Assembly (NCBI GenBank): GCA_030530825.1
Contig: JAUMUF010000001.1
Coordinates: 386,757 to 450,756, forward strand
Source of the DNA: a bacterium
Lineage (GTDB): Bacteria; Patescibacteriota; Saccharimonadia; Saccharimonadales; Saccharimonadaceae
Reading direction: 5' to 3'
Length of the DNA: 64,000 nucleotides
The notes below the pieces were generated by a model. It searched no databases. It saw nothing but the letters and a program-made list of their open reading frames with translations, and was not told the DNA's origin. Shown in pieces: positions 1 to 64,000 of the stretch (position 1 is its first letter; every line of letters begins with the position of its first letter). Both the position numbers and the translations under genes were made by a program.

Positions 1-246
1 AGCCAAGGTGTTAGCAACAGTAACACCAATCCTTAGACCGGTGAAACTTCCCGGCCCTGCAAAGGTGCCAATCGCGGTTAGGTCACGCCAAGTAAGATTA
101 TTTTGTGTCAAAAAATTCGATATTTCGGCCAAAATTTGCTCGCTCATCTGCCTTCCAAGCGCAATTTCAGCGCTGTGTTTTTCCGTTTCGCCGTCAAAAA
201 TCCACATTCGTAAAAACTCAGTTGAAGTCTCGATCAAAAAAATCAT
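1..246 (-). CDS. tsaB: TsaB N-terminal part (tRNA t6A modification), cut by window edge
   Basis: The 82 visible residues carry the TsaB signature GPGSFTGLRIG at residues 64-74, after an N-terminal IETS strand typical of the ASKHA fold. TsaB is the non-catalytic partner of TsaD in the cytoplasmic complex that makes threonylcarbamoyladenosine at position 37 of ANN-decoding tRNAs. The ATG at 244-246 overlaps the TGA stop of tsaE (ATGA), so the two are translationally coupled. The C-terminal part lies outside the window. The identification is firm because of the motif and the tsaE neighbour. Confidence 0.9.
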   Translation of the reverse strand, partial: MIFLIETSTEFLRMWIFDGETEKHSAEIALGRQMSEQILAEISNFLTQNNLTWRDLTAIGTFAGPGSFTGLRIGVTVANTLA

Positions 247-668
247 AATTCAACTCCTTCAATTTTTACTTTTCGAAAATCTTCGGGAGTTTTAGAGATT
301 TCGATCTTTATTCGATTTTCTGGTAAAATTTCTGACACACTCTCTGCCCATTCTACTACTGTTATATTGTAAGGGTTTTCAAGTGCATCGGCAATTTCAA
401 GCGAGAGAATACCCGCATCAGCCAAACGATAAAAATCGTAGTGCGAAAGCGTAAAATCACGACCATCATATACTCGCGAAATAGTAAAACTTGGACTAGA
501 AACCGTTTCAGACACGCCAAGACCCAACGCCAAACCTTTAGTGAAGGTAGTTTTTCCAGCGCCTACATCGCCGATCAATTCAATAACCTCGCCGCCTTCA
601 AGACACTTGGCAATCTCCTGGCCAAAGAGTTTCATTTCAGACTCGGATTTTATGATTTTTTCTAGCAT
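243..668 (-). CDS. tsaE: TsaE, P-loop ATPase of the t6A complex
   Basis: A 141-residue P-loop protein with Walker A GDVGAGKTT near residues 33-41, then SPSF and HYDFYRL, which is the usual TsaE order. It is the ATPase that resets the TsaB-TsaD complex. I chose the ATG at 668, not the upstream TTG at 674, because a TAAAAT -10 box (677-682) ends 8 nt before this ATG and only 2 nt before the TTG. The start would then be nearly leaderless. It is followed directly by tsaB. Confidence 0.92.
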   Translation of the reverse strand: MLEKIIKSESEMKLFGQEIAKCLEGGEVIELIGDVGAGKTTFTKGLALGLGVSETVSSPSFTISRVYDGRDFTLSHYDFYRLADAGILSLEIADALENPYNITVVEWAESVSEILPENRIKIEISKTPEDFRKVKIEGVEL

Positions 669-705
669 CTTCAATTATTTTACCAAATTACGCATAAAAT
701 CTCCA

Positions 706-2151
706 CTATTCAGCCGGATTTTCTAGCATAATTTTAGTTTTACGAGTTGATTTTTCTAAAAATAGAACAAACAAAGCCAAAACGACATAAAAAATCAAGG
801 GAACAAAATCGGGCATTTTTATTTCCATTTGAGCACCAGGAATTCCAGCAAAAAAGTCAATTATATCAATCGAAATCTTCAAAATCATCTCAGATACCCA
901 TCCAAAAACCTGCGCCAAAGGTGTAAATACTTGCGCAAAAAATCCCGTTAAAAATACCATTAACATTGCCGGCGGAACCAGCGGTAGGACAAAAAAGTTA
1001 GACAACATAGACACAGTAGAAAATACCCCAAAAGCAGAAACTATAAGTGGTAGTGTCAAGATTTGAGCAGAAAATGTCTCAAAGAATGTCGATATTAGAG
1101 CGGGTAATTTTTCAGGCTCGCGGAATAAGAACTCTTTCAGTTTTGGAGACAAAATCATCACTCCAAAGAATGACGCAAAAGATAATTGCCATCCAAGACC
1201 AAAAATATTTTCTGGACGGATAAACAGCGTCATTGTTGCAACAAAAATCAGTAAAAAGTAGGGATTTGTTCGCTTGCCAAAATACCAAAATATAGCAGAA
1301 AGTATAGCAACAATGCCGGCGCGCACCATACTTGGCGTAAAACCAACCACCAAGACAAACCCACCGACAAGCAAAATCATCAAGAGTAGCGTTAATTTTC
1401 TGGATATATTTTGAAAAATTCGTCGCGAAAAATTAGCCAATACCGTCAAATTATATCCGCTCGCCACTACAATATGAGTTAATGCCGTAATTTTTAGCGC
1501 CGTCTCAAGCGTTTCTGGTAAAGAATTTTTCTGCCCCAAAAGATAGCCGAGTCCTAAATCTACCTCAGGAGAAGAGATGAATTGCTTAATCCCTCCAGCA
1601 AAACTATCCCTGATGTCGCGCACCAAGTCTGTTCGCTTTTCCAACTTGACAAATTGCGCCCTAAATATCACACCTACAGTCCCTCGAGAGCCTTTAGATA
1701 ATTTGCCGCGCAAGAAGACTCTATCACTACGACGCAGTTTTACCTTATTTTTCACGATAGCAAATAACCTACCGCCAGCATCCTTACCCCCAATTTTTTC
1801 TAAATTTACAGATATACGCTGCTCACCCTTCTCTGTAATATCTGGATCTTCGGCTAAAATGCCAGAAATAAAAACTTCTTGTTTTTCGAATTTAGAAACA
1901 AAATCAAAATTATCCCAAAATCCAGACATTCGCCAGAATGAGAATAGTATAGCAGACAAAGATACTATTATTAAGCAATATTTTCTTGAAATAGCAATAA
2001 AACAAATCAACAATACGCTCGCCAGAACGGGCCAAATTTGCCCATTAAGACCCTTAATCTCGAGCAATCCAGACGCTAAAAACCCCAAAAACCCCACAAC
2101 AGAAAACGCAAAAGCGATATAATGCCGATGGATTTTTTGGAATAATCTCAT
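706..2151 (-). CDS. comEC: ComEC-type DNA uptake channel, short form
   Basis: A 481-residue polytopic membrane protein. The first 75 residues hold transmembrane segments, residues about 85-170 match the soluble DUF4131-type domain, and the rest is the Competence domain with LTHIVVASGYN at 224-234, the equivalent of the family hLLAISGLH motif. Full-length ComEC proteins exceed 700 residues and end in a metallo-beta-lactamase-like domain; that domain is absent here. ComEC passes single-stranded DNA across the inner membrane in natural transformation. A TAAAAT box ends 6 nt before the ATG. The pilB gene at 30.6 kb may power the matching pilus. Confidence 0.88.
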   Translation of the reverse strand: MRLFQKIHRHYIAFAFSVVGFLGFLASGLLEIKGLNGQIWPVLASVLLICFIAISRKYCLIIVSLSAILFSFWRMSGFWDNFDFVSKFEKQEVFISGILAEDPDITEKGEQRISVNLEKIGGKDAGGRLFAIVKNKVKLRRSDRVFLRGKLSKGSRGTVGVIFRAQFVKLEKRTDLVRDIRDSFAGGIKQFISSPEVDLGLGYLLGQKNSLPETLETALKITALTHIVVASGYNLTVLANFSRRIFQNISRKLTLLLMILLVGGFVLVVGFTPSMVRAGIVAILSAIFWYFGKRTNPYFLLIFVATMTLFIRPENIFGLGWQLSFASFFGVMILSPKLKEFLFREPEKLPALISTFFETFSAQILTLPLIVSAFGVFSTVSMLSNFFVLPLVPPAMLMVFLTGFFAQVFTPLAQVFGWVSEMILKISIDIIDFFAGIPGAQMEIKMPDFVPLIFYVVLALFVLFLEKSTRKTKIMLENPAE

Positions 2152-2157
2152 ATCTAT

Positions 2158-2186
2158 ATTTTACTTTTTATTTTCATAATTATCAA
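2158..2186 (-). promoter_or_regulatory. Promoter of comEC, leaderless arrangement
   Basis: TTGATA (2181-2186), 17 bp, TAAAAT (2158-2163). The -10 box ends 6 nt before the ATG at 2151, so the start point should fall on or next to the initiation codon. No Shine-Dalgarno sequence is present. Confidence 0.6.
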
Positions 2187-2189
2187 GAT

Positions 2190-2642
2190 TTAGAACTTCT
2201 TCTTAGGGTGGCGGTCAACAGCCTCTTGGCCTTCAAGAAGAGCCTCTTGGCCCTTCTCAGTCAAAGAATAGCCACGAATTTCGAACAAACTTTCTAAATC
2301 TTTTTCCGAAAATTCAACTTCCATTAAATCAAGAAGACCATTTCGCCCCTCCTTTGAAAGACCAGAAATATTTCGATGGTCGCGCAAAGCTCGACGCATA
2401 AAATCAACTGTCGCAAATTCTTCGAGCGAATCATAAACATCATCAACGCCAACAAATCCATCTTCAACCATCCTATTCAGACTCACAGGTGCGTCAATTC
2501 CGTAAGTCTGGCTAAAATATTTTGGAAAATGCGATCTATTATTGAAAGTTCCAAAATTTATACGCCAAAGTAAAATTATCTCACCCGGTAAAAGCCCGCT
2601 TGAAAATTTAATAAGATTTCTTGCTGGAATTTTATTACTCAT
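2190..2642 (-). CDS. Unknown soluble protein with SAP-like C-terminal helix-turn region
   Basis: A 150-residue protein without signal or membrane segment. The C-terminal stretch (about residues 105-150) has the pattern RGYSLTEKGQEAL followed by a basic tail, which resembles the wing that follows SAP-like helical DNA-binding domains in some Firmicutes and phage proteins. That resemblance is weak and gives no function. It has its own promoter and lies between comEC and the terminator of the pentose-phosphate operon. Confidence 0.5.
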   Translation of the reverse strand: MSNKIPARNLIKFSSGLLPGEIILLWRINFGTFNNRSHFPKYFSQTYGIDAPVSLNRMVEDGFVGVDDVYDSLEEFATVDFMRRALRDHRNISGLSKEGRNGLLDLMEVEFSEKDLESLFEIRGYSLTEKGQEALLEGQEAVDRHPKKKF

Positions 2643-2649
2643 ATCCTAA

Positions 2650-2677
2650 ATTATATAATATTTTAATAAAAAATCAA
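2650..2677 (-). promoter_or_regulatory. Promoter of the 150-residue unknown gene, leaderless arrangement
   Basis: TTGATT (2672-2677), 16 bp, TATAAT (2650-2655), which ends 7 nt before the ATG at 2642. It overlaps the terminator of the preceding operon. Confidence 0.55.
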
Positions 2678-2698
2678 CCCTGTATTTTCTCAGGGTTG
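2665..2698 (-). terminator. Rho-independent terminator of the gap-to-LOG operon
   Basis: CAACCCTG (2675-2682) pairs with CAGGGTTG (2691-2698), and on the minus strand the stem is followed by a T-rich tract. It lies 8 nt after the LOG-family stop codon. Confidence 0.85.
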
Positions 2699-2705
2699 AA
2701 AAATT

Positions 2706-3314
2706 TTAACCGTTGCCAGAACGCTTAATCGATAAATGCTCGTCATTGCGAGGCGGATTGAAATCTTTATTCTTCTCATCTAATGCAGCAATGACTTTTT
2801 TCACTAAACGCTCAGGATCCGTATCGTAAATTATCTCCTTGGTGCCAGGACTCTCGATGTTTTCGAGCAAAGTTGGCACATAATCTGCCAAAGCGCGGCT
2901 GCCAAGCAGAACACCACAGACTTTTTTAGACTCAAGCGCTGTAGCAAGTTCATGTAGCGAGCCCATTCGCCCACCAACAGTAATCACCGCATCACTAGAA
3001 AGCACTAAATGTGTATCACGCCCAACATAACTCATACCCGTAAAATTGATATAATCAAAAGGTACAAACGGCAATTTATAGGTGTTTACATGCTGACGAA
3101 AACTCGAAGCAGGCGAAAATCCAACACTTAAGCCAGTACGACCTTTGACACTAACTGCACCGAGTGCAGCAAAATGTGGCAATCCAACCGTCGCACCAGT
3201 AGTCAAAATTTTACCTTGTCGAACAATCTCCGCGCCAAGCCGAAACGCTAAATTTTTAGAAGCAGCCACACTTTCTCCGCTCGCCGCTCCAGAAACACAA
3301 ATTTGATATCTCAT
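2706..3314 (-). CDS. LOG-family / TIGR00725-type Rossmann protein
   Basis: A 202-residue Rossmann-fold protein. It starts with a CVSGAASGES loop and has GGRMGSLHELATAL around residues 113-126, the counterpart of the PGGxGTxxE signature of LOG (cytokinin-activating, formerly lysine decarboxylase-like) proteins. Characterised LOG proteins hydrolyse nucleoside 5-prime-monophosphates and release ribose 5-phosphate. The signature is degenerate (S-L-H-E in place of G-T-x-x-E), so the substrate is open. Its start overlaps the stop of the preceding gene by ATGA. As last gene of an operon with rpiB and rpe, ribose-5-phosphate release would fit, but this is inference. Confidence 0.75.
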   Translation of the reverse strand: MRYQICVSGAASGESVAASKNLAFRLGAEIVRQGKILTTGATVGLPHFAALGAVSVKGRTGLSVGFSPASSFRQHVNTYKLPFVPFDYINFTGMSYVGRDTHLVLSSDAVITVGGRMGSLHELATALESKKVCGVLLGSRALADYVPTLLENIESPGTKEIIYDTDPERLVKKVIAALDEKNKDFNPPRNDEHLSIKRSGNG

Positions 3315-3781
3315 TTTTTCTCCTTAAATAATATTTTATTAACTTTGTCAAATGTAAGGTTTGGAATTTCTTTAGCAAATCTTTCACAAATCTCTTCTTG
3401 AAGCAATTTTTGAAATCCACTTAGACAATCCCTATCGTCGGATAACGACTTCTGTATGTCCTCTTTATTGGCTGAAACGATTCCATCTTTTACCACAACG
3501 GCCGAGCGAGAATATTTTTTCCAAAAATCGTCTTCCTTAGCCAAAACTTTTTCGCCAAGAAACTTATTCTTTAGAGCAGACACGGCCTCGTTTTTTAGTA
3601 CATCCATATCTGAAAATCCTAAAATCCGCACAATTTCTGCCGAGTCCAAGTAAATCTTGCCCAATATTTTTGCCGAAACGCTTCTTCCGCTAGGGACTTT
3701 TTTCTCTAGATTCTCAATTTCGAAAATAAATTTCTTCCGATCAGAGCCACGCAAGCCCAATAGATCAGCCAGATTAAGCAT
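3311..3781 (-). CDS. Unknown soluble protein in the pentose-phosphate operon
   Basis: A 156-residue, charged, mostly helical protein that I do not recognise. No signal peptide, membrane segment or catalytic motif is visible. Its start overlaps the end of the PfkB kinase by 8 nt and its stop overlaps the start of the LOG-family gene by 4 nt, so it is certainly co-expressed and translationally coupled with both. Context suggests a link to sugar phosphate or nucleotide metabolism, with no direct evidence. Confidence 0.7.
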   Translation of the reverse strand: MLNLADLLGLRGSDRKKFIFEIENLEKKVPSGRSVSAKILGKIYLDSAEIVRILGFSDMDVLKNEAVSALKNKFLGEKVLAKEDDFWKKYSRSAVVVKDGIVSANKEDIQKSLSDDRDCLSGFQKLLQEEICERFAKEIPNLTFDKVNKILFKEKK

Positions 3782-4760
3782 AGTAAAAGTCCTTTTCTGC
3801 CATTGGCATAGAGTGAAGAGTTGTTGTTTCGCTCAAAATCCCTTTAATCGATCCAAAATATTGAATCACAGAACTCGCATTAGCACTGCCATAAATCACG
3901 CTCTGAGTCAAATCCGCACCGCGCGACCATTGGGCCAAAAACCCAGCACCAAATGCATCACCAGCCCCAGTTTTATCTCGCACCGGCGCATCTTCATACA
4001 GTCCGGCGCGCAAGATCTTCCGCCGATCAGTGGCCCAAATTCCATTTTCTGCATCTGTTAAAATTAAGATTTTTGCAAATCCTGCGCATCGCGTTAACAA
4101 TTCTTCGGCCGTGTCTCCAATTACTAGGCTCGAAGCCTCGTTTTTGTTAAGTTGAAAAATATCAACCATTTCGGTCAGCGCGCGGACAACTTCTGGTTTT
4201 TCGAATTCTTTTTTACCAGGATTCCAGAAGATTTTGATATTTTTATCTTTAGCCTTTTGAAAAATTTTTTCAGCCAGATCAAGATGACCAGACAGATTGG
4301 AGACATAAATCCAGTCAAATTCTTCTTGAGAAAAATCCAAGTTGTCGCAATTCAACCGACCGGAAGCACCTCGATAGGCAAGCATTGCTCGCTCTTGACC
4401 ATCTAATAAAAATGTGGTGTAATCTGTGTTATAAATTGGCGAAATCGCAACTCTAGAGGTATCAATATGCTCCGAATCAAGCGCCTTCAAGACATTTTGA
4501 CCAGCAAAATCCTGTCCAATAGAGCACATTATCGAGGACTCTATGCCGTTTCGCGCAAAAGCAGTAGCCGTATTAACAGCACTTCCGCCAACTGAAAAAT
4601 ATACACGATTAAGGTCAATCTTGGAGCCCATTTTAAGAGCAGAAGCATCGGTCGACCCATCAATAGAGATTTTTTCACGAACATTAGAATTTCGCAAAAA
4701 AACATCTTGCGTTGCTGATCCAACTGATAAAATCTTAACTGCCCCACCCGATTGAGCCAT
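3774..4760 (-). CDS. PfkB-family sugar/nucleoside kinase
   Basis: A 328-residue ribokinase-superfamily protein. The N-terminal substrate region contains GGSAVNTATAFAR (58-70), and the C-terminal PfkB signature is DKTGAGDAFGAGF (262-274) with the catalytic base Asp268. These enzymes phosphorylate sugars or nucleosides with ATP in the cytoplasm. The exact substrate cannot be read from sequence; ribokinase, fructokinase or adenosine-kinase-like roles are all possible. The start overlaps the rpe stop by one base (TAATG). Neighbours rpe and rpiB favour a pentose or nucleoside substrate. Confidence 0.85.
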   Translation of the reverse strand: MAQSGGAVKILSVGSATQDVFLRNSNVREKISIDGSTDASALKMGSKIDLNRVYFSVGGSAVNTATAFARNGIESSIMCSIGQDFAGQNVLKALDSEHIDTSRVAISPIYNTDYTTFLLDGQERAMLAYRGASGRLNCDNLDFSQEEFDWIYVSNLSGHLDLAEKIFQKAKDKNIKIFWNPGKKEFEKPEVVRALTEMVDIFQLNKNEASSLVIGDTAEELLTRCAGFAKILILTDAENGIWATDRRKILRAGLYEDAPVRDKTGAGDAFGAGFLAQWSRGADLTQSVIYGSANASSVIQYFGSIKGILSETTTLHSMPMAEKDFYYA

Positions 4761-5407
4761 TAAATTGCGCCCTTTCGAGTAATTTCATTAGCCATTGTGT
4801 GATAAACTTGCTCAGGCTCAGCCGCACCTGCGATCGCCGAGCCGACATTAACCACATCAACGCCTCCTTGAGTTAGTGCAAAAACATTAGCAAGATTGGC
4901 GCCGCCGTCCCAACCAATTTCGACATTTTGGTTGATCGCTTTTACGAGACGGATTTTTTCAAGTTGCATCATGCTAGCCTTGCCGCCCATCTGTCCCAAA
5001 TTTCCAGAGAAAATTAACACATGCTCAGCAGCATTAATTGCGTCAGCCACTGTTTCAGGAACAGTTGATCGAAGTAGTGCAACCGCAGGCTTGATCAGAG
5101 TCTCTTTCTTTAACTTTTCAAAAATTGGCACGAGGTCTTCTTCTGTCTCTGAGTGAAAAATCACCATGTTGGGCTTCATTTTTATGACCTGATCGATATA
5201 TTCGCTCGGATTAGAGACCATTAAATGTAGATCCACCTTCCAATGCTCGGGCCACCAAATTTGGCCAAGCCCAACCGTCTGATTTTGCGCAAAAACACCG
5301 TCAGTAATATCAATCTGAACTCGCTCAGCAAAAGGCTGAAGCCGACCAACCTGATAGTTGTAATCATCTAAATCTGTTGCTAAAATTGTTGGACAAATCA
5401 CCGACAT
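4760..5407 (-). CDS. rpe: Ribulose-phosphate 3-epimerase-like TIM barrel
   Basis: A 215-residue TIM barrel. VQIDITDGVF (30-39) supplies the first catalytic Asp, DLHLMVSNP (59-67) the metal-binding His, and WDGGAN the second catalytic Asp. The usual M-V-x-P-G-F-G-G-Q strand is changed to IFSGNLGQMGG, so the family match is real but divergent. Rpe interconverts ribulose 5-phosphate and xylulose 5-phosphate. It sits between rpiB and the PfkB kinase with no or one-base spacing. Another pentulose- or hexulose-phosphate epimerase activity is possible. Confidence 0.83.
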   Translation of the reverse strand: MSVICPTILATDLDDYNYQVGRLQPFAERVQIDITDGVFAQNQTVGLGQIWWPEHWKVDLHLMVSNPSEYIDQVIKMKPNMVIFHSETEEDLVPIFEKLKKETLIKPAVALLRSTVPETVADAINAAEHVLIFSGNLGQMGGKASMMQLEKIRLVKAINQNVEIGWDGGANLANVFALTQGGVDVVNVGSAIAGAAEPEQVYHTMANEITRKGAI

Positions 5408-5863
5408 CTAAACCTCATCAATCTGTTTATTTCTTCTATTAAATCTTGGGGCGTTAGCGTAAGGCGTTTCGAGCCAAGTATCAAGCGTGTCGTGAAGTTC
5501 ATTCTCAGCCGTCTCTTGATCGAAAATCCGCGCAGGAAGACAAAGCACATTACTGTCATTATCATTGCGTGTCCATTTGGCTTCCTCCGCATCCCACACA
5601 ACAGAGGCGCGAATGCCCTTATACCGATTGGCGGCCATTCCCATTCCTTGAGCGCCGCCACATATTAAAATTGCCCGCGGGTCCGCATCTTCGCTTGAAT
5701 AAATTTTCGCCACAGCCTGTTTAGCAAAAACCGGAAAGTCATCGTCTGGATCATAGTCCGATCCGCCGATTTTTTCAACGTCATAGCCTCGCGACTTCAG
5801 ATAATCATAAACCTTATCTTTAAGATAAAATCCCCTGTGATCCGCTCCAAGATAAATCTTCAT
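5408..5863 (-). CDS. rpiB: Ribose-5-phosphate isomerase B
   Basis: A 151-residue RpiB/LacAB protein: GADHRG at the N-terminus, ILICGGAQGMGMAANR with the active-site Cys, and the NDNDSNVLCLPAR loop. It interconverts ribose 5-phosphate and ribulose 5-phosphate in the cytoplasm. I chose the ATG at 5863, not the in-frame TTG at 5869, because AAGGA lies at a suitable distance only from the ATG. It follows gap and is joined to rpe, so the operon can take ribose 5-phosphate to xylulose 5-phosphate. Confidence 0.92.
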   Translation of the reverse strand: MKIYLGADHRGFYLKDKVYDYLKSRGYDVEKIGGSDYDPDDDFPVFAKQAVAKIYSSEDADPRAILICGGAQGMGMAANRYKGIRASVVWDAEEAKWTRNDNDSNVLCLPARIFDQETAENELHDTLDTWLETPYANAPRFNRRNKQIDEV

Positions 5864-5874
5864 TTTCAAATTCC

Positions 5875-6882
5875 TTAAATATTTGCCGCAATGTCAGCAG
5901 TTAATTCAACTAGACGGTTGGAGTAGCCCCACTCATTGTCATACCAAGCTACAACTTTAATCAAATTACCCGCTACGACATTTGTAAGAGCCAAGTCGAT
6001 AATTGTAGAATGTGAATTTCCTTTGAAATCACTCGAAACAAGAGGATCTTCACTTACGGCTAAAATTCCTTGATAGAATGGCATCTTGGAAGCCCTTCTA
6101 AATACTTCGTTAATCTCTTCTTTTGTTACATCTCGCTTCAATACTGCTGTAATATCACTAAGCGAAACAGTCGGAGTTGGAACCCTAACACTCAAACCGT
6201 CAAATTTACCTTCTAAAGCTGGAATAACTTTACCCGTAGCAATCGCCGCCCCAGTAGTTGTAGGGACGATATTCTCGGCGGCGCCTCGCGCTTCCCGAAG
6301 ATCCTTCGAAGGAGCATCAACCAAACGCTGACTTGCAGTGTAAGAATGAATTGTTGTCATCATTGATTTTTCAATACCAAATTCTCGATCAAGAATTGAC
6401 ATTACAGGGGCGACACTGTTGGTTGTACAGCTTGCATTAGAAACAATATCGTCTTCGCGAGTTAGAGTATCCTCATTAACGCCAAGAACAACCATCTTTG
6501 CATTCTCGCCCTTGGATGGAGCAGAAATCACGACTTTTTTGGCGCCAGCAGTGATATGTGCGCGAGCCTTCTCTACTTCAGTAAACAAGCCTGTAGATTC
6601 AACTACAACATCAATCTTCATCTCAGCCCAAGGCAAATTAGCTGGATCTTTTTCAGCTAAAATCCTAATCTCTTTACCATTTACAATTAAAGAGTTATCA
6701 GTCGAAGAAACTTCATGATGATAATTTCCGTAAACAGTATCGTGTTTTAATAAATACGCCAAAGTTTTGGTGTCAGTCAAATCGTTAATCGCCACAACCT
6801 CGACATCGTCTCTTTCGAAAAATAGTTTGAAGGCGTTTCGACCAATTCTACCAAAGCCATTAATTGCAATTTTTTTAGACAT
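5875..6882 (-). CDS. gap: Glyceraldehyde-3-phosphate dehydrogenase
   Basis: A 335-residue classical GAPDH. INGFGRIGRN is the NAD-binding glycine loop, Asp34 after the second strand suggests NAD preference, and SNASCTTN places the catalytic Cys at 152 with His179. It makes 1,3-bisphosphoglycerate in lower glycolysis. It is the first gene of a six-gene operon with its own promoter and a good Shine-Dalgarno sequence (AAGGAG) in a leader of about 30 nt, unlike the leaderless genes nearby. Confidence 0.97.
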   Translation of the reverse strand: MSKKIAINGFGRIGRNAFKLFFERDDVEVVAINDLTDTKTLAYLLKHDTVYGNYHHEVSSTDNSLIVNGKEIRILAEKDPANLPWAEMKIDVVVESTGLFTEVEKARAHITAGAKKVVISAPSKGENAKMVVLGVNEDTLTREDDIVSNASCTTNSVAPVMSILDREFGIEKSMMTTIHSYTASQRLVDAPSKDLREARGAAENIVPTTTGAAIATGKVIPALEGKFDGLSVRVPTPTVSLSDITAVLKRDVTKEEINEVFRRASKMPFYQGILAVSEDPLVSSDFKGNSHSTIIDLALTNVVAGNLIKVVAWYDNEWGYSNRLVELTADIAANI

Positions 6883-6917
6883 TTTGTCTCCTTTTAATTT
6901 CTAAAATTTTCATTCCT

Positions 6918-6946
6918 ATTATATCATAAGCGTTTTGAAAAAGCAA
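6918..6946 (-). promoter_or_regulatory. Promoter of the gap operon
   Basis: TTGCTT (6941-6946), 17 bp, TATAAT (6918-6923) with an extended -10 TGA just before it. The transcript has a leader of about 30 nt containing AAGGAG upstream of gap. The -35 box overlaps the T-tract of the relA terminator. Confidence 0.75.
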
Positions 6947-6970
6947 AAAATCCGCCCATAATTTGAGCGG
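6940..6970 (-). terminator. Terminator of relA
   Basis: CCGCTC (6970-6965) pairs with GGGCGG (6957-6952) with one G-U pair, followed on the minus strand by ATTTTTTGC. Confidence 0.8.
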
Positions 6971-6979
6971 AAAATAGAT

Positions 6980-8563
6980 TTATTTACCAAACTTATCTCG
7001 AAGTCGCTGAGCCTGCGCCGCAGCCGTATTGGAAATTCGCCCCAAAAGCCCCGCGTTTCGAAGTTGCGCACGCAATTTCACCCGCGCGTGTGAAGTTTTC
7101 ACCAGATCAAGCCAATCGACTTTAGGCAAAGAAGTCTTGCGCGTGATGACTTCAACCACATCACCCTCTTCGAGCGGTTTATCGAAAGCGTGGATTTTTT
7201 CATTCACACGGAAGGCGTAAGCGTGCTTACCTACATCGCTATGGACCATATAGGCAAAATCTAAAGGCAACGCTCCCTCTGGCAAATTATAAATATCACC
7301 TTTTGGCGAATAAACAAAAATCCTATCACCAAAAATATCAATCTGAAGTTGCTCTGGGTCAATCTCCTCGCCATCTCGAAGTCTTTGCGCCACATCTTGG
7401 AGTTGAACAATCCATTGGAGCTCATTAGAAAGTCCGCCGTTGCCTTTGGTCTCTGGACGACCAGCCTGCGGAATCCGCTCGCGCGAAGTCGCCCCGCTCA
7501 GATACGCACCGCTCGACTTCTGCTCGTGATAATGAAAACTCGCCGCAAGACCGCGCTCGGCAAATTCGTGCATTTCTTCTGTCCTAATCTGAAATTCCGC
7601 AATCAACTTAGAAGGTGTAATAACAGTAGTATGAAGGCTCTGGTAGCCGTTAGGTTTGGGCATAGAGATATAATCTTTGATCCGCTCAATCATCGGCTTG
7701 TAGATCGAGTGTAAAATCCCCAGCACACGATAGCAATCATCCTTATTTTTGACGATAATTCTTAGAGCCATCAAGTCATAAACGCGATCAATATCACCTT
7801 TAGTCTTTTTTAATTTTTTATGAAGCGAATAAACGCTCTTCACTCGACCAGAAATTTCGAAGTCAATCCCAGCCTTTTTGAGTTCACTCTCAACCTCTTC
7901 TCGAACACGACCAAGTTTGCGAGTCGACTTACCGAGACGCTTGCGGATTTCGTTAGAAAGTCGCTTGTATTCACTTGGATTAAGATAAGAAAAGGCGGTT
8001 TCTTCCATAGTCATACGCACACGACCCATTCCAAGACGGTCGGCAATCCGCGCAAAAACATCCAGCGTTTCACGGGCGATTTTTTTCTGTTTCTCGGGCG
8101 ACATATGTTCAAGCGTTTGGACATTATGAAGGCGATCGGCGAGTTTGATAATGACTACACGAACATCTTGGCCAACCGCAATCAAGAGTTTAGAAAGATT
8201 ATCTTTAGTCTGCGGCAGGTAAGTTTCAAGATTATTCATACCACTGCGGGCTTTACCAACTTTAGTCACACCATCAACAAGAAATGCGATATCTTCACCA
8301 AAAGTCGCCTCAATCTCATCGAGCGGCGTCTCAGTATCTTCAACCACATCATGAAGCACGCCCGCAATAATCGTGTCTGCGTCCATCCCCCATTCAATCA
8401 AAATCCCCGCTACCTTCAACGGATGAGTGATATACGGCTCGCCAGACTTTCTGAGTTGACCCTCGTGCTTCTCACTCGCAAAATCAACCGCCGCTTCAAG
8501 ACGCGCGACTTCTTCTTCTGTATAAAATTTATTCGCCAGTTTAATAAGTTCGCCTTTTTCCAT
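6980..8563 (-). CDS. relA: RelA/SpoT (p)ppGpp synthetase-hydrolase, without ACT domain
   Basis: A 527-residue Rel protein. Residues about 25-180 form the HD hydrolase domain (HD at 71-72, VEDT, and LADRLHN), 235-345 the synthetase domain (YDLMALRI, KPNGYQSLHTTV) and 411-476 the TGS domain. Long Rel proteins are about 700-750 residues and end in zinc-finger/ACT domains; those are missing, so ribosome-linked control may be simplified. Both active sites look intact. TATACT (8570-8575, with TGC before it) ends 6 nt before the ATG at 8563, so the message should be leaderless. Confidence 0.93.
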   Translation of the reverse strand: MEKGELIKLANKFYTEEEVARLEAAVDFASEKHEGQLRKSGEPYITHPLKVAGILIEWGMDADTIIAGVLHDVVEDTETPLDEIEATFGEDIAFLVDGVTKVGKARSGMNNLETYLPQTKDNLSKLLIAVGQDVRVVIIKLADRLHNVQTLEHMSPEKQKKIARETLDVFARIADRLGMGRVRMTMEETAFSYLNPSEYKRLSNEIRKRLGKSTRKLGRVREEVESELKKAGIDFEISGRVKSVYSLHKKLKKTKGDIDRVYDLMALRIIVKNKDDCYRVLGILHSIYKPMIERIKDYISMPKPNGYQSLHTTVITPSKLIAEFQIRTEEMHEFAERGLAASFHYHEQKSSGAYLSGATSRERIPQAGRPETKGNGGLSNELQWIVQLQDVAQRLRDGEEIDPEQLQIDIFGDRIFVYSPKGDIYNLPEGALPLDFAYMVHSDVGKHAYAFRVNEKIHAFDKPLEEGDVVEVITRKTSLPKVDWLDLVKTSHARVKLRAQLRNAGLLGRISNTAAAQAQRLRDKFGK

Positions 8564-8608
8564 TTATAAAGTATAGCAGAATTTCTCCACTTAGTAAAGC
8601 GCTTAGCC

Positions 8609-8637
8609 TTGATTTTTAACTTGAAATTTGCTAAAAT
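8609..8637 (+). promoter_or_regulatory. Promoter of the first cassette gene
   Basis: TTGATT (8609-8614), 17 bp, TAAAAT (8632-8637) with extended TGC. It gives a leader of about 70 nt ending in AAGGAGG. Confidence 0.65.
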
Positions 8638-8714
8638 TGTGTTGTTATAGCACTTTCAAAATTAGTTTTAGTTTTTATTGTGCTGACAAAAATCTTTTCA
8701 AGGAGGCTCTAAAA

Positions 8715-10289
8715 ATGACAAAAAGAGCAATAAGAAAAATGAGTTCAAGTAAACTGGACAGAGCAAAACGCAAAATGCGCAAAGGCGCCAAGCACAACAA
8801 TCCAATCCCGCTTCACATCGTAATCCCTCTCAGTAAGCAACCAGATTTTATTGACTTCGCAAAAAGTCTAACCGTGCCTGCTGAGTCTACAATTTTCACG
8901 CCCAATCAACCGCTTTTTAGTGAGTCTGAAATGCGCGAAATCCGCAAACTCTTCAAAGTTTATTCAGAAGAAGAATCAACCCTACAGAAAGGTCTCGATG
9001 TCGAAGTTGAGAATGCGGCCAAGTTTAGCAGTAAATACAAGCTTGTGCAGTATATGTTTGCAGCGACTTTTGTGGAGAAAAACGGCAAAAGGCTCTTTCT
9101 GGACGAAGAGCTACCCGATCTATTCCACAAAATGCTGACAGGTAAAAGAATCCGCAACAGCTTCACACTTGATCGTTGGGACGAGATACACAATCTCGCA
9201 TGCGATATGTTTTACGACGATCCGCAGTATCTGGAACGGATAAAGCAGCACAAAGCAGAACACGCTGAGCAGCAATCTCAAAAAGACAACAAGCAAGAGT
9301 CGATTGAAGGTAATAAAACTTTCAAAAAGTTACAGAAGAAATTCGATACTCTTAATGCTAAATTTGAACAAGAACGCCGGGAATTTAAAGCAACGCTCCA
9401 ACAGCAAGAAGATTCTTTTCATCAGAAAGAAGAAAAGTTGCTTGCGCAAATCGCCCAGCTAAACGCCACTATCGCGGAGCTTGAGGGAGACAAAATCATC
9501 GCACACAATGAGCGAGTTGATTTCAATAAGAGGATATCCGAGAAATCATCCGAAGCAGAATCTCTCAGGAAGCAACTAAAAGAAGCCCCGCAGGCCAAAA
9601 TTAACATCTTTGACCACGAGGAATATAAAAAGCTCAATGAGATGTATAAAGATGTTTCCAGCAAAAATCTCACCCTCCAAGCGCAAGTTTCCGAATTGGA
9701 GGCCAAGATTAAGCAAATGGAGACTTCACCACAGATGATGTTCTATGATGCCATAGTCAGCGATGTGGCTAAGCGCATCAATATCAAGGCCACAGACGAT
9801 ATCGCCAACTTCAACCAGCGGATCACCAAGCTTGAAGACACCGTTAAAGGCCAGCAAAGCTTCATTTCTCGGGTGTCAGCCCCACAAATTGCCAAGCAAG
9901 AGGTCAGTGATGCCGCCATCAACAAGATGGACACACTTAAACAATCTCTTCTCGACAAAGGCTTTTCAGAAAGCGACATTCAGAAACTTCAATATTTTAA
10001 GGTGGCTTTCTTTGGTAATGAAAGTCTGGATAGAGGAGAATACTCTTCATTCTGGCAAATGCTTAACTCGCAATCGGAGTTTTTTAGCGTCAACGAATAC
10101 GACGGCAATAACATAAGTCAGACTATCGAGTCGGGAAAATTCGACTTTGTATTGCTAAGCAGAAACCGCAGTCACAGCAAGCACAGCGCACAAATCAGCT
10201 CATTCGATAACCCTCGACTGATTGATTATACCAACTATTCCGTCAATAATCGCTACGACGCCGCCCGCATCATGCTTGATAGAAGCTAA
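8715..10289 (+). CDS. Unknown coiled-coil protein with DUF2325-like C-terminal domain
   Basis: A 524-residue protein. The first about 35 residues are very basic (many Lys/Arg), residues about 60-190 are a helical region, 200-370 a long coiled coil rich in E, K and Q, and 429-524 an alpha/beta domain starting KVAFFG and containing KFDFVLL and SHS (486-488). The order of the last domain resembles DUF2325 proteins, by eye only. The ATG at 8715 follows AAGGAGG; an in-frame ATG upstream has no ribosome site. It lies on the opposite strand to its neighbours with its own promoter. The segment LLDKGFSESDIQKLQYF (412-428) recurs in the next gene. Function unknown. Confidence 0.7.
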   Translation: MTKRAIRKMSSSKLDRAKRKMRKGAKHNNPIPLHIVIPLSKQPDFIDFAKSLTVPAESTIFTPNQPLFSESEMREIRKLFKVYSEEESTLQKGLDVEVENAAKFSSKYKLVQYMFAATFVEKNGKRLFLDEELPDLFHKMLTGKRIRNSFTLDRWDEIHNLACDMFYDDPQYLERIKQHKAEHAEQQSQKDNKQESIEGNKTFKKLQKKFDTLNAKFEQERREFKATLQQQEDSFHQKEEKLLAQIAQLNATIAELEGDKIIAHNERVDFNKRISEKSSEAESLRKQLKEAPQAKINIFDHEEYKKLNEMYKDVSSKNLTLQAQVSELEAKIKQMETSPQMMFYDAIVSDVAKRINIKATDDIANFNQRITKLEDTVKGQQSFISRVSAPQIAKQEVSDAAINKMDTLKQSLLDKGFSESDIQKLQYFKVAFFGNESLDRGEYSSFWQMLNSQSEFFSVNEYDGNNISQTIESGKFDFVLLSRNRSHSKHSAQISSFDNPRLIDYTNYSVNNRYDAARIMLDRS

Positions 10290-10302
10290 AACCGACCCCT
10301 CG

Positions 10303-10330
10303 CCCCGCCATAAAAGCGGGGTCTTATATT
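10303..10330 (+). terminator. Possible terminator between the two cassette genes
   Basis: CCCCGC (10303-10308) pairs with GCGGGG (10316-10321), then TCTTATATT. The T-tract is weak, so partial read-through to the next gene is likely. It overlaps the -35 box of the next promoter. Confidence 0.5.
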
Positions 10331-10357
10331 GACTTAAAGTATTTTATATGTTATGAT
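10329..10357 (+). promoter_or_regulatory. Promoter of the second cassette gene
   Basis: TTGACT (10329-10334), 17 bp, TATGAT (10352-10357). It gives a leader of about 50 nt ending in AAAGGAG. Confidence 0.6.
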
Positions 10358-10412
10358 ATGTAAATCGTCCTTTGAAAATTTGGCGAAATATATCAATAAA
10401 GGAGCGTTTTTA

Positions 10413-11090
10413 ATGAGCGCAAAGAAACTTAACCGCAACACTCTTCCCACCACTCCTATCAGAATGTGCCCTACTGCCATTCTTGATAATATAACTCTTC
10501 AGCAAGGACTAAAAGAAACGGAGGCGCAACTCGCGGGACCGACTATAAAAGCGGTTGGGCTGGTTATAGAAAACCATTCCCTTCGGCAAAAACTTGCCCG
10601 CGCAGAGGCTGAAATAAAGCTTAGCTCCAACCCCATCTGGAAATTCCTTGACCAATCGGGGCTGGACGAGGCAGAAATTCTCCGCCTATCGTATGCGTTT
10701 TCACCCCAAGAGCTGGATGAGCTTAACGGCATTGTGCTCAAAATCTTCATCGAGCAAGGAGAAGATACAAAAGTGCTGGCTCGGCGTAAGAAGGCAGCCG
10801 CCAAACTCATCTCGGCGGCACAGACCAGCAACTGCAGCGTCAGTATCTTTGACAGTCAAGAATGCCTGAGCGCGTTACGCGTAGACGCAGTGTCGGATGA
10901 GTTTAGTCATACGATTTTCATCGGTAAAGCATCAACTATCGCTTCACTGATGGAAGAAGAAATTTTCTTCCGCGCCAAAAGGAAGCTACGCTTCATCCAA
11001 GGAGAAAAAATCAACGCAGTAAATCTCCTGCGCAAGCTAGCTGCTCGCTCCATTCGCCAAGCAAAACACGCCAGCCGCCAAGGCAAATAA
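10413..11090 (+). CDS. Unknown protein, short relative of the preceding coiled-coil gene
   Basis: A 225-residue, basic and helical protein. The ATG at 10413 is preceded by AAAGGAG; the longer frame has no ribosome site. LDQSGLDEAEILRLSY at 79-94 aligns with the 412-428 segment of the gene before it, and the C-terminal part (SIFD, FSHTIFIG, then KLRFI) follows the same order as that gene's alpha/beta domain. I read the pair as divergent paralogues in which this copy lost the coiled coil. No catalytic motif is visible. Confidence 0.65.
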   Translation: MSAKKLNRNTLPTTPIRMCPTAILDNITLQQGLKETEAQLAGPTIKAVGLVIENHSLRQKLARAEAEIKLSSNPIWKFLDQSGLDEAEILRLSYAFSPQELDELNGIVLKIFIEQGEDTKVLARRKKAAAKLISAAQTSNCSVSIFDSQECLSALRVDAVSDEFSHTIFIGKASTIASLMEEEIFFRAKRKLRFIQGEKINAVNLLRKLAARSIRQAKHASRQGK

Positions 11091-11112
11091 AGGCCGAAGC
11101 ACCTCCAAACTT

Positions 11113-11140
11113 CCCTCTACCCACCAGTAGAGGGATTTTT
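11113..11140 (+). terminator. Terminator of the two-gene cassette
   Basis: A perfect 8-bp stem, CCCTCTAC (11113-11120) with GTAGAGGG (11127-11134), followed by ATTTTT. Confidence 0.88.
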
Positions 11141-11216
11141 ACTGCCCTGTAATCCTCGATTTCCTGCCCAGTAAAGCTCAAAATGACCACCACTAAAAAC
11201 TTTTTTGCTATATACT

Positions 11217-11246
11217 AAAACCCAGCTTACTCTACAGTAAACTGGG
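11217..11246 (-). terminator. Terminator of ppa
   Basis: CCCAG/TTACT (11221-11231) pairs with AGTAA/CTGGG (11236-11246) around one mismatch; on the minus strand TTTT follows. It lies about 20 nt after the ppa stop. The 70 nt between this and the cassette terminator hold nothing else I can name. Confidence 0.75.
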
Positions 11247-11267
11247 CTTTGGCTTATACTAATTGAA

Positions 11268-11798
11268 TTATTGCTCGTTCCAGCGTTTGATGGATTCTTC
11301 GATAACTTCAATCGCCTCCTCAACGCCAGCGAATTTTTCAACCTTTGTTGTGCCGGGTTTCTTCAAGTCTTTGTAGTGATTGAAGTGGAACTCGATCTGT
11401 TTAATGAGCTGCTCTGGCAAATCGCTGAGGCTGTTATACGCGTTGCCGGTATCGCGATCGTCCGCAGGTACAGCAATGATCTTATCATCAACTTCACCAT
11501 CGTCAACAAATTTCATAACGCCAATGATTCGTGCTTCCAAGAAAACACCAGTCGTCAACGGATCATTTGTGATGAGAAGAACGTCAAGCTCGTCGCCATC
11601 TTCATCCAAAGTTTGTGGGATAAAACCGTAGTTTGTAGGCTTAGCAAAAGCCTTTGGCTCAACGCGATCAAGTTGCATCACCGCAAGTTCGCGATTCCAT
11701 TCGATTTTGTGAGTCGAACCTGTTGGAATCTCGACCACAACATTGATAATTCCGTTTTTATAATCACCCGCATTCAAAATTTTATTAAAGTCTGCCAT
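11268..11798 (-). CDS. ppa: Inorganic pyrophosphatase, family I
   Basis: A 176-residue soluble pyrophosphatase. DEDGDELDVLLI carries the family I metal-binding aspartates and DDKIIAVPADD the second acidic loop; length matches the bacterial family. It pulls pyrophosphate-releasing reactions such as tRNA charging and polymerisation forward. The ATG at 11798 has AGGAAA at a usual distance; an in-frame upstream start has no ribosome site. It forms a single-gene unit with its own terminator. Confidence 0.95.
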   Translation of the reverse strand: MADFNKILNAGDYKNGIINVVVEIPTGSTHKIEWNRELAVMQLDRVEPKAFAKPTNYGFIPQTLDEDGDELDVLLITNDPLTTGVFLEARIIGVMKFVDDGEVDDKIIAVPADDRDTGNAYNSLSDLPEQLIKQIEFHFNHYKDLKKPGTTKVEKFAGVEEAIEVIEESIKRWNEQ

Positions 11799-11872
11799 AA
11801 ATTTCCTTTCTTCTTTAATTTTAGCAAAAAAACAACATCTTTTCAAGTTTAAGCATAACTCAACAGATCCAC

Positions 11873-13588
11873 TTAGCGTCTTTTGTCGTATTTAGTAATT
11901 ATATCTTTCGGCTCGCCAAAATCGACAATTTTACCCTTTTTCAAGACTAAGATTTTATCCATATTTTGTAAAGTTGATAATCTGTGAGCGACGCAAATTA
12001 TCGTTTGATTCTCGAAATTTTTATCGATATTTTCTTGAATGAGCGCCTCGGTTTTGTTATCCAAAGCACTGGTCGCCTCGTCGAAAACCACAATTTTCGA
12101 ATTTCGCAAAAAAGTCCTCGCCAAAGAAATTCGCTGTCGCTGACCGCCCGAAAGCCTCATTCCACGCTCACCAACAATAGTTCCATAGCCATTTTCGAGC
12201 GAAATAATAAAATCGTGAAGTTGAGCTTTTTTGGTCGCCTCAAAAATTTCTTCATCGGTAGCATTTAGTTTGGCGATTTTAATATTCTCTAAGATCGTAT
12301 CGTGAAGCAAAATAGTCTCTTGAGAAACATAAGCAATCTCTCTATAAAGCGAACTCGAATTATGACAAGAAATATCTTTTCCGTCAATCAATATTTTGCC
12401 GTCATTAGGCGAATAAAGCTTCAACAACAAACTCATCAGAGTCGATTTTCCACTTCCGCTCTCGCCTATAATTCCAATTTTTTGCTTATTTTCGATAACT
12501 AAATTAAAATCTCGAAAAATCTCATTGCCCTCAAAACCAAAATTCAAATCCTTAAATTCAATTTGACCATTCTTGATTTTTATGTCTTTTTTGGAGAAAT
12601 CGTCAGAAATATCACCCGAGTAAAGTAGCTCGAAACAGCTCTTTAAGCGAACCAATTTATCAGCCATTTCAAGATATGACCAAGCAAAAAGCGTGGTATC
12701 ATTTTTTATGCTGGACATTGCATTAAGAAAAATAACCAAGCCGCCAAGAGTGACCTCCCCAGATTGAATTTTTCCAACCATAACAAAAATCATAATTACG
12801 AAGATTATAGTATAAATCACATTCGCATAAAATCCAAAAGAAACCTCGCGAACAGATGCGCGAACATTGAGTTTAACAGATTCGAATTTTCGATTTTTGA
12901 GTTTTTTCGCAAAATCTTCAATCGCGCTATAAATTCGAATTGAACTGAAATTCATCACAGAATCGTTCAAAATACCAACATATTCTCGACTAAAATTATT
13001 CGCCTCTTTCGAAAGTGGCAAATATCTTTTTTGAAAATAAATAATTCGAATGATAATTATTAATGAAAAAACCACCGTCGCAACAATAAAAGCCATAAAA
13101 TCGACCGAATAAATCAGCATCAGGTTCGTTATCATCATCGCGAGATAAGAAACAAAGCCCGCCGAATTCGAAAAAGTCGCGTTCAACCGAGTTACCTCGC
13201 TCGAAATTTCGTCAATCGAAGAAGCTATTTTACCAGAATGATTATCCAAGAAAAAACTATGATTTCTTCTACTCAGATCCGTAAAAAGCAAATTCGCAAT
13301 ATACGGTTCTTGAATTTTTCGAATCACCACCGCTCGCAAAATATTCGACAAATAGAAAAACGCAAGACCGACAACCGTTATTAAAATCAGCCAAAAAATA
13401 AGTCCATATAGTTTCTCCACCGAAAATCCACCAGCGCTATTAGGCAGATCAATAATGGCTTTTACCACAAACTGTTTCGATGCCGAAAAAACCTGCATCA
13501 AAATCATCGAAATCGCCATAGTCGCCGCCAAAAATCGAACAGGCTTATACAAAACCAACAAAAACTTCAAAAATTGTCTATTTTTCAC
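11873..13588 (-). CDS. ABC exporter, fused permease and ATPase
   Basis: A 571-residue half-transporter. The N-terminal about 310 residues form a six-helix ABC exporter domain and the rest a nucleotide-binding domain with Walker A GESGSGKST, signature LSGGQRQR, Walker B IVVFDEATSAL and the switch His in CVAHRLST. It should work as a homodimer in the inner membrane. The family (MsbA/MdlB-like) moves lipids, drugs or peptides; the cargo cannot be deduced. It starts 6 nt after the PIN-TRAM gene stop and is in the same operon. Confidence 0.92.
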   Translation of the reverse strand: MKNRQFLKFLLVLYKPVRFLAATMAISMILMQVFSASKQFVVKAIIDLPNSAGGFSVEKLYGLIFWLILITVVGLAFFYLSNILRAVVIRKIQEPYIANLLFTDLSRRNHSFFLDNHSGKIASSIDEISSEVTRLNATFSNSAGFVSYLAMMITNLMLIYSVDFMAFIVATVVFSLIIIIRIIYFQKRYLPLSKEANNFSREYVGILNDSVMNFSSIRIYSAIEDFAKKLKNRKFESVKLNVRASVREVSFGFYANVIYTIIFVIMIFVMVGKIQSGEVTLGGLVIFLNAMSSIKNDTTLFAWSYLEMADKLVRLKSCFELLYSGDISDDFSKKDIKIKNGQIEFKDLNFGFEGNEIFRDFNLVIENKQKIGIIGESGSGKSTLMSLLLKLYSPNDGKILIDGKDISCHNSSSLYREIAYVSQETILLHDTILENIKIAKLNATDEEIFEATKKAQLHDFIISLENGYGTIVGERGMRLSGGQRQRISLARTFLRNSKIVVFDEATSALDNKTEALIQENIDKNFENQTIICVAHRLSTLQNMDKILVLKKGKIVDFGEPKDIITKYDKRR

Positions 13589-13594
13589 GAAATT

Positions 13595-14518
13595 CTACTC
13601 CCGATTCGCCAACTCCACCAAGCTCGCTTCTGCTGATTTTTGCGTGCGACGGCGTTTTGGCGATTTTGGTTGGTTTTTTGGCGAGTTTTTTTGATTTTTT
13701 GAAGAATCTTTCGCTGGTTTTTGTGCAGATTTTTTCGAATTTTCAGCTAGATTTTTTGCTTCATTTTTCGAAGAAGGAGTCGTCGAAACTGGCGCGCGAC
13801 CTTTGACCGCTCCTTGGTGTTTGCCGTGCTGAACAGGACGCGCAAACATCATCTTGCCAGCGGCCGTCTGGAGCGAGCGGATAAATTCAACCTCGATCGT
13901 GGCACCAACAAGACTCTCGGAGTTCTCGACAACCACCATTGTTCCATCAGGCAAATGCCCGACACCCTGCTTCTTTTCACTACCTTTTGAAGAAATCTCC
14001 AGCATCAATTTTTCTCCTGGTAAGAAATCAGCGCGGACAGATTGGACGAGTTCATTAATATTGAGTACTTCGATGCCTTCAACCTTGGCAACTTTGTTGA
14101 GATTATAGTCAGCAGTCAAGATACGCGCGCTCATTTTTTTAGCCAAAGAAAGTAGGCGATTGTCGACACCTTCGGCGGCGGAATTACCGTCAGCGAGGAT
14201 CGAAACATTAAGCCCAGCAACTTCTTGAAGGCGCGAAATCACATCAAGGCCGTAGCGAGCGCGAGCGCGTTTTTCGTCATCGCCACCATCAGCGAGGATT
14301 TGAAGTTCCCCAACAACGCTTCGAGGGATAAGAATATCAAAGTTGATAAAACCGGTCTTCGCCACAGCCAAGAATCGCCCGTCGATCAAAATCGAAGTAT
14401 CGACAAGGATTTGCCCCTTACTTTTTGAAATAATTGGCGATTTTGGACCTTTCGACACGACTTCGACGAATGTCATCAACGACAATCCCAAAATTAAAAA
14501 TAATAAAATCTCTGTCAT
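13595..14518 (-). CDS. YacL-like PIN-TRAM protein with basic low-complexity tail
   Basis: A 307-residue protein. A short N-terminal hydrophobic segment is followed by a PIN nuclease domain (residues about 35-150, with VDTSILIDGR and TADYNLNKVA supplying acidic residues) and a TRAM domain to about residue 225. Residues about 230-307 are rich in K, S, P and N and look disordered and nucleic-acid binding. YacL-type proteins are membrane-associated putative RNases. The ATG has AAGGAGA just upstream, and the gene begins 28 nt after the radA stop. Confidence 0.85.
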   Translation of the reverse strand: MTEILLFLILGLSLMTFVEVVSKGPKSPIISKSKGQILVDTSILIDGRFLAVAKTGFINFDILIPRSVVGELQILADGGDDEKRARARYGLDVISRLQEVAGLNVSILADGNSAAEGVDNRLLSLAKKMSARILTADYNLNKVAKVEGIEVLNINELVQSVRADFLPGEKLMLEISSKGSEKKQGVGHLPDGTMVVVENSESLVGATIEVEFIRSLQTAAGKMMFARPVQHGKHQGAVKGRAPVSTTPSSKNEAKNLAENSKKSAQKPAKDSSKNQKNSPKNQPKSPKRRRTQKSAEASLVELANRE

Positions 14519-14546
14519 TTTTCTCCTTAAAATAATTTTATTTTAA

Positions 14547-15899
14547 CTATTGTAAATATTGAATCAAAGCATCGCGCAAATTTTTAACTGGGCGAATAAA
14601 TTTGCTTTTGCTTGAATTTTGTGGCGTAATAATCTCGTTGAAGCCCAATTTTTTGGCTTCCGATACGCGACGATCGAATTGTTGCGCGGTGCGAATTTCA
14701 CCACCCAAGCCAATTTCGCCAAAAACAGCCACGCCGTCATTCAATTTTCTTCCAGCCGCGGCCGAAGCAATTGCCATCGCCACCGCCAAATCCGCCGCCT
14801 GATCGTTCAACTTCAGCCCGCCAACAACATTGATAAAAATATCTTTGTCGCTAAGGTCGAGTTTGGTGCGCTGCTGAATCACCGCCACTAAAAGATTGAG
14901 GCGATTTAGATCGAAGCCGCTCGCCGCGCGCTTTGGGTAACCAAAATTACTTTTAGAAACCAGCGCCTGAATTTCAACCAAAATTGGACGCGTGCCCTCA
15001 AGCGTCGCCAAAATCACCGAGCCATCCGTATTTTGACGTTCAGCCAAAAGCGCCGCCGAAGGATTTTCAACAATTTTAAGCCCTGCCTCATCCATTTCGA
15101 AGATCGCCGCCTCACTTGTCGACCCATAACGATTTTTTACCGCGCGCACAACCTTAAAACCGCCATATCGATCACCTTCAAAATTCAAAACTACATCAAC
15201 CATATGCTCGAGCGTTTTAGGGCCGGCAATCGAGCCTTCTTTAGTGATATGCCCAACCAAAACCACAGCGGTGCCAGAATTCTTGGCAGCCTGAATTATC
15301 AAGTTTGAAGAATTGGTAATCTGCGAAACGCTCCCTGCCGCACTCGAAATCTCCGCCATCGCCAGCGTCTGAATCGAGTCGATGATCACCATTTCGAAGT
15401 CACCCGCGCCGATTGTCGAAGCAATATCGTCAGCAGAAACTGATGCTGCAAACTTCAGATTCTTCGCGCCACTCGCCCCAAGTCGCTTGGCGCGCATCGC
15501 GACCTGCTCGGCAGATTCCTCACCAGAAACATACAGCACATTTCGAGTTTCGCCAATCGCACCAGAAAGTTGCATTAAAAGTGTTGATTTTCCAATTCCG
15601 GGCTGTCCAGCAATCAAAACAACGCCCGCAGGCAAAAATCCACCGCCCAAAACCGCGTCCAAATCCGCAATCCCGCTAGAAATCCGCGGTTGCTTCTTTT
15701 CAGAAATAATGTCATCAAGATTTTGCGTTTGGAGTTTTTTGCCCTTGCCAGCGCTCTGCGCTACCACATTTTTAGCCGAAGTTTCGACAATTTCTTCGAC
15801 CAAAGTATTCCAGTTTCCGCAATTCTCGCACTTGCCCGTCCATTTTGGGAACGAAGCACCGCAATTTTGACAGATAAATTTAGTTTTTAACTTTGCCAC
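14547..15899 (-). CDS. radA: RadA/Sms recombination helicase
   Basis: A 450-residue protein with the complete RadA order: N-terminal zinc finger (CQNCG and CENCG), Walker A GQPGIGKST, the RadA-specific KNRYG motif and a C-terminal Lon-protease-like domain. RadA drives branch migration in recombination and is needed for natural transformation in other bacteria, which fits comEC and pilB here. The start codon is GTG at 15899; a TAAAAT box with TGC before it (15906-15911) ends 6 nt upstream, so the message should be leaderless. Confidence 0.95.
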   Translation of the reverse strand: MAKLKTKFICQNCGASFPKWTGKCENCGNWNTLVEEIVETSAKNVVAQSAGKGKKLQTQNLDDIISEKKQPRISSGIADLDAVLGGGFLPAGVVLIAGQPGIGKSTLLMQLSGAIGETRNVLYVSGEESAEQVAMRAKRLGASGAKNLKFAASVSADDIASTIGAGDFEMVIIDSIQTLAMAEISSAAGSVSQITNSSNLIIQAAKNSGTAVVLVGHITKEGSIAGPKTLEHMVDVVLNFEGDRYGGFKVVRAVKNRYGSTSEAAIFEMDEAGLKIVENPSAALLAERQNTDGSVILATLEGTRPILVEIQALVSKSNFGYPKRAASGFDLNRLNLLVAVIQQRTKLDLSDKDIFINVVGGLKLNDQAADLAVAMAIASAAAGRKLNDGVAVFGEIGLGGEIRTAQQFDRRVSEAKKLGFNEIITPQNSSKSKFIRPVKNLRDALIQYLQ

Positions 15900-15929
15900 A
15901 AAACCATTTTAGCATATTCTGGCGCAAAA

Positions 15930-16919
15930 TTAAAGGCTGGGAGAAGATTCCGGCAGATTGGAATCCATCGCTTGATGAAGTTCTTGACTTTTAATAGAAA
16001 TATTGTTTAACTCTTTAATTTTAGCGTTAAAATTGGCGATTTGCGAGTTGATTTGTTCACGATAGTCATCCAAAAATCTCGTTTTTTGAAGAAGTTTTGA
16101 CCGCTCTGCGCCGAATTCCCACTGCGAGGAAAAATCGCCATTCTTGGCTTTCTGATTAAAATCCACAATTTGGCTATTAACCGCCTCGATTTTAGCCGAG
16201 TAGTCCTGCTGGGCGGCTTCAATTTCTTTTTTAGAAATCTCGACCTCTGTTTTCAGCCGATCATAATCCTGCTCCAACTTTTCGAATTTTTCACTATATT
16301 TTTTGTGGAATTCCACCACCGCGCGACGATTATGAAAAATCTGCGAATAATGCGCCTCCAATTCGGGCGAAAGGTCAAAAAATTCCGTACCAAGAATTGA
16401 GTGAAGTTCGTTCTCGTGTTCACCAGGCTGCGTCACGGCGTAGGCGGACATTGTTTTTTCAAGTTTTGGCGTTTTAATTCGTTCGTAGTCCGCGTTAAGC
16501 AAATTTTTTAGCCGAGATTTTTCCGCTTCGGGCGTTCTAGACCATACCGCATGAAGCGCCTCGTGCGCGAGAGTTGTTTGTTTTATACCATCAAGTTCAG
16601 AATTGTCAATATCAAAAATAAAAATCTCATCCGCCTTATAGCATCCCAAAACCGATCCACCCTCAAAATTATTTTTACATTTCTGATTGAAATTTTGCCT
16701 ATTTAAAAGTGTTGGTGAAGTTGCTTTTACTATAATTTCCGATTCTGGCTGAAATTTTATGCTCGCAATCAACTCACGCATTTCATTACTTGGCACAAAA
16801 TTATTCGCCTTGACAAAATCTGAGATTTTCTGCCTAAAAACAATAGCCAAAAACCCGCCACCGATTATCACTAGCAACAAAATCCCGCTAACAATCTTCC
16901 CAAAATTCAATCTTTTCAC
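15930..16919 (-). CDS. Membrane-anchored HExxH metallopeptidase-like protein with coiled coil
   Basis: A 329-residue protein with an N-terminal membrane anchor (residues about 10-28), an extracytoplasmic domain with the zinc motif HEALH at 119-123 and a candidate third ligand in GEHENELH (166-173), and a coiled coil over residues about 200-310. Cys81 and Cys93 could form a disulfide. It looks like a secreted zinc peptidase, perhaps acting on cell-wall or surface proteins; no family name comes to mind. The start is GTG, and TATAAT (16927-16932) ends 7 nt upstream. It lies just outside the prophage-like element. Confidence 0.72.
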   Translation of the reverse strand: MKRLNFGKIVSGILLLVIIGGGFLAIVFRQKISDFVKANNFVPSNEMRELIASIKFQPESEIIVKATSPTLLNRQNFNQKCKNNFEGGSVLGCYKADEIFIFDIDNSELDGIKQTTLAHEALHAVWSRTPEAEKSRLKNLLNADYERIKTPKLEKTMSAYAVTQPGEHENELHSILGTEFFDLSPELEAHYSQIFHNRRAVVEFHKKYSEKFEKLEQDYDRLKTEVEISKKEIEAAQQDYSAKIEAVNSQIVDFNQKAKNGDFSSQWEFGAERSKLLQKTRFLDDYREQINSQIANFNAKIKELNNISIKSQELHQAMDSNLPESSPSL

Positions 16920-16976
16920 TATAATAATTATATCGCATTGTGCTTATTTTTACAATATTTTCGAAAAACCCATAAA

Positions 16977-17024
16977 TTAAACGAACCCTATGAAGAGTTT
17001 TATCATATCGTCAAAGAAACTCAT
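16977..17024 (-). CDS. Candidate 15-residue hydrophobic micropeptide
   Basis: The short frame MSFFDDMIKLFIGFV begins 10 nt after a strong AAAGGAG site and ends with TAA. It follows the 343-residue gene in the same direction with 18 nt between. The peptide is hydrophobic with two acidic and one basic residue and could be an amphipathic helix. Evidence is only the ribosome site and position; it could be chance. Confidence 0.4.
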   Translation of the reverse strand: MSFFDDMIKLFIGFV

Positions 17025-17042
17025 CTCTCTCCTTTCAAATAA

Positions 17043-18074
17043 TTAAAACATCACCGGCTTATCGTCATCATCTTCGCTCTTCTTGCGAGAATTTACGCTT
17101 GAAGTATTAGCAAAGTATTTTTGAGCCTGCTGAGCAGTTAGGCTTGGGCCTTGATTCTGCGCCGCTTGGCTTGCGAGATCGACTTTAGAGAGGCCATCAG
17201 CCTTATATTCTGGGAGTTTATCGAGTTTTATGTCAGGGGTTTTCATATTCTTGAAGGAGTTGACCACCGCGTCCAAATTGGCTTGACCGCCAATCTTGCT
17301 TCGATAGTTGTTCTCTTCATTTTGGAATTTCTCGTCCGCCGCCTGATGCTGTTCTTTCTTCCAAGTGTTGAGTTCGTTGTTTTCATCCTCATACTCTTTA
17401 CGCAAGTTAGCGCGAGCAGAAGAGATATTAGACACTTGATCATTGTAGTCGTCTGTAATCTCAGAACTTTGTTTATTAGCAAGATCCGCTGTGGCAATCG
17501 CACCCATTTGCGCCGCACTTGAGTTGCCTGCGCCATACATACCAATTTGAGTATTGAGGCCTTGGAGCATATTTTGACTGTCGTTCTGGATTTGCCCATA
17601 CGCACGCGAGCGTTGTCGATCCAATTTGGATTGTTCGCTGTCAAGGTTCCTGAACGCATTGTCGCGTTGATTTGTTAATTTGTTGAATGAGTTGTTGTAT
17701 TTCTCGTCGATGAGTGATTTTGTAGCAGCCTTTCTGCCAGGTAGGCTATCAAGAAGCCCCTGATAGAATTTCTGCTGACGAAGGTCTTCTGCGGATGGAC
17801 CGCTTGAGGCGCCGCCACTATAATGTAAGCCAGTTGAGCTTGGTGGTTGAGATACTTTTGCTGCATCATTCTTATTCCAATCATCAACTCTTCTATAAAA
17901 TTTGCTATTTATTCCACCCTTTTCTGCATATAGACCCACCCCGTCTTGATGATTAAATTTGCCCAAATCTTGCGTTGGTGCATCATTACCTTTTATATAT
18001 AGATTACCATTTTGACCAATCCAATAGACTCCTTTTCTACCATCAGACCCAACCTTACCAAAATTTATTGACAT
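17043..18074 (-). CDS. Unknown phage-element protein, glutamine-rich helical
   Basis: A 343-residue protein without signal peptide. Residues 1-65 look like a beta-rich module with several GxxG turns, 77-87 carry PPSSTGLHYSG, and about 95-290 are helical and rich in Q, N, D and K with coiled-coil character; the end is SRKKSEDDDDKPVMF. A virion or injected internal protein is possible because it ends the late part of the element, but I do not recognise a family. The ATG follows AAAGGAG, which is buried in a hairpin (18076-18105). Confidence 0.65.
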   Translation of the reverse strand: MSINFGKVGSDGRKGVYWIGQNGNLYIKGNDAPTQDLGKFNHQDGVGLYAEKGGINSKFYRRVDDWNKNDAAKVSQPPSSTGLHYSGGASSGPSAEDLRQQKFYQGLLDSLPGRKAATKSLIDEKYNNSFNKLTNQRDNAFRNLDSEQSKLDRQRSRAYGQIQNDSQNMLQGLNTQIGMYGAGNSSAAQMGAIATADLANKQSSEITDDYNDQVSNISSARANLRKEYEDENNELNTWKKEQHQAADEKFQNEENNYRSKIGGQANLDAVVNSFKNMKTPDIKLDKLPEYKADGLSKVDLASQAAQNQGPSLTAQQAQKYFANTSSVNSRKKSEDDDDKPVMF

Positions 18075-18075
18075 A

Positions 18076-18105
18076 TAAAAATCTCCTTTATGAGTTAAAG
18101 GAGAT
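18076..18105 (-). promoter_or_regulatory. Terminator-like hairpin that buries the ribosome site of the 343-residue gene
   Basis: ATCTCCTTTA (18105-18096) pairs perfectly over 10 bp with TAAAGGAGAT (18090-18081), loop ACTCA, followed by TTTTTAT and then the ATG at 18074. The 3-prime arm contains the only Shine-Dalgarno sequence, so the stem could stop transcription or block translation. Confidence 0.75.
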
Positions 18106-18126
18106 GATGTTTGGATATTTAATATT

Positions 18127-18711
18127 TTATTTAGACTGACAGAAGTGAAGTACGGCTATAGTGGAGGGGTCATTTTTTCTGCTTGGACCCTGATCAAAAA
18201 TCTCAGCGAATCCTATTTTTGAGTATCGGGGGTCTATCATTGCTTCATAATGAGATTTAGAATTCCTCCAACTATCAACTCTATCCTTAGCACTAACACT
18301 TACTGACCCTCGTGCTATATTTTCACCAATATACACACACTCATTGGGCGACAGATATGTAATATATTCGTAACCGTGTTTTTTAGTCTTTGGATTTACA
18401 TGATCATAGTAATTATACTGAACCATATCTTGTGCTTTAAGCAGCGCACTAGCGTTTAGTTTATCGTCCAGAATTACCGAATCAACTCCTGCGTCTACCC
18501 TAATAAGCGCATTAACCTCTTTGAGGACCTCTTCGGGGGTTGGCCTTATTGCTATTGACCTATTCCTGAACTCCTCTAAGAACTCTTTTTCTCTGTTTAG
18601 TTTTGAGATTTCAGAATTAAGCTCTTTAATATAACTATTCAGACTTACAAAACCAATAGCCCCACCCCCAAGCAAAGTAAGAACGACAATTATAGTAACT
18701 ATCTTCTTCAT
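18127..18711 (-). CDS. Secreted/anchored CAP (SCP/PR-1) domain protein
   Basis: A 194-residue protein. An N-terminal membrane segment (residues about 4-25) and a short coiled coil precede a CAP domain from about residue 60: LNASALLKAQDMV, YYDHVNP, YIGENIARG, VDSWRNSKSHYEAMIDPRY and a final AVLHFC follow the family order, with His and Glu of the usual cavity. Bacterial CAP proteins are secreted with mostly unknown roles. It has its own promoter. On this element it may be a cell-surface or lysogenic-conversion factor (inference). Confidence 0.85.
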   Translation of the reverse strand: MKKIVTIIVVLTLLGGGAIGFVSLNSYIKELNSEISKLNREKEFLEEFRNRSIAIRPTPEEVLKEVNALIRVDAGVDSVILDDKLNASALLKAQDMVQYNYYDHVNPKTKKHGYEYITYLSPNECVYIGENIARGSVSVSAKDRVDSWRNSKSHYEAMIDPRYSKIGFAEIFDQGPSRKNDPSTIAVLHFCQSK

Positions 18712-18720
18712 AATAACCCT

Positions 18721-18749
18721 ATTTTAACATAAATCTGCCAAGAAATCAA
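18721..18749 (-). promoter_or_regulatory. Promoter of the CAP gene
   Basis: TTGATT (18744-18749), 17 bp, TAAAAT (18721-18726) with extended TGT. It ends 9 nt before the ATG, so the leader is 2-3 nt. Confidence 0.65.
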
Positions 18750-18752
18750 TCG

Positions 18753-19211
18753 CTACAGCCATTCATCAACACCGCCGTGTCCAGAGCAGGTGCCTCGCCC
18801 CGTTGAGTATGAGTATGTTCCGTCTGCGCAAATGGCGGTAGGTTCATCCTCGAATTGCCCACTATAGTATAAGCCTGATGAAGATGGCGGTGATACGGGG
18901 CTTTTGTATCTATATGTGTAGACATTATATACGGGTGGCTCAGCTTTCTCTATAATCGTTTCTGATATTTTAGACGAGCCTCTTCTACATACTCGACTTT
19001 CCCCAGACTTGCCATCTTTCACTAGTTCTCGATAAATCTTGCCGTCTTCATCTCTATTTGTAGTATCTTTTTCTCCGGCTTTTATTTCCGTTGCGTCTGT
19101 TAATATGATTGATTCATTTTCACAGTTCTCAACAAACAGATAATCAACGATGGGCCATACGGGCATCGAAAAGACTACCACCAAGAATAACCGCATCAAG
19201 AATTTTTTCAT
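18753..19211 (-). CDS. Secreted DUF3761-type protein
   Basis: A 152-residue protein with an N-terminal signal or anchor (residues about 5-25) and the C-terminal DUF3761 pattern: ICADGTYSYS, then GRGTCSGHGGVDEWL, at 127-152. Two cysteines near the end probably pair outside the cell. Residues 108-118 are PPSSSGLYYSG, nearly the same as in the 343-residue protein two genes on. DUF3761 is found in secreted proteins of unknown role. TATAAT ends 6 nt before the ATG. Confidence 0.8.
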   Translation of the reverse strand: MKKFLMRLFLVVVFSMPVWPIVDYLFVENCENESIILTDATEIKAGEKDTTNRDEDGKIYRELVKDGKSGESRVCRRGSSKISETIIEKAEPPVYNVYTYRYKSPVSPPSSSGLYYSGQFEDEPTAICADGTYSYSTGRGTCSGHGGVDEWL

Positions 19212-19217
19212 TCTTTA

Positions 19218-19246
19218 ATTATAGACCTACCCCATCTAAAAATCAA
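19218..19246 (-). promoter_or_regulatory. Promoter of the DUF3761 gene, leaderless arrangement
   Basis: TTGATT (19241-19246), 17 bp, TATAAT (19218-19223), ending 6 nt before the ATG at 19211. Confidence 0.65.
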
Positions 19247-19315
19247 CCCCAAACATCATCTCCAAATTGTTAATTTACTTCATTATTTCCACCCTACTTT
19301 CAATTTTTTCTCACA

Positions 19316-19342
19316 TAAAAACCTCCCGTCGCCTCCCGGGAG
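19316..19342 (-). terminator. Second terminator after the candidate small RNA
   Basis: CTCCCG (19342-19337) pairs with CGGGAG (19328-19323), followed on the minus strand by GTTTTTATG. Together with the preceding hairpin it forms a tandem terminator. Confidence 0.75.
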
Positions 19343-19345
19343 ATA

Positions 19346-19439
19346 TAAAAAAGAAGCCTTACCAGAAAGCGACAATATTAAAAAACCTTAATATTATCAC
19401 GGTCTGGCAGGCTTTATGACTCTGCGTAACCTCGTTTAT
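19346..19439 (-). ncRNA. Candidate small structured RNA of the phage element
   Basis: About 94 nt with its own promoter (19446-19474) and a T6 tract at the end (19346-19353). The closing stem pairs AAGCCT/CCAGA (19414-19403) with TCTGG/AGGCTT (19366-19354), and an inner 8-bp hairpin pairs AATATTAA with TTAATATT (19395-19374, loop of 6). No open frame fits. It starts directly after the stop of the 102-residue gene. It could also be only an elaborate terminator of the terminase transcript. Confidence 0.6.
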
Positions 19440-19445
19440 GTTAAT

Positions 19446-19474
19446 ATTTTAGCATAAATGCGATAATTATTCAA
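19446..19474 (-). promoter_or_regulatory. Promoter of the candidate small RNA
   Basis: TTGAAT (19469-19474), 17 bp, TAAAAT (19446-19451) with extended TGC. Confidence 0.6.
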
Positions 19475-19477
19475 TAT

Positions 19478-19786
19478 CTATGAAATATTTTCTTGGTGTT
19501 CGTTCGTAACAAACATTCTAGTGATTCTACCGCTTTTAGATTCGAGCCTAATATTGATCGTTTCTTTCTCTCTGGCAGATTTGTTGAGATCAAGTATTTT
19601 TTGCGTAATCGCCAATAATACTTGCTGATTATCTTCTTGTGGAAAATTAATAATTGTCTGTCGCTTAAGGTTAACTCCTACAATCTCTCCATTGTTCTTT
19701 ACGATCTCAACACCCACCTTTCCGCGACTCGTTTCAGTTTCTGCGTTAACTAATTTAGATAGAAACCCTGGCATATTTTCAAACAT
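19478..19786 (-). CDS. Unknown small phage-element protein
   Basis: A 102-residue soluble, charged protein that follows the terminase large subunit with 13 nt between and a strong AAGGAGGTGAG site. Alternating hydrophobic residues suggest a small alpha/beta fold. I do not recognise a family. In complete phages this place is normally taken by the portal gene, which is absent. Confidence 0.7.
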   Translation of the reverse strand: MFENMPGFLSKLVNAETETSRGKVGVEIVKNNGEIVGVNLKRQTIINFPQEDNQQVLLAITQKILDLNKSAREKETINIRLESKSGRITRMFVTNEHQENIS

Positions 19787-19799
19787 CTCTCACCTCCTT

Positions 19800-21095
19800 T
19801 TAATAATATCCATCATTGAATAAATCTTCAGAATAATCATAATCCTCATCTGTCACACTATAACCTTCGTAACCGATAGCCAGCGTTAAACTCTGGATAG
19901 CGTATCTAAATGCGTCCGCACCGTTGCTCGCCCAATCGTGGAGCGGTTTGAGCGAAAATATTTGATTTTTCTCATCATATTTGTAGCGATATGACCACAA
20001 ACATTTTAGTCCTCTTTCACATTTATTTTTATCAAAGAAACATGACGACAACTTCATTCTTGCCTCGGAGATACCGTCGGCAATTCGATTGCGCTTCAAA
20101 ATTACAATATTATTCAGCCCTAATTTCCTGAGCAGATCCGCCCGAGTCGCCTCTTCGCCCCAAGTTTGCGTCCCGCCATCATGAGGCAAGAAATGCGCGC
20201 CATAGTTATAAGGCTTCTCTTTGATGATCTTTGCGTAATGCGCTGGCGTTTCTTGGCTCATTTCGTAGTAATCAATAAAGTAGGTTTGTCCGCCTTTAAT
20301 CTGGTAAAACCAAATAGCCGTAGTGTCTTGCCTGCCCAAATCCCACGCAGTGTAGACTTTACGGCTTTCGTCGTGTGGAATAATCCCCACCTGATCTCCC
20401 CTCTCGATTTCGGATAATTTCTTAGCATAAATCGCACCATCTTTGCTTGTCTTAAATTCTCCTAACCAAATATGCCGATAAGCCTCATAGTCGGCTTGTT
20501 TCATCTTTTCTCTTTCATCTTTAAGTGGACCTGGGAGTTGGCCAATTCTCTCGAGATCATGACTGTCAATCTTGGCTATAACATCACGATCGGTCTTTCG
20601 TTCCACAATTTCAGTCCAGACAGCGTCTTTCGGCGTTTCTGGGTTAAAAGTCCAGATCAATTGAGAGCCTTCTTTACGTATTGTTGGTACAAGAATTTGA
20701 ATACTCTCAAGACTTACGCTATGAGCCTCTTCAACCCAGCAAATATCTACACCTTCGAAAGATTTAATTTTGCTGACATTGTCTCGAAGTCCAACAAATA
20801 AAAATTCTGATCCAGTCAACTTATTTCTAATAGAGTCGCGAGTTATTTCGTATTCGGAGAAATTATACTTCCTAATAATATCACTCAGCAATTTATGGAC
20901 AGAATCTTTAATAGAACCCTGTATTTCGCGTGTACACAAAATTCGAAGTTTCTTGCTTCTTGCCCGATTTAATAGCGACCAGCCCACAGCAAAACTCTTT
21001 CCCCCACCACGACCGCCGTAATAAACGATATTTCGCCACTTCTCTTCAAATAAATGCTCAAATTTATAGTGAAGATTGACAGACACTTTATTCAT
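19800..21095 (-). CDS. terL: Phage terminase large subunit
   Basis: A 431-residue TerL of the PBSX/Terminase_3 type. The ATPase domain has Walker A GGRGGGKSF (27-35), Walker B CWVEEAH (119-125) and WTFNPE. The nuclease domain has Asp252 (WDLGRQD), Asp306 (LPHDGG) and a late GADAFRY. It packages DNA into an empty capsid. I chose the ATG at 21095, not the TTG at 21107; it overlaps the terS stop by 8 nt. All catalytic residues look intact, which argues against advanced decay. Confidence 0.93.
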   Translation of the reverse strand: MNKVSVNLHYKFEHLFEEKWRNIVYYGGRGGGKSFAVGWSLLNRARSKKLRILCTREIQGSIKDSVHKLLSDIIRKYNFSEYEITRDSIRNKLTGSEFLFVGLRDNVSKIKSFEGVDICWVEEAHSVSLESIQILVPTIRKEGSQLIWTFNPETPKDAVWTEIVERKTDRDVIAKIDSHDLERIGQLPGPLKDEREKMKQADYEAYRHIWLGEFKTSKDGAIYAKKLSEIERGDQVGIIPHDESRKVYTAWDLGRQDTTAIWFYQIKGGQTYFIDYYEMSQETPAHYAKIIKEKPYNYGAHFLPHDGGTQTWGEEATRADLLRKLGLNNIVILKRNRIADGISEARMKLSSCFFDKNKCERGLKCLWSYRYKYDEKNQIFSLKPLHDWASNGADAFRYAIQSLTLAIGYEGYSVTDEDYDYSEDLFNDGYY

Positions 21096-21558
21096 CTCGC
21101 CCCACAAAGCCAGTTAAACTGACGGTTAATTTTTGCCCTTCAATAGAGAGGTCAAGTTTCTTTTGGCGTTCAGCGATTCGCTGTTTAAGGGTGTTGTATT
21201 CCTTGATCGCCCCGAGTTTCGTTTTAAAATCCGCATCTTGAATGATCAATTTTGCGAGCTGTTTGTCAACATACTGATCATTCAATCCACTCTCTTCAAA
21301 AATTTCATCAATTCTCTTCAAGATGTTAGGTTTTGTTAATAATTTTGAAGCCTCAACTCTGGCGGTCAAGTAAGCGCCTCGCTTGCTCAAATCCACATTA
21401 TAGGCCTCAATATAACTCTGCGTGCCGTTGCCGAAGATCTCTCGATCGCTGGCGTAAATTTGGCAAAATAACTCCTGCTTGGGAGTCAATCCACTTTTTG
21501 ATTTATTAGAAATCTTAGCCTTGGCTTTAGGTTTTGGTTTCTTGGCTTTTTCTGACAA
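21088..21558 (-). CDS. terS: Phage terminase small subunit
   Basis: A 156-residue protein. A basic N-terminal tail of Lys/Pro residues is followed by the Terminase_2 helix-turn-helix (LTPKQELFCQIYASD, NGTQSYIEAY, then a second helical pair) and a C-terminal oligomerisation helix. It recognises the packaging site. The start is a TTG at 21558 with AAAGGGTGA upstream; no ATG fits. Its leader of about 80 nt has two small hairpins, including GCGCC/GGCGC right before the ribosome site. Confidence 0.88.
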   Translation of the reverse strand: MSEKAKKPKPKAKAKISNKSKSGLTPKQELFCQIYASDREIFGNGTQSYIEAYNVDLSKRGAYLTARVEASKLLTKPNILKRIDEIFEESGLNDQYVDKQLAKLIIQDADFKTKLGAIKEYNTLKQRIAERQKKLDLSIEGQKLTVSLTGFVGRDE

Positions 21559-21643
21559 TTCTTCACCCTTTCCGCGCCAAAAGAAAAAGGCGCTACAACA
21601 ACTTTAATTTAACTTAAAGCCGGTAGCCGCCCACAATGATTTT

Positions 21644-21672
21644 ATTATAGCACGAGCATGTTAAAAAGTCAA
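21644..21672 (-). promoter_or_regulatory. Strong promoter of the terminase operon
   Basis: TTGACT (21667-21672), 17 bp, TATAAT (21644-21649) with extended TGC: the best consensus match in the element. It makes a structured leader of about 80 nt before terS. Confidence 0.8.
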
Positions 21673-21689
21673 TAGTACGATAGAACCAG

Positions 21690-21715
21690 AAAAACACTCT
21701 CTAGCACGGGGTGTT
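21690..21715 (-). terminator. Terminator between the small-gene pair and the terminase operon
   Basis: AACACTC pairs with GGGTGTT (21693-21699 with 21709-21715), with T-runs on both sides; it can act on either strand. Confidence 0.75.
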
Positions 21716-21716
21716 T

Positions 21717-22088
21717 TTATTTATTATTAGTGAGTAGCGATGTTATAACTGCAGTTATTATCGCAGTAATTACAAGAGATACAATCCATCCAATAAATCC
21801 CGATATTTTCTTTAAAGTCATTTTTATATCGTGCCGATCGCTTTCCTGTATTAAGCTTTTAATACTCTTTCGAACCTTATCATCCTTTTTTATTATATCC
21901 ACAAAAGCATCCTTAAAGGTTTTTTCTATCTTTTTTGAATCGGAGATGGATTTAGTAAAAAATTCCACAAATTTTTCATTAGTAGAAATTTTTTCCTCAA
22001 TTTCAGCAACCCTACCTTCAAGATCGGTTTGTGTCTGAATTAAATCCTGAGGATTAAAGTCTGACTTTCTAGTAGGATTAGCCGGCAT
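21717..22088 (-). CDS. Unknown tail-anchored coiled-coil membrane protein
   Basis: A 123-residue protein. Residues about 15-95 are helical and highly charged, and about 97-118 are one hydrophobic segment (IVSLVITAIITAVITSLL) at the very C-terminus, which gives a tail-anchored topology. The start overlaps the preceding stop by one base (TAATG). It forms a closed two-gene unit with that gene, between a promoter and a terminator. A toxin or superinfection-exclusion role is possible from layout only. Confidence 0.65.
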   Translation of the reverse strand: MPANPTRKSDFNPQDLIQTQTDLEGRVAEIEEKISTNEKFVEFFTKSISDSKKIEKTFKDAFVDIIKKDDKVRKSIKSLIQESDRHDIKMTLKKISGFIGWIVSLVITAIITAVITSLLTNNK

Positions 22089-22342
22089 TATTTAGACTTC
22101 TCCTTGAGTAGCGAATTTGACGGTTTGATATACTGCTTATCCGCCCCATCTTCAACAACAATAGATTTATTCGATGCCGTGGTAAGTAGTGCTAGAGAAA
22201 ATCTTAGAGCGGACTCCTCATCCTTAAATCCGTAAGACTCTACAATTGCTTTTAATGCGTCTAGGTCGCCGTTCTCAATCAAAATGGTTCTACCTAAAAC
22301 ATCATTATTATTCTTTTCTTCGCTAATTTTCTTAATCGCCAT
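22088..22342 (-). CDS. Unknown small soluble protein, first gene of a two-gene unit
   Basis: An 84-residue protein with a short helical core (GDLDALKAIVESYGF, EESALRFSLALL) resembling the size and layout of small DNA-binding or antitoxin-like proteins; no motif proves this. TATAAT ends 8 nt before the ATG, so the message is expected to be leaderless, as repressor messages in some lysogens are. It is coupled to the tail-anchored protein. Confidence 0.6.
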   Translation of the reverse strand: MAIKKISEEKNNNDVLGRTILIENGDLDALKAIVESYGFKDEESALRFSLALLTTASNKSIVVEDGADKQYIKPSNSLLKEKSK

Positions 22343-22350
22343 ATATAATA

Positions 22351-22379
22351 ATTATACACTATTGGCACTGCCTTGTCTA
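22351..22379 (-). promoter_or_regulatory. Promoter of the two-gene unit, leaderless arrangement
   Basis: TAGACA (22374-22379), 17 bp, TATAAT (22351-22356), ending 8 nt before the ATG at 22342. Confidence 0.7.
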
Positions 22380-22381
22380 TA

Positions 22382-22837
22382 TTATTTATTGTGTTTATGA
22401 TTGATGATATTTGGCTTATAACACATCACCCCATGCTTGGCATACATCTCATTGATTTTGTCGTCATCGTCAAAAGCGAAGAGAATGTTTTTAAAACCTA
22501 TATACTTTTTGATGAGGTCTTCTTTGACTTCGTGAGCTGGTCTCCAGTCGTTCGAGGGTCGCATAAACAGTTTGCAATATCTAGCAAGCAACTTCTCGTC
22601 TAACCATTTTCTGGTGGCGTGATAGCAGCTCTCGTTTCTCCCAGTAATGAAGATGATTTCCTCACTAACTTCTTCTAAATCACTAAAAATGCGATAGCCT
22701 TTTTCTATAACCTCATCTTTCCAAACCTCATCGTAAGAATAAAACTTATCATAGTCTTTCTTGTCACCCTGTATATATTTGAGGCGGTGTGAGCAGTCTG
22801 CTAATACTCCGTCAATGTCAAAAATTATGTATTTCAT
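22382..22837 (-). CDS. HAD-superfamily phosphatase, polynucleotide 3-prime-phosphatase-like
   Basis: A 151-residue HAD protein: DIDGVLAD (nucleophile and acid Asp) at the N-terminus, FITGRNE (motif II Thr) in the middle, a conserved Lys and FAFDDDDKI (motif IV). The set and length match the phosphatase half of phage polynucleotide kinase (T4 PseT-like) without the kinase domain. It could repair cut RNA or DNA ends; other small HAD substrates are possible. Its start overlaps the stop of the 54-residue gene. Confidence 0.8.
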   Translation of the reverse strand: MKYIIFDIDGVLADCSHRLKYIQGDKKDYDKFYSYDEVWKDEVIEKGYRIFSDLEEVSEEIIFITGRNESCYHATRKWLDEKLLARYCKLFMRPSNDWRPAHEVKEDLIKKYIGFKNILFAFDDDDKINEMYAKHGVMCYKPNIINHKHNK

Positions 22838-22998
22838 TTTTTCTTCTGTCCTTTATATCTAAAGTCTTTGCCCATTGTTTTAACAAATGTTTTAGCCAAA
22901 TTCTTTGTCGAAAACTGATATTTATTTTTAACAATACCATTTTCGTATTCGACTACGATGTAAGCATAGTTAGAGTTAAGACATTCTATATTGCTCAT
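22834..22998 (-). CDS. Small 54-residue phage-element protein
   Basis: A frame of 54 codons with GGAGGAG just before its ATG. The stop overlaps the HAD gene start (ATGA) and the start overlaps the previous gene's stop. The product is basic, ends in KGQKKK and contains an aromatic strand (YAYIVVEYENG). No family is recognised; the tight overlap on both sides is the main evidence. Confidence 0.65.
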   Translation of the reverse strand: MSNIECLNSNYAYIVVEYENGIVKNKYQFSTKNLAKTFVKTMGKDFRYKGQKKK

Positions 22999-23189
22999 AA
23001 TCTCCTCCATATATGTTCATCAATCTGTTCAAACTTATCTAATGCGTATATCAATCCACCTTCTGGGAACATTGTCGGGAAGAGTGGTTTAATATTTACA
23101 AAACGACTGTCGTTATTGCTCTTCTGAAATTTTAAGTTATCTATAATCAGATAATCGCCGTTCGGAATTTCATATGCTTTTTTAATCAT
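22995..23189 (-). CDS. Small 64-residue phage-element protein
   Basis: A 64-residue protein, probably a small beta-rich domain (GDYLIIDNLKF, GGLIYALDKF). It overlaps the next start by ATGA and lies 2 nt after the preceding gene. No function can be assigned. Confidence 0.6.
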   Translation of the reverse strand: MIKKAYEIPNGDYLIIDNLKFQKSNNDSRFVNIKPLFPTMFPEGGLIYALDKFEQIDEHIWRRL

Positions 23190-23191
23190 CT

Positions 23192-23521
23192 TTATTTATC
23201 CTTGATATTAGATACAACTCTTTCCTTAATCTTCTCTTCAAGTTTAGCGAGCCTATCTTTTAGTTTCCTCTCTGTATTTAAGTATTCACCAATTATCCCT
23301 ATATTAATGCCGCCGAAACCATCAACGAACCAATATTTTTTTAATTCTTTAGTTTCTTCAAACCAATCGTCGAGGTTCTCTAATTTTTCTATAACTATTT
23401 TGTGGCGGTAGCCCAACCACTCTTCTGGGGCTAAAACTTCACGACCATCATCGTCCATCATTTTGAAAATGTCGCCTGCTTGGGCAAAAGGTAGGTCTTT
23501 TAATAACTTATATCTTTTCAC
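23192..23521 (-). CDS. Unknown phage-element protein, KRYKLLKDLPFAQAG type
   Basis: A 109-residue protein. I chose the GTG at 23521 because AAGGGAG precedes it. The N-terminus (YKLLKDLPFAQAGDIF, then WLGYRHK) has the look of a small barrel domain found in many phage and Patescibacteria hypothetical proteins; the C-terminus is a charged helix (KLEEKIKERV). It follows directly after the structured RNA region. Confidence 0.65.
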   Translation of the reverse strand: MKRYKLLKDLPFAQAGDIFKMMDDDGREVLAPEEWLGYRHKIVIEKLENLDDWFEETKELKKYWFVDGFGGINIGIIGEYLNTERKLKDRLAKLEEKIKERVVSNIKDK

Positions 23522-23533
23522 AGTTTCTCCCTT

Positions 23534-23687
23534 TCTCAATAATCCAACCCCACAAGGGACGACCAACTTTTCCTATTATTAAGCCACCACGCTTAAATAT
23601 ATTATTAGTTAATTATTGTTGGTCCTCCCCTCGAGATTTTTTGAGATTCGGGGGCTTCTCGCCCCTTGTGGGGTTGGATTATTAAAA
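23534..23687 (-). ncRNA. Intergenic RNA structure closed by a long terminal stem
   Basis: On the minus strand a 21-bp perfect inverted repeat (23683-23663 with 23558-23538), extended to 25 bp by two A-U and two G-U pairs, encloses about 100 nt with three inner hairpins: GGGGC/GCCCC, GGACCAAC/GTTGGTC-TCC and TTAAGC/GCTTAA. The outer pairs are G-U only on this strand, which supports RNA. It separates the VRR-NUC gene, whose stop it includes, from the 109-residue gene. It could be an excised RNA, an RNase III site or a small inverted-repeat element. Confidence 0.7.
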
Positions 23688-24086
23688 TTCAACTTTCTTT
23701 TCCTTCGGCTCGCCAAGATAAGCGTGAATTAGCATAATAGCCTCATCAAATCCGCACGCAAAACTCGCGCTATAGCCTTTATTTCGAAGTTTTTCCAGCA
23801 TTTTTGCTTGCTCTTCGATATGCTCATTTTTCAAAAGCGTCACGCCATCTTTTCGATAAATATTGGTGGCTTTGATTTCGAGAAAAAGCCCGCTCTTGCT
23901 ACGCTTTGGTTCTGCGATAAACAAATCCGGATAAGCCCGCGAACTCTGAAATTTCTTGTGCTTGGCGGCTTGCCCGGGCGTCATCTTCATACCGCTTGAA
24001 AAGTCGGTGCGAAAGATAACGTCGGGGTAATTCCGGCGCAGATAATCGCAAATCCGTAGGTGTAAAATTTCTTCTGGTTTTTTCAT
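23682..24086 (-). CDS. VRR-NUC-type nuclease
   Basis: A 134-residue PD-(D/E)xK nuclease: YPDLF, then LEIKAT as catalytic D...ExK, and a C-terminal EEQAKMLEKLRNKGYSASFA helix-strand with the family's Q-x-x-x-L. Phage VRR-NUC proteins are small stand-alone nucleases that cut branched or flapped DNA. It lies in the replication/recombination part with SSB and ERF. Key residues appear intact. Confidence 0.88.
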   Translation of the reverse strand: MKKPEEILHLRICDYLRRNYPDVIFRTDFSSGMKMTPGQAAKHKKFQSSRAYPDLFIAEPKRSKSGLFLEIKATNIYRKDGVTLLKNEHIEEQAKMLEKLRNKGYSASFACGFDEAIMLIHAYLGEPKEKKVEF

Positions 24087-24087
24087 T

Positions 24088-24333
24088 TTAATTTACTTTA
24101 ACTTCGATGTTTTGGCTGTTCGAAGTTTCTTCAATCTTGATTTTGGCTGGGCCGCGGCGTGATTTTTGTCCGCCAATTCTACCAGCGACAACGGCCAACT
24201 CTCGGTTGGCGGCAAATCCGCCAGTGATGCCATTTTTGCCACCGATGCGGCCAATTCTGGCGTAAAAATCTTCGCCATGAATTGCTTTATTAGTTGCGGC
24301 GGCTTTTAGGCCACCTGCTTTAGCTCCTGCCAT
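24088..24333 (-). CDS. Small glycine-rich KGG-like phage protein
   Basis: An 81-residue protein with repeated GG-containing helices (IGRIGGKNGITGG, AGRIGGQKSRRG), like stress-related KGG repeats and short proteins common in siphophages. Basic, probably nucleic-acid or protein binding; function unknown. Its start overlaps the preceding gene by 14 nt. Confidence 0.7.
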   Translation of the reverse strand: MAGAKAGGLKAAATNKAIHGEDFYARIGRIGGKNGITGGFAANRELAVVAGRIGGQKSRRGPAKIKIEETSNSQNIEVKVN

Positions 24334-24574
24334 TTTCCTCCTTTACTGTGTTATCTATCATCACCACCGCCAGTTCAATGTTGGCAGGGTCGATATTTTG
24401 CTTTATTAGCCACGAGCGGGCTTGCTCTGCTTGGTCTAAATTTTTATAAATCTTACTGTATTTAACGCCGTTTGGGCTAACCCAATAAATGGCGACTTGA
24501 GTGTTTTTGAGCGACATCTTGCTTAACTTTCTCCTTAAAATTGCTTTTTCTCGTTTAGAAATCTTGCGTTTCAT
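24320..24574 (-). CDS. Unknown small basic phage-element protein
   Basis: An 84-residue protein. The first 20 residues are strongly basic (KRKISKREKAILRRKL), followed by a compact alpha/beta part. It is coupled to ssb by one-base overlap. No family is recognised. Confidence 0.6.
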   Translation of the reverse strand: MKRKISKREKAILRRKLSKMSLKNTQVAIYWVSPNGVKYSKIYKNLDQAEQARSWLIKQNIDPANIELAVVMIDNTVKEENGRS

Positions 24575-24978
24575 TAGAATGGAATGTCGCTTAGGTCGAT
24601 CGAATCGCCTGAAATTGGTGAATTATCGTTTTTAGGTTCGGCTTTGTGGCCATCAGCCACAAAACTAAATTCTTCAACCACAATGTCCAGCGCGGAGCGA
24701 TTTTTGCCGGTGTCTTTGTCCTGCCAAATTCGCTGATTGAGGCGACCGCTGACCAGAATTTGCCGACCTTTGGTAAAATATTTGCTGATTGTTTCGCCAG
24801 TTTTACCCCACGCCACGCAGTCGATAAAGGCGGTTTCGGTCTGTTTTTCGCCAGATTGAGCGGTGTAGTTTCGATTGACTGCCACCGTGAAATTGGCAAG
24901 ATTTGCGCCGTTTGGCGTAGTTTTGAGTTCTGGGTCGCGGGTGAGATTTCCGAGCAGAATAACTTTACTGAATGACAT
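24574..24978 (-). CDS. ssb: Single-stranded DNA-binding protein of the element
   Basis: A 134-residue SSB: an OB fold from VILLGNLTRDPELK to about residue 105, and the acidic partner-binding tail ending DLSDIPF. It coats single-stranded DNA and recruits recombination proteins. AAGGAG precedes the ATG. Placed between the ERF region and the nuclease, it belongs to a recombination module. Confidence 0.95.
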   Translation of the reverse strand: MSFSKVILLGNLTRDPELKTTPNGANLANFTVAVNRNYTAQSGEKQTETAFIDCVAWGKTGETISKYFTKGRQILVSGRLNQRIWQDKDTGKNRSALDIVVEEFSFVADGHKAEPKNDNSPISGDSIDLSDIPF

Positions 24979-24987
24979 TTTTTCTCC

Positions 24988-25815
24988 TTAAATTGTTCGT
25001 TCTTCGGTTAATTTTACGCCGGGGATTTCGAGTTCGGCGATGTTTTTATTCTTGGCAAAATCGCGAATCTTGGCGATGTCTGGCGTGCAGAAAATTCGTG
25101 GCACGAGGTCTGGGTTGGTGATTTCGATGACCAATTTTGTGCGGGCGCCAAATCTTGGTGCGGCGTTGGTTTTTGCGGCGACTTTTTGGGCTTTTTCAAG
25201 TTCAAGCGCGCGGGCGATCTGCTCTTCTTTTTGCTTGATCTCCAGTTGAACGCGTTCTGCTTCGGTTTTCATAATTCGCTGAATGGTGAGCAGTTGCTCT
25301 TCGAAGTTGGCAAGCAGGCGAGCCTTGGCCGCAAGCAAAATTGGCGTTTTTTGATCTGCTGGCGCAATGCCGTCAAAGTGGGCAATGGCGAGAGTTTTGG
25401 CTTCTTCCAAAGTTTCTTCGTCGATAATTTTTGGCGCCAGAGCCACGGTTGCCGCTTCCCAATCTTTGGCGATTTGGTTGAGGCGGGCTTCTTCGGCTTT
25501 TCGTTTTTCTTCGAGTTCTTGCTCATAAGTAAGCATTTTGCTTCGAACAATTTCATCCGCGTCTTTGGCGTCCGCCACGATTTCTCGCTCCAAATCCATT
25601 GCTTGTTTTTTGATTTGGTCGAGTTGGCGGGTGAAGTCGAGACGCTTGCCAGCGACATCTTTGGTGTAAGCGGCGATTTGCTTCTTTAATGCCTTGGCTT
25701 CTTTTACGCCAGCCTCGCCCTCGATGGTGAGGGCTTGGGCGTTATCTTTGAGGTTTTTCGAAGTTAGTCTGAGTTCCGCCTCAGTTTCGAACGGTTTGGT
25801 GATTTGATTATCCAT
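24988..25815 (-). CDS. Phage coiled-coil protein of the recombination module
   Basis: A 275-residue protein. Most of it is a highly charged coiled coil (about 15-215), followed by a C-terminal domain of about 55 residues with VPRIFCTPDIAKI and IPGVKL. This layout is common in phage proteins encoded next to RecT or ERF annealing proteins; the role is unknown, perhaps an exonuclease partner. It is coupled to the ERF gene by a one-base overlap. Confidence 0.75.
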   Translation of the reverse strand: MDNQITKPFETEAELRLTSKNLKDNAQALTIEGEAGVKEAKALKKQIAAYTKDVAGKRLDFTRQLDQIKKQAMDLEREIVADAKDADEIVRSKMLTYEQELEEKRKAEEARLNQIAKDWEAATVALAPKIIDEETLEEAKTLAIAHFDGIAPADQKTPILLAAKARLLANFEEQLLTIQRIMKTEAERVQLEIKQKEEQIARALELEKAQKVAAKTNAAPRFGARTKLVIEITNPDLVPRIFCTPDIAKIRDFAKNKNIAELEIPGVKLTEERTI

Positions 25816-26459
25816 TAGTTGGCTCCTTTTTCAATTTGTAGAATTATTTCATCCACTTCCGCCTGAGATTTAATTTTGTCGAGACGGATTTGGATTTTGC
25901 CCGGCGAAATTCCTTTGTCCAGCAAGAAATCCGCAATTTTTTGGCGATCTTCTGGGTTTATTTGGAATTTGGTGGGCTTTGGGGCTGGCGCAGGTTTTGC
26001 GGCTTTTTTCTCGTGAGTATTGGTGGCGTCGGCGTCCTTGGTGTCATCGATCAAAAAGAGACCATTCAAGGCGTATTTTCGCGCATAAGATGAGGCCGAG
26101 CCGGTGATCTGGCTCGCGTCCATACCTTTTTTGTTAAATTCTTCGCGAGCAAAAGCCGAAGCTTCGATTGTATGTTCGCCATCCGTTAACTTGGCGGTGG
26201 CTTTAACATAAAACCTTTCGCCAAAAACCTCATCACCTCCGGTCTTTGAACTTGCGCCACTGCCCAACACAATAATTTCATCACTGATGGTCAAGGTTAA
26301 ATTGTTTTCAACCAGTAGCGGTTTGACTGCTTCCAAAATATCTTCACACGAGCGGTAATTGTAGCTACCGAATTTGTTGCGTTGGTTTTTTGGTGCTTTC
26401 AATTTCGAAATAATTTGGCTGAGTTTTTGACTTAAATCTTTACTAATTTTTGGTTCCAT
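25815..26459 (-). CDS. erf: ERF-family single-strand annealing protein
   Basis: A 214-residue ERF protein: YNYRSCEDILEAVKPLL near residues 29-45, SASSYARKYALNGLFLIDD and DAD near 120-145, then a Pro/Lys linker and a small helical C-terminal domain. ERF proteins anneal complementary strands and help circularise or recombine phage genomes. The ATG is preceded by AAGGAGTCAGAT; nearly the same leader precedes the gene at 26783. Confidence 0.92.
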   Translation of the reverse strand: MEPKISKDLSQKLSQIISKLKAPKNQRNKFGSYNYRSCEDILEAVKPLLVENNLTLTISDEIIVLGSGASSKTGGDEVFGERFYVKATAKLTDGEHTIEASAFAREEFNKKGMDASQITGSASSYARKYALNGLFLIDDTKDADATNTHEKKAAKPAPAPKPTKFQINPEDRQKIADFLLDKGISPGKIQIRLDKIKSQAEVDEIILQIEKGAN

Positions 26460-26482
26460 ATCTGACTCCTTGTTTCTTAAAA

Positions 26483-26569
26483 TTAAAACGGCACTTCTTC
26501 AAATTTGCCTGTAAAAATATTAGTTCGAAAAATTATTTCACTTGGTATGTATTTAACTTGAATTTTCAT
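26483..26569 (-). CDS. Candidate 28-residue small protein
   Basis: A frame of 28 codons whose ATG lies just after the stop of the 70-residue gene, with AAAGGA at the right distance. It is basic with an amphipathic pattern (MKIQVKYIPSEIIF). Evidence is position and ribosome site only. Confidence 0.4.
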   Translation of the reverse strand: MKIQVKYIPSEIIFRTNIFTGKFEEVPF

Positions 26570-26570
26570 A

Positions 26571-26783
26571 TTAAAATCCTTTGCTCCAATATTCGTGATA
26601 TGCTTCAATGCTGGCAGGTTCTTCTTGGTCGAAAAGTCCGCTGCTGTCGGCGTATTCGTTGAGAAATCCACTGACGGCGTCTTCATCAAAATTTACGAAG
26701 TATTCGCCATCTTCAAACTGAATCGTGGCAAGGCCTTCATCAAACATAAATTTACAAAAATTGGTGAGTATTTGTTGTTCCAT
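26571..26783 (-). CDS. Small acidic phage-element protein
   Basis: A 70-residue, strongly acidic protein with many aromatic residues, preceded by AAGGAGTCAGAA. The acidity could indicate DNA mimicry or an inhibitor of a host nuclease, as small acidic phage proteins often are; this is conjecture. No family is recognised. Confidence 0.55.
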   Translation of the reverse strand: MEQQILTNFCKFMFDEGLATIQFEDGEYFVNFDEDAVSGFLNEYADSSGLFDQEEPASIEAYHEYWSKGF

Positions 26784-26797
26784 TTCTGACTCCTTGA

Positions 26798-27241
26798 TTA
26801 TCTAAATTTTAAGTAAGCCCCTGAGTTGTATGCGCTCCACGCGCGGTATCCTTGACTTCGCCAGATTTTGTAGGCGATCTGGATGTTTTGCGCAGGGTTG
26901 AAAAGCATTTGGGCGGGGTAGCTGTGAATGCTGTTGATCTGGAATAATCCGCGGTCAACGGTGCCATCTCGGTTGAGGCCGGTGTTGTCGGCGAGCGGGT
27001 TACAGCCGGATTCGGCGCGCATAATGGCGAGCATTGTTGGCGTATCCCACGGGTATTTTTCGACTTCAGATCGAAACTCTTCACACCGCCCGTAACTCCT
27101 GTGAACTCGCGAGATTTGGGGCGAGGGCGCAGGCTTTTTCTCCGTTAGAGCCGGCGCTTGGGGTTGGGGCGCAGTTTCGATTTTAGGCGAAGGTTTTGGC
27201 GTGGAATCCGCAACCTTTGGGCTTACTTTTGACTTAAATTT
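26798..27241 (-). CDS. Lytic transglycosylase/lysozyme-like domain, entered by -1 frameshift
   Basis: The frame is open from 27265 down to the stop at 26798, but no ATG, GTG or TTG occurs before 27034. The domain has the catalytic Glu in MRAESGCNP, then GLFQIN, IQIAYKIW and WSAYNSG. The ATG at 27034 would remove the first helix (WDTPTMLAIM begins before it). Upstream in the same frame lies a Pro/Lys linker. A -1 shift at AAATTTA (27241-27235) joins it to the membrane-anchor gene, giving about 241 residues: anchor, linker, catalytic domain. A plain frameshift mutation is the alternative. Confidence 0.7.
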   Translation of the reverse strand, partial: KFKSKVSPKVADSTPKPSPKIETAPQPQAPALTEKKPAPSPQISRVHRSYGRCEEFRSEVEKYPWDTPTMLAIMRAESGCNPLADNTGLNRDGTVDRGLFQINSIHSYPAQMLFNPAQNIQIAYKIWRSQGYRAWSAYNSGAYLKFR

Positions 27242-27253
27242 CGAACTTGCTCC
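27190..27253 (-). promoter_or_regulatory. Candidate programmed -1 ribosomal frameshift site
   Basis: The heptamer A AAT TTA (27241-27235) is in the correct phase, three sense codons before the zero-frame TAA. An internal GGAG lies 9 nt upstream and a stem AAGGTT/AACCTT (27217-27212 with 27195-27190, with GCG/CGC inside) starts 17 nt downstream. Confidence 0.65.
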
Positions 27254-27522
27254 GAGACTTTTTGGTTAAAATCTTGGTTGATTCTCTTCTGATGCTCTGC
27301 GCCAAGGTAGAAGCCGAGGGCGAGAATTGCGGCAATTGCGATAATGATCATTGCGAGATTGCCAAAGAATCGGTTAAAGTCAAAATTTTTAATCTTATTG
27401 ATAGTTTTTGGTGTTTTCATATTTTCTCCTTTTTGTGTTTTAATTGGTTCGACGATTTCGATTTTCTCATTTTTGATTTCTTCAAACTTTAGTTCGAAGT
27501 CGTCTTCTGATATTTTCTTCAT
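27223..27522 (-). CDS. Small membrane-anchor protein, zero-frame product of the split lytic gene
   Basis: A 99-residue protein with one transmembrane helix (about residues 55-77) and a charged end. The ATG at 27522 has AAAAGGAAA; a second in-frame ATG at 27420 has an even better site (AAGGAGAAAAT) and would give 65 residues. Alone it would be only a membrane segment; read through the frameshift it would anchor the lysozyme-like domain. It is the first gene of the early operon, directly after a 24-bp hairpin. Confidence 0.7.
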   Translation of the reverse strand: MKKISEDDFELKFEEIKNEKIEIVEPIKTQKGENMKTPKTINKIKNFDFNRFFGNLAMIIIAIAAILALGFYLGAEHQKRINQDFNQKVSEQVRNLSQK

Positions 27523-27535
27523 AAAATTTCCTTTT

Positions 27536-27594
27536 CGAGAGGCTCATTTCGACCGATAGCGGGTGGACAACTACCGACCGAAATGAACCCCTCG
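27536..27594 (-). promoter_or_regulatory. 24-bp leader hairpin of the early phage operon
   Basis: On the minus strand 27594-27571 pairs with 27559-27536 over 24 bp with no mismatch and five G-U pairs; loop TTGTCCACCCG. On the plus strand the five would be A-C mismatches, so pairing is at RNA level. The ribosome site of the first gene follows at once. Confidence 0.8.
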
Positions 27595-27762
27595 ATTGAA
27601 GCAATCTTCTTATCTGTCTGACCTCTTATAAATTACTGATTAGGCGACTTTGGGAAGGTTGCTTGGTTTGATATAATGCCTGATTGTTAAGGTGTGTGTT
27701 TTCTTTGGTTTCACTTATCCGCAGGGGCGACTATCTACAAAATACTCACCTCAGTTGGATAA
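27595..27762. other. Gene-free stretch between tRNA-Gly and the phage element
   Basis: No convincing frame. The plus strand has an extended -10 (TGATATAAT, 27669-27677) with a poor -35. AGGTG (27690-27694) can pair with CACCT (27747-27751) and TTATCC (27715-27720) with GGATAA (27757-27762); the two helices interleave as in a pseudoknot. The early promoter must lie here or upstream, but I see no clear one. Confidence 0.4.
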
Positions 27763-27802
27763 ACAAAATACGACACGCCTTGCAGCGCGTGCCGTATTTT
27801 GT
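27763..27802 (-). repeat. 16-bp inverted repeat
   Basis: ACAAAATACG/CACGC pairs with GCGTG/CGTATTTTGT. On the minus strand the one odd pair is G-U and the stem is continuous. It could be a second terminator after tRNA-Gly. Confidence 0.6.
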
Positions 27803-27805
27803 ATA

Positions 27806-27847
27806 AAAGAAAAAGCCACCTGCAAGGTAAATCCTTGTAGATGGCTT
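27806..27847 (-). terminator. Terminator of tRNA-Gly
   Basis: A 15-bp stem with one mismatch and one G-U pair, CAAGG/CCTTG at the loop and AAGCCA/TGGCTT at the base, followed on the minus strand by TTTCTTTT. Confidence 0.75.
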
Positions 27848-27862
27848 GTTTAATTCTACATG

Positions 27863-27938
27863 TGGTGCGGGTTAGGAGACTCTAACTCCTGGCCTCTTCC
27901 ATGGCAAGGAAGCGCTCTAACAACTGAGCTAAACCCGC
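27863..27938 (-). tRNA. tRNA-Gly (anticodon GCC)
   Basis: Acceptor GCGGGTT/AACCCGC, D-arm GCTC/GAGC, anticodon stem CTTCC/GGAAG with loop TTGCCAT, T-arm AGGAG/CTCCT and an encoded CCA. It reads GGC and GGU. The D-loop is AGTTGTTA and the T-loop TTAGAGT: position 19 is U and 56 is A, replacing the near-universal G19-C56 tertiary pair by U-A. It lies beside the phage element, a usual integration target. Confidence 0.95.
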
Positions 27939-27997
27939 GTATGTTTTTATTCTATCAAATTATTCCTTGCGCGTCAAGCATTTTTTTAAAAATCCTC

Positions 27998-28026
27998 TCG
28001 AAATCTCGCCAAAAATCCTGTATAAT
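27998..28026 (+). promoter_or_regulatory. Promoter of the HNH nuclease gene, leaderless arrangement
   Basis: TCGAAA (27998-28003), 17 bp, TATAAT (28021-28026), ending 7 nt before the ATG at 28034. Confidence 0.6.
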
Positions 28027-28033
28027 AAGGCTT

Positions 28034-28714
28034 ATGGATAAAGTTTTTCGAAGGCGCAGATTAGTTTCGCTTATTGTCGCTGGAATTGTGGCAATTGCCG
28101 GGATTGTTTTTAACGAAAATTTCTACCAAAATAAAGTAAAGACCGAGCCTAATTCTGCCGCTTCGAAAGAAATTTCTTCAGTCAAAACAGACTTAGAAAG
28201 TCTCGAAGTTAAAGGTCGCGCACCCAAGACTGGCTATTCACGCAAGCAATTTGGCGACGGCTGGCAAAAAGACGCGAGCGGCTGCGACACACGCAATCGA
28301 ATCTTAAAACGCGATCTAAAAAACACAACCGAAAACTCAAAGTGCCAAATCTTAACAGGTATCCTCAATGACCCCTACACCGGCCAAGAAATTCATTTTG
28401 AAAGAAATAAAAACGCAGCAGCGGTCCAAATCGACCACGTCGTGGCGCTCAGCGATGCCTGGCAAAAAGGCGCACAAAATCTGGAATTTTCGAGAAGAAT
28501 TGAACTTGCCAACGACCCACTCAACCTTTTGGCCTCAGAAGGTGATGCCAACCAGAAAAAGGGAGACAGCGATGCCGCAACTTGGCTTCCGCCCAACAAG
28601 AATTTCCGTTGCCAATATGTTAAGCGACAAATTTCAGTTAAGAAAAAATATTCTCTCTGGGTGACCTTGTCGGAAAAATCCGCCCTATCATCCGTGCTGG
28701 AGACTTGCGCGTGA
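28034..28714 (+). CDS. Membrane-anchored or secreted HNH endonuclease (DUF1524/GmrSD-C type)
   Basis: A 226-residue protein. Residues about 8-28 form an N-terminal signal anchor; the nuclease domain has the core IDHVVALSDAW (133-143, Asp134 and His135), LANDPLNLLA (158-167) and NQKKGD, with WLPP and paired cysteines typical of the secreted DUF1524 family. The ATG at 28034 lies 7 nt after a TATAAT box; the longer frame runs into the tRNA and is not used. An extracellular nuclease could prepare DNA for ComEC uptake or feed nucleotide salvage (inference). Its stop overlaps the next start (GTGA). Confidence 0.88.
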   Translation: MDKVFRRRRLVSLIVAGIVAIAGIVFNENFYQNKVKTEPNSAASKEISSVKTDLESLEVKGRAPKTGYSRKQFGDGWQKDASGCDTRNRILKRDLKNTTENSKCQILTGILNDPYTGQEIHFERNKNAAAVQIDHVVALSDAWQKGAQNLEFSRRIELANDPLNLLASEGDANQKKGDSDAATWLPPNKNFRCQYVKRQISVKKKYSLWVTLSEKSALSSVLETCA

Positions 28715-29685
28715 TTCTTGGCATTGACGAAGTTGGCCGTGGCGCATGGGCTGGTCCGCTGGTGGTCGGTGCGTGCGTTTTGAACGGCGCAGAAATTGAC
28801 GGCCTTACCGACAGCAAGGCTATAACTAAAAAACAAAGAGAAGTTCTGGCGAAAAAAATCAAAAATTCGCCCGCAATTGTTGCGCTGGGTGAAGTCTCCT
28901 CTGCCGAAATCGACCAAATTGGTCTCGCCAAAAGCCTACGACTCGCCACTCGCCGCGCTGTCGAAAAAATCCAAATCCAATGTCGAGAAAAAGACGTTAA
29001 ATTCGACAAAATCATCATCGACGGGACTATCAATTTTCTCGCCAGCACCCCACTCGAAGCCCACACTTCAACGCTCAAAAAGGCGGATCTTCTGATTTCG
29101 AGCGTTTCAGCCGCAGCAATTTACGCCAAAGTTTATCGCGATAATCTAATGAGCGATCTCGCCAAAAATCCTGAATTTACTCATTATGGATTTGAAAATC
29201 ACGCCGGCTACGGCACCGCCAAGCATCGCTCAGCGCTGATTAAGTACGGCGCGAGTTCTCAACATCGACAGAGTTTTAAGCCTGTGGCGGAAATTCCTAA
29301 ACAATTTTCACCACCACAAGAGCAAAAACAACAAACCAAAATCACCACCAAGCAACTCGGCGATAAGGCGGAAGAAAAGGTCGCGGATTTTTTGCGCATG
29401 CAGGGCCACGAGATTTTAGCAAGAAATTGGCGCACTAAATTTTGCGAGATCGACATCGTTTCCAAATTGGGCCAAACTTATTATTTTACAGAAGTAAAAT
29501 ATCGCAAAAATGCGGATTTTGGCGGGGGCGAGGCGGCTATTTCCAAGAAAAAAATCGAGCAAATGCGCTTTTCTGCAGAATTATACGCCCATCAAAATTC
29601 AATAAAGAATGCCGAAATGCAACTTCTCGGCGCTATTGTTGAGGGGGACGGTTTTGAGATTCGAGATCTTTTTGAGATTTATTAG
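28711..29685 (+). CDS. rnhB: RNase HII fused to a YraN-type nuclease-fold domain
   Basis: A 324-residue two-domain protein. Residues 1 to about 195 are RNase HII (GIDEVGRGAWAGPLV, LTDSKA, an Asp in KIIIDGTINF, and SVSAAAIYAKVYRD), which removes ribonucleotides from DNA. After a Q/K linker, residues about 215-324 are a YraN/UPF0102 domain (LGDKAEEKVADFL, EIDIVSK, FTEVKYRK). The start is the GTG at 28711 that overlaps the HNH stop by 4 nt. In most bacteria rnhB and yraN are separate, sometimes adjacent genes; here they are one chain with all motifs kept. Confidence 0.93.
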   Translation: MILGIDEVGRGAWAGPLVVGACVLNGAEIDGLTDSKAITKKQREVLAKKIKNSPAIVALGEVSSAEIDQIGLAKSLRLATRRAVEKIQIQCREKDVKFDKIIIDGTINFLASTPLEAHTSTLKKADLLISSVSAAAIYAKVYRDNLMSDLAKNPEFTHYGFENHAGYGTAKHRSALIKYGASSQHRQSFKPVAEIPKQFSPPQEQKQQTKITTKQLGDKAEEKVADFLRMQGHEILARNWRTKFCEIDIVSKLGQTYYFTEVKYRKNADFGGGEAAISKKKIEQMRFSAELYAHQNSIKNAEMQLLGAIVEGDGFEIRDLFEIY

Positions 29686-30013
29686 CACGTTTAGGTTCCG
29701 CAAAAACCCGCTCGACGATATAGAATACTAGAAAAACATCCAGATTGAAAATTAAACAGTACCAAATCCCTCCAGGAGAAATAAAAAGTAAAAGAATAAA
29801 AGCCAAAACGTCAAATACCGACAACGCCACAACAGCACACACCTCAAAAAATAAGAATTTAGACATTGCTCTCAGAGCGCTAAACTCAGATAATCTTTTA
29901 GTAATTGACAGCAAAGTTGCAATTACAGAAATAGCAAAAATATCAATTACTATAAATATAAACGCATACACGGGACTATCAAATCTAAATATAGCATCAA
30001 TGGCAAGTATCAT
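29633..30013 (-). CDS. Unknown four-helix membrane protein
   Basis: A 126-residue protein with about four hydrophobic helices and a hydrophilic C-terminal tail. I chose the ATG at 30013 because a promoter (30023-30051) lies inside the longer frame and its -10 ends 9 nt before this ATG. The 3-prime end overlaps the convergent rnhB-yraN gene by 53 nt. No family is recognised. Confidence 0.65.
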   Translation of the reverse strand: MILAIDAIFRFDSPVYAFIFIVIDIFAISVIATLLSITKRLSEFSALRAMSKFLFFEVCAVVALSVFDVLAFILLLFISPGGIWYCLIFNLDVFLVFYIVERVFAEPKRANKSQKDLESQNRPPQQ

Positions 30014-30022
30014 AATGATTAA

Positions 30023-30051
30023 ATTATACCATAACCGCAATACTTTTTCAA
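30023..30051 (-). promoter_or_regulatory. Promoter of the four-helix membrane protein
   Basis: TTGAAA (30046-30051), 17 bp, TATAAT (30023-30028). The -35 box abuts the rplS terminator. Confidence 0.75.
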
Positions 30052-30080
30052 TCAAAAATCCACCCCTAGCGAGTGGATTT
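30051..30080 (-). terminator. Terminator of rplS
   Basis: A perfect stem AAATCCAC (30056-30063) with GTGGATTT (30073-30080), followed on the minus strand by TTTTTGATT. Confidence 0.85.
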
Positions 30081-30087
30081 TATAAGA

Positions 30088-30525
30088 TTAGGCTTCCGCT
30101 TTTTCTTCAGCAACTTCTTCTTTTACTTCTTCAGCCTTTGGCGCTTCAGGCAAAGTGTTTACAGCCTCACGATCAAACGCAACTGGTTTGAGGCGAGCAG
30201 ATTTACCGCTTCGATTACGCAAGAATGAAAGGTAATTTCGGCGAACTTTACTTCGGCGAACGATTTCAATCTTTTCAACCAATGGGCTGTGAAGAAGGAA
30301 AGATTTTTCCACGCCAACACCGCTGGCGATTTTTCGAACGGTGATTCGAGCAGTGTGGGATTGTTTGCGATCTGTACGTATCACAACACCCTCGAAAATC
30401 TGGATTCGCTCTTTGTTACCTTCTTTAATTTTTTGGTGAACGCGAACAGTGTCGCCAGATTTTACGTCCAAAACTGCTGGCTTTTTCTGTGCGTCATTAA
30501 CTTTTTTGATTAACTCAAAACTCAT
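30088..30525 (-). CDS. rplS: Ribosomal protein L19
   Basis: A 145-residue L19: the core SGDTVRVHQKIKEG, RIQIFEGVVI, GVGVEKSFLLHSP and RRSKVRRNYL is complete by about residue 115, and a C-terminal extension of about 30 residues is acidic (EEVKEEVAEEKAEA). L19 lies at the 30S-50S interface. The acidic tail matches the style of S16 in this window. It is a single-gene unit with a terminator. Confidence 0.97.
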   Translation of the reverse strand: MSFELIKKVNDAQKKPAVLDVKSGDTVRVHQKIKEGNKERIQIFEGVVIRTDRKQSHTARITVRKIASGVGVEKSFLLHSPLVEKIEIVRRSKVRRNYLSFLRNRSGKSARLKPVAFDREAVNTLPEAPKAEEVKEEVAEEKAEA

Positions 30526-30598
30526 ATTTACTCACTTTTAACTTTAATATTTACAATTCAAGGTTTATTATATCAAACTTTTGGAGAAAAGTAAAGGG

Positions 30599-32227
30599 CT
30601 AAATCACGCGATTAACTTCTTCTAAAGTCGTCTCGCCACGCAGTGCCATCACCACGCCCTGCTGAAGAAGCGTAAGCATTCCATCCTCGCGCGCTTGAGC
30701 CTCAATCGCTTCAGTTGAGATGATTCCGCGCTCTCCACGAAGAAAGGCCGCGATATTTTCATTAACCACCATTTGTTCCATTACTACTGCGCGCCCTTTG
30801 TAGCCAAAAGGACTTTCTTCACTCACCACAGGCTTCCAAAGAGTAAAATCACCAGAGATATCTTGCGGCAACTTATCTATTGAAACGCCAGCCATCACCT
30901 TTCTAACCCAAGATTTGGTTACTTCATCTGGCTGATAGGCTTGTTTATTATTGTCTAATTTTCGAACAAGTCTCTGCGCAATCAAAAGCCTAATCGCGCT
31001 TGAAAAAATCGGATTGTGGCCAATCATATCAATCATTCGAGAAAACGCGGCAGCAGTAGAGTTTGCGTGAAAACTTGATAGCACCAAGTGACCCGTAATA
31101 GAAGCCTGAATCGCCGTGCGCGCCGTATCCACGTCGCGGATCTCGCCAACCATCACTACATCTGGGTCAAGTCGAAGCACCGATCGCAAGCCATCCGCAA
31201 AAACCGCACCTTTAGTGGTATCAATCGGAATCTGTGAAATCCCGCCGATGCCGTATTCAATCGGGTCTTCAAGCGTGATTATTTTTTTATCCAAAGTATT
31301 GAGCGCGTTCAACATAGAATAAAGCGTCGTCGATTTACCAGATCCAGTTGGCCCAACCATCAGCACCATTCCACGCGGGTGCGAGATAACTTCATCAATT
31401 TCCGCCCTTTGCGCCGGATCGATGCCGAGAAGATCAAGTTGAAGCATGCTTTCGTCAAAGTTGAAAAGTCGAAGCACCGCGTCCATGCCGTACATCGTTG
31501 GGACGGTTTCGACACGCAAATTTAAGAGGTGAGAAGAACCATCTCGAAAAATATCTTTCTGGATATGCCCTGATTGAGACTTACTCGAAGCGATCGAAAC
31601 GCCAGCGCGACTCGACAACTCACCCATAATCACGCGATAACGATCTCGAGAAAGTTCCGCCACAGGGTGAAGCGCGCCATCAACACGCATTCGAATCCGG
31701 ATCGAATGTCGTTGGTTCTCGATATGGATGTCGCTCGCGCCAAGCCTATCCGCCTGATCGATTAGATAATCAAAAATCTTATCGCTCGCCACATTATTAA
31801 GCGTTTGGGAAACAGCCGCCAAAGTAACGCTATCGCCTTCTTTCGCGATCTCGATATCATCATAAATCACCTCTTTTGGCGGGTCGTAGCGCCGCATGAT
31901 TTTCTTCCAGGCAAATTCGGAAATCAAATAAAATTCAATCGTCCCGCCAATATCAGCGTATTTTTTAGTTAATTTAGAGATAATATTGCGTGGTGTCTGA
32001 GAAGTGATCATAACTCGCCAAGGCACATGCGGCTCAACCGACCCAGTCTGAAGCCCCGCCAAAAATCCAGCATACATCTGCTCTTTAGTAAAAAGATCTT
32101 TTTGAAGTTGAAAAGTATCCTCAAAATCTCTCGTATCAAGATAATTCAGCCCCAAAATATCCGCTCGCTTGGCGGTCGCCTGCTCTTCCTGCTCGCGTCG
32201 ACGCTGTTGAACTTCTTGCTCATTCAT
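30599..32227 (-). CDS. pilB: PilB/GspE-type type IV pilus assembly ATPase
   Basis: A 542-residue secretion ATPase. An N-terminal domain (about 1-140) precedes the core with Walker A GPTGSGKSTT, the Asp box ITLEDPIEYG, Walker B LRLDPDVVMVGEIRD and the His box TGHLVLSSFHAN. The zinc-binding cysteines of many PilB proteins are absent. It powers pilus extension; Saccharibacteria use type IV pili for host contact and DNA uptake. I chose the third possible start, the ATG at 32227, because TAAAAT ends 7 nt before it. Confidence 0.92.
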   Translation of the reverse strand: MNEQEVQQRRREQEEQATAKRADILGLNYLDTRDFEDTFQLQKDLFTKEQMYAGFLAGLQTGSVEPHVPWRVMITSQTPRNIISKLTKKYADIGGTIEFYLISEFAWKKIMRRYDPPKEVIYDDIEIAKEGDSVTLAAVSQTLNNVASDKIFDYLIDQADRLGASDIHIENQRHSIRIRMRVDGALHPVAELSRDRYRVIMGELSSRAGVSIASSKSQSGHIQKDIFRDGSSHLLNLRVETVPTMYGMDAVLRLFNFDESMLQLDLLGIDPAQRAEIDEVISHPRGMVLMVGPTGSGKSTTLYSMLNALNTLDKKIITLEDPIEYGIGGISQIPIDTTKGAVFADGLRSVLRLDPDVVMVGEIRDVDTARTAIQASITGHLVLSSFHANSTAAAFSRMIDMIGHNPIFSSAIRLLIAQRLVRKLDNNKQAYQPDEVTKSWVRKVMAGVSIDKLPQDISGDFTLWKPVVSEESPFGYKGRAVVMEQMVVNENIAAFLRGERGIISTEAIEAQAREDGMLTLLQQGVVMALRGETTLEEVNRVI

Positions 32228-32234
32228 CATCACT

Positions 32235-32263
32235 ATTTTACCACAAGCAATTTACTTTTTCAA
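32235..32263 (-). promoter_or_regulatory. Promoter of pilB, leaderless arrangement
   Basis: TTGAAA (32258-32263), 17 bp, TAAAAT (32235-32240), ending 7 nt before the ATG at 32227. The spacing decides among three consecutive start codons. Confidence 0.7.
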
Positions 32264-32324
32264 ATTTTTCTAGCGGGCCAAGAGACTCTTTTTTTCTCCT
32301 TCAAAATCTGTTAAAATATCAATA

Positions 32325-32858
32325 ATGAAGAAAACTTTTCAAAAGCCCGCGCGCGAAATTGTTGTCCTTGCGCACAATATTCGCTCCACGCATAATGTTG
32401 GCGCGATTTTTCGCACCAGCGAGGGTTTTGGCATTTCTAAGATTATTTTTAGCGGATATACGCCCTTTCCTACCTTGCCAAATGAAGATTTTTCCAGGAC
32501 TCAGCGCCTACCATTTATCGCTGAAAAACTAACTAAACAAATCGCCAAAACCGCCCTCGGCGCAGAAGATCTGGCCCCTTTCGAAGTATCGCATGATATT
32601 TTCGAAACGATTTCAGAGTTAAAATTACAAGGATTTACAGTGGTAGCGCTTGAGCAAAATGAGCGCTCAACTCCACTCAAAGATTTTAAGTCAACAGAAA
32701 AAATCGCCCTGCTTTTGGGCGAAGAAGTCCATGGCATCACGCCACAGTTGATACAAAAATGCGATCAAATCCTCGAAATTCCGATGTTCGGCCATAAAGA
32801 AAGCTTCAACGTCTCTGTCGCCGCAGGCATCGCGCTTTATAAAATCGCGTGTGAATAA
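32325..32858 (+). CDS. SpoU/TrmH-type RNA 2-prime-O-methyltransferase
   Basis: A 177-residue SPOUT methyltransferase with the three SpoU motifs: HNVGAIFRT (motif 1), LLLGEEVHGI (motif 2) and IPMFGHKESFNVSVAAGIALY (motif 3, the trefoil knot). It lacks the N-terminal L30e-like domain of rRNA enzymes such as RlmB, so a tRNA substrate (TrmH/TrmL-like) is more likely; the exact nucleotide is open. TAAAAT with extended TGT (32312-32317) ends 7 nt before the ATG: leaderless. Confidence 0.9.
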   Translation: MKKTFQKPAREIVVLAHNIRSTHNVGAIFRTSEGFGISKIIFSGYTPFPTLPNEDFSRTQRLPFIAEKLTKQIAKTALGAEDLAPFEVSHDIFETISELKLQGFTVVALEQNERSTPLKDFKSTEKIALLLGEEVHGITPQLIQKCDQILEIPMFGHKESFNVSVAAGIALYKIACE

Positions 32859-32867
32859 TTCCCCCTA

Positions 32868-32899
32868 AAAATCGAAGCAAGATTTTACGCTTCGATTTT
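32868..32899. terminator. Bidirectional terminator
   Basis: A perfect 11-bp stem AAAATCGAAGC (32868-32878) with GCTTCGATTTT (32889-32899). It serves the convergent methyltransferase and NUDIX genes. Confidence 0.85.
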
Positions 32900-33434
32900 A
32901 TTTGTCGATAAAAATTCAACAATCTTTTCTTGATTCTCCGCCAAATTACTTAATGAATATTTTGTAAAATTCATCTCGCTAGACTTTATCATACGCCCGA
33001 GCTCAGAAAAACTCACAAGTCTGACTTGCTCAACCTCATCTTTAGAAATCGTCAAATCTTCAACTTCAAAATCAACCACAGCCATAAAAATCGCGGTAAA
33101 TCGGCGACGATTTCCAGGATATTCGCCAAAAGTTTTACTCAAAAAAGTTACATTCTCGAGCCTCAAGCCGACCTCTTCTTCCGCCTCACGAATAACTGCT
33201 TCAACATAATTTTCACCAAAGTCAACATGACCCGCAGCACCAGTAATATCCCATTCCCCAGCGTAAGTTTTTTTTACTCAACGATCGCTGCTGGATCAAA
33301 ATTTTACCATCTTTATTGATTAAAAATAAGCCGACCGTTCGGTAAATTTGACCAGTACTCTTATCAAATTTATCCTTATCAACCGAGTCAATGACCTCAT
33401 CTTGCTCATTGACAATTGCTATAATTTCTGGCAT
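32885..33434 (-). pseudogene. NUDIX hydrolase, frame interrupted at an A8 run
   Basis: Two frames together make one NUDIX protein of about 182 residues: the N-terminal part runs MPEIIAIVNEQDEVID to QQRSLSKK, and the other frame continues TYAGEWDITGAAGHVDFGEN with the NUDIX box Glu residues in REAEEEVGL. They meet at a run of eight A on the minus strand (33275-33268); seven would restore one frame. This can be a true mutation, a sequencing indel, or a gene expressed by polymerase slippage on the run. The family resembles IDI/YfcD-like NUDIX enzymes. Its stop region overlaps the shared terminator. Confidence 0.75.
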
Positions 33435-33437
33435 AAA

Positions 33438-34745
33438 TTAAACTTCGTCCTCTTCAAACTGAGAAAAACTCTCGAAAAACGCTCGTTTTTCTTCGAGCCA
33501 TTTTTTATCTTGGCGCACAAGAAATCGCGCGTCTTCTTGATTGTGAAGTAAAACCTTGGTGGCTTCTTCGAGAAAAATCCCACCCTGCGAGCCTTTTAGA
33601 AGTACCGCCGATCCCTTTTCAAGGACTTTATGTGCAAAAGTCGCCGCTTCAATCGCCGTGCGGAAACTTCTAACCTGACAACCGTTGGCCCGAGCCGCCG
33701 GTGCCAAAAACTTCTCCGCTTCATCTCCAACAGTCAAAACCCAAGAAAGCATCGCACCGTTACACAGAGCGCCGAGTTTTTGATGCTCCTGCGCACTGGA
33801 AACGCCGAGTTCATTCATGCTGCCTAAAATCGCAATCCTGGATGGAACATTTAGACTGTAAAGTGCTCGAAGCGCCGCTTCAGCAGCCGCTGGACTAGAA
33901 TTATATGTGTCATCTATCAACAGAGAATTTTCCACCCCGCGCAAGAAATTCATCCGACCAGGAACAGGTTGAATTTTACCAAGTCCCGATACGATCTCAT
34001 CCGGAGAAAGCCCCATCTTTACCGCCACAGCCACAGCAGAAGTCACCGGCAAAAGCGAATGATCGCCAAAGACCTTAACCTTGGCTGGAAATTGCCCAAA
34101 TTCTGGCGAGTTTACCTTTCCGACATAGCCATCAACCAGATTAAAATCATCAATTTCGAAGTTGTACTCCGCTGACACCAACGCACCATAAGTGCTAAAA
34201 TTGGAATTCGTCAAATATTTAGAAAATTCCGCCGCCACGCTATCACGATTTATTAGAGCAATTTTAGAAAAATTAGCAGCAAAAAGTTCTTCCTGTGCCA
34301 CCGCATCCAGCGACCCAAAAAACTCCATATGCTCAGGGCTTACCGCAGTAATCACAGCCAAATCAGGACTCAAATATTGCCCAAACTTCTCAATGTCTCC
34401 AGGTCTATCCGTACCAAGTTCTTGTATAATAATTTCTGGCTCAGTCGCGCTTTGCGCCCTGATTCTTTGTCTCGCCGCCTTAAAAACTTTGTGCCACTGC
34501 CAAAAATTCCTTGGATTTCCCGGAAAATCAATCCCCAAAATCGCCAAAGGGGCACTCAGATGCGTATTGTGATTGCCCTCGTGAAGTCGCACGCGATATT
34601 TTTCACTCAAAAGCGTAGCAATAGCCAACTTAGAGCTTGTCTTACCAACAGATCCAGCCACCACAATCAACTTAATGTCAGGGTGCTTGATGAGGTATTT
34701 TTTAACATATTTTTCGAGTCTTTTTGTGATTCTTTGCTTAAACAT
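33438..34745 (-). CDS. murF: MurF-type Mur ligase lacking the N-terminal domain
   Basis: A 435-residue Mur ligase. The ATP loop VVAGSVGKTSSK is at about residue 32, against about residue 110 in typical MurF, so the UDP-substrate-binding N-terminal domain is nearly absent. The central domain (EGNHNTH, VITAVSPEHMEFFGS) and C-terminal domain (IDDTYNSSPAA, ILGSMNELG) match MurF. It should add the D-Ala-D-Ala dipeptide during wall synthesis, or a related ligation. TATAAT (34756-34761) ends 10 nt before the ATG at 34745, giving a leader of about 3 nt. Confidence 0.85.
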   Translation of the reverse strand: MFKQRITKRLEKYVKKYLIKHPDIKLIVVAGSVGKTSSKLAIATLLSEKYRVRLHEGNHNTHLSAPLAILGIDFPGNPRNFWQWHKVFKAARQRIRAQSATEPEIIIQELGTDRPGDIEKFGQYLSPDLAVITAVSPEHMEFFGSLDAVAQEELFAANFSKIALINRDSVAAEFSKYLTNSNFSTYGALVSAEYNFEIDDFNLVDGYVGKVNSPEFGQFPAKVKVFGDHSLLPVTSAVAVAVKMGLSPDEIVSGLGKIQPVPGRMNFLRGVENSLLIDDTYNSSPAAAEAALRALYSLNVPSRIAILGSMNELGVSSAQEHQKLGALCNGAMLSWVLTVGDEAEKFLAPAARANGCQVRSFRTAIEAATFAHKVLEKGSAVLLKGSQGGIFLEEATKVLLHNQEDARFLVRQDKKWLEEKRAFFESFSQFEEDEV

Positions 34746-34824
34746 AATCTCCGATATTATAGCACAAAACGCTTGCGTTTCAAAATATAAAGAGATTTTA
34801 ATTTCGAAATTCAAAATCTGTCAC

Positions 34825-34887
34825 AAAAAAAAAAAAAAAAAAAAAAAATGAAAATCTCACGACCTAACAACAAACCGCGAGATTTTC
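34825..34887 (-). terminator. Terminator with a 24-nt T tract
   Basis: On the minus strand 34887-34876 pairs with 34861-34850 over 12 bp with one G-U pair, followed by A and a run of 24 T (34848-34825). Confidence 0.85.
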
Positions 34888-35008
34888 TTTTTGCTGATGT
34901 GCGCCCACCCAGGGGCGTTTGTTTTTATTTTTTTAATTTTGTTTTGTATAAGTGCTATTTAGGAGATGAAAATATAACAATCGCCCTTGATTAGCACATC
35001 AACTTATA
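34849..35008 (-). ncRNA. Candidate small RNA gene of about 160 nt
   Basis: It has a consensus promoter (35015-35043), no reading frame and a strong terminator with T24. TGATGTGC (35001-34994) pairs with GCACATCA (34902-34895), and AGGGCG pairs with CGCCCCT (34987-34982 with 34917-34911) inside it. The middle is A-rich and unpaired and contains CATCTCCT, the complement of Shine-Dalgarno sequences. murF downstream has its own promoter after the T tract, so this is not its leader. I could not match it to 6S, SRP, tmRNA or RNase P RNA. Confidence 0.7.
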
Positions 35009-35014
35009 TTTAAG

Positions 35015-35043
35015 AGTATAGCATAAGCATTTCACAGTGTCAA
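35015..35043 (-). promoter_or_regulatory. Consensus promoter of the small RNA gene
   Basis: TTGACA (35038-35043), 17 bp, TATACT (35015-35020) with extended TGC. One of the closest consensus matches in the window. Confidence 0.8.
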
Positions 35044-35076
35044 CACTTTTTCTGAAAAAAGTTCAAAAATCTAATT

Positions 35077-35895
35077 TTAATCCATAAATGGACGATAATT
35101 TATGATTTGCGAGGATAATTCATCCGTCAAAAATGCCTTATCCCCGCCGATTTCTTCCCAGTTTTGAAATTCTGAAGGAATTTTGCCACCGCCCAAATCA
35201 AGAAACCTTCGCCAAGAGAAGTTTTCTCTAATATCACGCGAATCGAGCGGATTCACTCGAGAAAATTCCACCGCGCCACAATTAGGAATGTCGTATTTTT
35301 TATTTTCCCAAATCTTATCCCAATCTTCAGGCAATAATTTTTCAATATCGTAGCAAGCCGTCTGGATTAACTGTTTATGCGCAACAATCAAGACATTTTG
35401 ACGAGAATTTTCACGCCATAATTTAGACTGAAAGGCTTTGAACCGATTGTAAACATCAAAAAGACTCTCACCGCCATCGTATCTGATATACCACGGATCG
35501 TCATTGGCAAGTTTAGCGGTCAGCGGAAAATGCGACCTCTGCTCCGCACGAGAAACAGCGCCATAGATACCCCAAATTCTCTCAGACAGTCTATCGTCAA
35601 TCCGCCACTTAACTTGTTTTTGACCAGAAATCAAAACAGCAGTTTCACGCGTCCTAATGAATGGAGAAACATAATGCGCATCAAAAAATTCCAAATCGCC
35701 ATAAATCTCTCGCAACTTCTTGCCAGCAATTCGAGCCTGCTCTCGACCTTTAGGACTTAGGCGCTGCTTCCAATCTGCGCGCGTGGAGAGAGCGTCTTCA
35801 ATCGGCGATACTTCACCCCGCTTTTGTGCATTCTGCACTGTGTTGGCCTCACTCTCGCCATGACGCACCAAAACAAGCCTCAACGGATTAGCCAC
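35077..35895 (-). CDS. Histidine phosphatase (phosphoglycerate mutase-like)
   Basis: A 272-residue protein of the histidine phosphatase superfamily: LVLVRHGESEAN at the N-terminus (phosphohistidine), SPFIRTRETA, DDRLSERIWG and a later VLIVAHKQLIQ with the second catalytic His. It is larger than cofactor-dependent mutases and could act on phosphoglycerate, a sugar phosphate or a nucleotide. The start is the GTG at 35895 after AAGGAGATACGC; the longer frame crosses the promoter. A 13-codon upstream frame overlaps the start. Confidence 0.85.
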   Translation of the reverse strand: MANPLRLVLVRHGESEANTVQNAQKRGEVSPIEDALSTRADWKQRLSPKGREQARIAGKKLREIYGDLEFFDAHYVSPFIRTRETAVLISGQKQVKWRIDDRLSERIWGIYGAVSRAEQRSHFPLTAKLANDDPWYIRYDGGESLFDVYNRFKAFQSKLWRENSRQNVLIVAHKQLIQTACYDIEKLLPEDWDKIWENKKYDIPNCGAVEFSRVNPLDSRDIRENFSWRRFLDLGGGKIPSEFQNWEEIGGDKAFLTDELSSQIINYRPFMD

Positions 35896-35929
35896 GCGTA
35901 TCTCCTTGGTTTTGCCCACCTGTAAACAT
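35888..35929 (-). promoter_or_regulatory. Possible leaderless upstream peptide before the phosphatase gene
   Basis: ATG at 35929, 6 nt after TATAAT, opens the frame MFTGGQNQGDTRG and stops with TAA at 35888-35890, just beyond the GTG start of the main gene (35895). It contains that gene's ribosome site, so its translation could control or couple the main start. Confidence 0.45.
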
Positions 35930-35935
35930 AACCGC

Positions 35936-35964
35936 ATTATATCATAATCCTGCCATATTTTCAA
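35936..35964 (-). promoter_or_regulatory. Promoter of the phosphatase gene
   Basis: TTGAAA (35959-35964), 17 bp, TATAAT (35936-35941). Back to back with the plus-strand hydrolase promoter; the two -35 boxes are 4 nt apart. Confidence 0.75.
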
Positions 35965-35968
35965 CAAC

Positions 35969-35996
35969 TTGATTTTTTATCCAAAGAGTGTAAAAT
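35969..35996 (+). promoter_or_regulatory. Promoter of the hydrolase gene, leaderless arrangement
   Basis: TTGATT (35969-35974), 16 bp, TAAAAT (35991-35996), ending 6 nt before the ATG at 36003. Confidence 0.65.
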
Positions 35997-36002
35997 AGTT
36001 TT

Positions 36003-36821
36003 ATGAATGAATTTTCCACTTCCTTAAAGCACGGATTTTTGACAGATAAGAATGGATTGAAGACTTCTTTTTATATTTCCAAAAAAGACAATAAGCCGCT
36101 CGCCGTTTTGATACACGGTTTTGGCGGAAATGCTTACGGAATGAGTTTTTTGGGGCGAGAATTGGCGCGAGATTTCAGGATTCTGCTTCTCGAAATGCCC
36201 AATCACGGTAAAAGCGATTTTCTATCAATAAAAAAAGCGGAAGATTTAAGAAACTGGAACAGAGAAATAATGGAGAAGATAGAGCAACGATTTGGGGCAA
36301 TCTCTCTGATCGTGTGCCATTCAATGGGATGCTTTTCTCCTTCAAAAGACTTTTCCGAAAGAATCCCAACCGCACTCATCAATCCAGTTTTTCAGACCCC
36401 ATCAAAGGCAATTCTGGGCGTGAAAATAAATTCTATATCAGCAATCGGGGCCTTAACCAATCTACCGATATTTTCACCAATTAAAGCGCTATTCTTGATT
36501 AAAATTTGGCGCGCTCAATCTGTTAAAAATGTGTTCGAAAACATGATTTTTAGTTTTGCTTCACCATTAAAATTTGCCCGACAAGCCAAAATGGCTCAGA
36601 TTCCGCTGAGCGAGCCGTTCTTTTCTGGCGAATATTCTGCCGTCTCAATGATTTTCCACGGGAGCCGCGACAAATTAACATTGCCTCTCTCCAAGCAGAA
36701 TAAAGCAAAATACTTCCCGCAAACCAAAATTATCAGCCTCGACACAGGACATTTAGCCCCAATAGAGATACCAGAAATTATCGCACGAGAAATCCGAGAC
36801 AATCTCAAAACTCATCAATAG
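36003..36821 (+). CDS. Alpha/beta hydrolase
   Basis: A 272-residue alpha/beta hydrolase: oxyanion loop LIHGFGGN near residue 37, nucleophile elbow CHSMGC, the late acid in FHGSRDKLT and the catalytic His in DTGHLAP. The first elbow residue is Cys instead of Gly. It has no signal peptide. Esterase, lipase or peptidase substrates cannot be told apart. Its promoter is divergent from the histidine phosphatase gene. Confidence 0.85.
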   Translation: MNEFSTSLKHGFLTDKNGLKTSFYISKKDNKPLAVLIHGFGGNAYGMSFLGRELARDFRILLLEMPNHGKSDFLSIKKAEDLRNWNREIMEKIEQRFGAISLIVCHSMGCFSPSKDFSERIPTALINPVFQTPSKAILGVKINSISAIGALTNLPIFSPIKALFLIKIWRAQSVKNVFENMIFSFASPLKFARQAKMAQIPLSEPFFSGEYSAVSMIFHGSRDKLTLPLSKQNKAKYFPQTKIISLDTGHLAPIEIPEIIAREIRDNLKTHQ

Positions 36822-36829
36822 AATCAATT

Positions 36830-36868
36830 AAAATCGCCCTTGTCTTATATTTGACAAAAGGCGATTTT
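36830..36868. terminator. Bidirectional terminator
   Basis: AAAATCGCC (36830-36838) pairs with GGCGATTTT (36860-36868), with TTGTC/GACAA inside; T-rich on both sides. Shared by the convergent hydrolase and gltX genes. Confidence 0.85.
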
Positions 36869-36871
36869 ATT

Positions 36872-38338
36872 TTATAAATTTTTCTCTATTTCTTGAAGAG
36901 AATTTTCGAGACGCTTGATACTCTCATCTCGGCCAATAACCGCCAAAGTATCATTAAGCGCTGGCGAGAATGGCGCCCAAGTCAAACAAATCCGCACAAT
37001 CTGGAATAAAATCCCTGGCTTTTGACTCAATTCTTCAAGCAGATGATTGAGGGATTTTTGGAGATTTTCTGCCGTCCAATCATCGGCTGAAATCGCTTGG
37101 AAATTTTCAATAACAGATGACAGAATATCCACAATCTGCGATTTTTCAATTTTTTTAAGTTGCTTATTACCTGAGATCATCTCAAGATTTGGCTTCTGCT
37201 CGGTGAAAAAATACTCACTCGCAGCCGGCAAGTCACGAAGAGTTTTAAGCCTGTCAAACACAAGACTGAGAACTTTCTTCCTGAAATCTTCTGTCGACTT
37301 CATGGCTTCTTGACCCCAAAATTCTCTAACTCGCTCAAACAAATCATCCAATGAGATCTTTCGAATCCACTGCCCATTAAGCCATAAAAGTCGCTGTTCG
37401 TCAAATCTTGCTCCAGATTTCTGCACACGATCGAGCGAGAATTTTTCTACCAAGTCGTCAAGCGAGAAAATCTCCTCTTCAGTTCCATCATTCCAACCAA
37501 GTTGCGCCAAGAAATTAAGCATTGCTTCGGGCAAGATTCCTTCATCACGATACTCACTCACACTTTTAGCTCCGTCTCTTTTGCCAAGTTTTTTGTTGCC
37601 TGCAGGCGCAAGAATATGCGGAACATGCGCAAGAACCGGTGGAGTGATCTCAAGCGCTTCATAAAGAGAGAGATACTTAGGCGTAGATGCAACATACTCC
37701 GACCCGCGGATAACGTGCGTAACCCTCATCTCGAAGTCATCAATAATATGAGCGAAGTTATAAGTTGGCAGACCATCCGCCTTAATCAAGATAAAGTCAT
37801 CCAAAGCCTCCGGACCAGCAGAAAGTTCGCCCATAACGGCGTCACGCCAAGTGTAGCGCTTAATTTCTGGCGTTTTAAACCTAAGAGGCATTCCGAGTTG
37901 CCACTGAGGTGGATTTTCTGGGCGATGATCACGAAACAGAAAGGCGCGCTTATCCGCCTTAGCCTGATTGCGAAATTCTTCAACTTCCTCTGGAGAATAT
38001 GGATCAGCGTAGGCCAAACCTTTTTCTATCAATTTTTGAGCCCATTTAAGATAAATTTCACGACGCTCAGTCTGATGATAAGGACCAAATTCTCCGTTCT
38101 CAAGAGAATTTTCACCCAAAATCGGACCCTCATCCCAGTCAAGCCTGAGCCATTTTAGAGTTTCTAGAACCAAATCCTCGGCGCCTTCAACAAATCTCGC
38201 TTGATCTGTGTCTTCAATTCTAAGGATAAAATCACCACCAGTCTGCTTGGCGATAAGATATGGGTAAAGTGCGCTCCTAACATTCCCAACATGGATGTAG
38301 CCCGTTGGGCTTGGCGCAAATCGAGTTCTTGCTTTCAT
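36872..38338 (-). CDS. gltX: Glutamyl-tRNA synthetase
   Basis: A 488-residue class I synthetase: FAPSPTGYIHVGNVRSAL (HIGH motif) at the start, the KMSKS-equivalent KKLGKRDGAKSV, and a helical anticodon-binding domain at the end. Length matches bacterial GluRS. Genomes of this kind often let GluRS charge tRNA-Gln as well. TAAAAT with TGC ends 6 nt before the ATG; no Shine-Dalgarno sequence. Confidence 0.97.
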   Translation of the reverse strand: MKARTRFAPSPTGYIHVGNVRSALYPYLIAKQTGGDFILRIEDTDQARFVEGAEDLVLETLKWLRLDWDEGPILGENSLENGEFGPYHQTERREIYLKWAQKLIEKGLAYADPYSPEEVEEFRNQAKADKRAFLFRDHRPENPPQWQLGMPLRFKTPEIKRYTWRDAVMGELSAGPEALDDFILIKADGLPTYNFAHIIDDFEMRVTHVIRGSEYVASTPKYLSLYEALEITPPVLAHVPHILAPAGNKKLGKRDGAKSVSEYRDEGILPEAMLNFLAQLGWNDGTEEEIFSLDDLVEKFSLDRVQKSGARFDEQRLLWLNGQWIRKISLDDLFERVREFWGQEAMKSTEDFRKKVLSLVFDRLKTLRDLPAASEYFFTEQKPNLEMISGNKQLKKIEKSQIVDILSSVIENFQAISADDWTAENLQKSLNHLLEELSQKPGILFQIVRICLTWAPFSPALNDTLAVIGRDESIKRLENSLQEIEKNL

Positions 38339-38344
38339 TTCTTA

Positions 38345-38373
38345 ATTTTAGCAAATTTCGAAGAAAATTTCAA
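38345..38373 (-). promoter_or_regulatory. Promoter of gltX, leaderless arrangement
   Basis: TTGAAA (38368-38373), 17 bp, TAAAAT (38345-38350) with extended TGC, ending 6 nt before the ATG at 38338. Confidence 0.75.
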
Positions 38374-38389
38374 TCTTGGGACAAAGGTT

Positions 38390-40216
38390 TTACCAACCTC
38401 CACCTCCACCACCGCCAGCGCCGCCGCCAGAAAATCCTCCGCCGCCACCGCTTGAACTCGAAATCGAAGAAGAGTAACTATTAACAGTCGAAGAAATTGA
38501 GTTGATTGAACTGGCTATATTTCCGATATAAAATCCATTCATCGCGCCAATCCAAACTGGAGAGTAGTTCTCAGTGGCAAACTCTTTCTCAAGAAATTTA
38601 GACCAAGATTTTTCAAGCCCGAAGAGCGCAGCCCAAGGTAATAATTTTTCATACAGTTTAACACGAGAGCCGCCAAATTCTTCCTTAAATCTCTCAGAAT
38701 TCTCAAAACTCTGATTAAATTTTAGTCGCTCCACCTCGCTCAATCTTATATACATTTTAAGTCCCTTGAGATAGTTTTCCATCTCAAAACCGAGTTTTGA
38801 CTTCTGCTTAGAATTTATAACTATTTGGCCGAGAGTCGACATCGTAAAACAAACAATTGCGAAAAGTATAAAAACGGAAGCATTAATGATGTGTTCGAAC
38901 ATTAGGCCAGTAAAAAACGCCACAAAACTCAGCACCATAAATCCTGAGAACGCTCCCATAAAAATCTTAAATGGCTTTTCTTTGGCTATCTTGGCATAAT
39001 ATTTGGTGCTGTAAAATCCAGCATTCTCGACAGCGCTCTGAATTTGCAGAGCCCTACCTTGCGACAATTTTGAAATGTCGGCCGTCTCGCTTCCGCCAAT
39101 GAAAATCTTGTTCAAAAGAGAAAGTATATCTCTATTGAGATTATCTTCATTCAACTTCTCAAAAGTCAAAACCCTACGGCCAAAAACACCTTTCTTCTCA
39201 TTTTCAACAATTTTAAGATTGCCATTAACAGCCAAGAAAAGGATCGCTGCGGTGAGCTTTTTGGAAGATTTCATCAAATTACCCGCATCGAGAATGTCAA
39301 TTTCTTCAATTTTTGGCGGCAGATATTGAGGCGCGACAGATTTATTTATTCTATTTTCACGGCTCTTTTTTATTCGCCAGATAATTGATGCAATCAATAC
39401 GGCCAATAGACCTACAACCAAAGCAACCGCTAAAACTACAATCATCGATTCAATAAAATCCCATGTAGACAGTGTTGGTTGAGGGAATGCCCCGTCTTTG
39501 AAATTGACAGAAAAAGTTAAATTCTGACCAGCCAAAAGATTAAATTGATTAAAAACAAACTGATTATCAGATATCTTGTTTGAGGTTAAGCACTTTTCAG
39601 TCGACCCTTCGCGACCTTGATAACAATCAAACCCATCAGCCAAAAAACTTTTAGCAGAATCATCAACCGTAAGTTTAGCCTGAACCGACACGAATGGCTG
39701 TTTCCACTGAGCACCATTAGTATTCAAGATCAATTTATTTGAATTTTTTGCAAAAACATTGTATAGTTTATATTTTAAAGTATATTCCTGTGGTCCAGGA
39801 GCAACATAAATATCTGGATTTCCAATTCTGAAAACACTATAATCACCCTCTCGACGATTCAACTCAATCCGCTCGGGCTTACCATTTCGAAACGCTTCAA
39901 CTTGATTATCAAAGATTATCCGACCATCAAATTTACGCGGAATAGCCCGCTCGATACCTCGATTGACATTTTCATATTGAAAAATCGCCGTTAAATTCTC
40001 TGTAACCTCCAGATAAGAGTTACCCTTATCGTCACGCTTAAGCACATAATCGCCATCAAACTTAGAAAAAATAAAATCATTCACGCGAGGATCGGCTTGC
40101 TCCTTCGAGCGACGCGCATGAGCCGAAAGCGGCAGAAAAACAACCGACAAGATCAAGAAAAGAGCGAAAGCATTCGCCCAACTCTTCTTCGAAAATATTT
40201 TATTTAGTAATTTCAT
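38390..40216 (-). CDS. DUF2207 membrane protein with glycine-rich C-terminus
   Basis: A 608-residue protein. A signal peptide (about 12-35) precedes a large extracytoplasmic domain to about residue 245 (FDGDYVLKRDDKGNSYLEVTE, RGIERAIP), one membrane helix, a cytoplasmic region, a pair of helices near 420-470, and a Ser/Gly-rich end (GGGGGFSGGGAGGGG). This is the DUF2207 arrangement. Function unknown. The ATG at 40216 lies inside the end of the D-LDH gene (17-nt overlap), with GGGAG upstream. Confidence 0.88.
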   Translation of the reverse strand: MKLLNKIFSKKSWANAFALFLILSVVFLPLSAHARRSKEQADPRVNDFIFSKFDGDYVLKRDDKGNSYLEVTENLTAIFQYENVNRGIERAIPRKFDGRIIFDNQVEAFRNGKPERIELNRREGDYSVFRIGNPDIYVAPGPQEYTLKYKLYNVFAKNSNKLILNTNGAQWKQPFVSVQAKLTVDDSAKSFLADGFDCYQGREGSTEKCLTSNKISDNQFVFNQFNLLAGQNLTFSVNFKDGAFPQPTLSTWDFIESMIVVLAVALVVGLLAVLIASIIWRIKKSRENRINKSVAPQYLPPKIEEIDILDAGNLMKSSKKLTAAILFLAVNGNLKIVENEKKGVFGRRVLTFEKLNEDNLNRDILSLLNKIFIGGSETADISKLSQGRALQIQSAVENAGFYSTKYYAKIAKEKPFKIFMGAFSGFMVLSFVAFFTGLMFEHIINASVFILFAIVCFTMSTLGQIVINSKQKSKLGFEMENYLKGLKMYIRLSEVERLKFNQSFENSERFKEEFGGSRVKLYEKLLPWAALFGLEKSWSKFLEKEFATENYSPVWIGAMNGFYIGNIASSINSISSTVNSYSSSISSSSGGGGGFSGGGAGGGGGGGW

Positions 40217-41189
40217 TGTCGCACACTCCCGCATTCTTGAAGCTTATCAAATTTTCCGTCGAAATTTTCACCATATTCTTAACCGCTACATCAGTATTGA
40301 ATGCAATATGCGGCGTCATAATCACATTGGGCAAATTCTTGAGATCTCGAAATATCGCATCCTGAATCACCTGACCGCTCATATCTTTTTTGAGCCACTG
40401 CTTCTCAAATTCGTAGACATCAAGTCCAGCCGCCGCAATTTTGCCAGAAACAAGCCCATCTCGGAGCGCACTCGAGTCGATATGACCACCGCGACCAGTG
40501 TTAATAATCACTACGCCGTCTTTCATTTGGGCGATGGTTTGGTCGTTGATGAAGTGATAATTATCGTCAGTCAAGGGCGCGTGAATCGAAATTACATCAC
40601 TTCTGGAGAAGAGTTCTTCGAGAGAAACATACTCAACAATCTCCCTTGCTTCATCATTCTCGAATAGATCATACGCAATCACTCGTGCACCAAAAGCCTT
40701 AAAAACTCGTGCCGCCGCCCGACCAATATTGCCAGTGCCGACGATTCCGATTGTCATCGTGTTGATTTCGCGTCCCAACAGTCCCCCAACAGAGAAGTCC
40801 TGAACGCGTGAGCGCCTGAGAGCAAGAGGCAATTTGCGCACAACAGATAGTGTCAGCGCCACGGCAAATTCCGCAATCGCAGACGGAGAATATCGTGGCA
40901 CATTAGCAACCTTTACGCCGTGTTCTTTGGCCAATTCCAAATCTAATCCGTCGTAGCCACAAGTCCTCACGGTTAAAAATCCAATGCCCAACTCTTTTAA
41001 TATTGGCCAAGCGTCATTAACTTCGGGCGAAGAAGTGTAAACGCTAACCGCATCAAAGCCCTCTGCCAGATGCGCCGTCTCAGCCGTTAGTTCTTTTTCT
41101 GTTGTGGCGTAAGTTATATCAAAATCCGCCGCAAATTTTTCAAAATATGGCAATTCATCTTTTCGAACACTAAAAGCAATAATTTTCAT
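40200..41189 (-). CDS. ldhA: D-lactate dehydrogenase (2-hydroxyacid dehydrogenase family)
   Basis: A 329-residue D-isomer-specific dehydrogenase: VRTCGYDGLDLE (Arg/Gly of the substrate loop), GIVGTGNIGRAAARVFKAFG (NAD loop), NTGRGGHID with the catalytic Arg region, the Glu in LDVYEFE and the catalytic His in MTPHIAFNT. The D-LDH-like motif choice suggests pyruvate to D-lactate, the NADH sink of a fermenter, matching gap in this window. The message looks leaderless. It overlaps DUF2207. Confidence 0.92.
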   Translation of the reverse strand: MKIIAFSVRKDELPYFEKFAADFDITYATTEKELTAETAHLAEGFDAVSVYTSSPEVNDAWPILKELGIGFLTVRTCGYDGLDLELAKEHGVKVANVPRYSPSAIAEFAVALTLSVVRKLPLALRRSRVQDFSVGGLLGREINTMTIGIVGTGNIGRAAARVFKAFGARVIAYDLFENDEAREIVEYVSLEELFSRSDVISIHAPLTDDNYHFINDQTIAQMKDGVVIINTGRGGHIDSSALRDGLVSGKIAAAGLDVYEFEKQWLKKDMSGQVIQDAIFRDLKNLPNVIMTPHIAFNTDVAVKNMVKISTENLISFKNAGVCDNEITK

Positions 41190-41195
41190 AATTAT

Positions 41196-41224
41196 ATTTT
41201 AACTGATTTTAGCCGAAAATTCAA
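41196..41224 (-). promoter_or_regulatory. Promoter of D-LDH, leaderless arrangement
   Basis: TTGAAT (41219-41224), 17 bp, TAAAAT (41196-41201), ending 6 nt before the ATG at 41189. Confidence 0.7.
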
Positions 41225-41243
41225 GGCGATTATGTTTATTCTA

Positions 41244-41279
41244 TAAAAACAACACCGCCCGAAAGTTAGTTCGAGCAGT
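41244..41279 (-). terminator. Terminator after the small membrane protein
   Basis: ACTGCTCGAA (41279-41270) pairs with TTCGGGCGGT (41263-41254) with two G-U pairs on the minus strand, then GTTGTTTTT. Confidence 0.8.
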
Positions 41280-41284
41280 ATTTT

Positions 41285-41629
41285 TTATTTCGAAAGTTGG
41301 TCGATCTTCTTCGAAATTTCTTGGTCGATTTTGAGTTCCTGCTGAAGTTTTTTCTTCAAAATTTCATTATCGTGGTTGATGTCACAGATTTCTATCAGCA
41401 TCTCTGAAATCTCTGAGTGAAGTTTTTGCGTCCGGCGTGCATTTCTTTCAAGTTCCGCCTCAGTTAATACCGCCATCACCAGAGCAATCGAGCCAGTCAG
41501 AAGCACAACTATATCAATAATTGTGTTATGAAGATTTTTCTCGCTAAAAATCATCAAAGCAGTGGCAGAAATGGTTAAAATCGCCACAGCGGTGAGTAAA
41601 TTTCTAACTAATTTCTTTGTAAGAATCAT
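41285..41629 (-). CDS. Unknown two-helix membrane protein with coiled coil
   Basis: A 114-residue protein with two membrane helices (about 10-30 and 38-58) and a cytoplasmic helical tail (LKKKLQQELKIDQEISKKIDQ). It follows lysS by 9 nt in the same operon. No family is recognised. Confidence 0.65.
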   Translation of the reverse strand: MILTKKLVRNLLTAVAILTISATALMIFSEKNLHNTIIDIVVLLTGSIALVMAVLTEAELERNARRTQKLHSEISEMLIEICDINHDNEILKKKLQQELKIDQEISKKIDQLSK

Positions 41630-41638
41630 ACAAAATAC

Positions 41639-43150
41639 CTAAAACTTCAAATCTGGATAAATCTCACGGGTCGTGGCGGAAACCTCATGCTTGAGTTGCG
41701 GGAAAGGCACGCCCTCGCGCGCAGTCACACCTTCAAAAATCCAGAAAACACGCTCACTATAGCCCATTCCGCAGGCTGGTGGCATGCCGTATTCGAGCAT
41801 TTCGACAAAATCAATATCGAGCATCATCGCCTCATCATCACCTGCGTCGCGCATATTTTGCTGCTCGACAAAGCGATTCAATTGGTCGATCGGGTCATTC
41901 AACTCACTAAACAAATTACAGAGCTCAGATCCCGCGATCACAACTTGCGCACGCTGCGTCATTTCTGGGCGGTCGGTGTGAGTTTTAGCTAGTGGCGAAA
42001 TAAACGTCGGCGTGTTGATAAGCCAAATCGGCCCTGCCACATCTTTTCGAATATTCTTCCACAATTTGTCGATTCCGCGAGATTTATTGTCGGATTTTTC
42101 AACTTCGAGATTGTTGGCTTTAAGCGCCGCCTGAACTTCTTCGAGCGAGCAAGTGTAAGGATTCAAGCCGTAGCGCTTTTCGATCGTCTCGGCGTAGTCC
42201 CATTCTTCCCACTTTTTGGAAAGGTCAACATCAAACTCTCCCAAGCGGAACTGAAGAGTACCAAAAGTTTCGCTCAAAACATACTTGAACATTTCTTCTT
42301 GAAAAGCCATCCCGTCGCGCCAGTCCCAGTAAGCAGCGTACCATTCCATCGCGATATGCTCTGGCAAATGCTCGTCCGAGTAATTCTCATTTCGAAAACG
42401 TGGACCGAGGTCATAAACTTTTTCGAAGCCAGCACCGAGGAGCCGTTTGAGCGGCAATTCGTGCGAAATTCGAAGGTAAAATTGCGCATCGTCAAGCGCA
42501 TCCATATGCGTTACAAACGGATTGGCATCGGCGCCACCAGTGGTATGCTCGAGCACGGGAATGTTAATTTCGAAAAATCCACGCTGATTCAAAAAATCAC
42601 GCGTCGCCTGCCAAAACTTGGAGCGACGAACAAAACGGTCGCGAACTTCCAGATTGGCATTCATATCAACATATCGACGGCGGAAGCGCTCATCTTTATT
42701 AGTAAATCCATCCTGCTCTGTTGGCATTGGTCGAAGCGACTTCGAAAGAAGTTTGAGTTCACTCGTCGCCACGGAAATTTCGCCAGTTTTTGAACGAATC
42801 ACTTCGCCCGTCGCCTGAACAAAATCGCCCGCGTCCAGCAAATTCAAATTTTTAATGCCGAGAAGATTCCCCTCAACAGAAGTTTCCGCCAAACTTTGCG
42901 CCGTGATGAAAAGCTGAATCTTGCCCGAAAAATCTCGAAGCACGATAAAAGCCAATTTACCAAACTTGCGGATACCAGCAATTCGCCCCGCAACAGATAC
43001 GGTTTGCCCTTCCATTTTTTCGAAATTATCAATAATCTCGCCCGCCATCGCCGTGCGGTGAGTTTCGGCTGGGAATGGATTAAGCCCCAGCGCTTGGATT
43101 TCTTCTAATTTTCTGAGTCGCTCATCGCGTAATTCTTTCATTGTAGCCAT
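41639..43150 (-). CDS. lysS: Lysyl-tRNA synthetase, class II
   Basis: A 503-residue class II LysRS: an N-terminal OB-fold anticodon domain (VSVAGRIAGIRKFGKLAFI), motif 2 in YDLGPRFRNE and motif 3 in PACGMGYSER. I chose the ATG at 43150 (MATMKELRDERL); the long upstream frame crosses the promoter TGGAAA-17-TAAAAT, whose -10 (43161-43166) ends 10 nt before this ATG. Confidence 0.97.
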   Translation of the reverse strand: MATMKELRDERLRKLEEIQALGLNPFPAETHRTAMAGEIIDNFEKMEGQTVSVAGRIAGIRKFGKLAFIVLRDFSGKIQLFITAQSLAETSVEGNLLGIKNLNLLDAGDFVQATGEVIRSKTGEISVATSELKLLSKSLRPMPTEQDGFTNKDERFRRRYVDMNANLEVRDRFVRRSKFWQATRDFLNQRGFFEINIPVLEHTTGGADANPFVTHMDALDDAQFYLRISHELPLKRLLGAGFEKVYDLGPRFRNENYSDEHLPEHIAMEWYAAYWDWRDGMAFQEEMFKYVLSETFGTLQFRLGEFDVDLSKKWEEWDYAETIEKRYGLNPYTCSLEEVQAALKANNLEVEKSDNKSRGIDKLWKNIRKDVAGPIWLINTPTFISPLAKTHTDRPEMTQRAQVVIAGSELCNLFSELNDPIDQLNRFVEQQNMRDAGDDEAMMLDIDFVEMLEYGMPPACGMGYSERVFWIFEGVTAREGVPFPQLKHEVSATTREIYPDLKF

Positions 43151-43196
43151 AATTATTTCAATTTTAGCACATTTTGGAGAAAATTTCCAGAAAAAC

Positions 43197-43225
43197 TTGC
43201 TTTTTAATTCAAAATATGTTAAAAT
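43197..43225 (+). promoter_or_regulatory. Promoter of the two small plus-strand genes
   Basis: TTGCTT (43197-43202), 17 bp, TAAAAT (43220-43225) with extended TGT. It gives a leader of about 40 nt with TGGAGG. Confidence 0.65.
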
Positions 43226-43271
43226 AAATTTTATTCCACAGTCGAGAGACTTTAAATTGGAGGTTCTTTGA

Positions 43272-43565
43272 GTGAAGAAAAAAAGGTTCAGATCTGGCGA
43301 CATCGTCCAAATTATTGAAATCGACAACGAAAAATTCACCGTTGGCGAAGTTGAAAAGCACTTCGAAAACGGCACGGTGCTGATTTCGAAAATTATGGTC
43401 TGGAATAGCGACCTTGGCTTGTTTGGGCCAAAATTTGCAAACTGGGATCAACAGATTTCGAAACCAATTTCAGAGATCTTGCTAATCTCTGGGGCTGAAA
43501 AGCCAATTCACGAACTTTACTTTAGCGCGTTGCGAGAGATTCGCAAGAGTCGCTACGGCACATAG
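43272..43565 (+). CDS. Unknown small basic protein
   Basis: A 97-residue protein from a GTG start with TGGAGG upstream. It begins KKKRFRSGDIVQIIEI, which looks like a small SH3-like or OB-like barrel, followed by a helical end. No family is recognised. It is the first of two small genes on the plus strand. Confidence 0.6.
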   Translation: MKKKRFRSGDIVQIIEIDNEKFTVGEVEKHFENGTVLISKIMVWNSDLGLFGPKFANWDQQISKPISEILLISGAEKPIHELYFSALREIRKSRYGT

Positions 43566-43576
43566 GGGGAAAGCTT

Positions 43577-43729
43577 ATGGCAAACATCCAAAAAGGCGTA
43601 GGCTACGCCACACTCCACCAGAAAAAACCCGCCGACACTTCGCCGGCAGGAACGCACCCAGATTTCTGGAAGGGTAATTTCACCATACCAGAAAACAGGC
43701 TTCCACTAATTCACAAACCAGCGGAATAG
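43577..43729 (+). CDS. Unknown 50-residue protein
   Basis: A 50-codon frame with AGGGGGAAAG before its ATG, 11 nt after the preceding stop and ahead of a terminator. The product is proline-rich and probably unfolded (QKKPADTSPAG, NRLPLIHKPAE). Function unknown; likely co-expressed with the 97-residue protein. Confidence 0.55.
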   Translation: MANIQKGVGYATLHQKKPADTSPAGTHPDFWKGNFTIPENRLPLIHKPAE

Positions 43730-43744
43730 TGGCGCAAATCAAAC

Positions 43745-43776
43745 AAAAACCCGCTCAATTCGAGCGGGTGGTTTTT
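43745..43776. terminator. Bidirectional terminator
   Basis: Perfect stem ACCCGCTC (43749-43756) with GAGCGGGT (43762-43769), T-rich on both strands. Shared by the two small genes and proS. Confidence 0.85.
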
Positions 43777-45025
43777 ATTTCTTGGAGAATTTTTCTAAAA
43801 TTTCTGCTTTTGAGAGCATTTCAAGATTACCATTCGCGCGAGAAACAACTTCGAACCTGCCATCATCAAGCAAACGATCAGAAATCGTCACGCGGTATGG
43901 AATACCCATAAGTTCCGCATCGGCGAATTTTTGCCCAGGACGAGCATCACGATCATCGAAGATAACTTCGGCGTCACTTTGTAAAAGTTCGGAGTAAACC
44001 TCTTCCGCCAAATCGCGAGATTTTTCACCAATTTGAACAAGATAAACTTGCGCCGGAGCGATATTTTCTGGCCAGACAAGACCTTTATCATCCGCAAAAT
44101 TCTCCGCAATCGCGCCCATCAATCGAGACACGCCAATCCCGTAACAACCCATAATCACAGACTTTCTCTCGCCATTTTCATCTGTAAAATAAACATCTAA
44201 AGCGTCGGTATATTTGCTTTCGAGATGGAAAGTATTGCCGACTTCGATCGAAGTTTGCTCAACCAAATCTTCGCGCTTCAAGCCGAGTTTTTGAAGATTT
44301 TCGTCCGTCATAATTTCTTCGTTGATTGCGATTTTTTTGTCAAAATCCACAAAGATTTTATCCTCGCCAACTGGGCTCAAAGTTTGAAATTCGTCCGAAA
44401 ACTTGGAGGTGAAAATTCCACCGTCAGCATAGGTGCGGAAAGTCGTGTCACCCAAGCCAAGCCGAATATAAACCCGATGGTAAGCCTCAACCGCCTGCTC
44501 GTAAAGTGCGAGATGCTCCTCCTCGTTTCGAGCAAAAGTATACATGTCTTTCATTAAAAATTCTCGACCACGCATTAGACCCGACTTGGCGCGAAGTTCA
44601 TTTCGAAATTTATTTCCGATCTGAAAAACCGAAATTGGCAAATCTTTGTAAGAATTAATGTATTGCCCAACCATATCCACAATTGGCTCCTCATGAGTGA
44701 GACCAACACCGAGTTCTGCACCACCATTTAGGCGAGTTTTGAACCAGTTATCGACTTTTTGATCGTCCCAGCGATCAGTTTTTTCCCAGATTTCGCGAGG
44801 CTGAAGCGTCGTCATCATCACCTCTTGACTGCCGATTTTGAGCATTTCTTCACGAATGATGTTTTTTATTTTTTCCAAAACACTAAGCCCAAGCGGAGTG
44901 TAGGCATAAACACCCGCCATCTCCTTGTGGATAAATCCAGCCTTGATTAAAAGTTGGGCGTTTTTTGCCACCTCGTCAGATGGTGAAGTTTTGCTAGTTT
45001 TGGTAAAAAGTTTGGATAGTCTCAT
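43775..45025 (-). CDS. proS: Prolyl-tRNA synthetase without editing insert
   Basis: A 416-residue ProRS: motif 1 region KEMAGVYAYTPLGL, motif 2 FRNELRAKSGLMRGREFLMKD, motif 3 GCYGIGVSRLMGA and a C-terminal anticodon domain. Standard bacterial ProRS has about 570 residues with an editing (INS) domain between motifs 2 and 3; here that space is short, so Ala-tRNA(Pro) editing in cis should be missing. The message is leaderless by spacing. Confidence 0.95.
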   Translation of the reverse strand: MRLSKLFTKTSKTSPSDEVAKNAQLLIKAGFIHKEMAGVYAYTPLGLSVLEKIKNIIREEMLKIGSQEVMMTTLQPREIWEKTDRWDDQKVDNWFKTRLNGGAELGVGLTHEEPIVDMVGQYINSYKDLPISVFQIGNKFRNELRAKSGLMRGREFLMKDMYTFARNEEEHLALYEQAVEAYHRVYIRLGLGDTTFRTYADGGIFTSKFSDEFQTLSPVGEDKIFVDFDKKIAINEEIMTDENLQKLGLKREDLVEQTSIEVGNTFHLESKYTDALDVYFTDENGERKSVIMGCYGIGVSRLMGAIAENFADDKGLVWPENIAPAQVYLVQIGEKSRDLAEEVYSELLQSDAEVIFDDRDARPGQKFADAELMGIPYRVTISDRLLDDGRFEVVSRANGNLEMLSKAEILEKFSKK

Positions 45026-45031
45026 TGCTTT

Positions 45032-45060
45032 ATTTTAACAGATTTTAGGGAGAAATTCAA
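45032..45060 (-). promoter_or_regulatory. Promoter of proS, leaderless arrangement
   Basis: TTGAAT (45055-45060), 17 bp, TAAAAT (45032-45037) with extended TGT, ending 6 nt before the ATG at 45025. Confidence 0.7.
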
Positions 45061-45065
45061 TTTTT

Positions 45066-45099
45066 AAAACAAAATCTCTTCGAAAATTCAAAGAGATTT
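45066..45099 (-). terminator. Terminator of greA
   Basis: AAATCTCTT pairs with AAGAGATTT (45099-45091 with 45080-45072), followed on the minus strand by TGTTTT. Confidence 0.8.
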
Positions 45100-45106
45100 A
45101 CATAAA

Positions 45107-45568
45107 TTAAGCAATACCTTCAATTTGATATTTAATTGCGCCTTTTGGTGTGGAGATCTCAACTTCTTCACTGAGTTTTTTGCCCATTAATTGAATACCG
45201 ATTGGCGACTCGTTGGAGATCTTACCCTCAAGCGGGTTGGCTTCAACCGCACCGACGATCGAATATTTGACAGTCTTACCGTTCTCAAGATTTTTGAGAC
45301 TTACAGTGTTACCAAGGCCAATTTTACCCTTTTCTCCGCCACCAATAATCTCAGCGTTCTGCAGAATATTCTCAATCTCTTGAATGCGAGACTCTGCCCA
45401 GCCTTGCTTCTTGCGCGCGGCATCATACTCACTATTTTCACGCAAATCACCAAATTCACGCGCAGTCGCAACCTCTTCCGAAATCTGCTTCCTTTGCGAA
45501 ATCAACTCTGCGAGTTCAGCCTCCAACTCTGCTTTTCCAATTTTTGTAATATTAAAAACCTGTTTCAT
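45107..45568 (-). CDS. greA: Transcription elongation factor GreA
   Basis: A 153-residue GreA. The N-terminal coiled coil keeps the acidic tip GDLRENSEYD that activates transcript cleavage in RNA polymerase, and the C-terminal FKBP-like domain has NPLEGKISNESPIGIQLMGK. It rescues backtracked polymerase. A second Gre-like gene at 56.8 kb lacks this tip. Confidence 0.95.
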   Translation of the reverse strand: MKQVFNITKIGKAELEAELAELISQRKQISEEVATAREFGDLRENSEYDAARKKQGWAESRIQEIENILQNAEIIGGGEKGKIGLGNTVSLKNLENGKTVKYSIVGAVEANPLEGKISNESPIGIQLMGKKLSEEVEISTPKGAIKYQIEGIA

Positions 45569-45624
45569 AAAATAAAATCCTCCTTGTTTCGTTCACGAAA
45601 TTATATCAAATCCACCCCGTAATG

Positions 45625-46407
45625 TCAACGCATCAATTGTAAAATCGGCAATCCATAGAGCAAGAAAAACGCGATTGAATTTTTCAAAAAATGAAGCACT
45701 ACGCCGGCCCAAATCGAGTCGGTCAACTTCTCGCGGATCACGCACATCACCACACTCATAGCAAAGGTCGTCAACGCCACATTGAGTTGACCGTGAGCAT
45801 AGCCAAACAGCACGCTCGCAATAATCATCGCCAGGATCCAGCCACCAATTTTGATTTTAACTTTGCCGAGGTTTTTTGAAATTTTAATCTCTCGAAGCGA
45901 CCCATAAATCGCCCCACGAAATATAATCTCTTCTACAAAAGCCGGCAAAATTGTCAAGCAGAAGAACGCAATCAGCATATCCAGCGGTCGTGCCACTTGC
46001 GAAAAGCCAACATCTTGTTTTTCGCCCACACTGAATCCAGGCAAATAATTCTGTGCAAGTTGATTCAAGATTCCCGCCAGCAAAATCGAAACGACAAAGC
46101 CCAAAATACCCCAGCCGTAATCCGCCCAATCAAAAGGTTTGTCTGTTCCGAGAGTTTTTTTGGAGATTTTTTGACCAAAGATTTTGGCTGGAACCCACAA
46201 AATAAGCCCTAGCATAACACAAAAAAATGCCAGATTAAAAATTCCTAAGAATAAAGTTTCTTTAATAATTTCTGGATTTTTGAGAATATCCTTTGCTAGA
46301 AATCCAAAAATTGCCGATATTGAAATTTTAGCGATCTGATAAGCCAGAAGCGGAAAAATTATCCAAAACAAAAGCCGTAACCATTCGTTTTTGACCAACT
46401 TTTTCAT
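45625..46407 (-). CDS. CPBP-family (CAAX/Abi) intramembrane metalloprotease
   Basis: A 260-residue multi-helix membrane protein with EEIIFRG (Glu159-Glu160, Arg164) and FGYAHGQ (His205), the glutamate/histidine active site of the CPBP family. These proteases act in prenyl-protein processing, bacteriocin immunity or unknown membrane processes. It starts 1 nt after the rseP stop, so two different intramembrane proteases are made from one operon. Confidence 0.88.
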   Translation of the reverse strand: MKKLVKNEWLRLLFWIIFPLLAYQIAKISISAIFGFLAKDILKNPEIIKETLFLGIFNLAFFCVMLGLILWVPAKIFGQKISKKTLGTDKPFDWADYGWGILGFVVSILLAGILNQLAQNYLPGFSVGEKQDVGFSQVARPLDMLIAFFCLTILPAFVEEIIFRGAIYGSLREIKISKNLGKVKIKIGGWILAMIIASVLFGYAHGQLNVALTTFAMSVVMCVIREKLTDSIWAGVVLHFLKNSIAFFLLYGLPILQLMR

Positions 46408-46408
46408 C

Positions 46409-47578
46409 TTAAAACACCTTGAAAAAATCAGAAATTATCACCAAAAGAGAAAGTCCCATCACAAAAGCAAAGCCGGCAAGGTTGATCTTCTCTTCCGTTT
46501 CAGCAGAGAGAGGCTTTTTAAGAACCTTTCGAAAAATAAATGTTGAAAGCCAACGACCGCCGTCCAGTGCTGGTATCGGCAAAGTATTCATCACCGCGAG
46601 GCTGAGAGAGATCACCGCCGCCAAAAACAAGACCATTTTAATACCCATTGCCGTAGCGTTAGGAAACAGCACACCCATAATTGAGATCGGGCCCGCCACG
46701 CCCTTGCCAGCCTCATCCAATTTAGCATTGGCGGATTTTTGCGCAGATTCACTTGGAATTATCTTTTCGAAAAGCCCAGAGAAAAAGTTACCAGCCATCT
46801 TGCCCACGCCAGAAAAGGTTTCAGCCGTTAACTGTACAGTTGTCCCAACGCCAACAATTGGCGCGCTCCAAGTTGCGTGAATTTGCTCATCCTTCTTGAA
46901 AGTCCCGACCCCAGCAAAACCTTTCTTATCTTTATTTTCTGCGCGAAGTTGAACATTTTTTACTTCTACGCGGCCATTTCGAGTAATCTCGAAGGCTGTT
47001 GTTTTACCGGTGTTAGACTTGGATAATCTCGCGACATCTTCGGTTGAAGAAATTTTTTCGCCAGCAATTCTTTGAATAACATCGCCTGTTTTCAAGCCGG
47101 CAACTTCAGCAGGCATATCTTTAACGATTTCCGTAATCTCAACTTCGCCACCCGTAACTCGTGCATCAGATGCAATCATAAACTGGTTAGGTAGAATCTT
47201 TGGTAAGCCAAAAATAGCCAAAATAGAGAATAAAATAGCCGCAACCGCCCAGTTGACCGCCACGCCAGCCAACAAAATCTGCGTTTTGCCCCAAAAACTC
47301 GCCGCACCATAATCGCCCTTACCAGAGTCCGAATCGTGCTCGCCTTGAAGTTTCACAAACCCACCCAAAGGTAACCAGTTGATTGACACAAGTGTACCTT
47401 TTGGTAAAATCCAATCTGTCTTTTTCTTAAATTTAATTGCGGCTGGCGGAAATCCTATTCCATATTCTTCAACAACAACGCCATTTTTGATCGCAGCATA
47501 AGCGTGGCCAAGTTCATGTAGTGCTACCAAAATTGTCAGAACCAAAAGTCCAACTAAAATCCCCAAAATCAAATTCAT
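46409..47578 (-). CDS. rseP: RseP-type site-2 (M50) protease
   Basis: A 389-residue membrane protease: the first helix holds HELGH (His21, Glu22, His25), a PDZ domain lies at about 120-210 (GLKTGDVIQRIAGEKI), and a late helix holds the LDGGRW metal-binding motif. It cleaves membrane proteins within the bilayer, such as anti-sigma factors or signal-peptide remnants. The start overlaps the uppS stop by 4 nt. Confidence 0.94.
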   Translation of the reverse strand: MNLILGILVGLLVLTILVALHELGHAYAAIKNGVVVEEYGIGFPPAAIKFKKKTDWILPKGTLVSINWLPLGGFVKLQGEHDSDSGKGDYGAASFWGKTQILLAGVAVNWAVAAILFSILAIFGLPKILPNQFMIASDARVTGGEVEITEIVKDMPAEVAGLKTGDVIQRIAGEKISSTEDVARLSKSNTGKTTAFEITRNGRVEVKNVQLRAENKDKKGFAGVGTFKKDEQIHATWSAPIVGVGTTVQLTAETFSGVGKMAGNFFSGLFEKIIPSESAQKSANAKLDEAGKGVAGPISIMGVLFPNATAMGIKMVLFLAAVISLSLAVMNTLPIPALDGGRWLSTFIFRKVLKKPLSAETEEKINLAGFAFVMGLSLLVIISDFFKVF

Positions 47579-48291
47579 TTCTTACTATCCCCTCCCATTC
47601 TTCTATCTCGTTTATTATAATTCTCAATGCAAAAATCCACATCTTGCTCAGTCATTTCGGGCCAAGACTTATCAAGAAAAATCATTTCCGCGTAAGCCAT
47701 TCGCCACAACTGAAAATTAGAAATTCGTTGCTCGCCAGAAGTGCGAACCATCAAATCGATGGGCGGAATTTCTGGATTGTATAGATTCTGCTCGAAATTT
47801 TCCTTAGAAATTTCCCCAGCCGTAATTTCACCCTTTTCAATCTTCTCGGCCAAAGATTTCACCGCATCCAAAATCTCCATCTGTCCGCCATAATTAAAAC
47901 AAAGACACAGCGTTCCGCCAGTGTTGGCACGAGTCAATTCTTCGGCTCGCTCGATAATTTTAACCAATTTCTTCGAAACTTTCTCTACCCGACTGCCTGA
48001 AAATACAACTTTAATGTTCTTTTCGTGTAGCGTTTTTATCTCTTTCGAAAAATAATTTTCAAACAAATTCATCAAATATTTAACCTCTTCCGCAGAGCGA
48101 TTCCAGTTCTCTGTAGAAAAAATATAGGCGCTAACAAATTTCACCCCGCGAGAGAATGTAACTTCAACAATACTTTTCAGCACCTCAAAACCTTGCTTAT
48201 GGCCTTGAAGCGTGGGCAAATTTCTCGCCCGCGCCCAGCGACGATTCCCGTCAACGATGTAGCCTATATGCGATGGGATTTCCATTTTCAC
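47575..48291 (-). CDS. uppS: Undecaprenyl diphosphate synthase
   Basis: A 238-residue cis-prenyltransferase: HIGYIVDGNRRWAR (Asp14) at the N-terminus, and ENWNRS, FNYGGQ and RTSGEQRISNF further on. It makes the C55 carrier lipid for wall polymers and fits with murF and LTA synthase in this window. It begins 3 nt after frr ends. Confidence 0.96.
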   Translation of the reverse strand: MKMEIPSHIGYIVDGNRRWARARNLPTLQGHKQGFEVLKSIVEVTFSRGVKFVSAYIFSTENWNRSAEEVKYLMNLFENYFSKEIKTLHEKNIKVVFSGSRVEKVSKKLVKIIERAEELTRANTGGTLCLCFNYGGQMEILDAVKSLAEKIEKGEITAGEISKENFEQNLYNPEIPPIDLMVRTSGEQRISNFQLWRMAYAEMIFLDKSWPEMTEQDVDFCIENYNKRDRRMGGDSKK

Positions 48292-48294
48292 ACC

Positions 48295-48846
48295 TTAAAT
48301 CGTGAGAATTTCCTTTTCTTTATTTTTGAAAATCTCGTCAATTTTAGCGTTCATTTTCTTCATGTTTTCATCAAAATCTTTTTCGAAGCGCTTTTGCTCG
48401 TCTTCGGTGATTTCTTTGTCGTCCTTCAAATGCTTGGCCTCTTTGAACGCATCTTGACGAATGTTTCGAAGCGCAATTTTAGCATCTTCAACCTTTTCAG
48501 AGGTCTGCTTAACAATCTGCTTGCGTCGTTCTTCAGTCAAAGGAGGCACCGGCACACGCACAACTCGACCATCATCGCTCGGATTAAAGCCAAGAGTTTG
48601 GTCAGCCCGAATCGCATTAGAAATCGCCGCAATATTATTGATATCAAAAGGTGTCACCAGAATCATCGACGCTTCAGGGGCCGTGATATTTGCCACCTGA
48701 TTGAGCGGCATTTTAGCACCGTAAGCCTCAACCTGAACGCCCTCAAGCATACTTGGATGAGCGCGACCGGTCCTAACTTTCTTAAGTTCTGCTTCGTAAT
48801 GCGCAATTGCTAGATTTATCTTTTCTTCAAATTTCTTAGTATCCAT
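48295..48846 (-). CDS. frr: Ribosome recycling factor
   Basis: A 183-residue RRF: the helical bundle with VRTGRAHPSMLEGV, the LNQVANI domain and VPVPPLTEERRKQ are complete. It splits post-termination ribosomes together with EF-G. It is upstream of uppS, an order common to many bacteria. Confidence 0.97.
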   Translation of the reverse strand: MDTKKFEEKINLAIAHYEAELKKVRTGRAHPSMLEGVQVEAYGAKMPLNQVANITAPEASMILVTPFDINNIAAISNAIRADQTLGFNPSDDGRVVRVPVPPLTEERRKQIVKQTSEKVEDAKIALRNIRQDAFKEAKHLKDDKEITEDEQKRFEKDFDENMKKMNAKIDEIFKNKEKEILTI

Positions 48847-48875
48847 AAAATCCTCGTTTACTTTTTACCATTGTA

Positions 48876-49826
48876 TCAAATTTCGGCCAGATTTTCTATA
48901 AATTTTGAAATTTCCAGCGCCGCCCGAACGCCATTTCCACTCGCAACAGCGATCTGTTTGGTGGCGTTCTCGATCGCATCTCCAGCAGCCCAAATTCTAG
49001 AGCCGGAAGTTTTAAGATGAGAGTCTACCGCTATCTCACCAAAATCATTGAGTTTTACTGGAGAATCCTTCAAAAAATCGGTGTTTGGTGTTAGTCCGAT
49101 AAATTCGAAGATGGCAGCCGCCTCGATATCAAAAGTTTCGATTTGGCCATTTTCACGCTTTTGATTGATGCGCGCACCGCGAATTTTCTCAAAATTTCCT
49201 TGTTCTTCGAATAAAAATTCTTCAACCTCCGCACCAAGAAAAATCTCGATTTTACCTTCTTGGATAGCCTTTTTCAGCCGTTCTTGAAGAACTTTTTCTG
49301 CGCGAATTTCACTTCGAACTAATAATTTTACCTTTGAGAATTTGCTCAAAAATAGCGCTTCTGTCACGGCAGAATTACCACCGCCAACCGCAATGATAGT
49401 TTGGCCGGCATAGATGGGGCCATCGCAAGTGGCACAGGAGTGAATCCCGCGGCCATAGAACTCGTCTTCTCGAGGTAGGTCGAGTTTGCGATAAGAGTTT
49501 CCGACAGCAAGAAGCATCGTTTTGGCTTCAAAATTTTGACCATCTGCTGTGAATTTTACAGCATTTTCAGACTCTTCGATGTTGGAAACTTCGCCATAAA
49601 CAATCTTGGCGCCGAATTTTTCCGCCTGAGCGCGCATTTTCTTGGATAACTCCAGACCAGAGATTCCATCTTCGAAGCCTGGATAATTTTCTATAAATTC
49701 ACTGCTCGCAACGAGGCCGCCAAAGGCAGTTTTTTCAAAAACTTGGACTTTATGACCGTCGCGCGCAGCGTAAATTGCAGCCGAGAGTCCCGCCGGTCCC
49801 GAGCCGATAATCGCAAGATCAAGCAT
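48876..49826 (-). CDS. trxB: Thioredoxin reductase
   Basis: A 316-residue flavoprotein: FAD loop IIGSGPAGLSAA, redox-active Cys131-Ala-Thr-Cys134 and the NADPH loop VGGGNSAVTEA. It keeps thioredoxin reduced. The start overlaps the FKBP gene stop by one base. Close ferredoxin/thioredoxin reductase relatives exist, but the CATC pair is intact. Confidence 0.94.
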   Translation of the reverse strand: MLDLAIIGSGPAGLSAAIYAARDGHKVQVFEKTAFGGLVASSEFIENYPGFEDGISGLELSKKMRAQAEKFGAKIVYGEVSNIEESENAVKFTADGQNFEAKTMLLAVGNSYRKLDLPREDEFYGRGIHSCATCDGPIYAGQTIIAVGGGNSAVTEALFLSKFSKVKLLVRSEIRAEKVLQERLKKAIQEGKIEIFLGAEVEEFLFEEQGNFEKIRGARINQKRENGQIETFDIEAAAIFEFIGLTPNTDFLKDSPVKLNDFGEIAVDSHLKTSGSRIWAAGDAIENATKQIAVASGNGVRAALEISKFIENLAEI

Positions 49827-50530
49827 TAAGCCCCCAATCCGTAATCGGCAGGATTTGGCGGCGTAATTGCTTCTGTGTCAGGAATTATCATCACAACAAA
49901 CCTGATCGACTCACTAGGGGCGATAGACTTGGCCGGGTCAGTTTGGTTGGGTGAGCCGGCTTGCCCGTAGGCCTTGGCAGACGGAATAGAAATCTCTCGA
50001 ATTCCGCCGACTTTCATACCTTTGACACCTTCAGTCCAACCTTCAATCATTTGCCATTTGTCGCCCTGCTTTTCGACAAAAAGCGGGTTCTTTAATTTTT
50101 CACCATCAATACTGCCATCAAAAACTGTACCATCCGGCTTCCAGCCGATATAATAAGCAGTGTATTTAATTGAAGAATAGTTGATCTCAGCGCCACTACC
50201 AACCTTCAAATCTTCTGTTTTTACGCCGGCCTTTTCAGCATCGGTTGAGTTAAAGGCGGCGACTCGATTTTTATACTGAGAGAATTCCGCATAATATATA
50301 TCAGACAACTTTTTAGCCTGCTGGTCAAGTTTGTCTTGATATTTTTTGTAGTCATCCTGATACTTTTTTTGATTCTCTTGATATGCTTTATGCTCGGCAA
50401 TCTGATTTTTCTGCCCCAAAAACATTGAAAAATACAACGCAATGGTTGATCCAATTGTCAATATCAAAATCGCCCAAATAGCAACCCTTTGACCTTTAGT
50501 CGTTCCTGTTTGAAGTTTTTTATTAGCCAT
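49826..50530 (-). CDS. Membrane-anchored FKBP-type peptidyl-prolyl isomerase
   Basis: A 234-residue protein: an N-terminal membrane helix (about 17-38), a charged coiled coil (about 40-85) and an FKBP domain (about 105-220: YTAYYIGWKPDGTVFDGS, MIEGWTEGVKGMKVGG, and AKAYGQAG). It probably folds exported proteins at the outer face of the membrane. It lies between pheT and trxB and is co-directional with both. Confidence 0.9.
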   Translation of the reverse strand: MANKKLQTGTTKGQRVAIWAILILTIGSTIALYFSMFLGQKNQIAEHKAYQENQKKYQDDYKKYQDKLDQQAKKLSDIYYAEFSQYKNRVAAFNSTDAEKAGVKTEDLKVGSGAEINYSSIKYTAYYIGWKPDGTVFDGSIDGEKLKNPLFVEKQGDKWQMIEGWTEGVKGMKVGGIREISIPSAKAYGQAGSPNQTDPAKSIAPSESIRFVVMIIPDTEAITPPNPADYGLGA

Positions 50531-50549
50531 TTTCCCTCCTTAAATTCCG

Positions 50550-53039
50550 TTAAACTATCTCGCCACCAAGTTTTTTACCTTGATTTGACAGAACTTCCAT
50601 AATATTGTTAATTTCTTCACTCGTCAAAGTTTTTTCGAATGGCGTAATCTTAAATCTGAAAGAAAAAGTTATTTCACCGCTCTTTTCAAAAATATCCAGC
50701 GGAGAAATTTCAATTTCTGTATTTTCGAAAGCCGATTTTTTTGATTCGAAAGCACTCTGAACTTGCGCAAAATCAATTTTTTCAGTAAATCTTACACTTA
50801 AATCACGCTCAACGCTCTGAAATTTAGAGAAGTTTTTAAGTTTTTTCTCGCTGCCAAGAGTGACTTCGAGCAATTTCTCGAGGTTAACCTCAAAACCAGC
50901 CGTCGCTTCTGGCAATTTGAAGCCTTTTTGGACGGATTTTTTAAATTCACCCAGAACTCCAAGATTGACAAATTGACCATTTTGTTTTATGCCAACAAAC
51001 GCCGAGCGCTTAGGCTCCCAGCCGCCATGAAGCGCCAGCGGGCTATCAAATTGTTTTACTGCCAACTTTAGGCCTAATTTCTCAAGCAAGAAATTCAAGA
51101 AATATTTTGCCTGATAAAACGCATGCTCTCCCTTTTTGGCGGTGTAGGCAAACGCAAGGTTCTTAATCTCATTTGGCACTCCTTCCGCGTCCAATCCGAG
51201 CGGCTTGAGCGTCAATTTATTTATCTCGAAAATAGCAAATTCGTCATATCCACCCCTGATGTTTTGAGAAATTTTGGAAAGCAACGATGGAGTTAAGGTC
51301 TGGCGATAGTACTGAAGATCTGGCGAAATTGAATTGATAATCCTATAACTTTCAGACTTATTTTGGCCGAATTTTTCCAATAAATCACCATGAATAAATG
51401 AATATGTCAATACCTCGTTTGCGCCCGCCGAACTCAAAATTTGTCGAATTTTTGTCTGTAATTTATCAAAATCTTCACTCTCAACCGCACGAAAATCACG
51501 CTTTGGCAAAGTCAGCCCAATATTATCATATCCGTTAAGTCGCCCAACCTCTTCGATCAAGTCTTCTTCAATCTTAAGATCGTTGCGCCAAAATGGAATT
51601 TCGAAGATATTTTCACTATCAGATTTTGCCACAATCCCAACATTAGCAAGAGTTTTTCGAATCTCTTCGCTCGAAAATTCCGCACCAAGAACGGCGTTAA
51701 TCTTGTCGTCAGAAACAGAAATTTCGCCTTTCGAATTTTCAGAATTTACGCCAGAATCCGCCACCCAGCCGATAGATCTTCCTCCAAGCGCAATCAAATT
51801 CTCACCGAAGAAATCGAGCGACTTTCTCGTCATCATCTCTGGAACACCTTTGGTAAAGCGTGTAATCGCTTCAGAAAAAATCCCGTGGCGCATCTGGGTA
51901 TTACGCAAATTATAGAGGTTAAAAGTCGCGCTCTCCAGTAAAATCTGACGAGTATTTTCATCAATTTTAGTAGAAGCACCGCCCATCGCGCCAGCCAAAG
52001 CCACAGCAATTTCACCATTTTTACCAGTAGCAATCACGATATCGCTTGGCGCCATTTCGATAATTTTGCCATCGAGGAGTTCAAGTTTTTCATTTTCGAA
52101 GGCGCCTCGAACTACCATTTTAACGCTTTCACCGCCATTCAACTTTTGGAGTTTTTCGAAGTCAAAAGTATGAAGCGGCTGGCCAGTCTCTAACATTGAT
52201 AAATTGGCTAAATCTGTTATCGTATCAATTGGCCGCATTCCAGAACGCAGAAGATAAGTTTTCTCGAGCGTAAAATCTGGATTTTCGACAATCTCAGAAA
52301 CATCAAAAGTAGTGGCAGTGTAGCGCTTGCAAAGTTCTGGATTTTGGATTTCAATAGATATATTTTGTGAATTATCCGCCTCAAAACTTGAGGATTTAAA
52401 GAAATCCGGATTTTGAAATTCTCGACCCAAAATTCCTGCAACTTCACGCGCAAAACCAATAATTCCAAAACAATCTGGGCGATGTGTCAAGGATTTATTT
52501 TCAACTTCGAGCAAAAAATCATTAAGTTCAAACTTCTCCGCAAAACTATCACCGGCACTCAAATCGCCACCAAAAACTTCTGGCAAAATCTCGAGAATTC
52601 CGTCGTGCTCGTCGCCAAGCGCCAACTCGCGCAGACTCGCAATCATACCATTGCTCATATTGCCCATCAGTTTACGAGCGCCAAGTTTGAAGTTGTCATT
52701 ACCAAAAGTTTCCGGCACGATCGACTCTGGCGGAAGCCACGCCACAAAAATCCCCGCGCGAACATTTGGTGCGCCGCAAACAACTTGAATCAGGCCATCT
52801 TGATCACGATTGACGCCGCTTCGAACGCCGCCGTCGTCAATTTTACAGAGATTGAGATGGTCGCTACCTTCGACTTTTTCCGCCGAAACTACACGCGCGA
52901 TAATTACATCTTTGTATTTTTCGCCCAAATTTTCTACGCCTTCAATTTCGACAAGGCGCGCGCCAATCAAGCGCGAAAGTTCACCAATCTCTGGCAAATT
53001 TGGTACAAATTTTTTAAGCCAATTTACTGAAATTATCAT
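50550..53039 (-). CDS. pheT: Phenylalanyl-tRNA synthetase beta subunit
   Basis: An 829-residue PheT with the usual order: N-terminal EMAP-type tRNA-binding region (LNLCKIDDGG), B3/B4 editing domain (GMRPIDTITDLANLSMLETG), B5, catalytic-like core and a C-terminal ferredoxin-like anticodon domain. It pairs with PheS as an alpha2-beta2 enzyme; pheS ends 1 nt before it. Confidence 0.97.
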   Translation of the reverse strand: MIISVNWLKKFVPNLPEIGELSRLIGARLVEIEGVENLGEKYKDVIIARVVSAEKVEGSDHLNLCKIDDGGVRSGVNRDQDGLIQVVCGAPNVRAGIFVAWLPPESIVPETFGNDNFKLGARKLMGNMSNGMIASLRELALGDEHDGILEILPEVFGGDLSAGDSFAEKFELNDFLLEVENKSLTHRPDCFGIIGFAREVAGILGREFQNPDFFKSSSFEADNSQNISIEIQNPELCKRYTATTFDVSEIVENPDFTLEKTYLLRSGMRPIDTITDLANLSMLETGQPLHTFDFEKLQKLNGGESVKMVVRGAFENEKLELLDGKIIEMAPSDIVIATGKNGEIAVALAGAMGGASTKIDENTRQILLESATFNLYNLRNTQMRHGIFSEAITRFTKGVPEMMTRKSLDFFGENLIALGGRSIGWVADSGVNSENSKGEISVSDDKINAVLGAEFSSEEIRKTLANVGIVAKSDSENIFEIPFWRNDLKIEEDLIEEVGRLNGYDNIGLTLPKRDFRAVESEDFDKLQTKIRQILSSAGANEVLTYSFIHGDLLEKFGQNKSESYRIINSISPDLQYYRQTLTPSLLSKISQNIRGGYDEFAIFEINKLTLKPLGLDAEGVPNEIKNLAFAYTAKKGEHAFYQAKYFLNFLLEKLGLKLAVKQFDSPLALHGGWEPKRSAFVGIKQNGQFVNLGVLGEFKKSVQKGFKLPEATAGFEVNLEKLLEVTLGSEKKLKNFSKFQSVERDLSVRFTEKIDFAQVQSAFESKKSAFENTEIEISPLDIFEKSGEITFSFRFKITPFEKTLTSEEINNIMEVLSNQGKKLGGEIV

Positions 53040-53040
53040 C

Positions 53041-54060
53041 CTAAAACTCCCTCAAAAATTCCAATTTTCCACTTTCAAAATAACGAATATCCGAAATTCC
53101 ATATTTTAACATCACAAGTCGCTCGATTCCGCCGCCCCAAGCAAATCCGCGATATTTTTTCGAGTCGATGCCGGCCGCCTCAAGAACATTTGGGTGAATC
53201 ATCCCGCAACCGAGCATTTCAAGCCATTCGCCCTTTTTGCCACCAAGTCTGGCTGGTTTTTCGATCAAAAATTCGAGGCTTGGCTCAGTAAATGGAAAAT
53301 ATCCCGGCTGAGTTCGAATTTCCAACTTTTGACCATAATATTCTTCAAAAAAGGCGTGGAGTGTGCCGAGCATTTGCGACAAATTTGCTGTTTCGCTCAC
53401 AAAAACACCTTCGCACTGATAAAAAGTATGCTCGTGCGTGGCATCGAGGTCCTCGTTTCGGAAAACCCGACCATAAGACACATGCGCGATCTGACCCTTC
53501 TCTTCCAAATCTTTACGACCGTGCTTCAAAACGCGATTTTGCATCGTTGAAGTGTGGGCTGGCGGGATAAAACTCTCCTCCGTCCTAAAAGTGTCGTAGC
53601 CGTCACGCGCTGGGTGATTCTCAGGGAAATTAAGCGCGCCAAACATATTCCAATCATTATCAATCTGGCGAGACTCTAGCGCCTCAAAGCCCATGCGCGT
53701 ATAAATCTCCACAACTCGCTCCAACTCTTTTTGGAGTGGATGAATCGAGCCATTTTCCACTAGCAAAAGCGTTGGCTTTTTCGAAATCTTCTCCAGAGTT
53801 GAAGGCGCAAAAGGCGCAGTTATATCAAGAGGTTCAATCTCCGCCTGCTCTTTTTCCGCCAAAATTTGCTCAACTCGTGCTTCAATTTCTTTCTTCAATT
53901 CATTGACTTGCGCACCAAAAGCAGCCTTTTCTTCTGCAATCAGGGTAGGTATGATTTTATAAAGTTCTTTTATCTTGGGCGACTTCAAGATTTCCGCTGG
54001 ATTAACCAACGACTCAAGCTCTTCCAAAAGCTCAATTCTAATTTGCTCAATTTGTTCCAT
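53041..54060 (-). CDS. pheS: Phenylalanyl-tRNA synthetase alpha subunit
   Basis: A 339-residue PheS: an N-terminal coiled coil to about residue 90, then the class II core with HPARDGYDTF, RTHTS-like PPAHTSTMQNR, RVFRNEDLDATHEHTF and GCGMIHPNVLEAAG, ending GGGIERLVMLKYG. First gene of the run pheS-pheT-FKBP-trxB. A TAAAAT box lies 11 nt before the ATG, giving a very short leader. Confidence 0.97.
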   Translation of the reverse strand: MEQIEQIRIELLEELESLVNPAEILKSPKIKELYKIIPTLIAEEKAAFGAQVNELKKEIEARVEQILAEKEQAEIEPLDITAPFAPSTLEKISKKPTLLLVENGSIHPLQKELERVVEIYTRMGFEALESRQIDNDWNMFGALNFPENHPARDGYDTFRTEESFIPPAHTSTMQNRVLKHGRKDLEEKGQIAHVSYGRVFRNEDLDATHEHTFYQCEGVFVSETANLSQMLGTLHAFFEEYYGQKLEIRTQPGYFPFTEPSLEFLIEKPARLGGKKGEWLEMLGCGMIHPNVLEAAGIDSKKYRGFAWGGGIERLVMLKYGISDIRYFESGKLEFLREF

Positions 54061-54090
54061 AATTATATCTTATTTTACCACATTCAATAA

Positions 54091-54327
54091 CTATTTAGCA
54101 AAAATTATAAAGAAATAAATCGCTATCCCCACCGCAATAAGAAGCAAAAGCCAAACACCAGCAAGACTTGTCGTCTGTTTAGTGCCTTCAAAATACTTAG
54201 AATTATCAAGTTGAGGCTTTTCGAAGTCGGTATCGAGCGACTTCCTGATGGACTTCTCTCTTAAATCTGCCGCAATCCGCTTCTGTAACTCAGTTTGATT
54301 ATTCTCTTGCTTAATATGTAAACTCAT
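54091..54327 (-). CDS. Small tail-anchored membrane protein
   Basis: A 78-residue protein with a charged N-terminal part and one C-terminal membrane helix (VWLLLLIAVGIAIYFFIIF). TATACT with TGA (54334-54339) ends 6 nt before the ATG: leaderless. It lies upstream of pheS in the same direction. No function is assigned. Confidence 0.65.
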   Translation of the reverse strand: MSLHIKQENNQTELQKRIAADLREKSIRKSLDTDFEKPQLDNSKYFEGTKQTTSLAGVWLLLLIAVGIAIYFFIIFAK

Positions 54328-54346
54328 AAAACAAGTATATCACACT

Positions 54347-54375
54347 TTGAAAAAATAAGCACTTTGTGATAAAAT
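54347..54375 (+). promoter_or_regulatory. Promoter of the aquaporin gene
   Basis: TTGAAA (54347-54352), 17 bp, TAAAAT (54370-54375) with extended TGA. The leader has a strong AAGGAGG. Confidence 0.75.
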
Positions 54376-54402
54376 AAAATATATAAAATTTAAGGAGGAA
54401 AA

Positions 54403-55248
54403 ATGGCTAAGAAAAAATCTACAAAAGCCAAAACTTCAGTTAAAAAAGCGACTGAAGAAAAAGTTACCACGCCTGAGGTTAAAAAGGCAAAAGTTGTCGC
54501 TTCAAACAAATCAGTTTCAAGCGACCTTTTCGACAAAGTTATTAAAGAAGTTGCTCAGCCACAATACATTGTGCGCCTCGTAGCAGAACTCATCGGTACA
54601 TTCTTGCTTGCGTCAGTTGTTATCGCAACACAAGGTCAGCCAATCGGAGTATTCTTTGGTATCACCGCGGTAGTATTGATGGTTGGCGCTTTGAGTGGCG
54701 CGCATATCAACCCAGCAATTACACTCGGCGCTTGGGCAACTAAGAAAATCAAAACTATCCCAGCTGTCGGTTATATTGTGGCGCAAGTTCTTGGTGCGAT
54801 GCTTTCATTCGTGTTGATCTCTGCGTTTATAAATGCTGCCCCTTCAGTTAGCGAGCAAGCTGCGCAGTTTGGTCAGCAAGCACCTAAGCTATTCACCGCA
54901 AGCCCAATTCCAGAAGGTAAAGAGATGCTTGTGATGTGGGCAGAATTCATTGGTATGAGCATCTTCGCATTTGGTGTTTCTGCCGTAGCCAAAAAGAAGG
55001 CTGACTCAGCTGTTGCCTTCGGTGTGGGCGGATCGCTTTTTGTAGCGCTCTTGATTGCTGGTTCAACTTCTGCAATCCTTGGCGCGAGTTCAATCTTCAA
55101 CCCAGCGATTGCCGTAGCACTTCAAGCATTTACTATTGAAGGCACCAATACAGCTTGGGCAATTGCTACTTATGTTGGCGCAGCCCTACTTGGTGGCGTG
55201 TTCGGCTTCGGGCTTGAGACTGTGTTATCTCGATACAACAAAAAATAG
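54403..55248 (+). CDS. Aquaporin/MIP-family channel
   Basis: A 281-residue MIP protein. A Lys/Ala/Thr-rich cytoplasmic extension of about 45 residues precedes six helices and the two NPA boxes at 103-105 (SGAHINPAIT) and 233-235 (IFNPAIAVAL). The Arg that normally follows the second NPA and forms the selectivity filter is Ile here, so the pore should be wider or less polar than in a water channel. Solutes such as glycerol, small acids or gases are possible. It ends at a strong terminator. Confidence 0.9.
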   Translation: MAKKKSTKAKTSVKKATEEKVTTPEVKKAKVVASNKSVSSDLFDKVIKEVAQPQYIVRLVAELIGTFLLASVVIATQGQPIGVFFGITAVVLMVGALSGAHINPAITLGAWATKKIKTIPAVGYIVAQVLGAMLSFVLISAFINAAPSVSEQAAQFGQQAPKLFTASPIPEGKEMLVMWAEFIGMSIFAFGVSAVAKKKADSAVAFGVGGSLFVALLIAGSTSAILGASSIFNPAIAVALQAFTIEGTNTAWAIATYVGAALLGGVFGFGLETVLSRYNKK

Positions 55249-55262
55249 CCCACACACTCACC

Positions 55263-55301
55263 AAAATCCCAGATTCCCTTGATCAGATCTGGGATTTTTT
55301 T
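55263..55301 (+). terminator. Terminator of the aquaporin gene
   Basis: A 12-bp stem AAAATCCCAGAT (55263-55274) with ATCTGGGATTTT (55287-55298), then TTTTATT. Confidence 0.9.
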
Positions 55302-55335
55302 ATTAAAGAACACCAGCGCTCATAACGCCCCGTTT

Positions 55336-55489
55336 ATATCGCCTTGTTGATTGCGCCAATTCGTCTTCACGATTTTATAAAATCGCCTTGATGATTTGAG
55401 CAATTCGTGCTGGCGATTTGTTAAAATCAAACCGTCGATCGGAATAAATCAAACCTTTGATTAGGGAAAATCAAACCGTCGATTTTTCT
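55336..55489. repeat. Seven tandem 22-bp repeat units with a shared dyad
   Basis: Seven units starting at 55336, 55358, 55380, 55402, 55424, 55446 and 55468, each of the form AWWTC-N8-GAT-N6. The last three share AAATCAAACC; unit 6 contains the palindrome ATCAAACCTTTGAT, and units 1-4 alternate ATATC/AAATC-GCCTTG with AATTCGT. The 22-bp period is near two helical turns. The array lies between convergent genes and inside two terminators, so it is neither promoter-linked nor part of a message. Nothing else is visible in this 300-bp gap. Confidence 0.8.
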
Positions 55490-55511
55490 GACCCCTGTAA
55501 ATAACCTATCC

Positions 55512-55546
55512 AAAACAAAAAGGCGACCTTGCCAGAGCGCCTTTTT
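55512..55546 (-). terminator. Terminator of rmuC
   Basis: AAAAAGGCG pairs with CGCCTTTTT (55546-55538 with 55525-55517), T-rich on both strands. Confidence 0.85.
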
Positions 55547-55555
55547 CTGTCGGAT

Positions 55556-56683
55556 TTAATCAATTTGCGGTTTATCAATTAGCTGAGGCTCGACACCCGC
55601 ACTCTCACCAGCAATTCGCACAACATCCTTGTCGATTTTACCAAGTTCTTTATGCGCTGAGTTGTAGTGATTAACAGTAGTACCGAGAGACTTACCGAGC
55701 CTGTTCATAAGTTCTTCATACTTATTGATATGTTGACTTAATTGACCAACTCGCTTCTGTATCTCCTTGCTCTGCTCTTCTATTTGGAGCGATTTTAATC
55801 CCTGAAGGACAGTTTGAAGATACGCCATAAAACTCGTCGGGCTCACTACAATGACTCGCTTCTCACCAAAGGCGTATTCAATCAGATCGCGCTGACTACT
55901 GCCCGACCCGACTTGCCCAACCAGCATATCATAATAAAGGCTTTCGCTCGGGATGAACATAAAAGCAAAGTCCATCGTCCCTTCCGTTGGGCGAATATAC
56001 TTGGCGGTCTCGTCAATTCGCTTTTTAAGATCATCACGAACCAACTTTTCGAAGCGCCTGCGCTCTTCACCCTCACTCGCAATCATACGGTTGTAATTCT
56101 CAAGACTAAACTTAGAGTCAACCGGCAGGATCTTTTGCTTGTCCAAAAAGATAGCAGCATCGACGATTTCTCCATTTTTGAACTTGTATTGTAGAGAAAA
56201 TGCGTTGGGCGGCAAGATGTTTTCAAGCACTTGCGCCAAATAAAACTCTCCAAAAACTCCTCTTTGTTTTGGATTTTGAAGCACATTTTGAAGTGTTTTA
56301 AGTTCATCAGCGACAGTGATGACGCGATTGTTGGTTTCGTCTAACTTGGTCAGGCGCTTGGAGACTTCATCCACAATCTTGGTGCTCTCACTCAATTGCT
56401 TTTGAACCGAATTCTGAAGTTGAAAATTATTTCTCTCCAATTTATCATTCATCTTTTCACTCAAAGAATTGAGATTTTCGCCCAACTTTTCACGCATATT
56501 ATTGAGAGCGTTATTCATTTCGATAAGGTCAGTTTTGAGCATATTTATTGTCGAAATCTGCTCCAAATTCTCGCGCTCACGGCTACTCTTGACAGAATTT
56601 TGGATACTTCGAAACGCCAAAATTGCGAGTAGCCCAAGAGCAATCACCGCTATCAAGATTAAAATTAAAATAAATTGTTCCAT
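55556..56683 (-). CDS. rmuC: RmuC-family DNA recombination protein
   Basis: A 375-residue RmuC: an N-terminal membrane helix, a long coiled coil to about residue 130 and the nuclease-like core (RGVFGEFYLAQVLENILP, FKNGEIVDAAIF, LPVDSKFSLENY). RmuC limits inversions and affects recombination. A GGAAAAT site precedes the ATG. Its 3-prime end faces the 22-bp repeat array. Confidence 0.93.
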   Translation of the reverse strand: MEQFILILILIAVIALGLLAILAFRSIQNSVKSSRERENLEQISTINMLKTDLIEMNNALNNMREKLGENLNSLSEKMNDKLERNNFQLQNSVQKQLSESTKIVDEVSKRLTKLDETNNRVITVADELKTLQNVLQNPKQRGVFGEFYLAQVLENILPPNAFSLQYKFKNGEIVDAAIFLDKQKILPVDSKFSLENYNRMIASEGEERRRFEKLVRDDLKKRIDETAKYIRPTEGTMDFAFMFIPSESLYYDMLVGQVGSGSSQRDLIEYAFGEKRVIVVSPTSFMAYLQTVLQGLKSLQIEEQSKEIQKRVGQLSQHINKYEELMNRLGKSLGTTVNHYNSAHKELGKIDKDVVRIAGESAGVEPQLIDKPQID

Positions 56684-56721
56684 ATTTTCCTTTCTTTTAT
56701 TAAATTATACCGCATTTAAGC

Positions 56722-56760
56722 ACAAGAAAAAAGGCAACTCGTCCAAGAATTGCCTTTTTA
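56722..56760 (-). terminator. Terminator of the Gre paralogue
   Basis: AAAAAGGCAA pairs with TTGCCTTTTT (56759-56750 with 56737-56728), followed by TTCTTG on the minus strand. Confidence 0.85.
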
Positions 56761-56792
56761 TTTTGAAGTGGTGGGAATTTCAAATTAAAATC

Positions 56793-57242
56793 TTAGCCGA
56801 TTGACACCAAAACCATCTGACGATTGGCTAGCCCTGCGGTGAACTCAATAATCTCATCAACTTTGCGGCCGATCAGACTTTTGCCCAGCGGACTTTGACT
56901 GGAGATTTTACCACGAGTAGGGTTGGTCTCAAGACTATCTACCAGTTGAAACTTGAAGACTTTTCCGCTCGCCCGATCAAAAAGTTCCACAACCGAGCCA
57001 ATCATAACCTTAACACTGTGTTTTTCTCTATGGAGAATCTTGGCGCTTGCCAGCTGAGATTTCTTCTCCCAAATTTCATCCCGCACCGCGTCCATTCTCG
57101 CAAGAACTTCCGCCTGCCTAATTTCATCCTCTTTAACATCGCTATTTCGAAGTTCCATTTCCAATTTCTTCTCTTCTCGCTCCAACTTCGAAATTTTCTT
57201 TTTCAAGTTTTTCATTCCTTGTTTGCTTAAATAAAGTGTCAT
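56793..57242 (-). CDS. Gre-family factor lacking the catalytic tip
   Basis: A 149-residue protein with the GreA layout: N-terminal coiled coil to about residue 75 and a C-terminal FKBP-like domain (VELFDRASGKVFKFQLVDSLETNPTRG, SPLGKSLIGRK). The coil tip reads NSDVKEDEIRQAEV instead of the D-L-x-E-N motif. It may therefore bind the polymerase channel without promoting cleavage, as Gfh1-type Gre homologues do, or have another acidic arrangement. True GreA is at 45.1 kb. Confidence 0.85.
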   Translation of the reverse strand: MTLYLSKQGMKNLKKKISKLEREEKKLEMELRNSDVKEDEIRQAEVLARMDAVRDEIWEKKSQLASAKILHREKHSVKVMIGSVVELFDRASGKVFKFQLVDSLETNPTRGKISSQSPLGKSLIGRKVDEIIEFTAGLANRQMVLVSIG

Positions 57243-57351
57243 TTTCCTCCTTTTGAGTCAGATTTTCCTGACTACATTATGATTATGCCATAAGTTTCTT
57301 TAATTTTGCTTAAAATTTATTTTTCGGGCAGAGTTTGGTATAATATAGATT

Positions 57352-59301
57352 ATGAAACATAAACTTATTAGTAATTTCAAGCAAAAATCTTCACGCTTGA
57401 TACAAGATTTCAAGAAGAATTTACAGGGGCGGGCTTCAAAATTATCGAGTCCAATTTCTCGCAAATTTCCGCGCGCTTGGATGGTTTTTCGAAAGGTTTT
57501 CAATCTTAAAAATCTCATTCTGCTCTTGAAGCCCTTGGTGGTGCTGATCGCTGGACAGATGATGGCGCAATTTATCTTCGAAAGGCAATTTGGCGTGAAC
57601 GAAGCAGCTGAATTTATGAAGTCCCACCCAGAAATAACGGGATACAGCACTCTAATCCTGACAATACTTGGGTTTTTTATCTGGGCGATCGTCGGAAGTG
57701 CCACTTGGGCGGTTGGACTTTATTATATATTTGCTATAATTATTATGTTTGTCAATACAGAAAAAATGCGCTCACGCAATACGCCGTTTTTGATTGAAGA
57801 TTTGGCGATGTCGAGTGAAGCCGGCTCGCTTCTTGATATGGTTAATTGGGAAAATCTTTGGCGAGCAGTTTTTGAGGTAGCGATAGTTCTCTTGGCGGTG
57901 GCTTTAATTAGGAAATTCAGCAAAAAACTCCCTCGATATAAGTTCAACTGGAAACAAAAGATAGTGTTCCGCGCGATAATTTTGCTCGTCAGTGGACATC
58001 TTCTCCTCAAACATACGCAATTCCTACGCACAGAGGTCGCTCGACTCGGCAAGACAACAGTTGATGTTGATTGGCTCAAATCTATGATTGACTTCACTAA
58101 TTCTGCATTCAATTTTCATTCTAACGGCTTTGTTGTGGGGACGATTTCGACGCTCCAAGCCAATACAATCAACAAGCCCGCCAACTACAACAAAGAGACA
58201 ATCAATAGAATCGTTAAAAAATACTCTCTCCAAGCAGAGCAACAAAATCCGCTCAAAAAGTCACTCAAGGATGAAAAAATCAATATCATCTACATTATGA
58301 GTGAGAGTTTTGTCGACCCTGAAAGAATCCGCGATGTTTATCACTTCGAAGGCGACCCGATGCCATTTACCCGATCGCTTATAAATTCTCACACTTCTGG
58401 TGAAACCACCACGGCAGAATATGGCGGTGGCACAGCCAATGTTGAGTTCGAAGCGCTGACTGGACTTTCGAAAAAGTTCATCAACGCCATTCCCTATAGT
58501 TCAATCTTGAACAAAGAAAAATCATCTCCATCTTTGGCTAAAATTCTAAATGAGCAAAACTACCAAACAACCGCCATTCACCCCTATAAAGGCACAATGT
58601 ATCGCCGAAATACCGTTTATCCAAATCTCGACATCAAGAATTTCATTGATGAAAGCAAGATGAAGCACACAGCCAAACTTGACAATTCTCAATATATTTC
58701 TGACGAGAGTGCCTTTAACGAGGTTTTTGAGACGCTAAAAAATAGCAGTTCCGCCGATTTTATACATCTTGTCACAATGCAAAACCATATGCCCTACGGC
58801 GGGAATATCTACAACTCTCTTGATTTTGAAGTTAAAAACAAAACTGACGCTTCCGACCCAGATGCCAAGGAATGGACCAACTATCTCCAAGGTGTTAAAC
58901 GATCTGATGAAGCACTCAAAAATTTCATCGAAAAGTTGAATAACTTTGAAGAAAAAACTATTGTTGCGTTCTGGGGAGATCACTGGCCAGGAATCGCCAG
59001 TAAAATTGACAGCGAAACAACCAAGCATACTCCGCTGTTTATCTACTCCAATTTTAAGGCAGAACAAAAGCCTTTAAGTCAGATGAGTCTAAATTATCTC
59101 CAAAACGAGGTTCTCAATCTGGCTGGCGCCAAAAAATCGCCATTTCACTATCTGCTCGAAGAACTTAAAAAATCCAACCCCAAACTCACCACCAAAGAGG
59201 TGGCAGAAAATAATCCAGCACTTCAAGAGTATGAACTTATTCAATACGATATCTTAGCAGGATCAAAGTGGAGCGCAGGGAAATTCTTTGAGATAGAGTA
59301 A
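57352..59301 (+). CDS. LTA-synthase-like membrane sulfatase-fold enzyme
   Basis: A 649-residue protein. About five membrane helices (residues 55-215) precede an extracellular sulfatase-fold domain: IYIMSESFVDP (metal Glu), TTTAEYGGGTANVEFEALTGLS with the catalytic Thr, and FWGDHWPG with Asp-His near the end. LtaS enzymes polymerise glycerol phosphate on a lipid anchor; phosphoethanolamine transferases are related, so the exact reaction is open. TATAAT with TGG (57339-57344) ends 7 nt before the ATG: leaderless. Confidence 0.9.
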   Translation: MKHKLISNFKQKSSRLIQDFKKNLQGRASKLSSPISRKFPRAWMVFRKVFNLKNLILLLKPLVVLIAGQMMAQFIFERQFGVNEAAEFMKSHPEITGYSTLILTILGFFIWAIVGSATWAVGLYYIFAIIIMFVNTEKMRSRNTPFLIEDLAMSSEAGSLLDMVNWENLWRAVFEVAIVLLAVALIRKFSKKLPRYKFNWKQKIVFRAIILLVSGHLLLKHTQFLRTEVARLGKTTVDVDWLKSMIDFTNSAFNFHSNGFVVGTISTLQANTINKPANYNKETINRIVKKYSLQAEQQNPLKKSLKDEKINIIYIMSESFVDPERIRDVYHFEGDPMPFTRSLINSHTSGETTTAEYGGGTANVEFEALTGLSKKFINAIPYSSILNKEKSSPSLAKILNEQNYQTTAIHPYKGTMYRRNTVYPNLDIKNFIDESKMKHTAKLDNSQYISDESAFNEVFETLKNSSSADFIHLVTMQNHMPYGGNIYNSLDFEVKNKTDASDPDAKEWTNYLQGVKRSDEALKNFIEKLNNFEEKTIVAFWGDHWPGIASKIDSETTKHTPLFIYSNFKAEQKPLSQMSLNYLQNEVLNLAGAKKSPFHYLLEELKKSNPKLTTKEVAENNPALQEYELIQYDILAGSKWSAGKFFEIE

Positions 59302-59340
59302 AATAAGCCCCTCGTAAAAGGGCTTATTTTATTTTTCAGA

Positions 59341-59529
59341 CTACTTCTTCTTGCCACCCCAAAAATGAAATCCGATCGAAACAAAAATCGCTGACGGTAA
59401 AGCAATCGCAAGCGCTCTAAGCAAAATCCCAATGATTGAAAACGATTGTGCCACCAGCGACATTATAAAAATCGACACAAAAGTAATTGAAAAAATATTA
59501 AAGGTTGTACTGATCTTTTCTTTATTCAT
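59341..59529 (-). CDS. Small two-helix membrane protein
   Basis: A 62-residue hydrophobic protein with two membrane helices and a GGKKK end. The ATG at 59529 follows AAAGGAAT; the longer frame has no site. It lies after rpsP's terminator in the same direction. No function can be assigned. Confidence 0.6.
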   Translation of the reverse strand: MNKEKISTTFNIFSITFVSIFIMSLVAQSFSIIGILLRALAIALPSAIFVSIGFHFWGGKKK

Positions 59530-59560
59530 AAAATTCCTTTCCTTGATATTATATAAAAAA

Positions 59561-59590
59561 ATCACCCCTTTGACGATTAGAGGTGATTTT
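59561..59590 (-). terminator. Terminator of rpsP
   Basis: AAAATCACC pairs with GGTGATTTT (59590-59582 with 59576-59568), followed by TTTATATAAT on the minus strand. Confidence 0.85.
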
Positions 59591-59600
59591 GTGTGAAGCC

Positions 59601-59948
59601 TTAGGCTTCTGCTTCTTCGACCGCTTCTTCTTTTGGTTGATTGCGGCGAAGTTTTTCTGGATTTCGAATTGACTTTTTCTTGTCTGCAGCAGGTTTTTTA
59701 ACCCATTTTGGCATTTCGATACCAGCCTCTTCGAGCAATTTTACAACTCGTGGGGTTGGCTGAGCGCCGTTGTAAAGATATTTTTCAGCCAATTCTTTTT
59801 CAATTCGCGCTTCTTTAGTGTGCGGATTGTAAGAACCAACGTAACTAACTACGCGCCCACTCGACGGATGCCGATGCGCTTCCTGAACCGCGATGCGATA
59901 AACAGGATAACCTTTGCGACCAAGTCGCTGTAATCTGATTGCTAGCAT
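59601..59948 (-). CDS. rpsP: Ribosomal protein S16
   Basis: A 115-residue S16: IRLQRLGRKGYPVYRIAV, GSYNPHT and the NGAQPTPRV segment are standard; the last about 30 residues are an added Lys-rich then acidic tail (KEEAVEEAEA), similar in style to L19. AGAGGAAAT precedes the ATG. Confidence 0.97.
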   Translation of the reverse strand: MLAIRLQRLGRKGYPVYRIAVQEAHRHPSSGRVVSYVGSYNPHTKEARIEKELAEKYLYNGAQPTPRVVKLLEEAGIEMPKWVKKPAADKKKSIRNPEKLRRNQPKEEAVEEAEA

Positions 59949-60021
59949 TCTTGATTTCCTCTTAAAATTATTATCTTTTTAATTTTAACAAATTTTGGGC
60001 AAAAAATCAAGAACAAAATAT

Positions 60022-60049
60022 TTGACATTACCGAGTTTTGTGATAAAAT
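60022..60049 (+). promoter_or_regulatory. Promoter of the 87-residue gene
   Basis: TTGACA (60022-60027), 16 bp, TAAAAT (60044-60049) with extended TGA. The leader carries AAAGGAGATGG. Confidence 0.7.
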
Positions 60050-60080
60050 AATATTAGCACATTAGAAAGGAGATGGAGAG

Positions 60081-60344
60081 ATGAGACGATTTTCTTTTGT
60101 TGATTTTATACTCGTAGTTCTACTTTTGGCTGTTATGCTGGCGTTTATCATACCGCCGATAATTTCTGCCAACAAAGCAAGCCAAGCACAGACCAAGTCG
60201 CTCATTCTCGAAAATCTCCGCAGTGACGGTGTTTCAAGGATTGAAATTAAGGACTGGATGCCGTTTGATTGGGACTCACGAGAAGGCGATGCCAAGAGTT
60301 TGCAGCGAAAAATCCGTGGACTAAATCTCCCTAACATCGACTAG
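60081..60344 (+). CDS. Small membrane-anchored protein
   Basis: An 87-residue protein: an N-terminal hydrophobic helix (about 7-28) followed by a polar, probably extracytoplasmic part. The first residues (RRFSFVDFILVVLLLAVMLAFIIPPI) weakly recall the hydrophobic start of pilin-like proteins but the cleavage site is not clear. It has a strong promoter and AAAGGAG and ends at a terminator. Function unknown. Confidence 0.6.
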   Translation: MRRFSFVDFILVVLLLAVMLAFIIPPIISANKASQAQTKSLILENLRSDGVSRIEIKDWMPFDWDSREGDAKSLQRKIRGLNLPNID

Positions 60345-60397
60345 GTTTCGATAGAGAAATCGCAAAACACTATCGAAGTCGTGGTCACATTCAAAAA

Positions 60398-60430
60398 CCG
60401 CCAGAAGCAATAATCTGGCGGAATTTTATT
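60398..60430. terminator. Bidirectional terminator
   Basis: Perfect stem CCGCCAGA (60398-60405) with TCTGGCGG (60414-60421), then AATTTTATT. Shared with the convergent rnc. Confidence 0.85.
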
Positions 60431-60437
60431 CTTGAAA

Positions 60438-61151
60438 TTATTTTGAGCGGTTTTTATAAGATTTTATTGCTGCGCGAGCCGCTTCTTGCTGAGCAATCTG
60501 CTTGCTTGGACCCTCACCCTCGCCCATTTTCTTATCCCCAACAAACGCACCGACTGTAAAAATCTTCTCGTGGTCTGGGCCAACTTCACCCAAAACTCGA
60601 TAGACGGGCGTAAAACCATCCCTACCTTGGGAGATCTCCTGGAGATAAGATTTAGGATCGCGCCAAGATTCTTCTTCCAAGATCTGCGGCAATGTTGAAA
60701 GAATGTTGTCTTCAATGTATTTTTTGGCTGCTGTGTAGCCTTGATCAAGGTAGATTGCGCCAGTTGTAGCCTCAAAAGCGTTGGCGAGAATCGCCGCACG
60801 AGCCCTTACGGAGCCTTGCTTTTCACCGCGCGACATTCTTATAAGTTTTTCATAGCCCAAGCGCTCACCGGCCGCAGAAATGCTCTCCGTCCTCACTAAA
60901 GCACTCCGCCAAGCGGTCAAGATTCCTTCTGGCTCTTTATAATTAGAAAAAAGATAATCCGTTACCACGAGTTCAAGCACGGCGTCACCTAAGAACTCAA
61001 GACGCTCATTGTGCTCGCTGGCAGATTTCTTGTGTTCATTGAGATAACTGCGGTGCGTTAGGGCCGTCACCAACAACTGAATATCGTTAAAATCATAGCC
61101 AAGTTTTTCTTTAGCCCAATCGTGATAAGGTGTTAGTAAAATTCCACTCAT
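60438..61151 (-). CDS. rnc: Ribonuclease III
   Basis: A 237-residue RNase III: signature NERLEFLGDAVLE at 48-60, a later acidic catalytic pair (FEATTGAIYLD) and a C-terminal double-stranded-RNA-binding domain. It processes rRNA and cuts long RNA duplexes; the 24-25-bp stems of the phage element are of suitable length. The start overlaps the NUDIX gene stop by one base. Confidence 0.96.
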   Translation of the reverse strand: MSGILLTPYHDWAKEKLGYDFNDIQLLVTALTHRSYLNEHKKSASEHNERLEFLGDAVLELVVTDYLFSNYKEPEGILTAWRSALVRTESISAAGERLGYEKLIRMSRGEKQGSVRARAAILANAFEATTGAIYLDQGYTAAKKYIEDNILSTLPQILEEESWRDPKSYLQEISQGRDGFTPVYRVLGEVGPDHEKIFTVGAFVGDKKMGEGEGPSKQIAQQEAARAAIKSYKNRSK

Positions 61152-61648
61152 TATAATTTTTCCTGTCTAATTTTTTTCATTGCAAGCAAAATAAGTTTGC
61201 CGATATCTTCATACTCAATCGCGTCCAACGCTTCGACAAAAGAAAACCATTTGATGCCGTTCATCCAATCTTCTTTCTGGATCGCATTAGTATCGCCAAG
61301 CGCTCGCACCAAAAACACCTGCGTCGTCATTAGGACAAGTTTATCAACGCGACGATATCGAAAGTTAATTTTACCAAGCCAGCCAAGAACTTCTGTTTCT
61401 TTAAGGCCGGCTTCTTCGGCGATTTCCCGCTTGGCGGTCTCTTGCGCGGTTTCGCCCTCTTCTATGTGGCCTTTAGGGATCGTCCAGCGATCTTTGGCAT
61501 CTTGAATCAGAAGAATCTCAACCTCATTTTTTTCATTTCGACGAAAAATCACCCCGCCAGCAGTTGGCTCGCGGACAATTTCATTTATCGAAACGCGTTT
61601 GGCGCGGTTAAAATACTTTTTAAAGTGTTCGACCTGCTTCTTCGCCAT
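61151..61648 (-). CDS. NUDIX hydrolase
   Basis: A 165-residue NUDIX protein: [19 protein letters not shown] and REIAEEAGL form an intact NUDIX box. Candidates are diadenosine-polyphosphate or (d)NTP hydrolysis; the WTIPKGHIE version is frequent in Ap4A-type enzymes. I chose the ATG at 61648 with GGAGGAAC upstream; it overlaps the end of nusB by 29 nt. Confidence 0.9.
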
Positions 61649-62084
61649 TTTGTTCCTCCACAAAAAGTTTATACGCGGTTCCCAAAACGCCGTTAATAAA
61701 CTTACTTGAATTATCAGAACCAAACGCCTTTGCAAGTTCAACCGCCTCGTTAATCGCCACCTTTGGCGGAACACTCTGTCTCATGTAGAGTAGTTCAAAA
61801 AGACCAATCCTAAGCACATTGCGATCAATCCGCGCAATCTGAGAAATCGGCCATTCTGGTGCCATTGGCTGCAACTTGGAGTCAAGTTCTACCTGCTTTT
61901 CAATAATCCCGTTCAATAAATCTTGAACAAATTGTTTATCTCCAATAGTATCCTCATAGCGAGACAGATTTCGAAGCGCGATCTCGCCGAGATTTACATT
62001 TTTATCCTCGGACCCTGTTCGAAATTCATATTCGTAAAGTGTTTGAAGAACAACAATTCGTCCTAAATGTCTATTTGATGCCAT
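61620..62084 (-). CDS. nusB: Transcription antitermination factor NusB
   Basis: A 154-residue all-helical NusB: the N-terminal R[12 protein letters not shown] helix, [19 protein letters not shown] and [26 protein letters not shown] are typical. It binds boxA RNA with S10 in rRNA transcription. It leads an operon with the NUDIX gene and rnc. Confidence 0.95.
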
Positions 62085-62139
62085 TTTTGAGTAAGGTTCC
62101 TTTATTATTAAATATTTATTAAAATTGTCAAATACAAAT

Positions 62140-62171
62140 AAAACGCCAGCAAACTAAGCCGCTAGCGTTTT
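62140..62171 (-). terminator. Terminator overlapping the end of rpmF
   Basis: AAACGCTAGC pairs with GCTGGCGTTT (62170-62161 with 62150-62141) with one G-U pair on the minus strand, followed by TATTTG. Confidence 0.7.
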
Positions 62172-62333
62172 ATTATCTTCGAGTTGCTTATTCAAAGCTT
62201 TTCCAGATTGTTTTTTGGTTGTAAAAACTTTCACTGGGGATTTTTTATTCACTCGTCGAGCCAAGTCCAAGCGAAGGTGGCTTCGTCGAAGGCCGGTCTT
62301 TCGTGGGCTACTCTGTTTCTTTGGCTGTGCCAT
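62154..62333 (-). CDS. rpmF: Ribosomal protein L32
   Basis: A 59-residue frame with AAGGAG before its ATG. MAQPKKQSSPRKTGLRRSH matches the L32 N-terminus (the MAVPKxxTSKSRxxxRRSH pattern). The zinc cysteines of some L32 proteins are absent. It has its own promoter and terminator; small size makes it easy to overlook. Confidence 0.88.
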   Translation of the reverse strand: MAQPKKQSSPRKTGLRRSHLRLDLARRVNKKSPVKVFTTKKQSGKALNKQLEDNKTLAA

Positions 62334-62373
62334 TTTAAGTTTCTCCTTAGGTTATTATTTAGATTCACCCACA

Positions 62374-62402
62374 ATTATACACCACTTTTCAAGATAAATC
62401 AA
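62374..62402 (-). promoter_or_regulatory. Promoter of rpmF
   Basis: TTGATT (62397-62402), 17 bp, TATAAT (62374-62379). The leader has AAGGAG. Confidence 0.7.
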
Positions 62403-62422
62403 GACAAATTTTCTTCAAACTA

Positions 62423-62451
62423 TTGACATAAGAATTATTTTATGATATAAT
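62423..62451 (+). promoter_or_regulatory. Perfect-consensus promoter of the 224-residue gene
   Basis: TTGACA (62423-62428), 17 bp, TATAAT (62446-62451) with extended TGA: every consensus position matches. The leader is about 30 nt. Confidence 0.85.
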
Positions 62452-62488
62452 GCTTGACATAATACTAAATTAAAACAAAAAGAAAAGT

Positions 62489-63163
62489 ATGTCAAACAAT
62501 TTTAATGGATATCAAACAAACAATAACGCAAACTGGGAATCTCAGATGCTTTACGCTGAGAGGGTCCGACGGCAAGAGATAGAGCGTATGTCGTCGGCAG
62601 AGACCTTAGAGCACAAACAATCTAAGCAGGAAAAGTCAAAAAAGCCGAATAATAAAACACTTAAGGGCTTAGCGAAATTAGCGGTTGTGTCTTCCGCGCT
62701 GGCTTTTGGTATGGATAAATTCAACGAACACATCATTGACCCCGGAACAACCATCAACGATAGAATATCACAAATAAAAGCTGATGATTCTGGTCTCAAG
62801 CGCCTTGATAACGAGATGCTCAGTCAAGAAGATATCGACAACCGAGCCACTGAAGCCCCTTCAACAATCACCCTCAAAAAGGAGGGTGTTATCCGCTCAA
62901 ACGACTGGACTTACGCCAAAGCCAACCAGAGCTATTTTGAAGCCCGCCCCGATTCACCAACACACACAAGTATGCTTATTGCCGAAGAAGACCTAAATTT
63001 CAACATCACTCAGGGACACGCACTCAAGACCGACTCAAGAAACAGGATCGGCCTTCGAATAGAAAACTTCGAGAAAACAGCAGACGGTAAATATACGGGG
63101 TTGAAGATGGACGCCGATAAAGACGGATGGGTATTCGTAGACCTGCCAGAAGATGAAGAATAA
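62489..63163 (+). CDS. Unknown single-helix membrane protein
   Basis: A 224-residue protein. Residues 1-55 are hydrophilic and rich in N, Q, E and K; one hydrophobic stretch (about 60-76) follows; the rest is acidic and ends DLPEDEE, with possible beta strands. No family is recognised. Its perfect-consensus promoter suggests strong expression. Confidence 0.65.
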   Translation: MSNNFNGYQTNNNANWESQMLYAERVRRQEIERMSSAETLEHKQSKQEKSKKPNNKTLKGLAKLAVVSSALAFGMDKFNEHIIDPGTTINDRISQIKADDSGLKRLDNEMLSQEDIDNRATEAPSTITLKKEGVIRSNDWTYAKANQSYFEARPDSPTHTSMLIAEEDLNFNITQGHALKTDSRNRIGLRIENFEKTADGKYTGLKMDADKDGWVFVDLPEDEE

Positions 63164-63165
63164 CT

Positions 63166-63199
63166 AAAATCTCGCCTATATCTCGAAGGGCGAGATTTT
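63166..63199. terminator. Bidirectional terminator
   Basis: Perfect 11-bp stem AAAATCTCGCC (63166-63176) with GGCGAGATTTT (63189-63199). Between convergent genes. Confidence 0.85.
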
Positions 63200-63210
63200 G
63201 CTTAGGGTAT

Positions 63211-64000
63211 TTATTTTACAACCAAGTTTATAAGTTTGTTAGGAACAAAAATTTCTTTAACGATTGTCTTTTCCGCCAAATGTTTGGCTACATTTTCTTC
63301 TGCTTTTGCGAGCGTTAGAATTTCTTCTTTTGAAATTTGTGGAGAAACTTCAATCTTCCCACGAAGTTTTCCGTTAACTTGAACAATAATCTGGATCTTA
63401 TCAGCCTTCAACAAATCTTCATTCCAAGTTGGCCAGCCAGAATGCTCGATAAAGTCAGGGTTGCCAAGTTGCTCCCAGAGTTCGCTCGAAATATGCGGCG
63501 CAAATGGCGCAAGCATCTTGAGAAGGCTTTCGAGAACCTCTTTCCACTCCTTGGAAAATCCAGCCAACTTCAACTTATAGAGTTCATTAGTCAACTCCAT
63601 CAAGCCAGCAACCGCCGTGTTGAGACTCTCTCGACGAAAATCTTCCGTGATTTTCTTAATGAATTTGTGCTGAATTTTTTGAACTTGATCGAAATTGGAT
63701 GAAGTTTCCGGCAAATCTTCTTCATTCAAAAATTCTTGATTTAACACCCAAACACGATTCAAGAATCGATAGACGCCTGCGATACCTCGCGGATCCCAAG
63801 CGGCATCGAGTTCATAAGGTGCGATAAACATCTCGTAAGTTCTAAGTGCGTCAGCGCCGTAGCCTTGGTCGATGATTTCGAGTGGGTCGATAGTATTACC
63901 CTTACTCTTGGACATCTTGGAGCCGTCTTCAGCGTTAATATAGCCATGGTAGAGCAATTTTTTAACCGGTTCCGCAAAATCTGTCAAGCCTAAATCGCGG
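63211..64000 (-). CDS. leuS: Leucyl-tRNA synthetase, C-terminal part, cut by window edge
   Basis: The visible 262 residues hold the KMSKS loop (DGSKMSKSKGNTIDP), the helical anticodon domain (FLNRVWVLNQEF, SLLKMLAPFAPHISSELWEQLG, HSGWPTW) and the C-terminal domain (QIIVQVNGKLRGKIEV), the order seen in bacterial LeuRS. The N-terminal catalytic and editing parts lie beyond the edge; the frame stays open to base 64000. Confidence 0.96.
   Translation of the reverse strand, partial: RDLGLTDFAEPVKKLLYHGYINAEDGSKMSKSKGNTIDPLEIIDQGYGADALRTYEMFIAPYELDAAWDPRGIAGVYRFLNRVWVLNQEFLNEEDLPETSSNFDQVQKIQHKFIKKITEDFRRESLNTAVAGLMELTNELYKLKLAGFSKEWKEVLESLLKMLAPFAPHISSELWEQLGNPDFIEHSGWPTWNEDLLKADKIQIIVQVNGKLRGKIEVSPQISKEEILTLAKAEENVAKHLAEKTIVKEIFVPNKLINLVVK

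Follow-up and report, generated by a model that had tools for sequence, protein, structure and literature searches.

A long RNA stem between two genes of a prophage-derived operon in a Saccharimonadaceae genome: a candidate mRNA processing or stability element

Introduction

Why does an operon of phage genes carry, in the gap between two of its protein genes, a stem of at least 25 base pairs? The locus lies on the minus strand of a 64-kb window (the whole stretch of DNA that was analysed) from a member of the Saccharimonadaceae, and its initial annotation offered several answers: an RNA excised by RNase III, a ribozyme-like or protein-binding RNA, or a short inverted-repeat element. Little work has addressed how RNA is processed in such ultra-small bacteria and in the phages that infect them.

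The minimum duplex length for RNase III is about 22 nt, and a stabilising hairpin can remain at the 5′ or 3′ end that it creates (PMC5371410). We analysed the geometry, statistics, gene context and relatives of the element to weigh these answers against each other.

Results

An inserted block of phage genes

The genome amounts to 687 kb in three contigs, compared to 0.5-1.1 Mb in its relatives. A block of phage genes runs along the minus strand from about 17000 to 27800, within an island of about 11 kb (16919-28196). These genes encode a lysozyme-like protein, an ERF annealing protein, an exonuclease-like protein, a single-stranded DNA-binding protein (SSB), a KGG-type small protein, a VRR-NUC-like nuclease, several small proteins, a polynucleotide-kinase-type phosphatase and the small and large terminase subunits. 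The genes that flank the island on this chromosome (a 329-aa gene at 15930-16919 and an HNH/GmrSD_C gene at 27860-28714) adjoin each other in four genomes of the same genus, and we therefore consider the block to be an insertion. Since none of the profiled island genes was recognised as an integrase, portal or capsid gene, the island may represent a satellite or what is left of a prophage. PADLOC gave no defence-gene match beside the element.

Two further features of the island were observed. A tRNA-Gly(GCC) gene (27863-27938) sits at its edge, while the same tRNA is found elsewhere on the relatives' chromosomes; the gene may have travelled with the island, or a chromosomal rearrangement may have taken place. 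A 39-nt direct repeat, 82% identical, spans the beginnings of two adjacent phage genes (26446-26484 and 26770-26808).

The element fills the gap between two genes

The element spans the gap from the stop codon of the nuclease gene to the Shine-Dalgarno sequence (SD) of the next gene (Table 1). Its annotated position between two genes, with a stop codon included, is thus correct, the stop codon being at 23682-23684. The upstream gene matches PHROG 824 (1.9e-13) and PHROG 5702, Holliday junction resolvase (3.4e-7). It has no Pfam match, so the name VRR-NUC is given by resemblance. For the downstream gene, the start is probably the GTG at 23521 and not the listed TTG at 23566, because its aligned relatives begin invariantly with MKRYKLLKDL. 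With this start, the element is wholly intergenic except for the upstream stop codon. In the predicted fold the stop codon is fully paired, and the SD of the downstream gene (AAGGGAG) has a mean unpaired probability of 0.54.

We considered and rejected an intrinsic terminator: there is no U-tract, the stem being followed by AAGGGAG on the minus strand and by AAAATTCAAC on the plus strand, and the element is absent from the terminator list.

Table 1. Features of the element and its surroundings, in window coordinates
Feature	Position	Strand	Basis or remarks
Structured intergenic element	23534..23687	minus	154 nt; fold z and stem length
P1 (closing stem) 5′ arm	23659..23687	minus	holds the UAA stop of the upstream gene
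P1 3′ arm	23534..23562	minus	ends immediately 5′ of the SD of the next gene
Inner arm	23561..23624	minus	7-bp stem GACCAAC/GUUGGUC around 6-bp hairpin UUAAGC-GUGGUG-GCUUAA (23579-23596)
Switchable G/C region	23627..23665	minus	computed pairing of two states
Shine-Dalgarno region AAGGGAGAA	23525..23533	minus	sequence; directly 3′ of the stem
Upstream gene, VRR-NUC/Holliday-junction-resolvase-like nuclease	23682..24086	minus	PHROG matches
Downstream gene, MKRYKLLKDL family of phage proteins	23192..23521	minus	GTG start, 109 aa; relatives L172, L173, L293, L294
Second long stem, operon leader	27535..27595	minus	stem scan; 26 bp, 9-nt loop
Host RNase III gene, candidate processing enzyme	60459..61112	minus	TIGR02191 E 5.2e-68, 227.1 bits vs cut-off 166.25

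The closing stem is the longest in the window

The closing stem, P1, had been described as 21 bp of perfect terminal pairing, lengthened outward by two A-U and two G-U pairs that are valid on the transcribed strand only. Both parts of this description are borne out: 23538-23558 pairs with 23663-23683, and the outward pairs on the minus strand are U-A, U-G, U-A and U-G. The arm pair 23538-23562 / 23659-23683 is 25 nt long on each side and 96% complementary. Inward, up to four more pairs (G-U, C-G, G-C and A-U) can be added, although the innermost ones face competition from pairing in the interior. P1 on the minus strand accordingly measures 25-29 bp, its extended form reaching 27-29 contiguous pairs, and lies beyond the double-strand minimum of RNase III given above, on the minus strand between genes.

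The minus-strand fold of the whole element has an energy of -68.2 kcal/mol (z -8.2), which none of 200 shuffles equalled. In a scan allowing G-U pairs, with the same rule applied to both strands, P1 is the longest stem of the window. The longest such stem is 16-22 bp in 12 dinucleotide shuffles of the window and 22 bp in a further 200 kb of this genome. The observation of P1 is thereby confirmed and strengthened.

A second long stem and the polarity of mismatches

The only other outlier in the two-strand scan is the stem in the operon leader (fold z -9.7), which is found directly 5′ of the SD of the operon's first gene (27223-27522). Both long stems stop 0-2 nt short of an SD.

The two stems share a strand polarity. 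Every departure from perfect complementarity is a G-U pair when read on the transcribed strand (3/3 in P1, 6/6 in the leader stem), and none is A-C. Under a strand-neutral expectation, each transition would give G-U or A-C with equal chance, and nine out of nine has a probability of 1/512, or 1/128 without the two that were found through stem extension. As all deviations are G-U on the transcribed strand, this polarity, which comprises few events, favours selection on RNA rather than on a DNA repeat.

The interior is weakly structured and has two predicted states

Three hairpins had been placed inside P1. They are present, but two of the three helices are nested, and the interior is better read as one interrupted arm and one short hairpin. 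Pair probabilities in the inner arm are 0.75-1.0. Taken alone, columns 31-130 of the element fold with a z of -1.9, which puts most of the interior close to chance. When the interior is shuffled inside a fixed outer stem, 5 of 500 shuffles reach an equally good fold (z -3.0). We therefore regard the hairpins of the interior, only weakly better than chance, as weak evidence.

The claim of two alternative states involving GGGGC and GCCCC holds in silico. GGGGC (23661-23665) either pairs with GCCCC (23651-23655) or continues the closing stem into the 3′ arm; one of these two states of the G/C region contains a CCCC/GGGG hairpin. The two states are populated about 0.50/0.50, with best structures at -69.0 and -68.7 kcal/mol.

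Searches return the element alone

DNA and covariance-model searches of the genome itself, 5 genomes of the genus, 294 of the order and 379 of the phylum returned only the element. Its arms have no other copy in their own genome, where the element is single-copy. Among viral contigs, the arm pattern matched 51 in IMG/VR, each with a single arm only and hence attributed to chance, and inverted-pair arm patterns matched none in IMG/VR or GTDB. An 18-mer from the inner hairpin gave two IMG/VR matches lacking the arms, about the chance expectation. Distant blastn searches of phage and plasmid records produced just short chance matches.

Syntenic phage contigs lack the element as a whole. The best of them, L172, encodes the nuclease (47%), the KGG-type protein (72%) and the downstream protein (41%). 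There the order is nuclease, two genes, KGG-type protein and downstream protein; the last two overlap, and the nuclease gene has no stem after it. The longest stem 3′ of 25 nuclease homologues or 5′ of four homologues of the downstream gene is 14 bp. A 25-bp stem on contig L250 differs in sequence and in context and was set aside. Based on these searches and on the syntenic contigs, none of which yielded a second element, we regard the element as apparently lineage-specific among the sequences searched.

Known RNA classes gave no match either. Rfam 15 at gathering cut-offs contains nothing for the element, and at E<=5 there are only sub-threshold chance matches to miRNA and CRISPR-repeat families; the single Rfam match within the window is a tRNA. 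A retron-type RNA was rejected, as no reverse transcriptase is present among the profiled island genes, and so was an rRNA intervening sequence, the element being located between two protein genes and not inside an rRNA gene.

Other observations were made in the homologous contigs. In L251 (8001-8825) the homologue of the KGG-type gene (window 24088-24333) appears split, with residues 1-37 and 37-64 about 630 bp apart; the gap may be an intron or another insertion. The protein at L294:3357-4001, next to a homologue of the downstream gene, has a C-terminus which by eye resembles the variable target proteins of diversity-generating retroelements. Finally, one and the same 17-bp stem is found shortly 5′ of nuclease homologues in the five viral contigs L068 (1353-1412), L075, L084, L086 and L107.

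Discussion

Tentatively, and at somewhat short of even confidence, we propose that the element is a lineage-specific intercistronic mRNA processing or stability element of a prophage-derived operon, putatively cut by RNase III. Among the readings initially offered, the RNA reading fits best and RNase III is the likely enzyme, while neither a ribozyme or known RNA class nor a transposable repeat finds support. RNase III is the candidate because the stem is longer than the 22-nt minimum, the host encodes the enzyme, and every deviation is a G-U pair on the transcribed strand.

In the mechanism that we envisage, the element would be cotranscribed with the operon, and its minus-strand RNA would form a helix of 25-29 bp closing a small multi-branched loop. 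RNase III would cut one strand of this helix or both, and the nuclease message would thereby be parted from those downstream of it. The paired ends that remain may then retard decay or make the downstream ribosome-binding site accessible. Cuts in both strands would release an internal RNA of about 100 nt, which would probably be degraded, as are rRNA intervening sequences.

Processing is the best-supported reading in view of the long stem, its G-U polarity, the two stems abutting SDs, the lack of a U-tract, the RNase III gene and the precedents in other systems. Against it, ribosomes terminating at the UAA would open the stem at its base, and a long stem alone is no proof of RNase III cleavage. 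The island may also be a decaying prophage in which the element is now without effect.

An unlikely, if credible, alternative is that the element acts on translation or decay without being cleaved, by protecting the 3′ end of the upstream message or the 5′ end of the downstream one, or by promoting reinitiation, in which case the 154 nt would be folded away and the stop codon of the upstream gene brought close to the SD of the downstream one. The stop codon in the stem base, the SD right after the other arm and the recurrence of this stem-then-SD geometry at the leader stem all agree with such a role. Nonetheless, so long a stem would be hard to shield from RNase III in a cell that has the enzyme; moreover, a 25-bp helix is more than reinitiation would require, and no operon gene lies ahead of the leader stem for it to be coupled to. 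We hold it improbable that a stand-alone functional RNA (regulatory, protein-binding or a decoy) is released, with the G/C junction switching between isoenergetic states. The multi-branched interior, its two evenly populated states and its modest excess over shuffles when the stem is fixed suggest such an RNA, but most of the interior lies near chance, Rfam has no match and the covariance model finds no homologue in the phylum genomes. A long shot that combines cleavage with such a function is that the excised multi-branched core, with its bistable G/C junction, acts in trans, for example on a host protein or defence component; the leader stem would follow the same processing route, and the core would be a new structured RNA.

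A MITE-like non-autonomous transposable element inserted between the genes is also improbable: terminal inverted repeats of 21-25 bp, absence from syntenic relatives and a non-coding interior with stops in all frames are what it would leave, yet no copy occurs elsewhere in the genome or in the genus, order and phylum samples, and the arm patterns used found no inverted pair in IMG/VR or GTDB. The flank is a palindromic AATAAT, so any TA duplication is a trivial outcome of the palindrome and uninformative on target-site duplication. The one-sided G-U deviations and the coincidence of the element's ends with a stop codon and an SD also speak against a MITE. That the element serves the phage replication module as a cruciform, replication origin or single-strand initiation site is very improbable; its neighbours encode an SSB, an ERF annealing protein and a nuclease, which suits this role, but the arms deviate by G-U on the transcribed strand and not by A-C, and a second such stem stands in the operon leader.

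For the processing reading that we prefer, three known systems offer comparison. R1.1, one of the early-region RNase III sites of phage T7, is located between genes 1.0 and 1.1; it measures about 60 nt and contains an asymmetric internal loop (PMC6121014). Our element resembles it in that a stem forms on the transcribed strand between genes of a phage operon, and differs in being 154 nt long and multi-branched with 25-29 contiguous pairs; cleavage here is predicted. The intervening sequence of Coxiella burnetii 23S rRNA, 428 nt with a 28-bp terminal stem, is excised by RNase III without ligation (PMC4990558). It too is an insert closed by a long terminal stem, whereas the element studied here lies between protein genes of a phage operon, is shorter (154 vs 428 nt) and has no ORF, and its excision is putative. 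In the leaders of phage lambda cIII and E. coli adhE, the ribosome-binding site is under the control of RNA structure and of RNase III (PMC5371410). As in those leaders, a long stem stands beside the SD; here, in contrast, the SDs are predicted to be partly unpaired and not sequestered. By analogy the element may work like known phage RNase III sites, a class of which it is a candidate member.

If the element is a neutral remnant, it has little significance. If it is not, two strand-polarised stems abutting SDs would suggest that RNase III divides polycistronic messages here, as it does in T7 and lambda.

Follow-up and report, generated by a model that had tools for sequence, protein, structure and literature searches.

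A probable programmed −1 frameshift linking a membrane anchor to a lysozyme-like domain in a prophage-like element and its phage relatives

Two overlapping reading frames in a prophage-like element

The window analysed here, a stretch of 64,000 nucleotides, lies within the genome of a tiny Saccharibacteria-type (TM7) host, which is 687 kb long and 99.5% complete (G000) and contains a single copy of the prophage. The prophage-like element occupies about 10.5 kb of the minus strand, at approximately 17.0–27.5 kb of the window, and is adjoined by a tRNA-Gly gene. It encodes the large and small subunits of terminase, an ERF recombinase, an exonuclease-like protein, a nuclease/resolvase-like protein and, as judged by eye, an SSB-like protein. 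No portal, capsid, tail or integrase gene was recognised among the element ORFs scanned, despite the presence of both terminase subunits, and no convincing att-type repeats were found around the element. It could be a satellite, or else a prophage in reduced form. Positions 26446–26484 and 26770–26808 form a 39-nt direct repeat (82%) that spans the ribosome-binding sites and starts of two successive genes, and its second copy falls at the lysozyme stop. On the plus strand, positions 28705–29685 hold a 326-aa ORF that resembles, by eye, RNase HII fused to a YraN/UPF0102-like nuclease domain.

The tRNA end of the element is occupied by a minus-strand ORF (27522..27223) for a membrane anchor of 99 amino acids, ending with the stop codon TAA at 27225–27223. 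A second minus-strand ORF, open from stop to stop at 27265..26798, encodes a proline-rich linker and a lysozyme-like (SLT) domain in the −1 frame. The two frames share 43 nt (27223..27265, minus strand), and any slip from one to the other must fall inside this overlap. The 3′ end of the anchor gene reads GAG CAA GTT CGA AAT TTA AGT CAA AAG TAA in zero-frame codons. The heptamer A_AAT_TTA is positioned at 27241–27235 of the minus strand, in the zero-frame phase and three codons before the stop, as the sequence-only reading of this DNA had proposed. In the SLT frame, no ATG, GTG or TTG occurs ahead of the ATG at 27034–27032, seven codons before the catalytic glutamate, and the first helix of the domain is therefore out of reach of any start codon, again in agreement with that reading. 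A fusion of the two frames is predicted to be 241 amino acids long.

The anchor contains a single transmembrane segment, LAMIIIAIAAILALGFYLG (residues 56–74; 27301..27357, minus strand). Its N-terminal flank is richer in lysine and arginine, which predicts an orientation with the N-terminus inside and the C-terminus outside. The mean Kyte-Doolittle hydropathy of the segment is 2.59, and the segment looks like a true anchor from its sequence. An internal in-frame ATG (Met35; 27418..27420, minus strand) preceded by the strong Shine-Dalgarno sequence AAAAAGGAGAAAATATG is a possible second start, which would give an anchor of 65 amino acids. The 3′ end of the host 16S rRNA, GGATTACCTCCTTT, contains CCTCC, and the anti-Shine-Dalgarno sequence is therefore present in the host.

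The catalytic domain (26816..27070, minus strand) has the SLT or c-type-lysozyme fold according to Pfam, AlphaFold2 (AF2) and Foldseek. The Pfam matches are SLT_3 (1.5e-10) and SLT (1.4e-8). The AF2 model has a mean pLDDT of 82, with values of 89–98 over the blocks of the domain, and its best solved matches in Foldseek are hen egg-white lysozyme. A profile search by sequence also finds EtgA and c-type lysozymes. The codon of the catalytic glutamate, in the motif RAESG, is located at 27011..27013 of the minus strand. With its Pfam match, catalytic glutamate and lysozyme fold, the domain is predicted to be muralytic.

Recurrence of the split gene among relatives

Protein and alignment searches identified 22 further split members in related genomes, viral contigs and the TM7 phage DolZOral124_53_65 (L134), giving a family of 23. 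The members from genomes are L003 (G004, same genus), L004 (G042), L005 (G057) and L032 (G160), and those from viral contigs are L054, L057, L059, L060, L061, L062, L064, L066, L067, L071, L137, L138, L140, L142, L144, L146 and L150. A single-protein query against viral contigs gave no matches, and a scan of genome contigs returned only two genomes, both already found. The SLT domains of the members are at most 75% identical to one another (median 42%), Pfam SLT_3 matches all 22 members scanned, and the catalytic glutamate is invariant across all aligned members. The anchors, each with one transmembrane segment, carry more lysine and arginine on the N-terminal side of it in 22 of 23 cases, which predicts that the N-terminus is inside and the C-terminus outside. 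The mean hydropathy of the segment ranges from 1.6 to 2.9.

All 23 members have the anchor in frame 0 and the SLT domain in frame −1, and none has the +1 arrangement. The members are related by descent, so that these counts do not represent independent events. A random mix of indels would give both phases. The sequence-only reading had named an uninterrupted frame or a lost heptamer in close relatives as grounds for abandoning the frameshift. The same-genus relative L003, which is about 60% identical, keeps the split and the −1 phase and retains CGA AAT TTA, together with a second AAATTTA and a TTTAAAC, and the other 21 members have the same arrangement of frames. This recurrence bears on the suspicion that the split in the window comes from a one-base error in sequencing or marks a pseudogene that recently acquired a frameshift mutation. 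The host genome has only one copy of the prophage, and the element looks reduced. However, 22 further assemblies or records show this split in the same phase, with their catalytic residues conserved, and the nearest relative is only about 60% identical to the window. An error or a dying gene is refuted for the family and is almost certainly not the explanation in the window.

Production of the lysozyme as a separate protein was also considered, in which an internal or unusual start, coupled to the anchor stop, would yield a cytoplasmic endolysin from a second gene. Several members have a GTG, TTG or ATG in the linker from which separate translation is conceivable; L005, L067 and L144 have such a GTG or ATG, and the GTG of L144 is positioned 8 nt past the zero-frame stop. 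However, 11 of the 23 members lack any ATG, GTG or TTG before the domain, and L146 is without a start codon even ahead of the catalytic glutamate. A separate start also leaves unexplained the phased slippery codons and fixed-spacing pseudoknots described below, as well as the relatives in which anchor and SLT domain are fused in a single frame. It was rejected for the family on the evidence of start-less members, phased sites and fusions, and is very unlikely.

The single-frame relatives, in which a transmembrane segment, a linker and an SLT domain form one ORF, were found in host genomes and viral contigs. Their occurrence supports the anchor–SLT fusion as a working enzyme, with the order of anchor, linker and catalytic domain that had been proposed from the window. 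A phylogenetic tree intermixes split and one-frame forms, with six changes. A single origin of the split is unsupported, since the tree mixes the two forms; as read from the tree, the split is a feature that was gained or lost several times. One record titled ‘Chloroflexi bacterium’ (L010, SEAL01000006.1) belongs, according to a genome search, to the same family as the window, and its label is probably wrong.

Further features were noticed in the anchors. The window, L003, L004, L032 and L057 have a further in-frame ATG preceded by a good Shine-Dalgarno sequence (e.g. AAAAAGGAGAAAATATG). The anchors made from such internal starts would have 53–65 amino acids, near the anchor size of other members, and by analogy with holin/antiholin pairs it is possible that two anchor starts are used. 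The peptide [KR]GEHxKD is conserved before the transmembrane segment in L005, L067, L142 and L146, where other members show KGEN or KGED plus methionine; the peptide may act as a protein motif or may be the remnant of a ribosome-binding site.

Slippery sites and downstream RNA structures

An in-phase A_AAA or T_TTA is present within the last eight anchor codons, inside the overlap, in all 23 members. These sites had already been seen when the slippery class W_WWA was defined; the class was then tested against codon shuffles and against the other two phases. In 5000 shuffles, a mean of 3.8 of the 23 members had such a site, with a maximum of 12. The 4-mers occur in 23 members in the zero-frame phase, compared to nine and seven in the other two. 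Both the phase and a site within the overlap are thus conserved throughout the family, which is the arrangement of a frameshift cassette.

Full X_XXY_YYZ sites are AAATTTA in the window and L003, TTTAAAC in L003, AAAAAAA in L004, L142, L144 and L146, CCCAAAA in L054, TTTAAAA in L060 and AAAAAAC in L134. The remaining members have GTCAAAA, GTTAAAA, GGTAAAA, AGTAAAA, ATCAAAA or GTCTTTA. Non-identical X_XX triplets have precedents in G_UU(A) of equine arteritis virus and C_CA(A) of the IS3 family, and a minimal Z_ZZN tetranucleotide is known to work (PMC5009743). The efficiency of frameshifting may be low, since the P-site codon cannot fully re-pair in most members.

RNA folding in sliding 55-nt windows across the members produced one peak of stability, 0–8 nt after the site, with a mean z-score of about −2.0, compared to about −0.3 elsewhere. 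An H-type pseudoknot at the right offset was detected in 12 of the 23 members, whereas the background was 0.36 on average and at most 3. The first stem begins 5–6 nt past the heptamer in nearly all of the 12; the pseudoknot of L005 is a looser variant with a later start. A spacer of 5–9 nt between slippery site and structure has precedent (PMC5009743). The arrangement in L064 is GTTAAAA-gcaacc-CAGTAG-ac-ACCGTC-g-CTACTG-uagaagaaauaaa-GACGGU. The second stems vary in sequence yet pair, as CCGTC/GACGG, GCCAC/GTGGC, CAGCC/GGCTG, GTCGC/GCGAC, AACTGT/ACAGTT and GACTGT/ACAGTC. Because stems were chosen for pairing, the real test is provided by the shuffle and position controls and not by covariation alone; every pseudoknot surpasses 150 dinucleotide shuffles (p<0.01). 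The strict scan detected no pseudoknot in the window, L003, L004, L054, L071, L134, L140, L142 or L144. By eye, L071 and L140 contain near-misses.

No convincing structure was found downstream of the site in the window or L003. The hairpin that had been suggested as a downstream signal in the window does not hold up in this role: its core (AAGGTT..AACCTT; 27217–27190, minus strand) is located 17 nt past the heptamer, or 12 nt counting two outer pairs, and its stability does not exceed that of shuffles (z 0.31 and 0.45), so that it is probably unimportant. The GGAG said to precede the heptamer is present, at 27253–27250 of the minus strand, although with a spacer of 8 nt instead of 9, and it was not seen in L003. 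It remains a candidate stimulator in the window. As a general stimulator, a Shine-Dalgarno-like element was rejected, since few members have one and it is no family rule. Candidate stimulatory structures are present at the level of the family; the window itself has only its GGAG and no near structure.

It is also conceivable that the fusion arises from slippage of the polymerase during transcription instead of that of the ribosome. Four members (L004, L142, L144 and L146) have A7 at the site. However, most sites have runs of 3–5 bases (five in the window, three in L003 and L059), and RNA structures at ribosome-type spacing point to translation. For these reasons transcript slippage was rejected for the family, and it is extremely unlikely.

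Programmed −1 frameshifting by the ribosome, with one gene giving rise to the anchor by itself and also to an anchored lysozyme, is very probably the explanation. It is read from sequence features, namely the overlap, phase, motif, structures of relatives, start-less frame, recurrence and single-frame fusions, whereas the slipping and its rate, the topology and the function are inferred. Most ribosomes would remain in frame 0 and terminate, producing a small protein with a single transmembrane segment, its N-terminus inside and its C-terminus outside. None of the 23 members has lost the anchor stop codon, so the short product is presumably useful. A fraction of ribosomes would move back by one base on reaching the phased slippery site shortly ahead of the stop and carry on in the −1 frame, adding the proline-rich linker and SLT domain to the same anchor. 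In the fusion, the SLT domain would be exposed on the outer side of the membrane, towards the cell wall. An RNA structure located about 6 nt past the site, in many cases an H-type pseudoknot, would promote the slip in most relatives. The window and L003 would instead employ the full two-tRNA heptamer A_AAT_TTA, to which the window adds the Shine-Dalgarno-like GGAG upstream.

Possible role and relation to known systems

A role in lysis is the most likely function of the two products. A limited amount of an anchored, SAR-like muralytic enzyme would be located beside an excess of anchor-only protein, which may be holin-like or may restrain the enzyme. The role could also be another one, such as the exclusion of superinfecting phages or a change to the wall of the small host, and this has a substantial probability, somewhat short of an even chance. 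The gene in the window is positioned among early or replication genes (ERF, SSB, nuclease), preceding ERF, and host genomes contain single-frame relatives. L054 has a separate M23-type enzyme next to a holin-like ORF (by eye), and L134 has a separate annotated amidase. Since these two members carry another cell-wall enzyme gene, their lysis may not depend on the frameshift lysozyme. Conversely, the gene of L061 is closely followed by ORFs that look terminase-like and portal-like (by eye), the lysis genes of phage lambda occupy a comparable place upstream of its terminase and portal region, and the enzyme class and anchor suit lysis. Control of lysis by an anchored lysozyme and excess anchor is favoured over other wall roles, with a confidence that is about evenly balanced. 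A tentative and more specific proposal is that of a one-gene lysis cassette, in which frameshifting fixes the ratio of a holin- or antiholin-like protein to a lysozyme tethered by the same anchor.

The closest mechanistic parallel is gpG/gpGT of phage lambda, where a −1 slip late in the first frame of a phage gene yields short and long products with a common N-terminus, whose ratio is likely important (PMC5009743). In contrast, the predicted product of the family described here is a membrane-anchored lysozyme and not a tail chaperone, and many members are of the pseudoknot type. Genes of lambda-type tail chaperones are positioned between those of the major tail and tape-measure proteins, which is not the case in the window, where the neighbours are ERF, SSB, nuclease and terminase genes and no tail genes are adjacent. 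IS3-family orfA/orfB and equine arteritis virus similarly have a structure 5–9 nt past the slippery site and allow a non-identical X_XX (PMC5009743), but their downstream frame encodes a transposase or replicase and not a cell-wall enzyme. Escherichia coli dnaX shares the upstream Shine-Dalgarno-like element, a possible stimulator in the window. However, its heptamer is A_AAA_AAG, whereas the window has A_AAT_TTA without a close 3′ hairpin, and frameshifting shortens the dnaX product but would lengthen that of the window.

SAR endolysin/pinholin pairs, such as those of phages HP1 and 21, resemble the family in their N-terminal transmembrane segment, lysozyme-type domain on the outside, as predicted here by the positive-inside rule, and possible small membrane partner. 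The anchor of the family appears to differ in its strong hydrophobicity, which gives no indication of release, and both products would come from one gene by frameshifting. The SLT protein of Rhodococcus phage Toil / P19 is among the nearest phage relatives of the catalytic domain in sequence and fold; it differs in being annotated as a putative entry lysozyme. The reviewed frameshifts of double-stranded DNA phages serve tail chaperones, coat or tail structural proteins (PMC5009743). No report of a frameshift-made endolysin was found in open-access full texts, although other literature may describe one. The mechanism is already known, and its use on a tethered muralytic enzyme appears to be new.

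Gene finders overlook the frameshifted lysozyme. In the TM7 phage DolZOral124_53_65, CQ476_31 (MG269973.1, 17587–18227), annotated as ‘lysozyme-like domain protein’, is the bare anchor only, and the lysozyme domain next to it, at −1, is unannotated. With this family, 23 naturally occurring frameshift signals, graded in design, become available from hard-to-culture bacteria. The family also offers a tangible way into the question of how tiny epibionts are lysed or modified by their phages. If the lysis cassette is real, translation itself would set the timing of lysis in phages of Saccharibacteria-type hosts.
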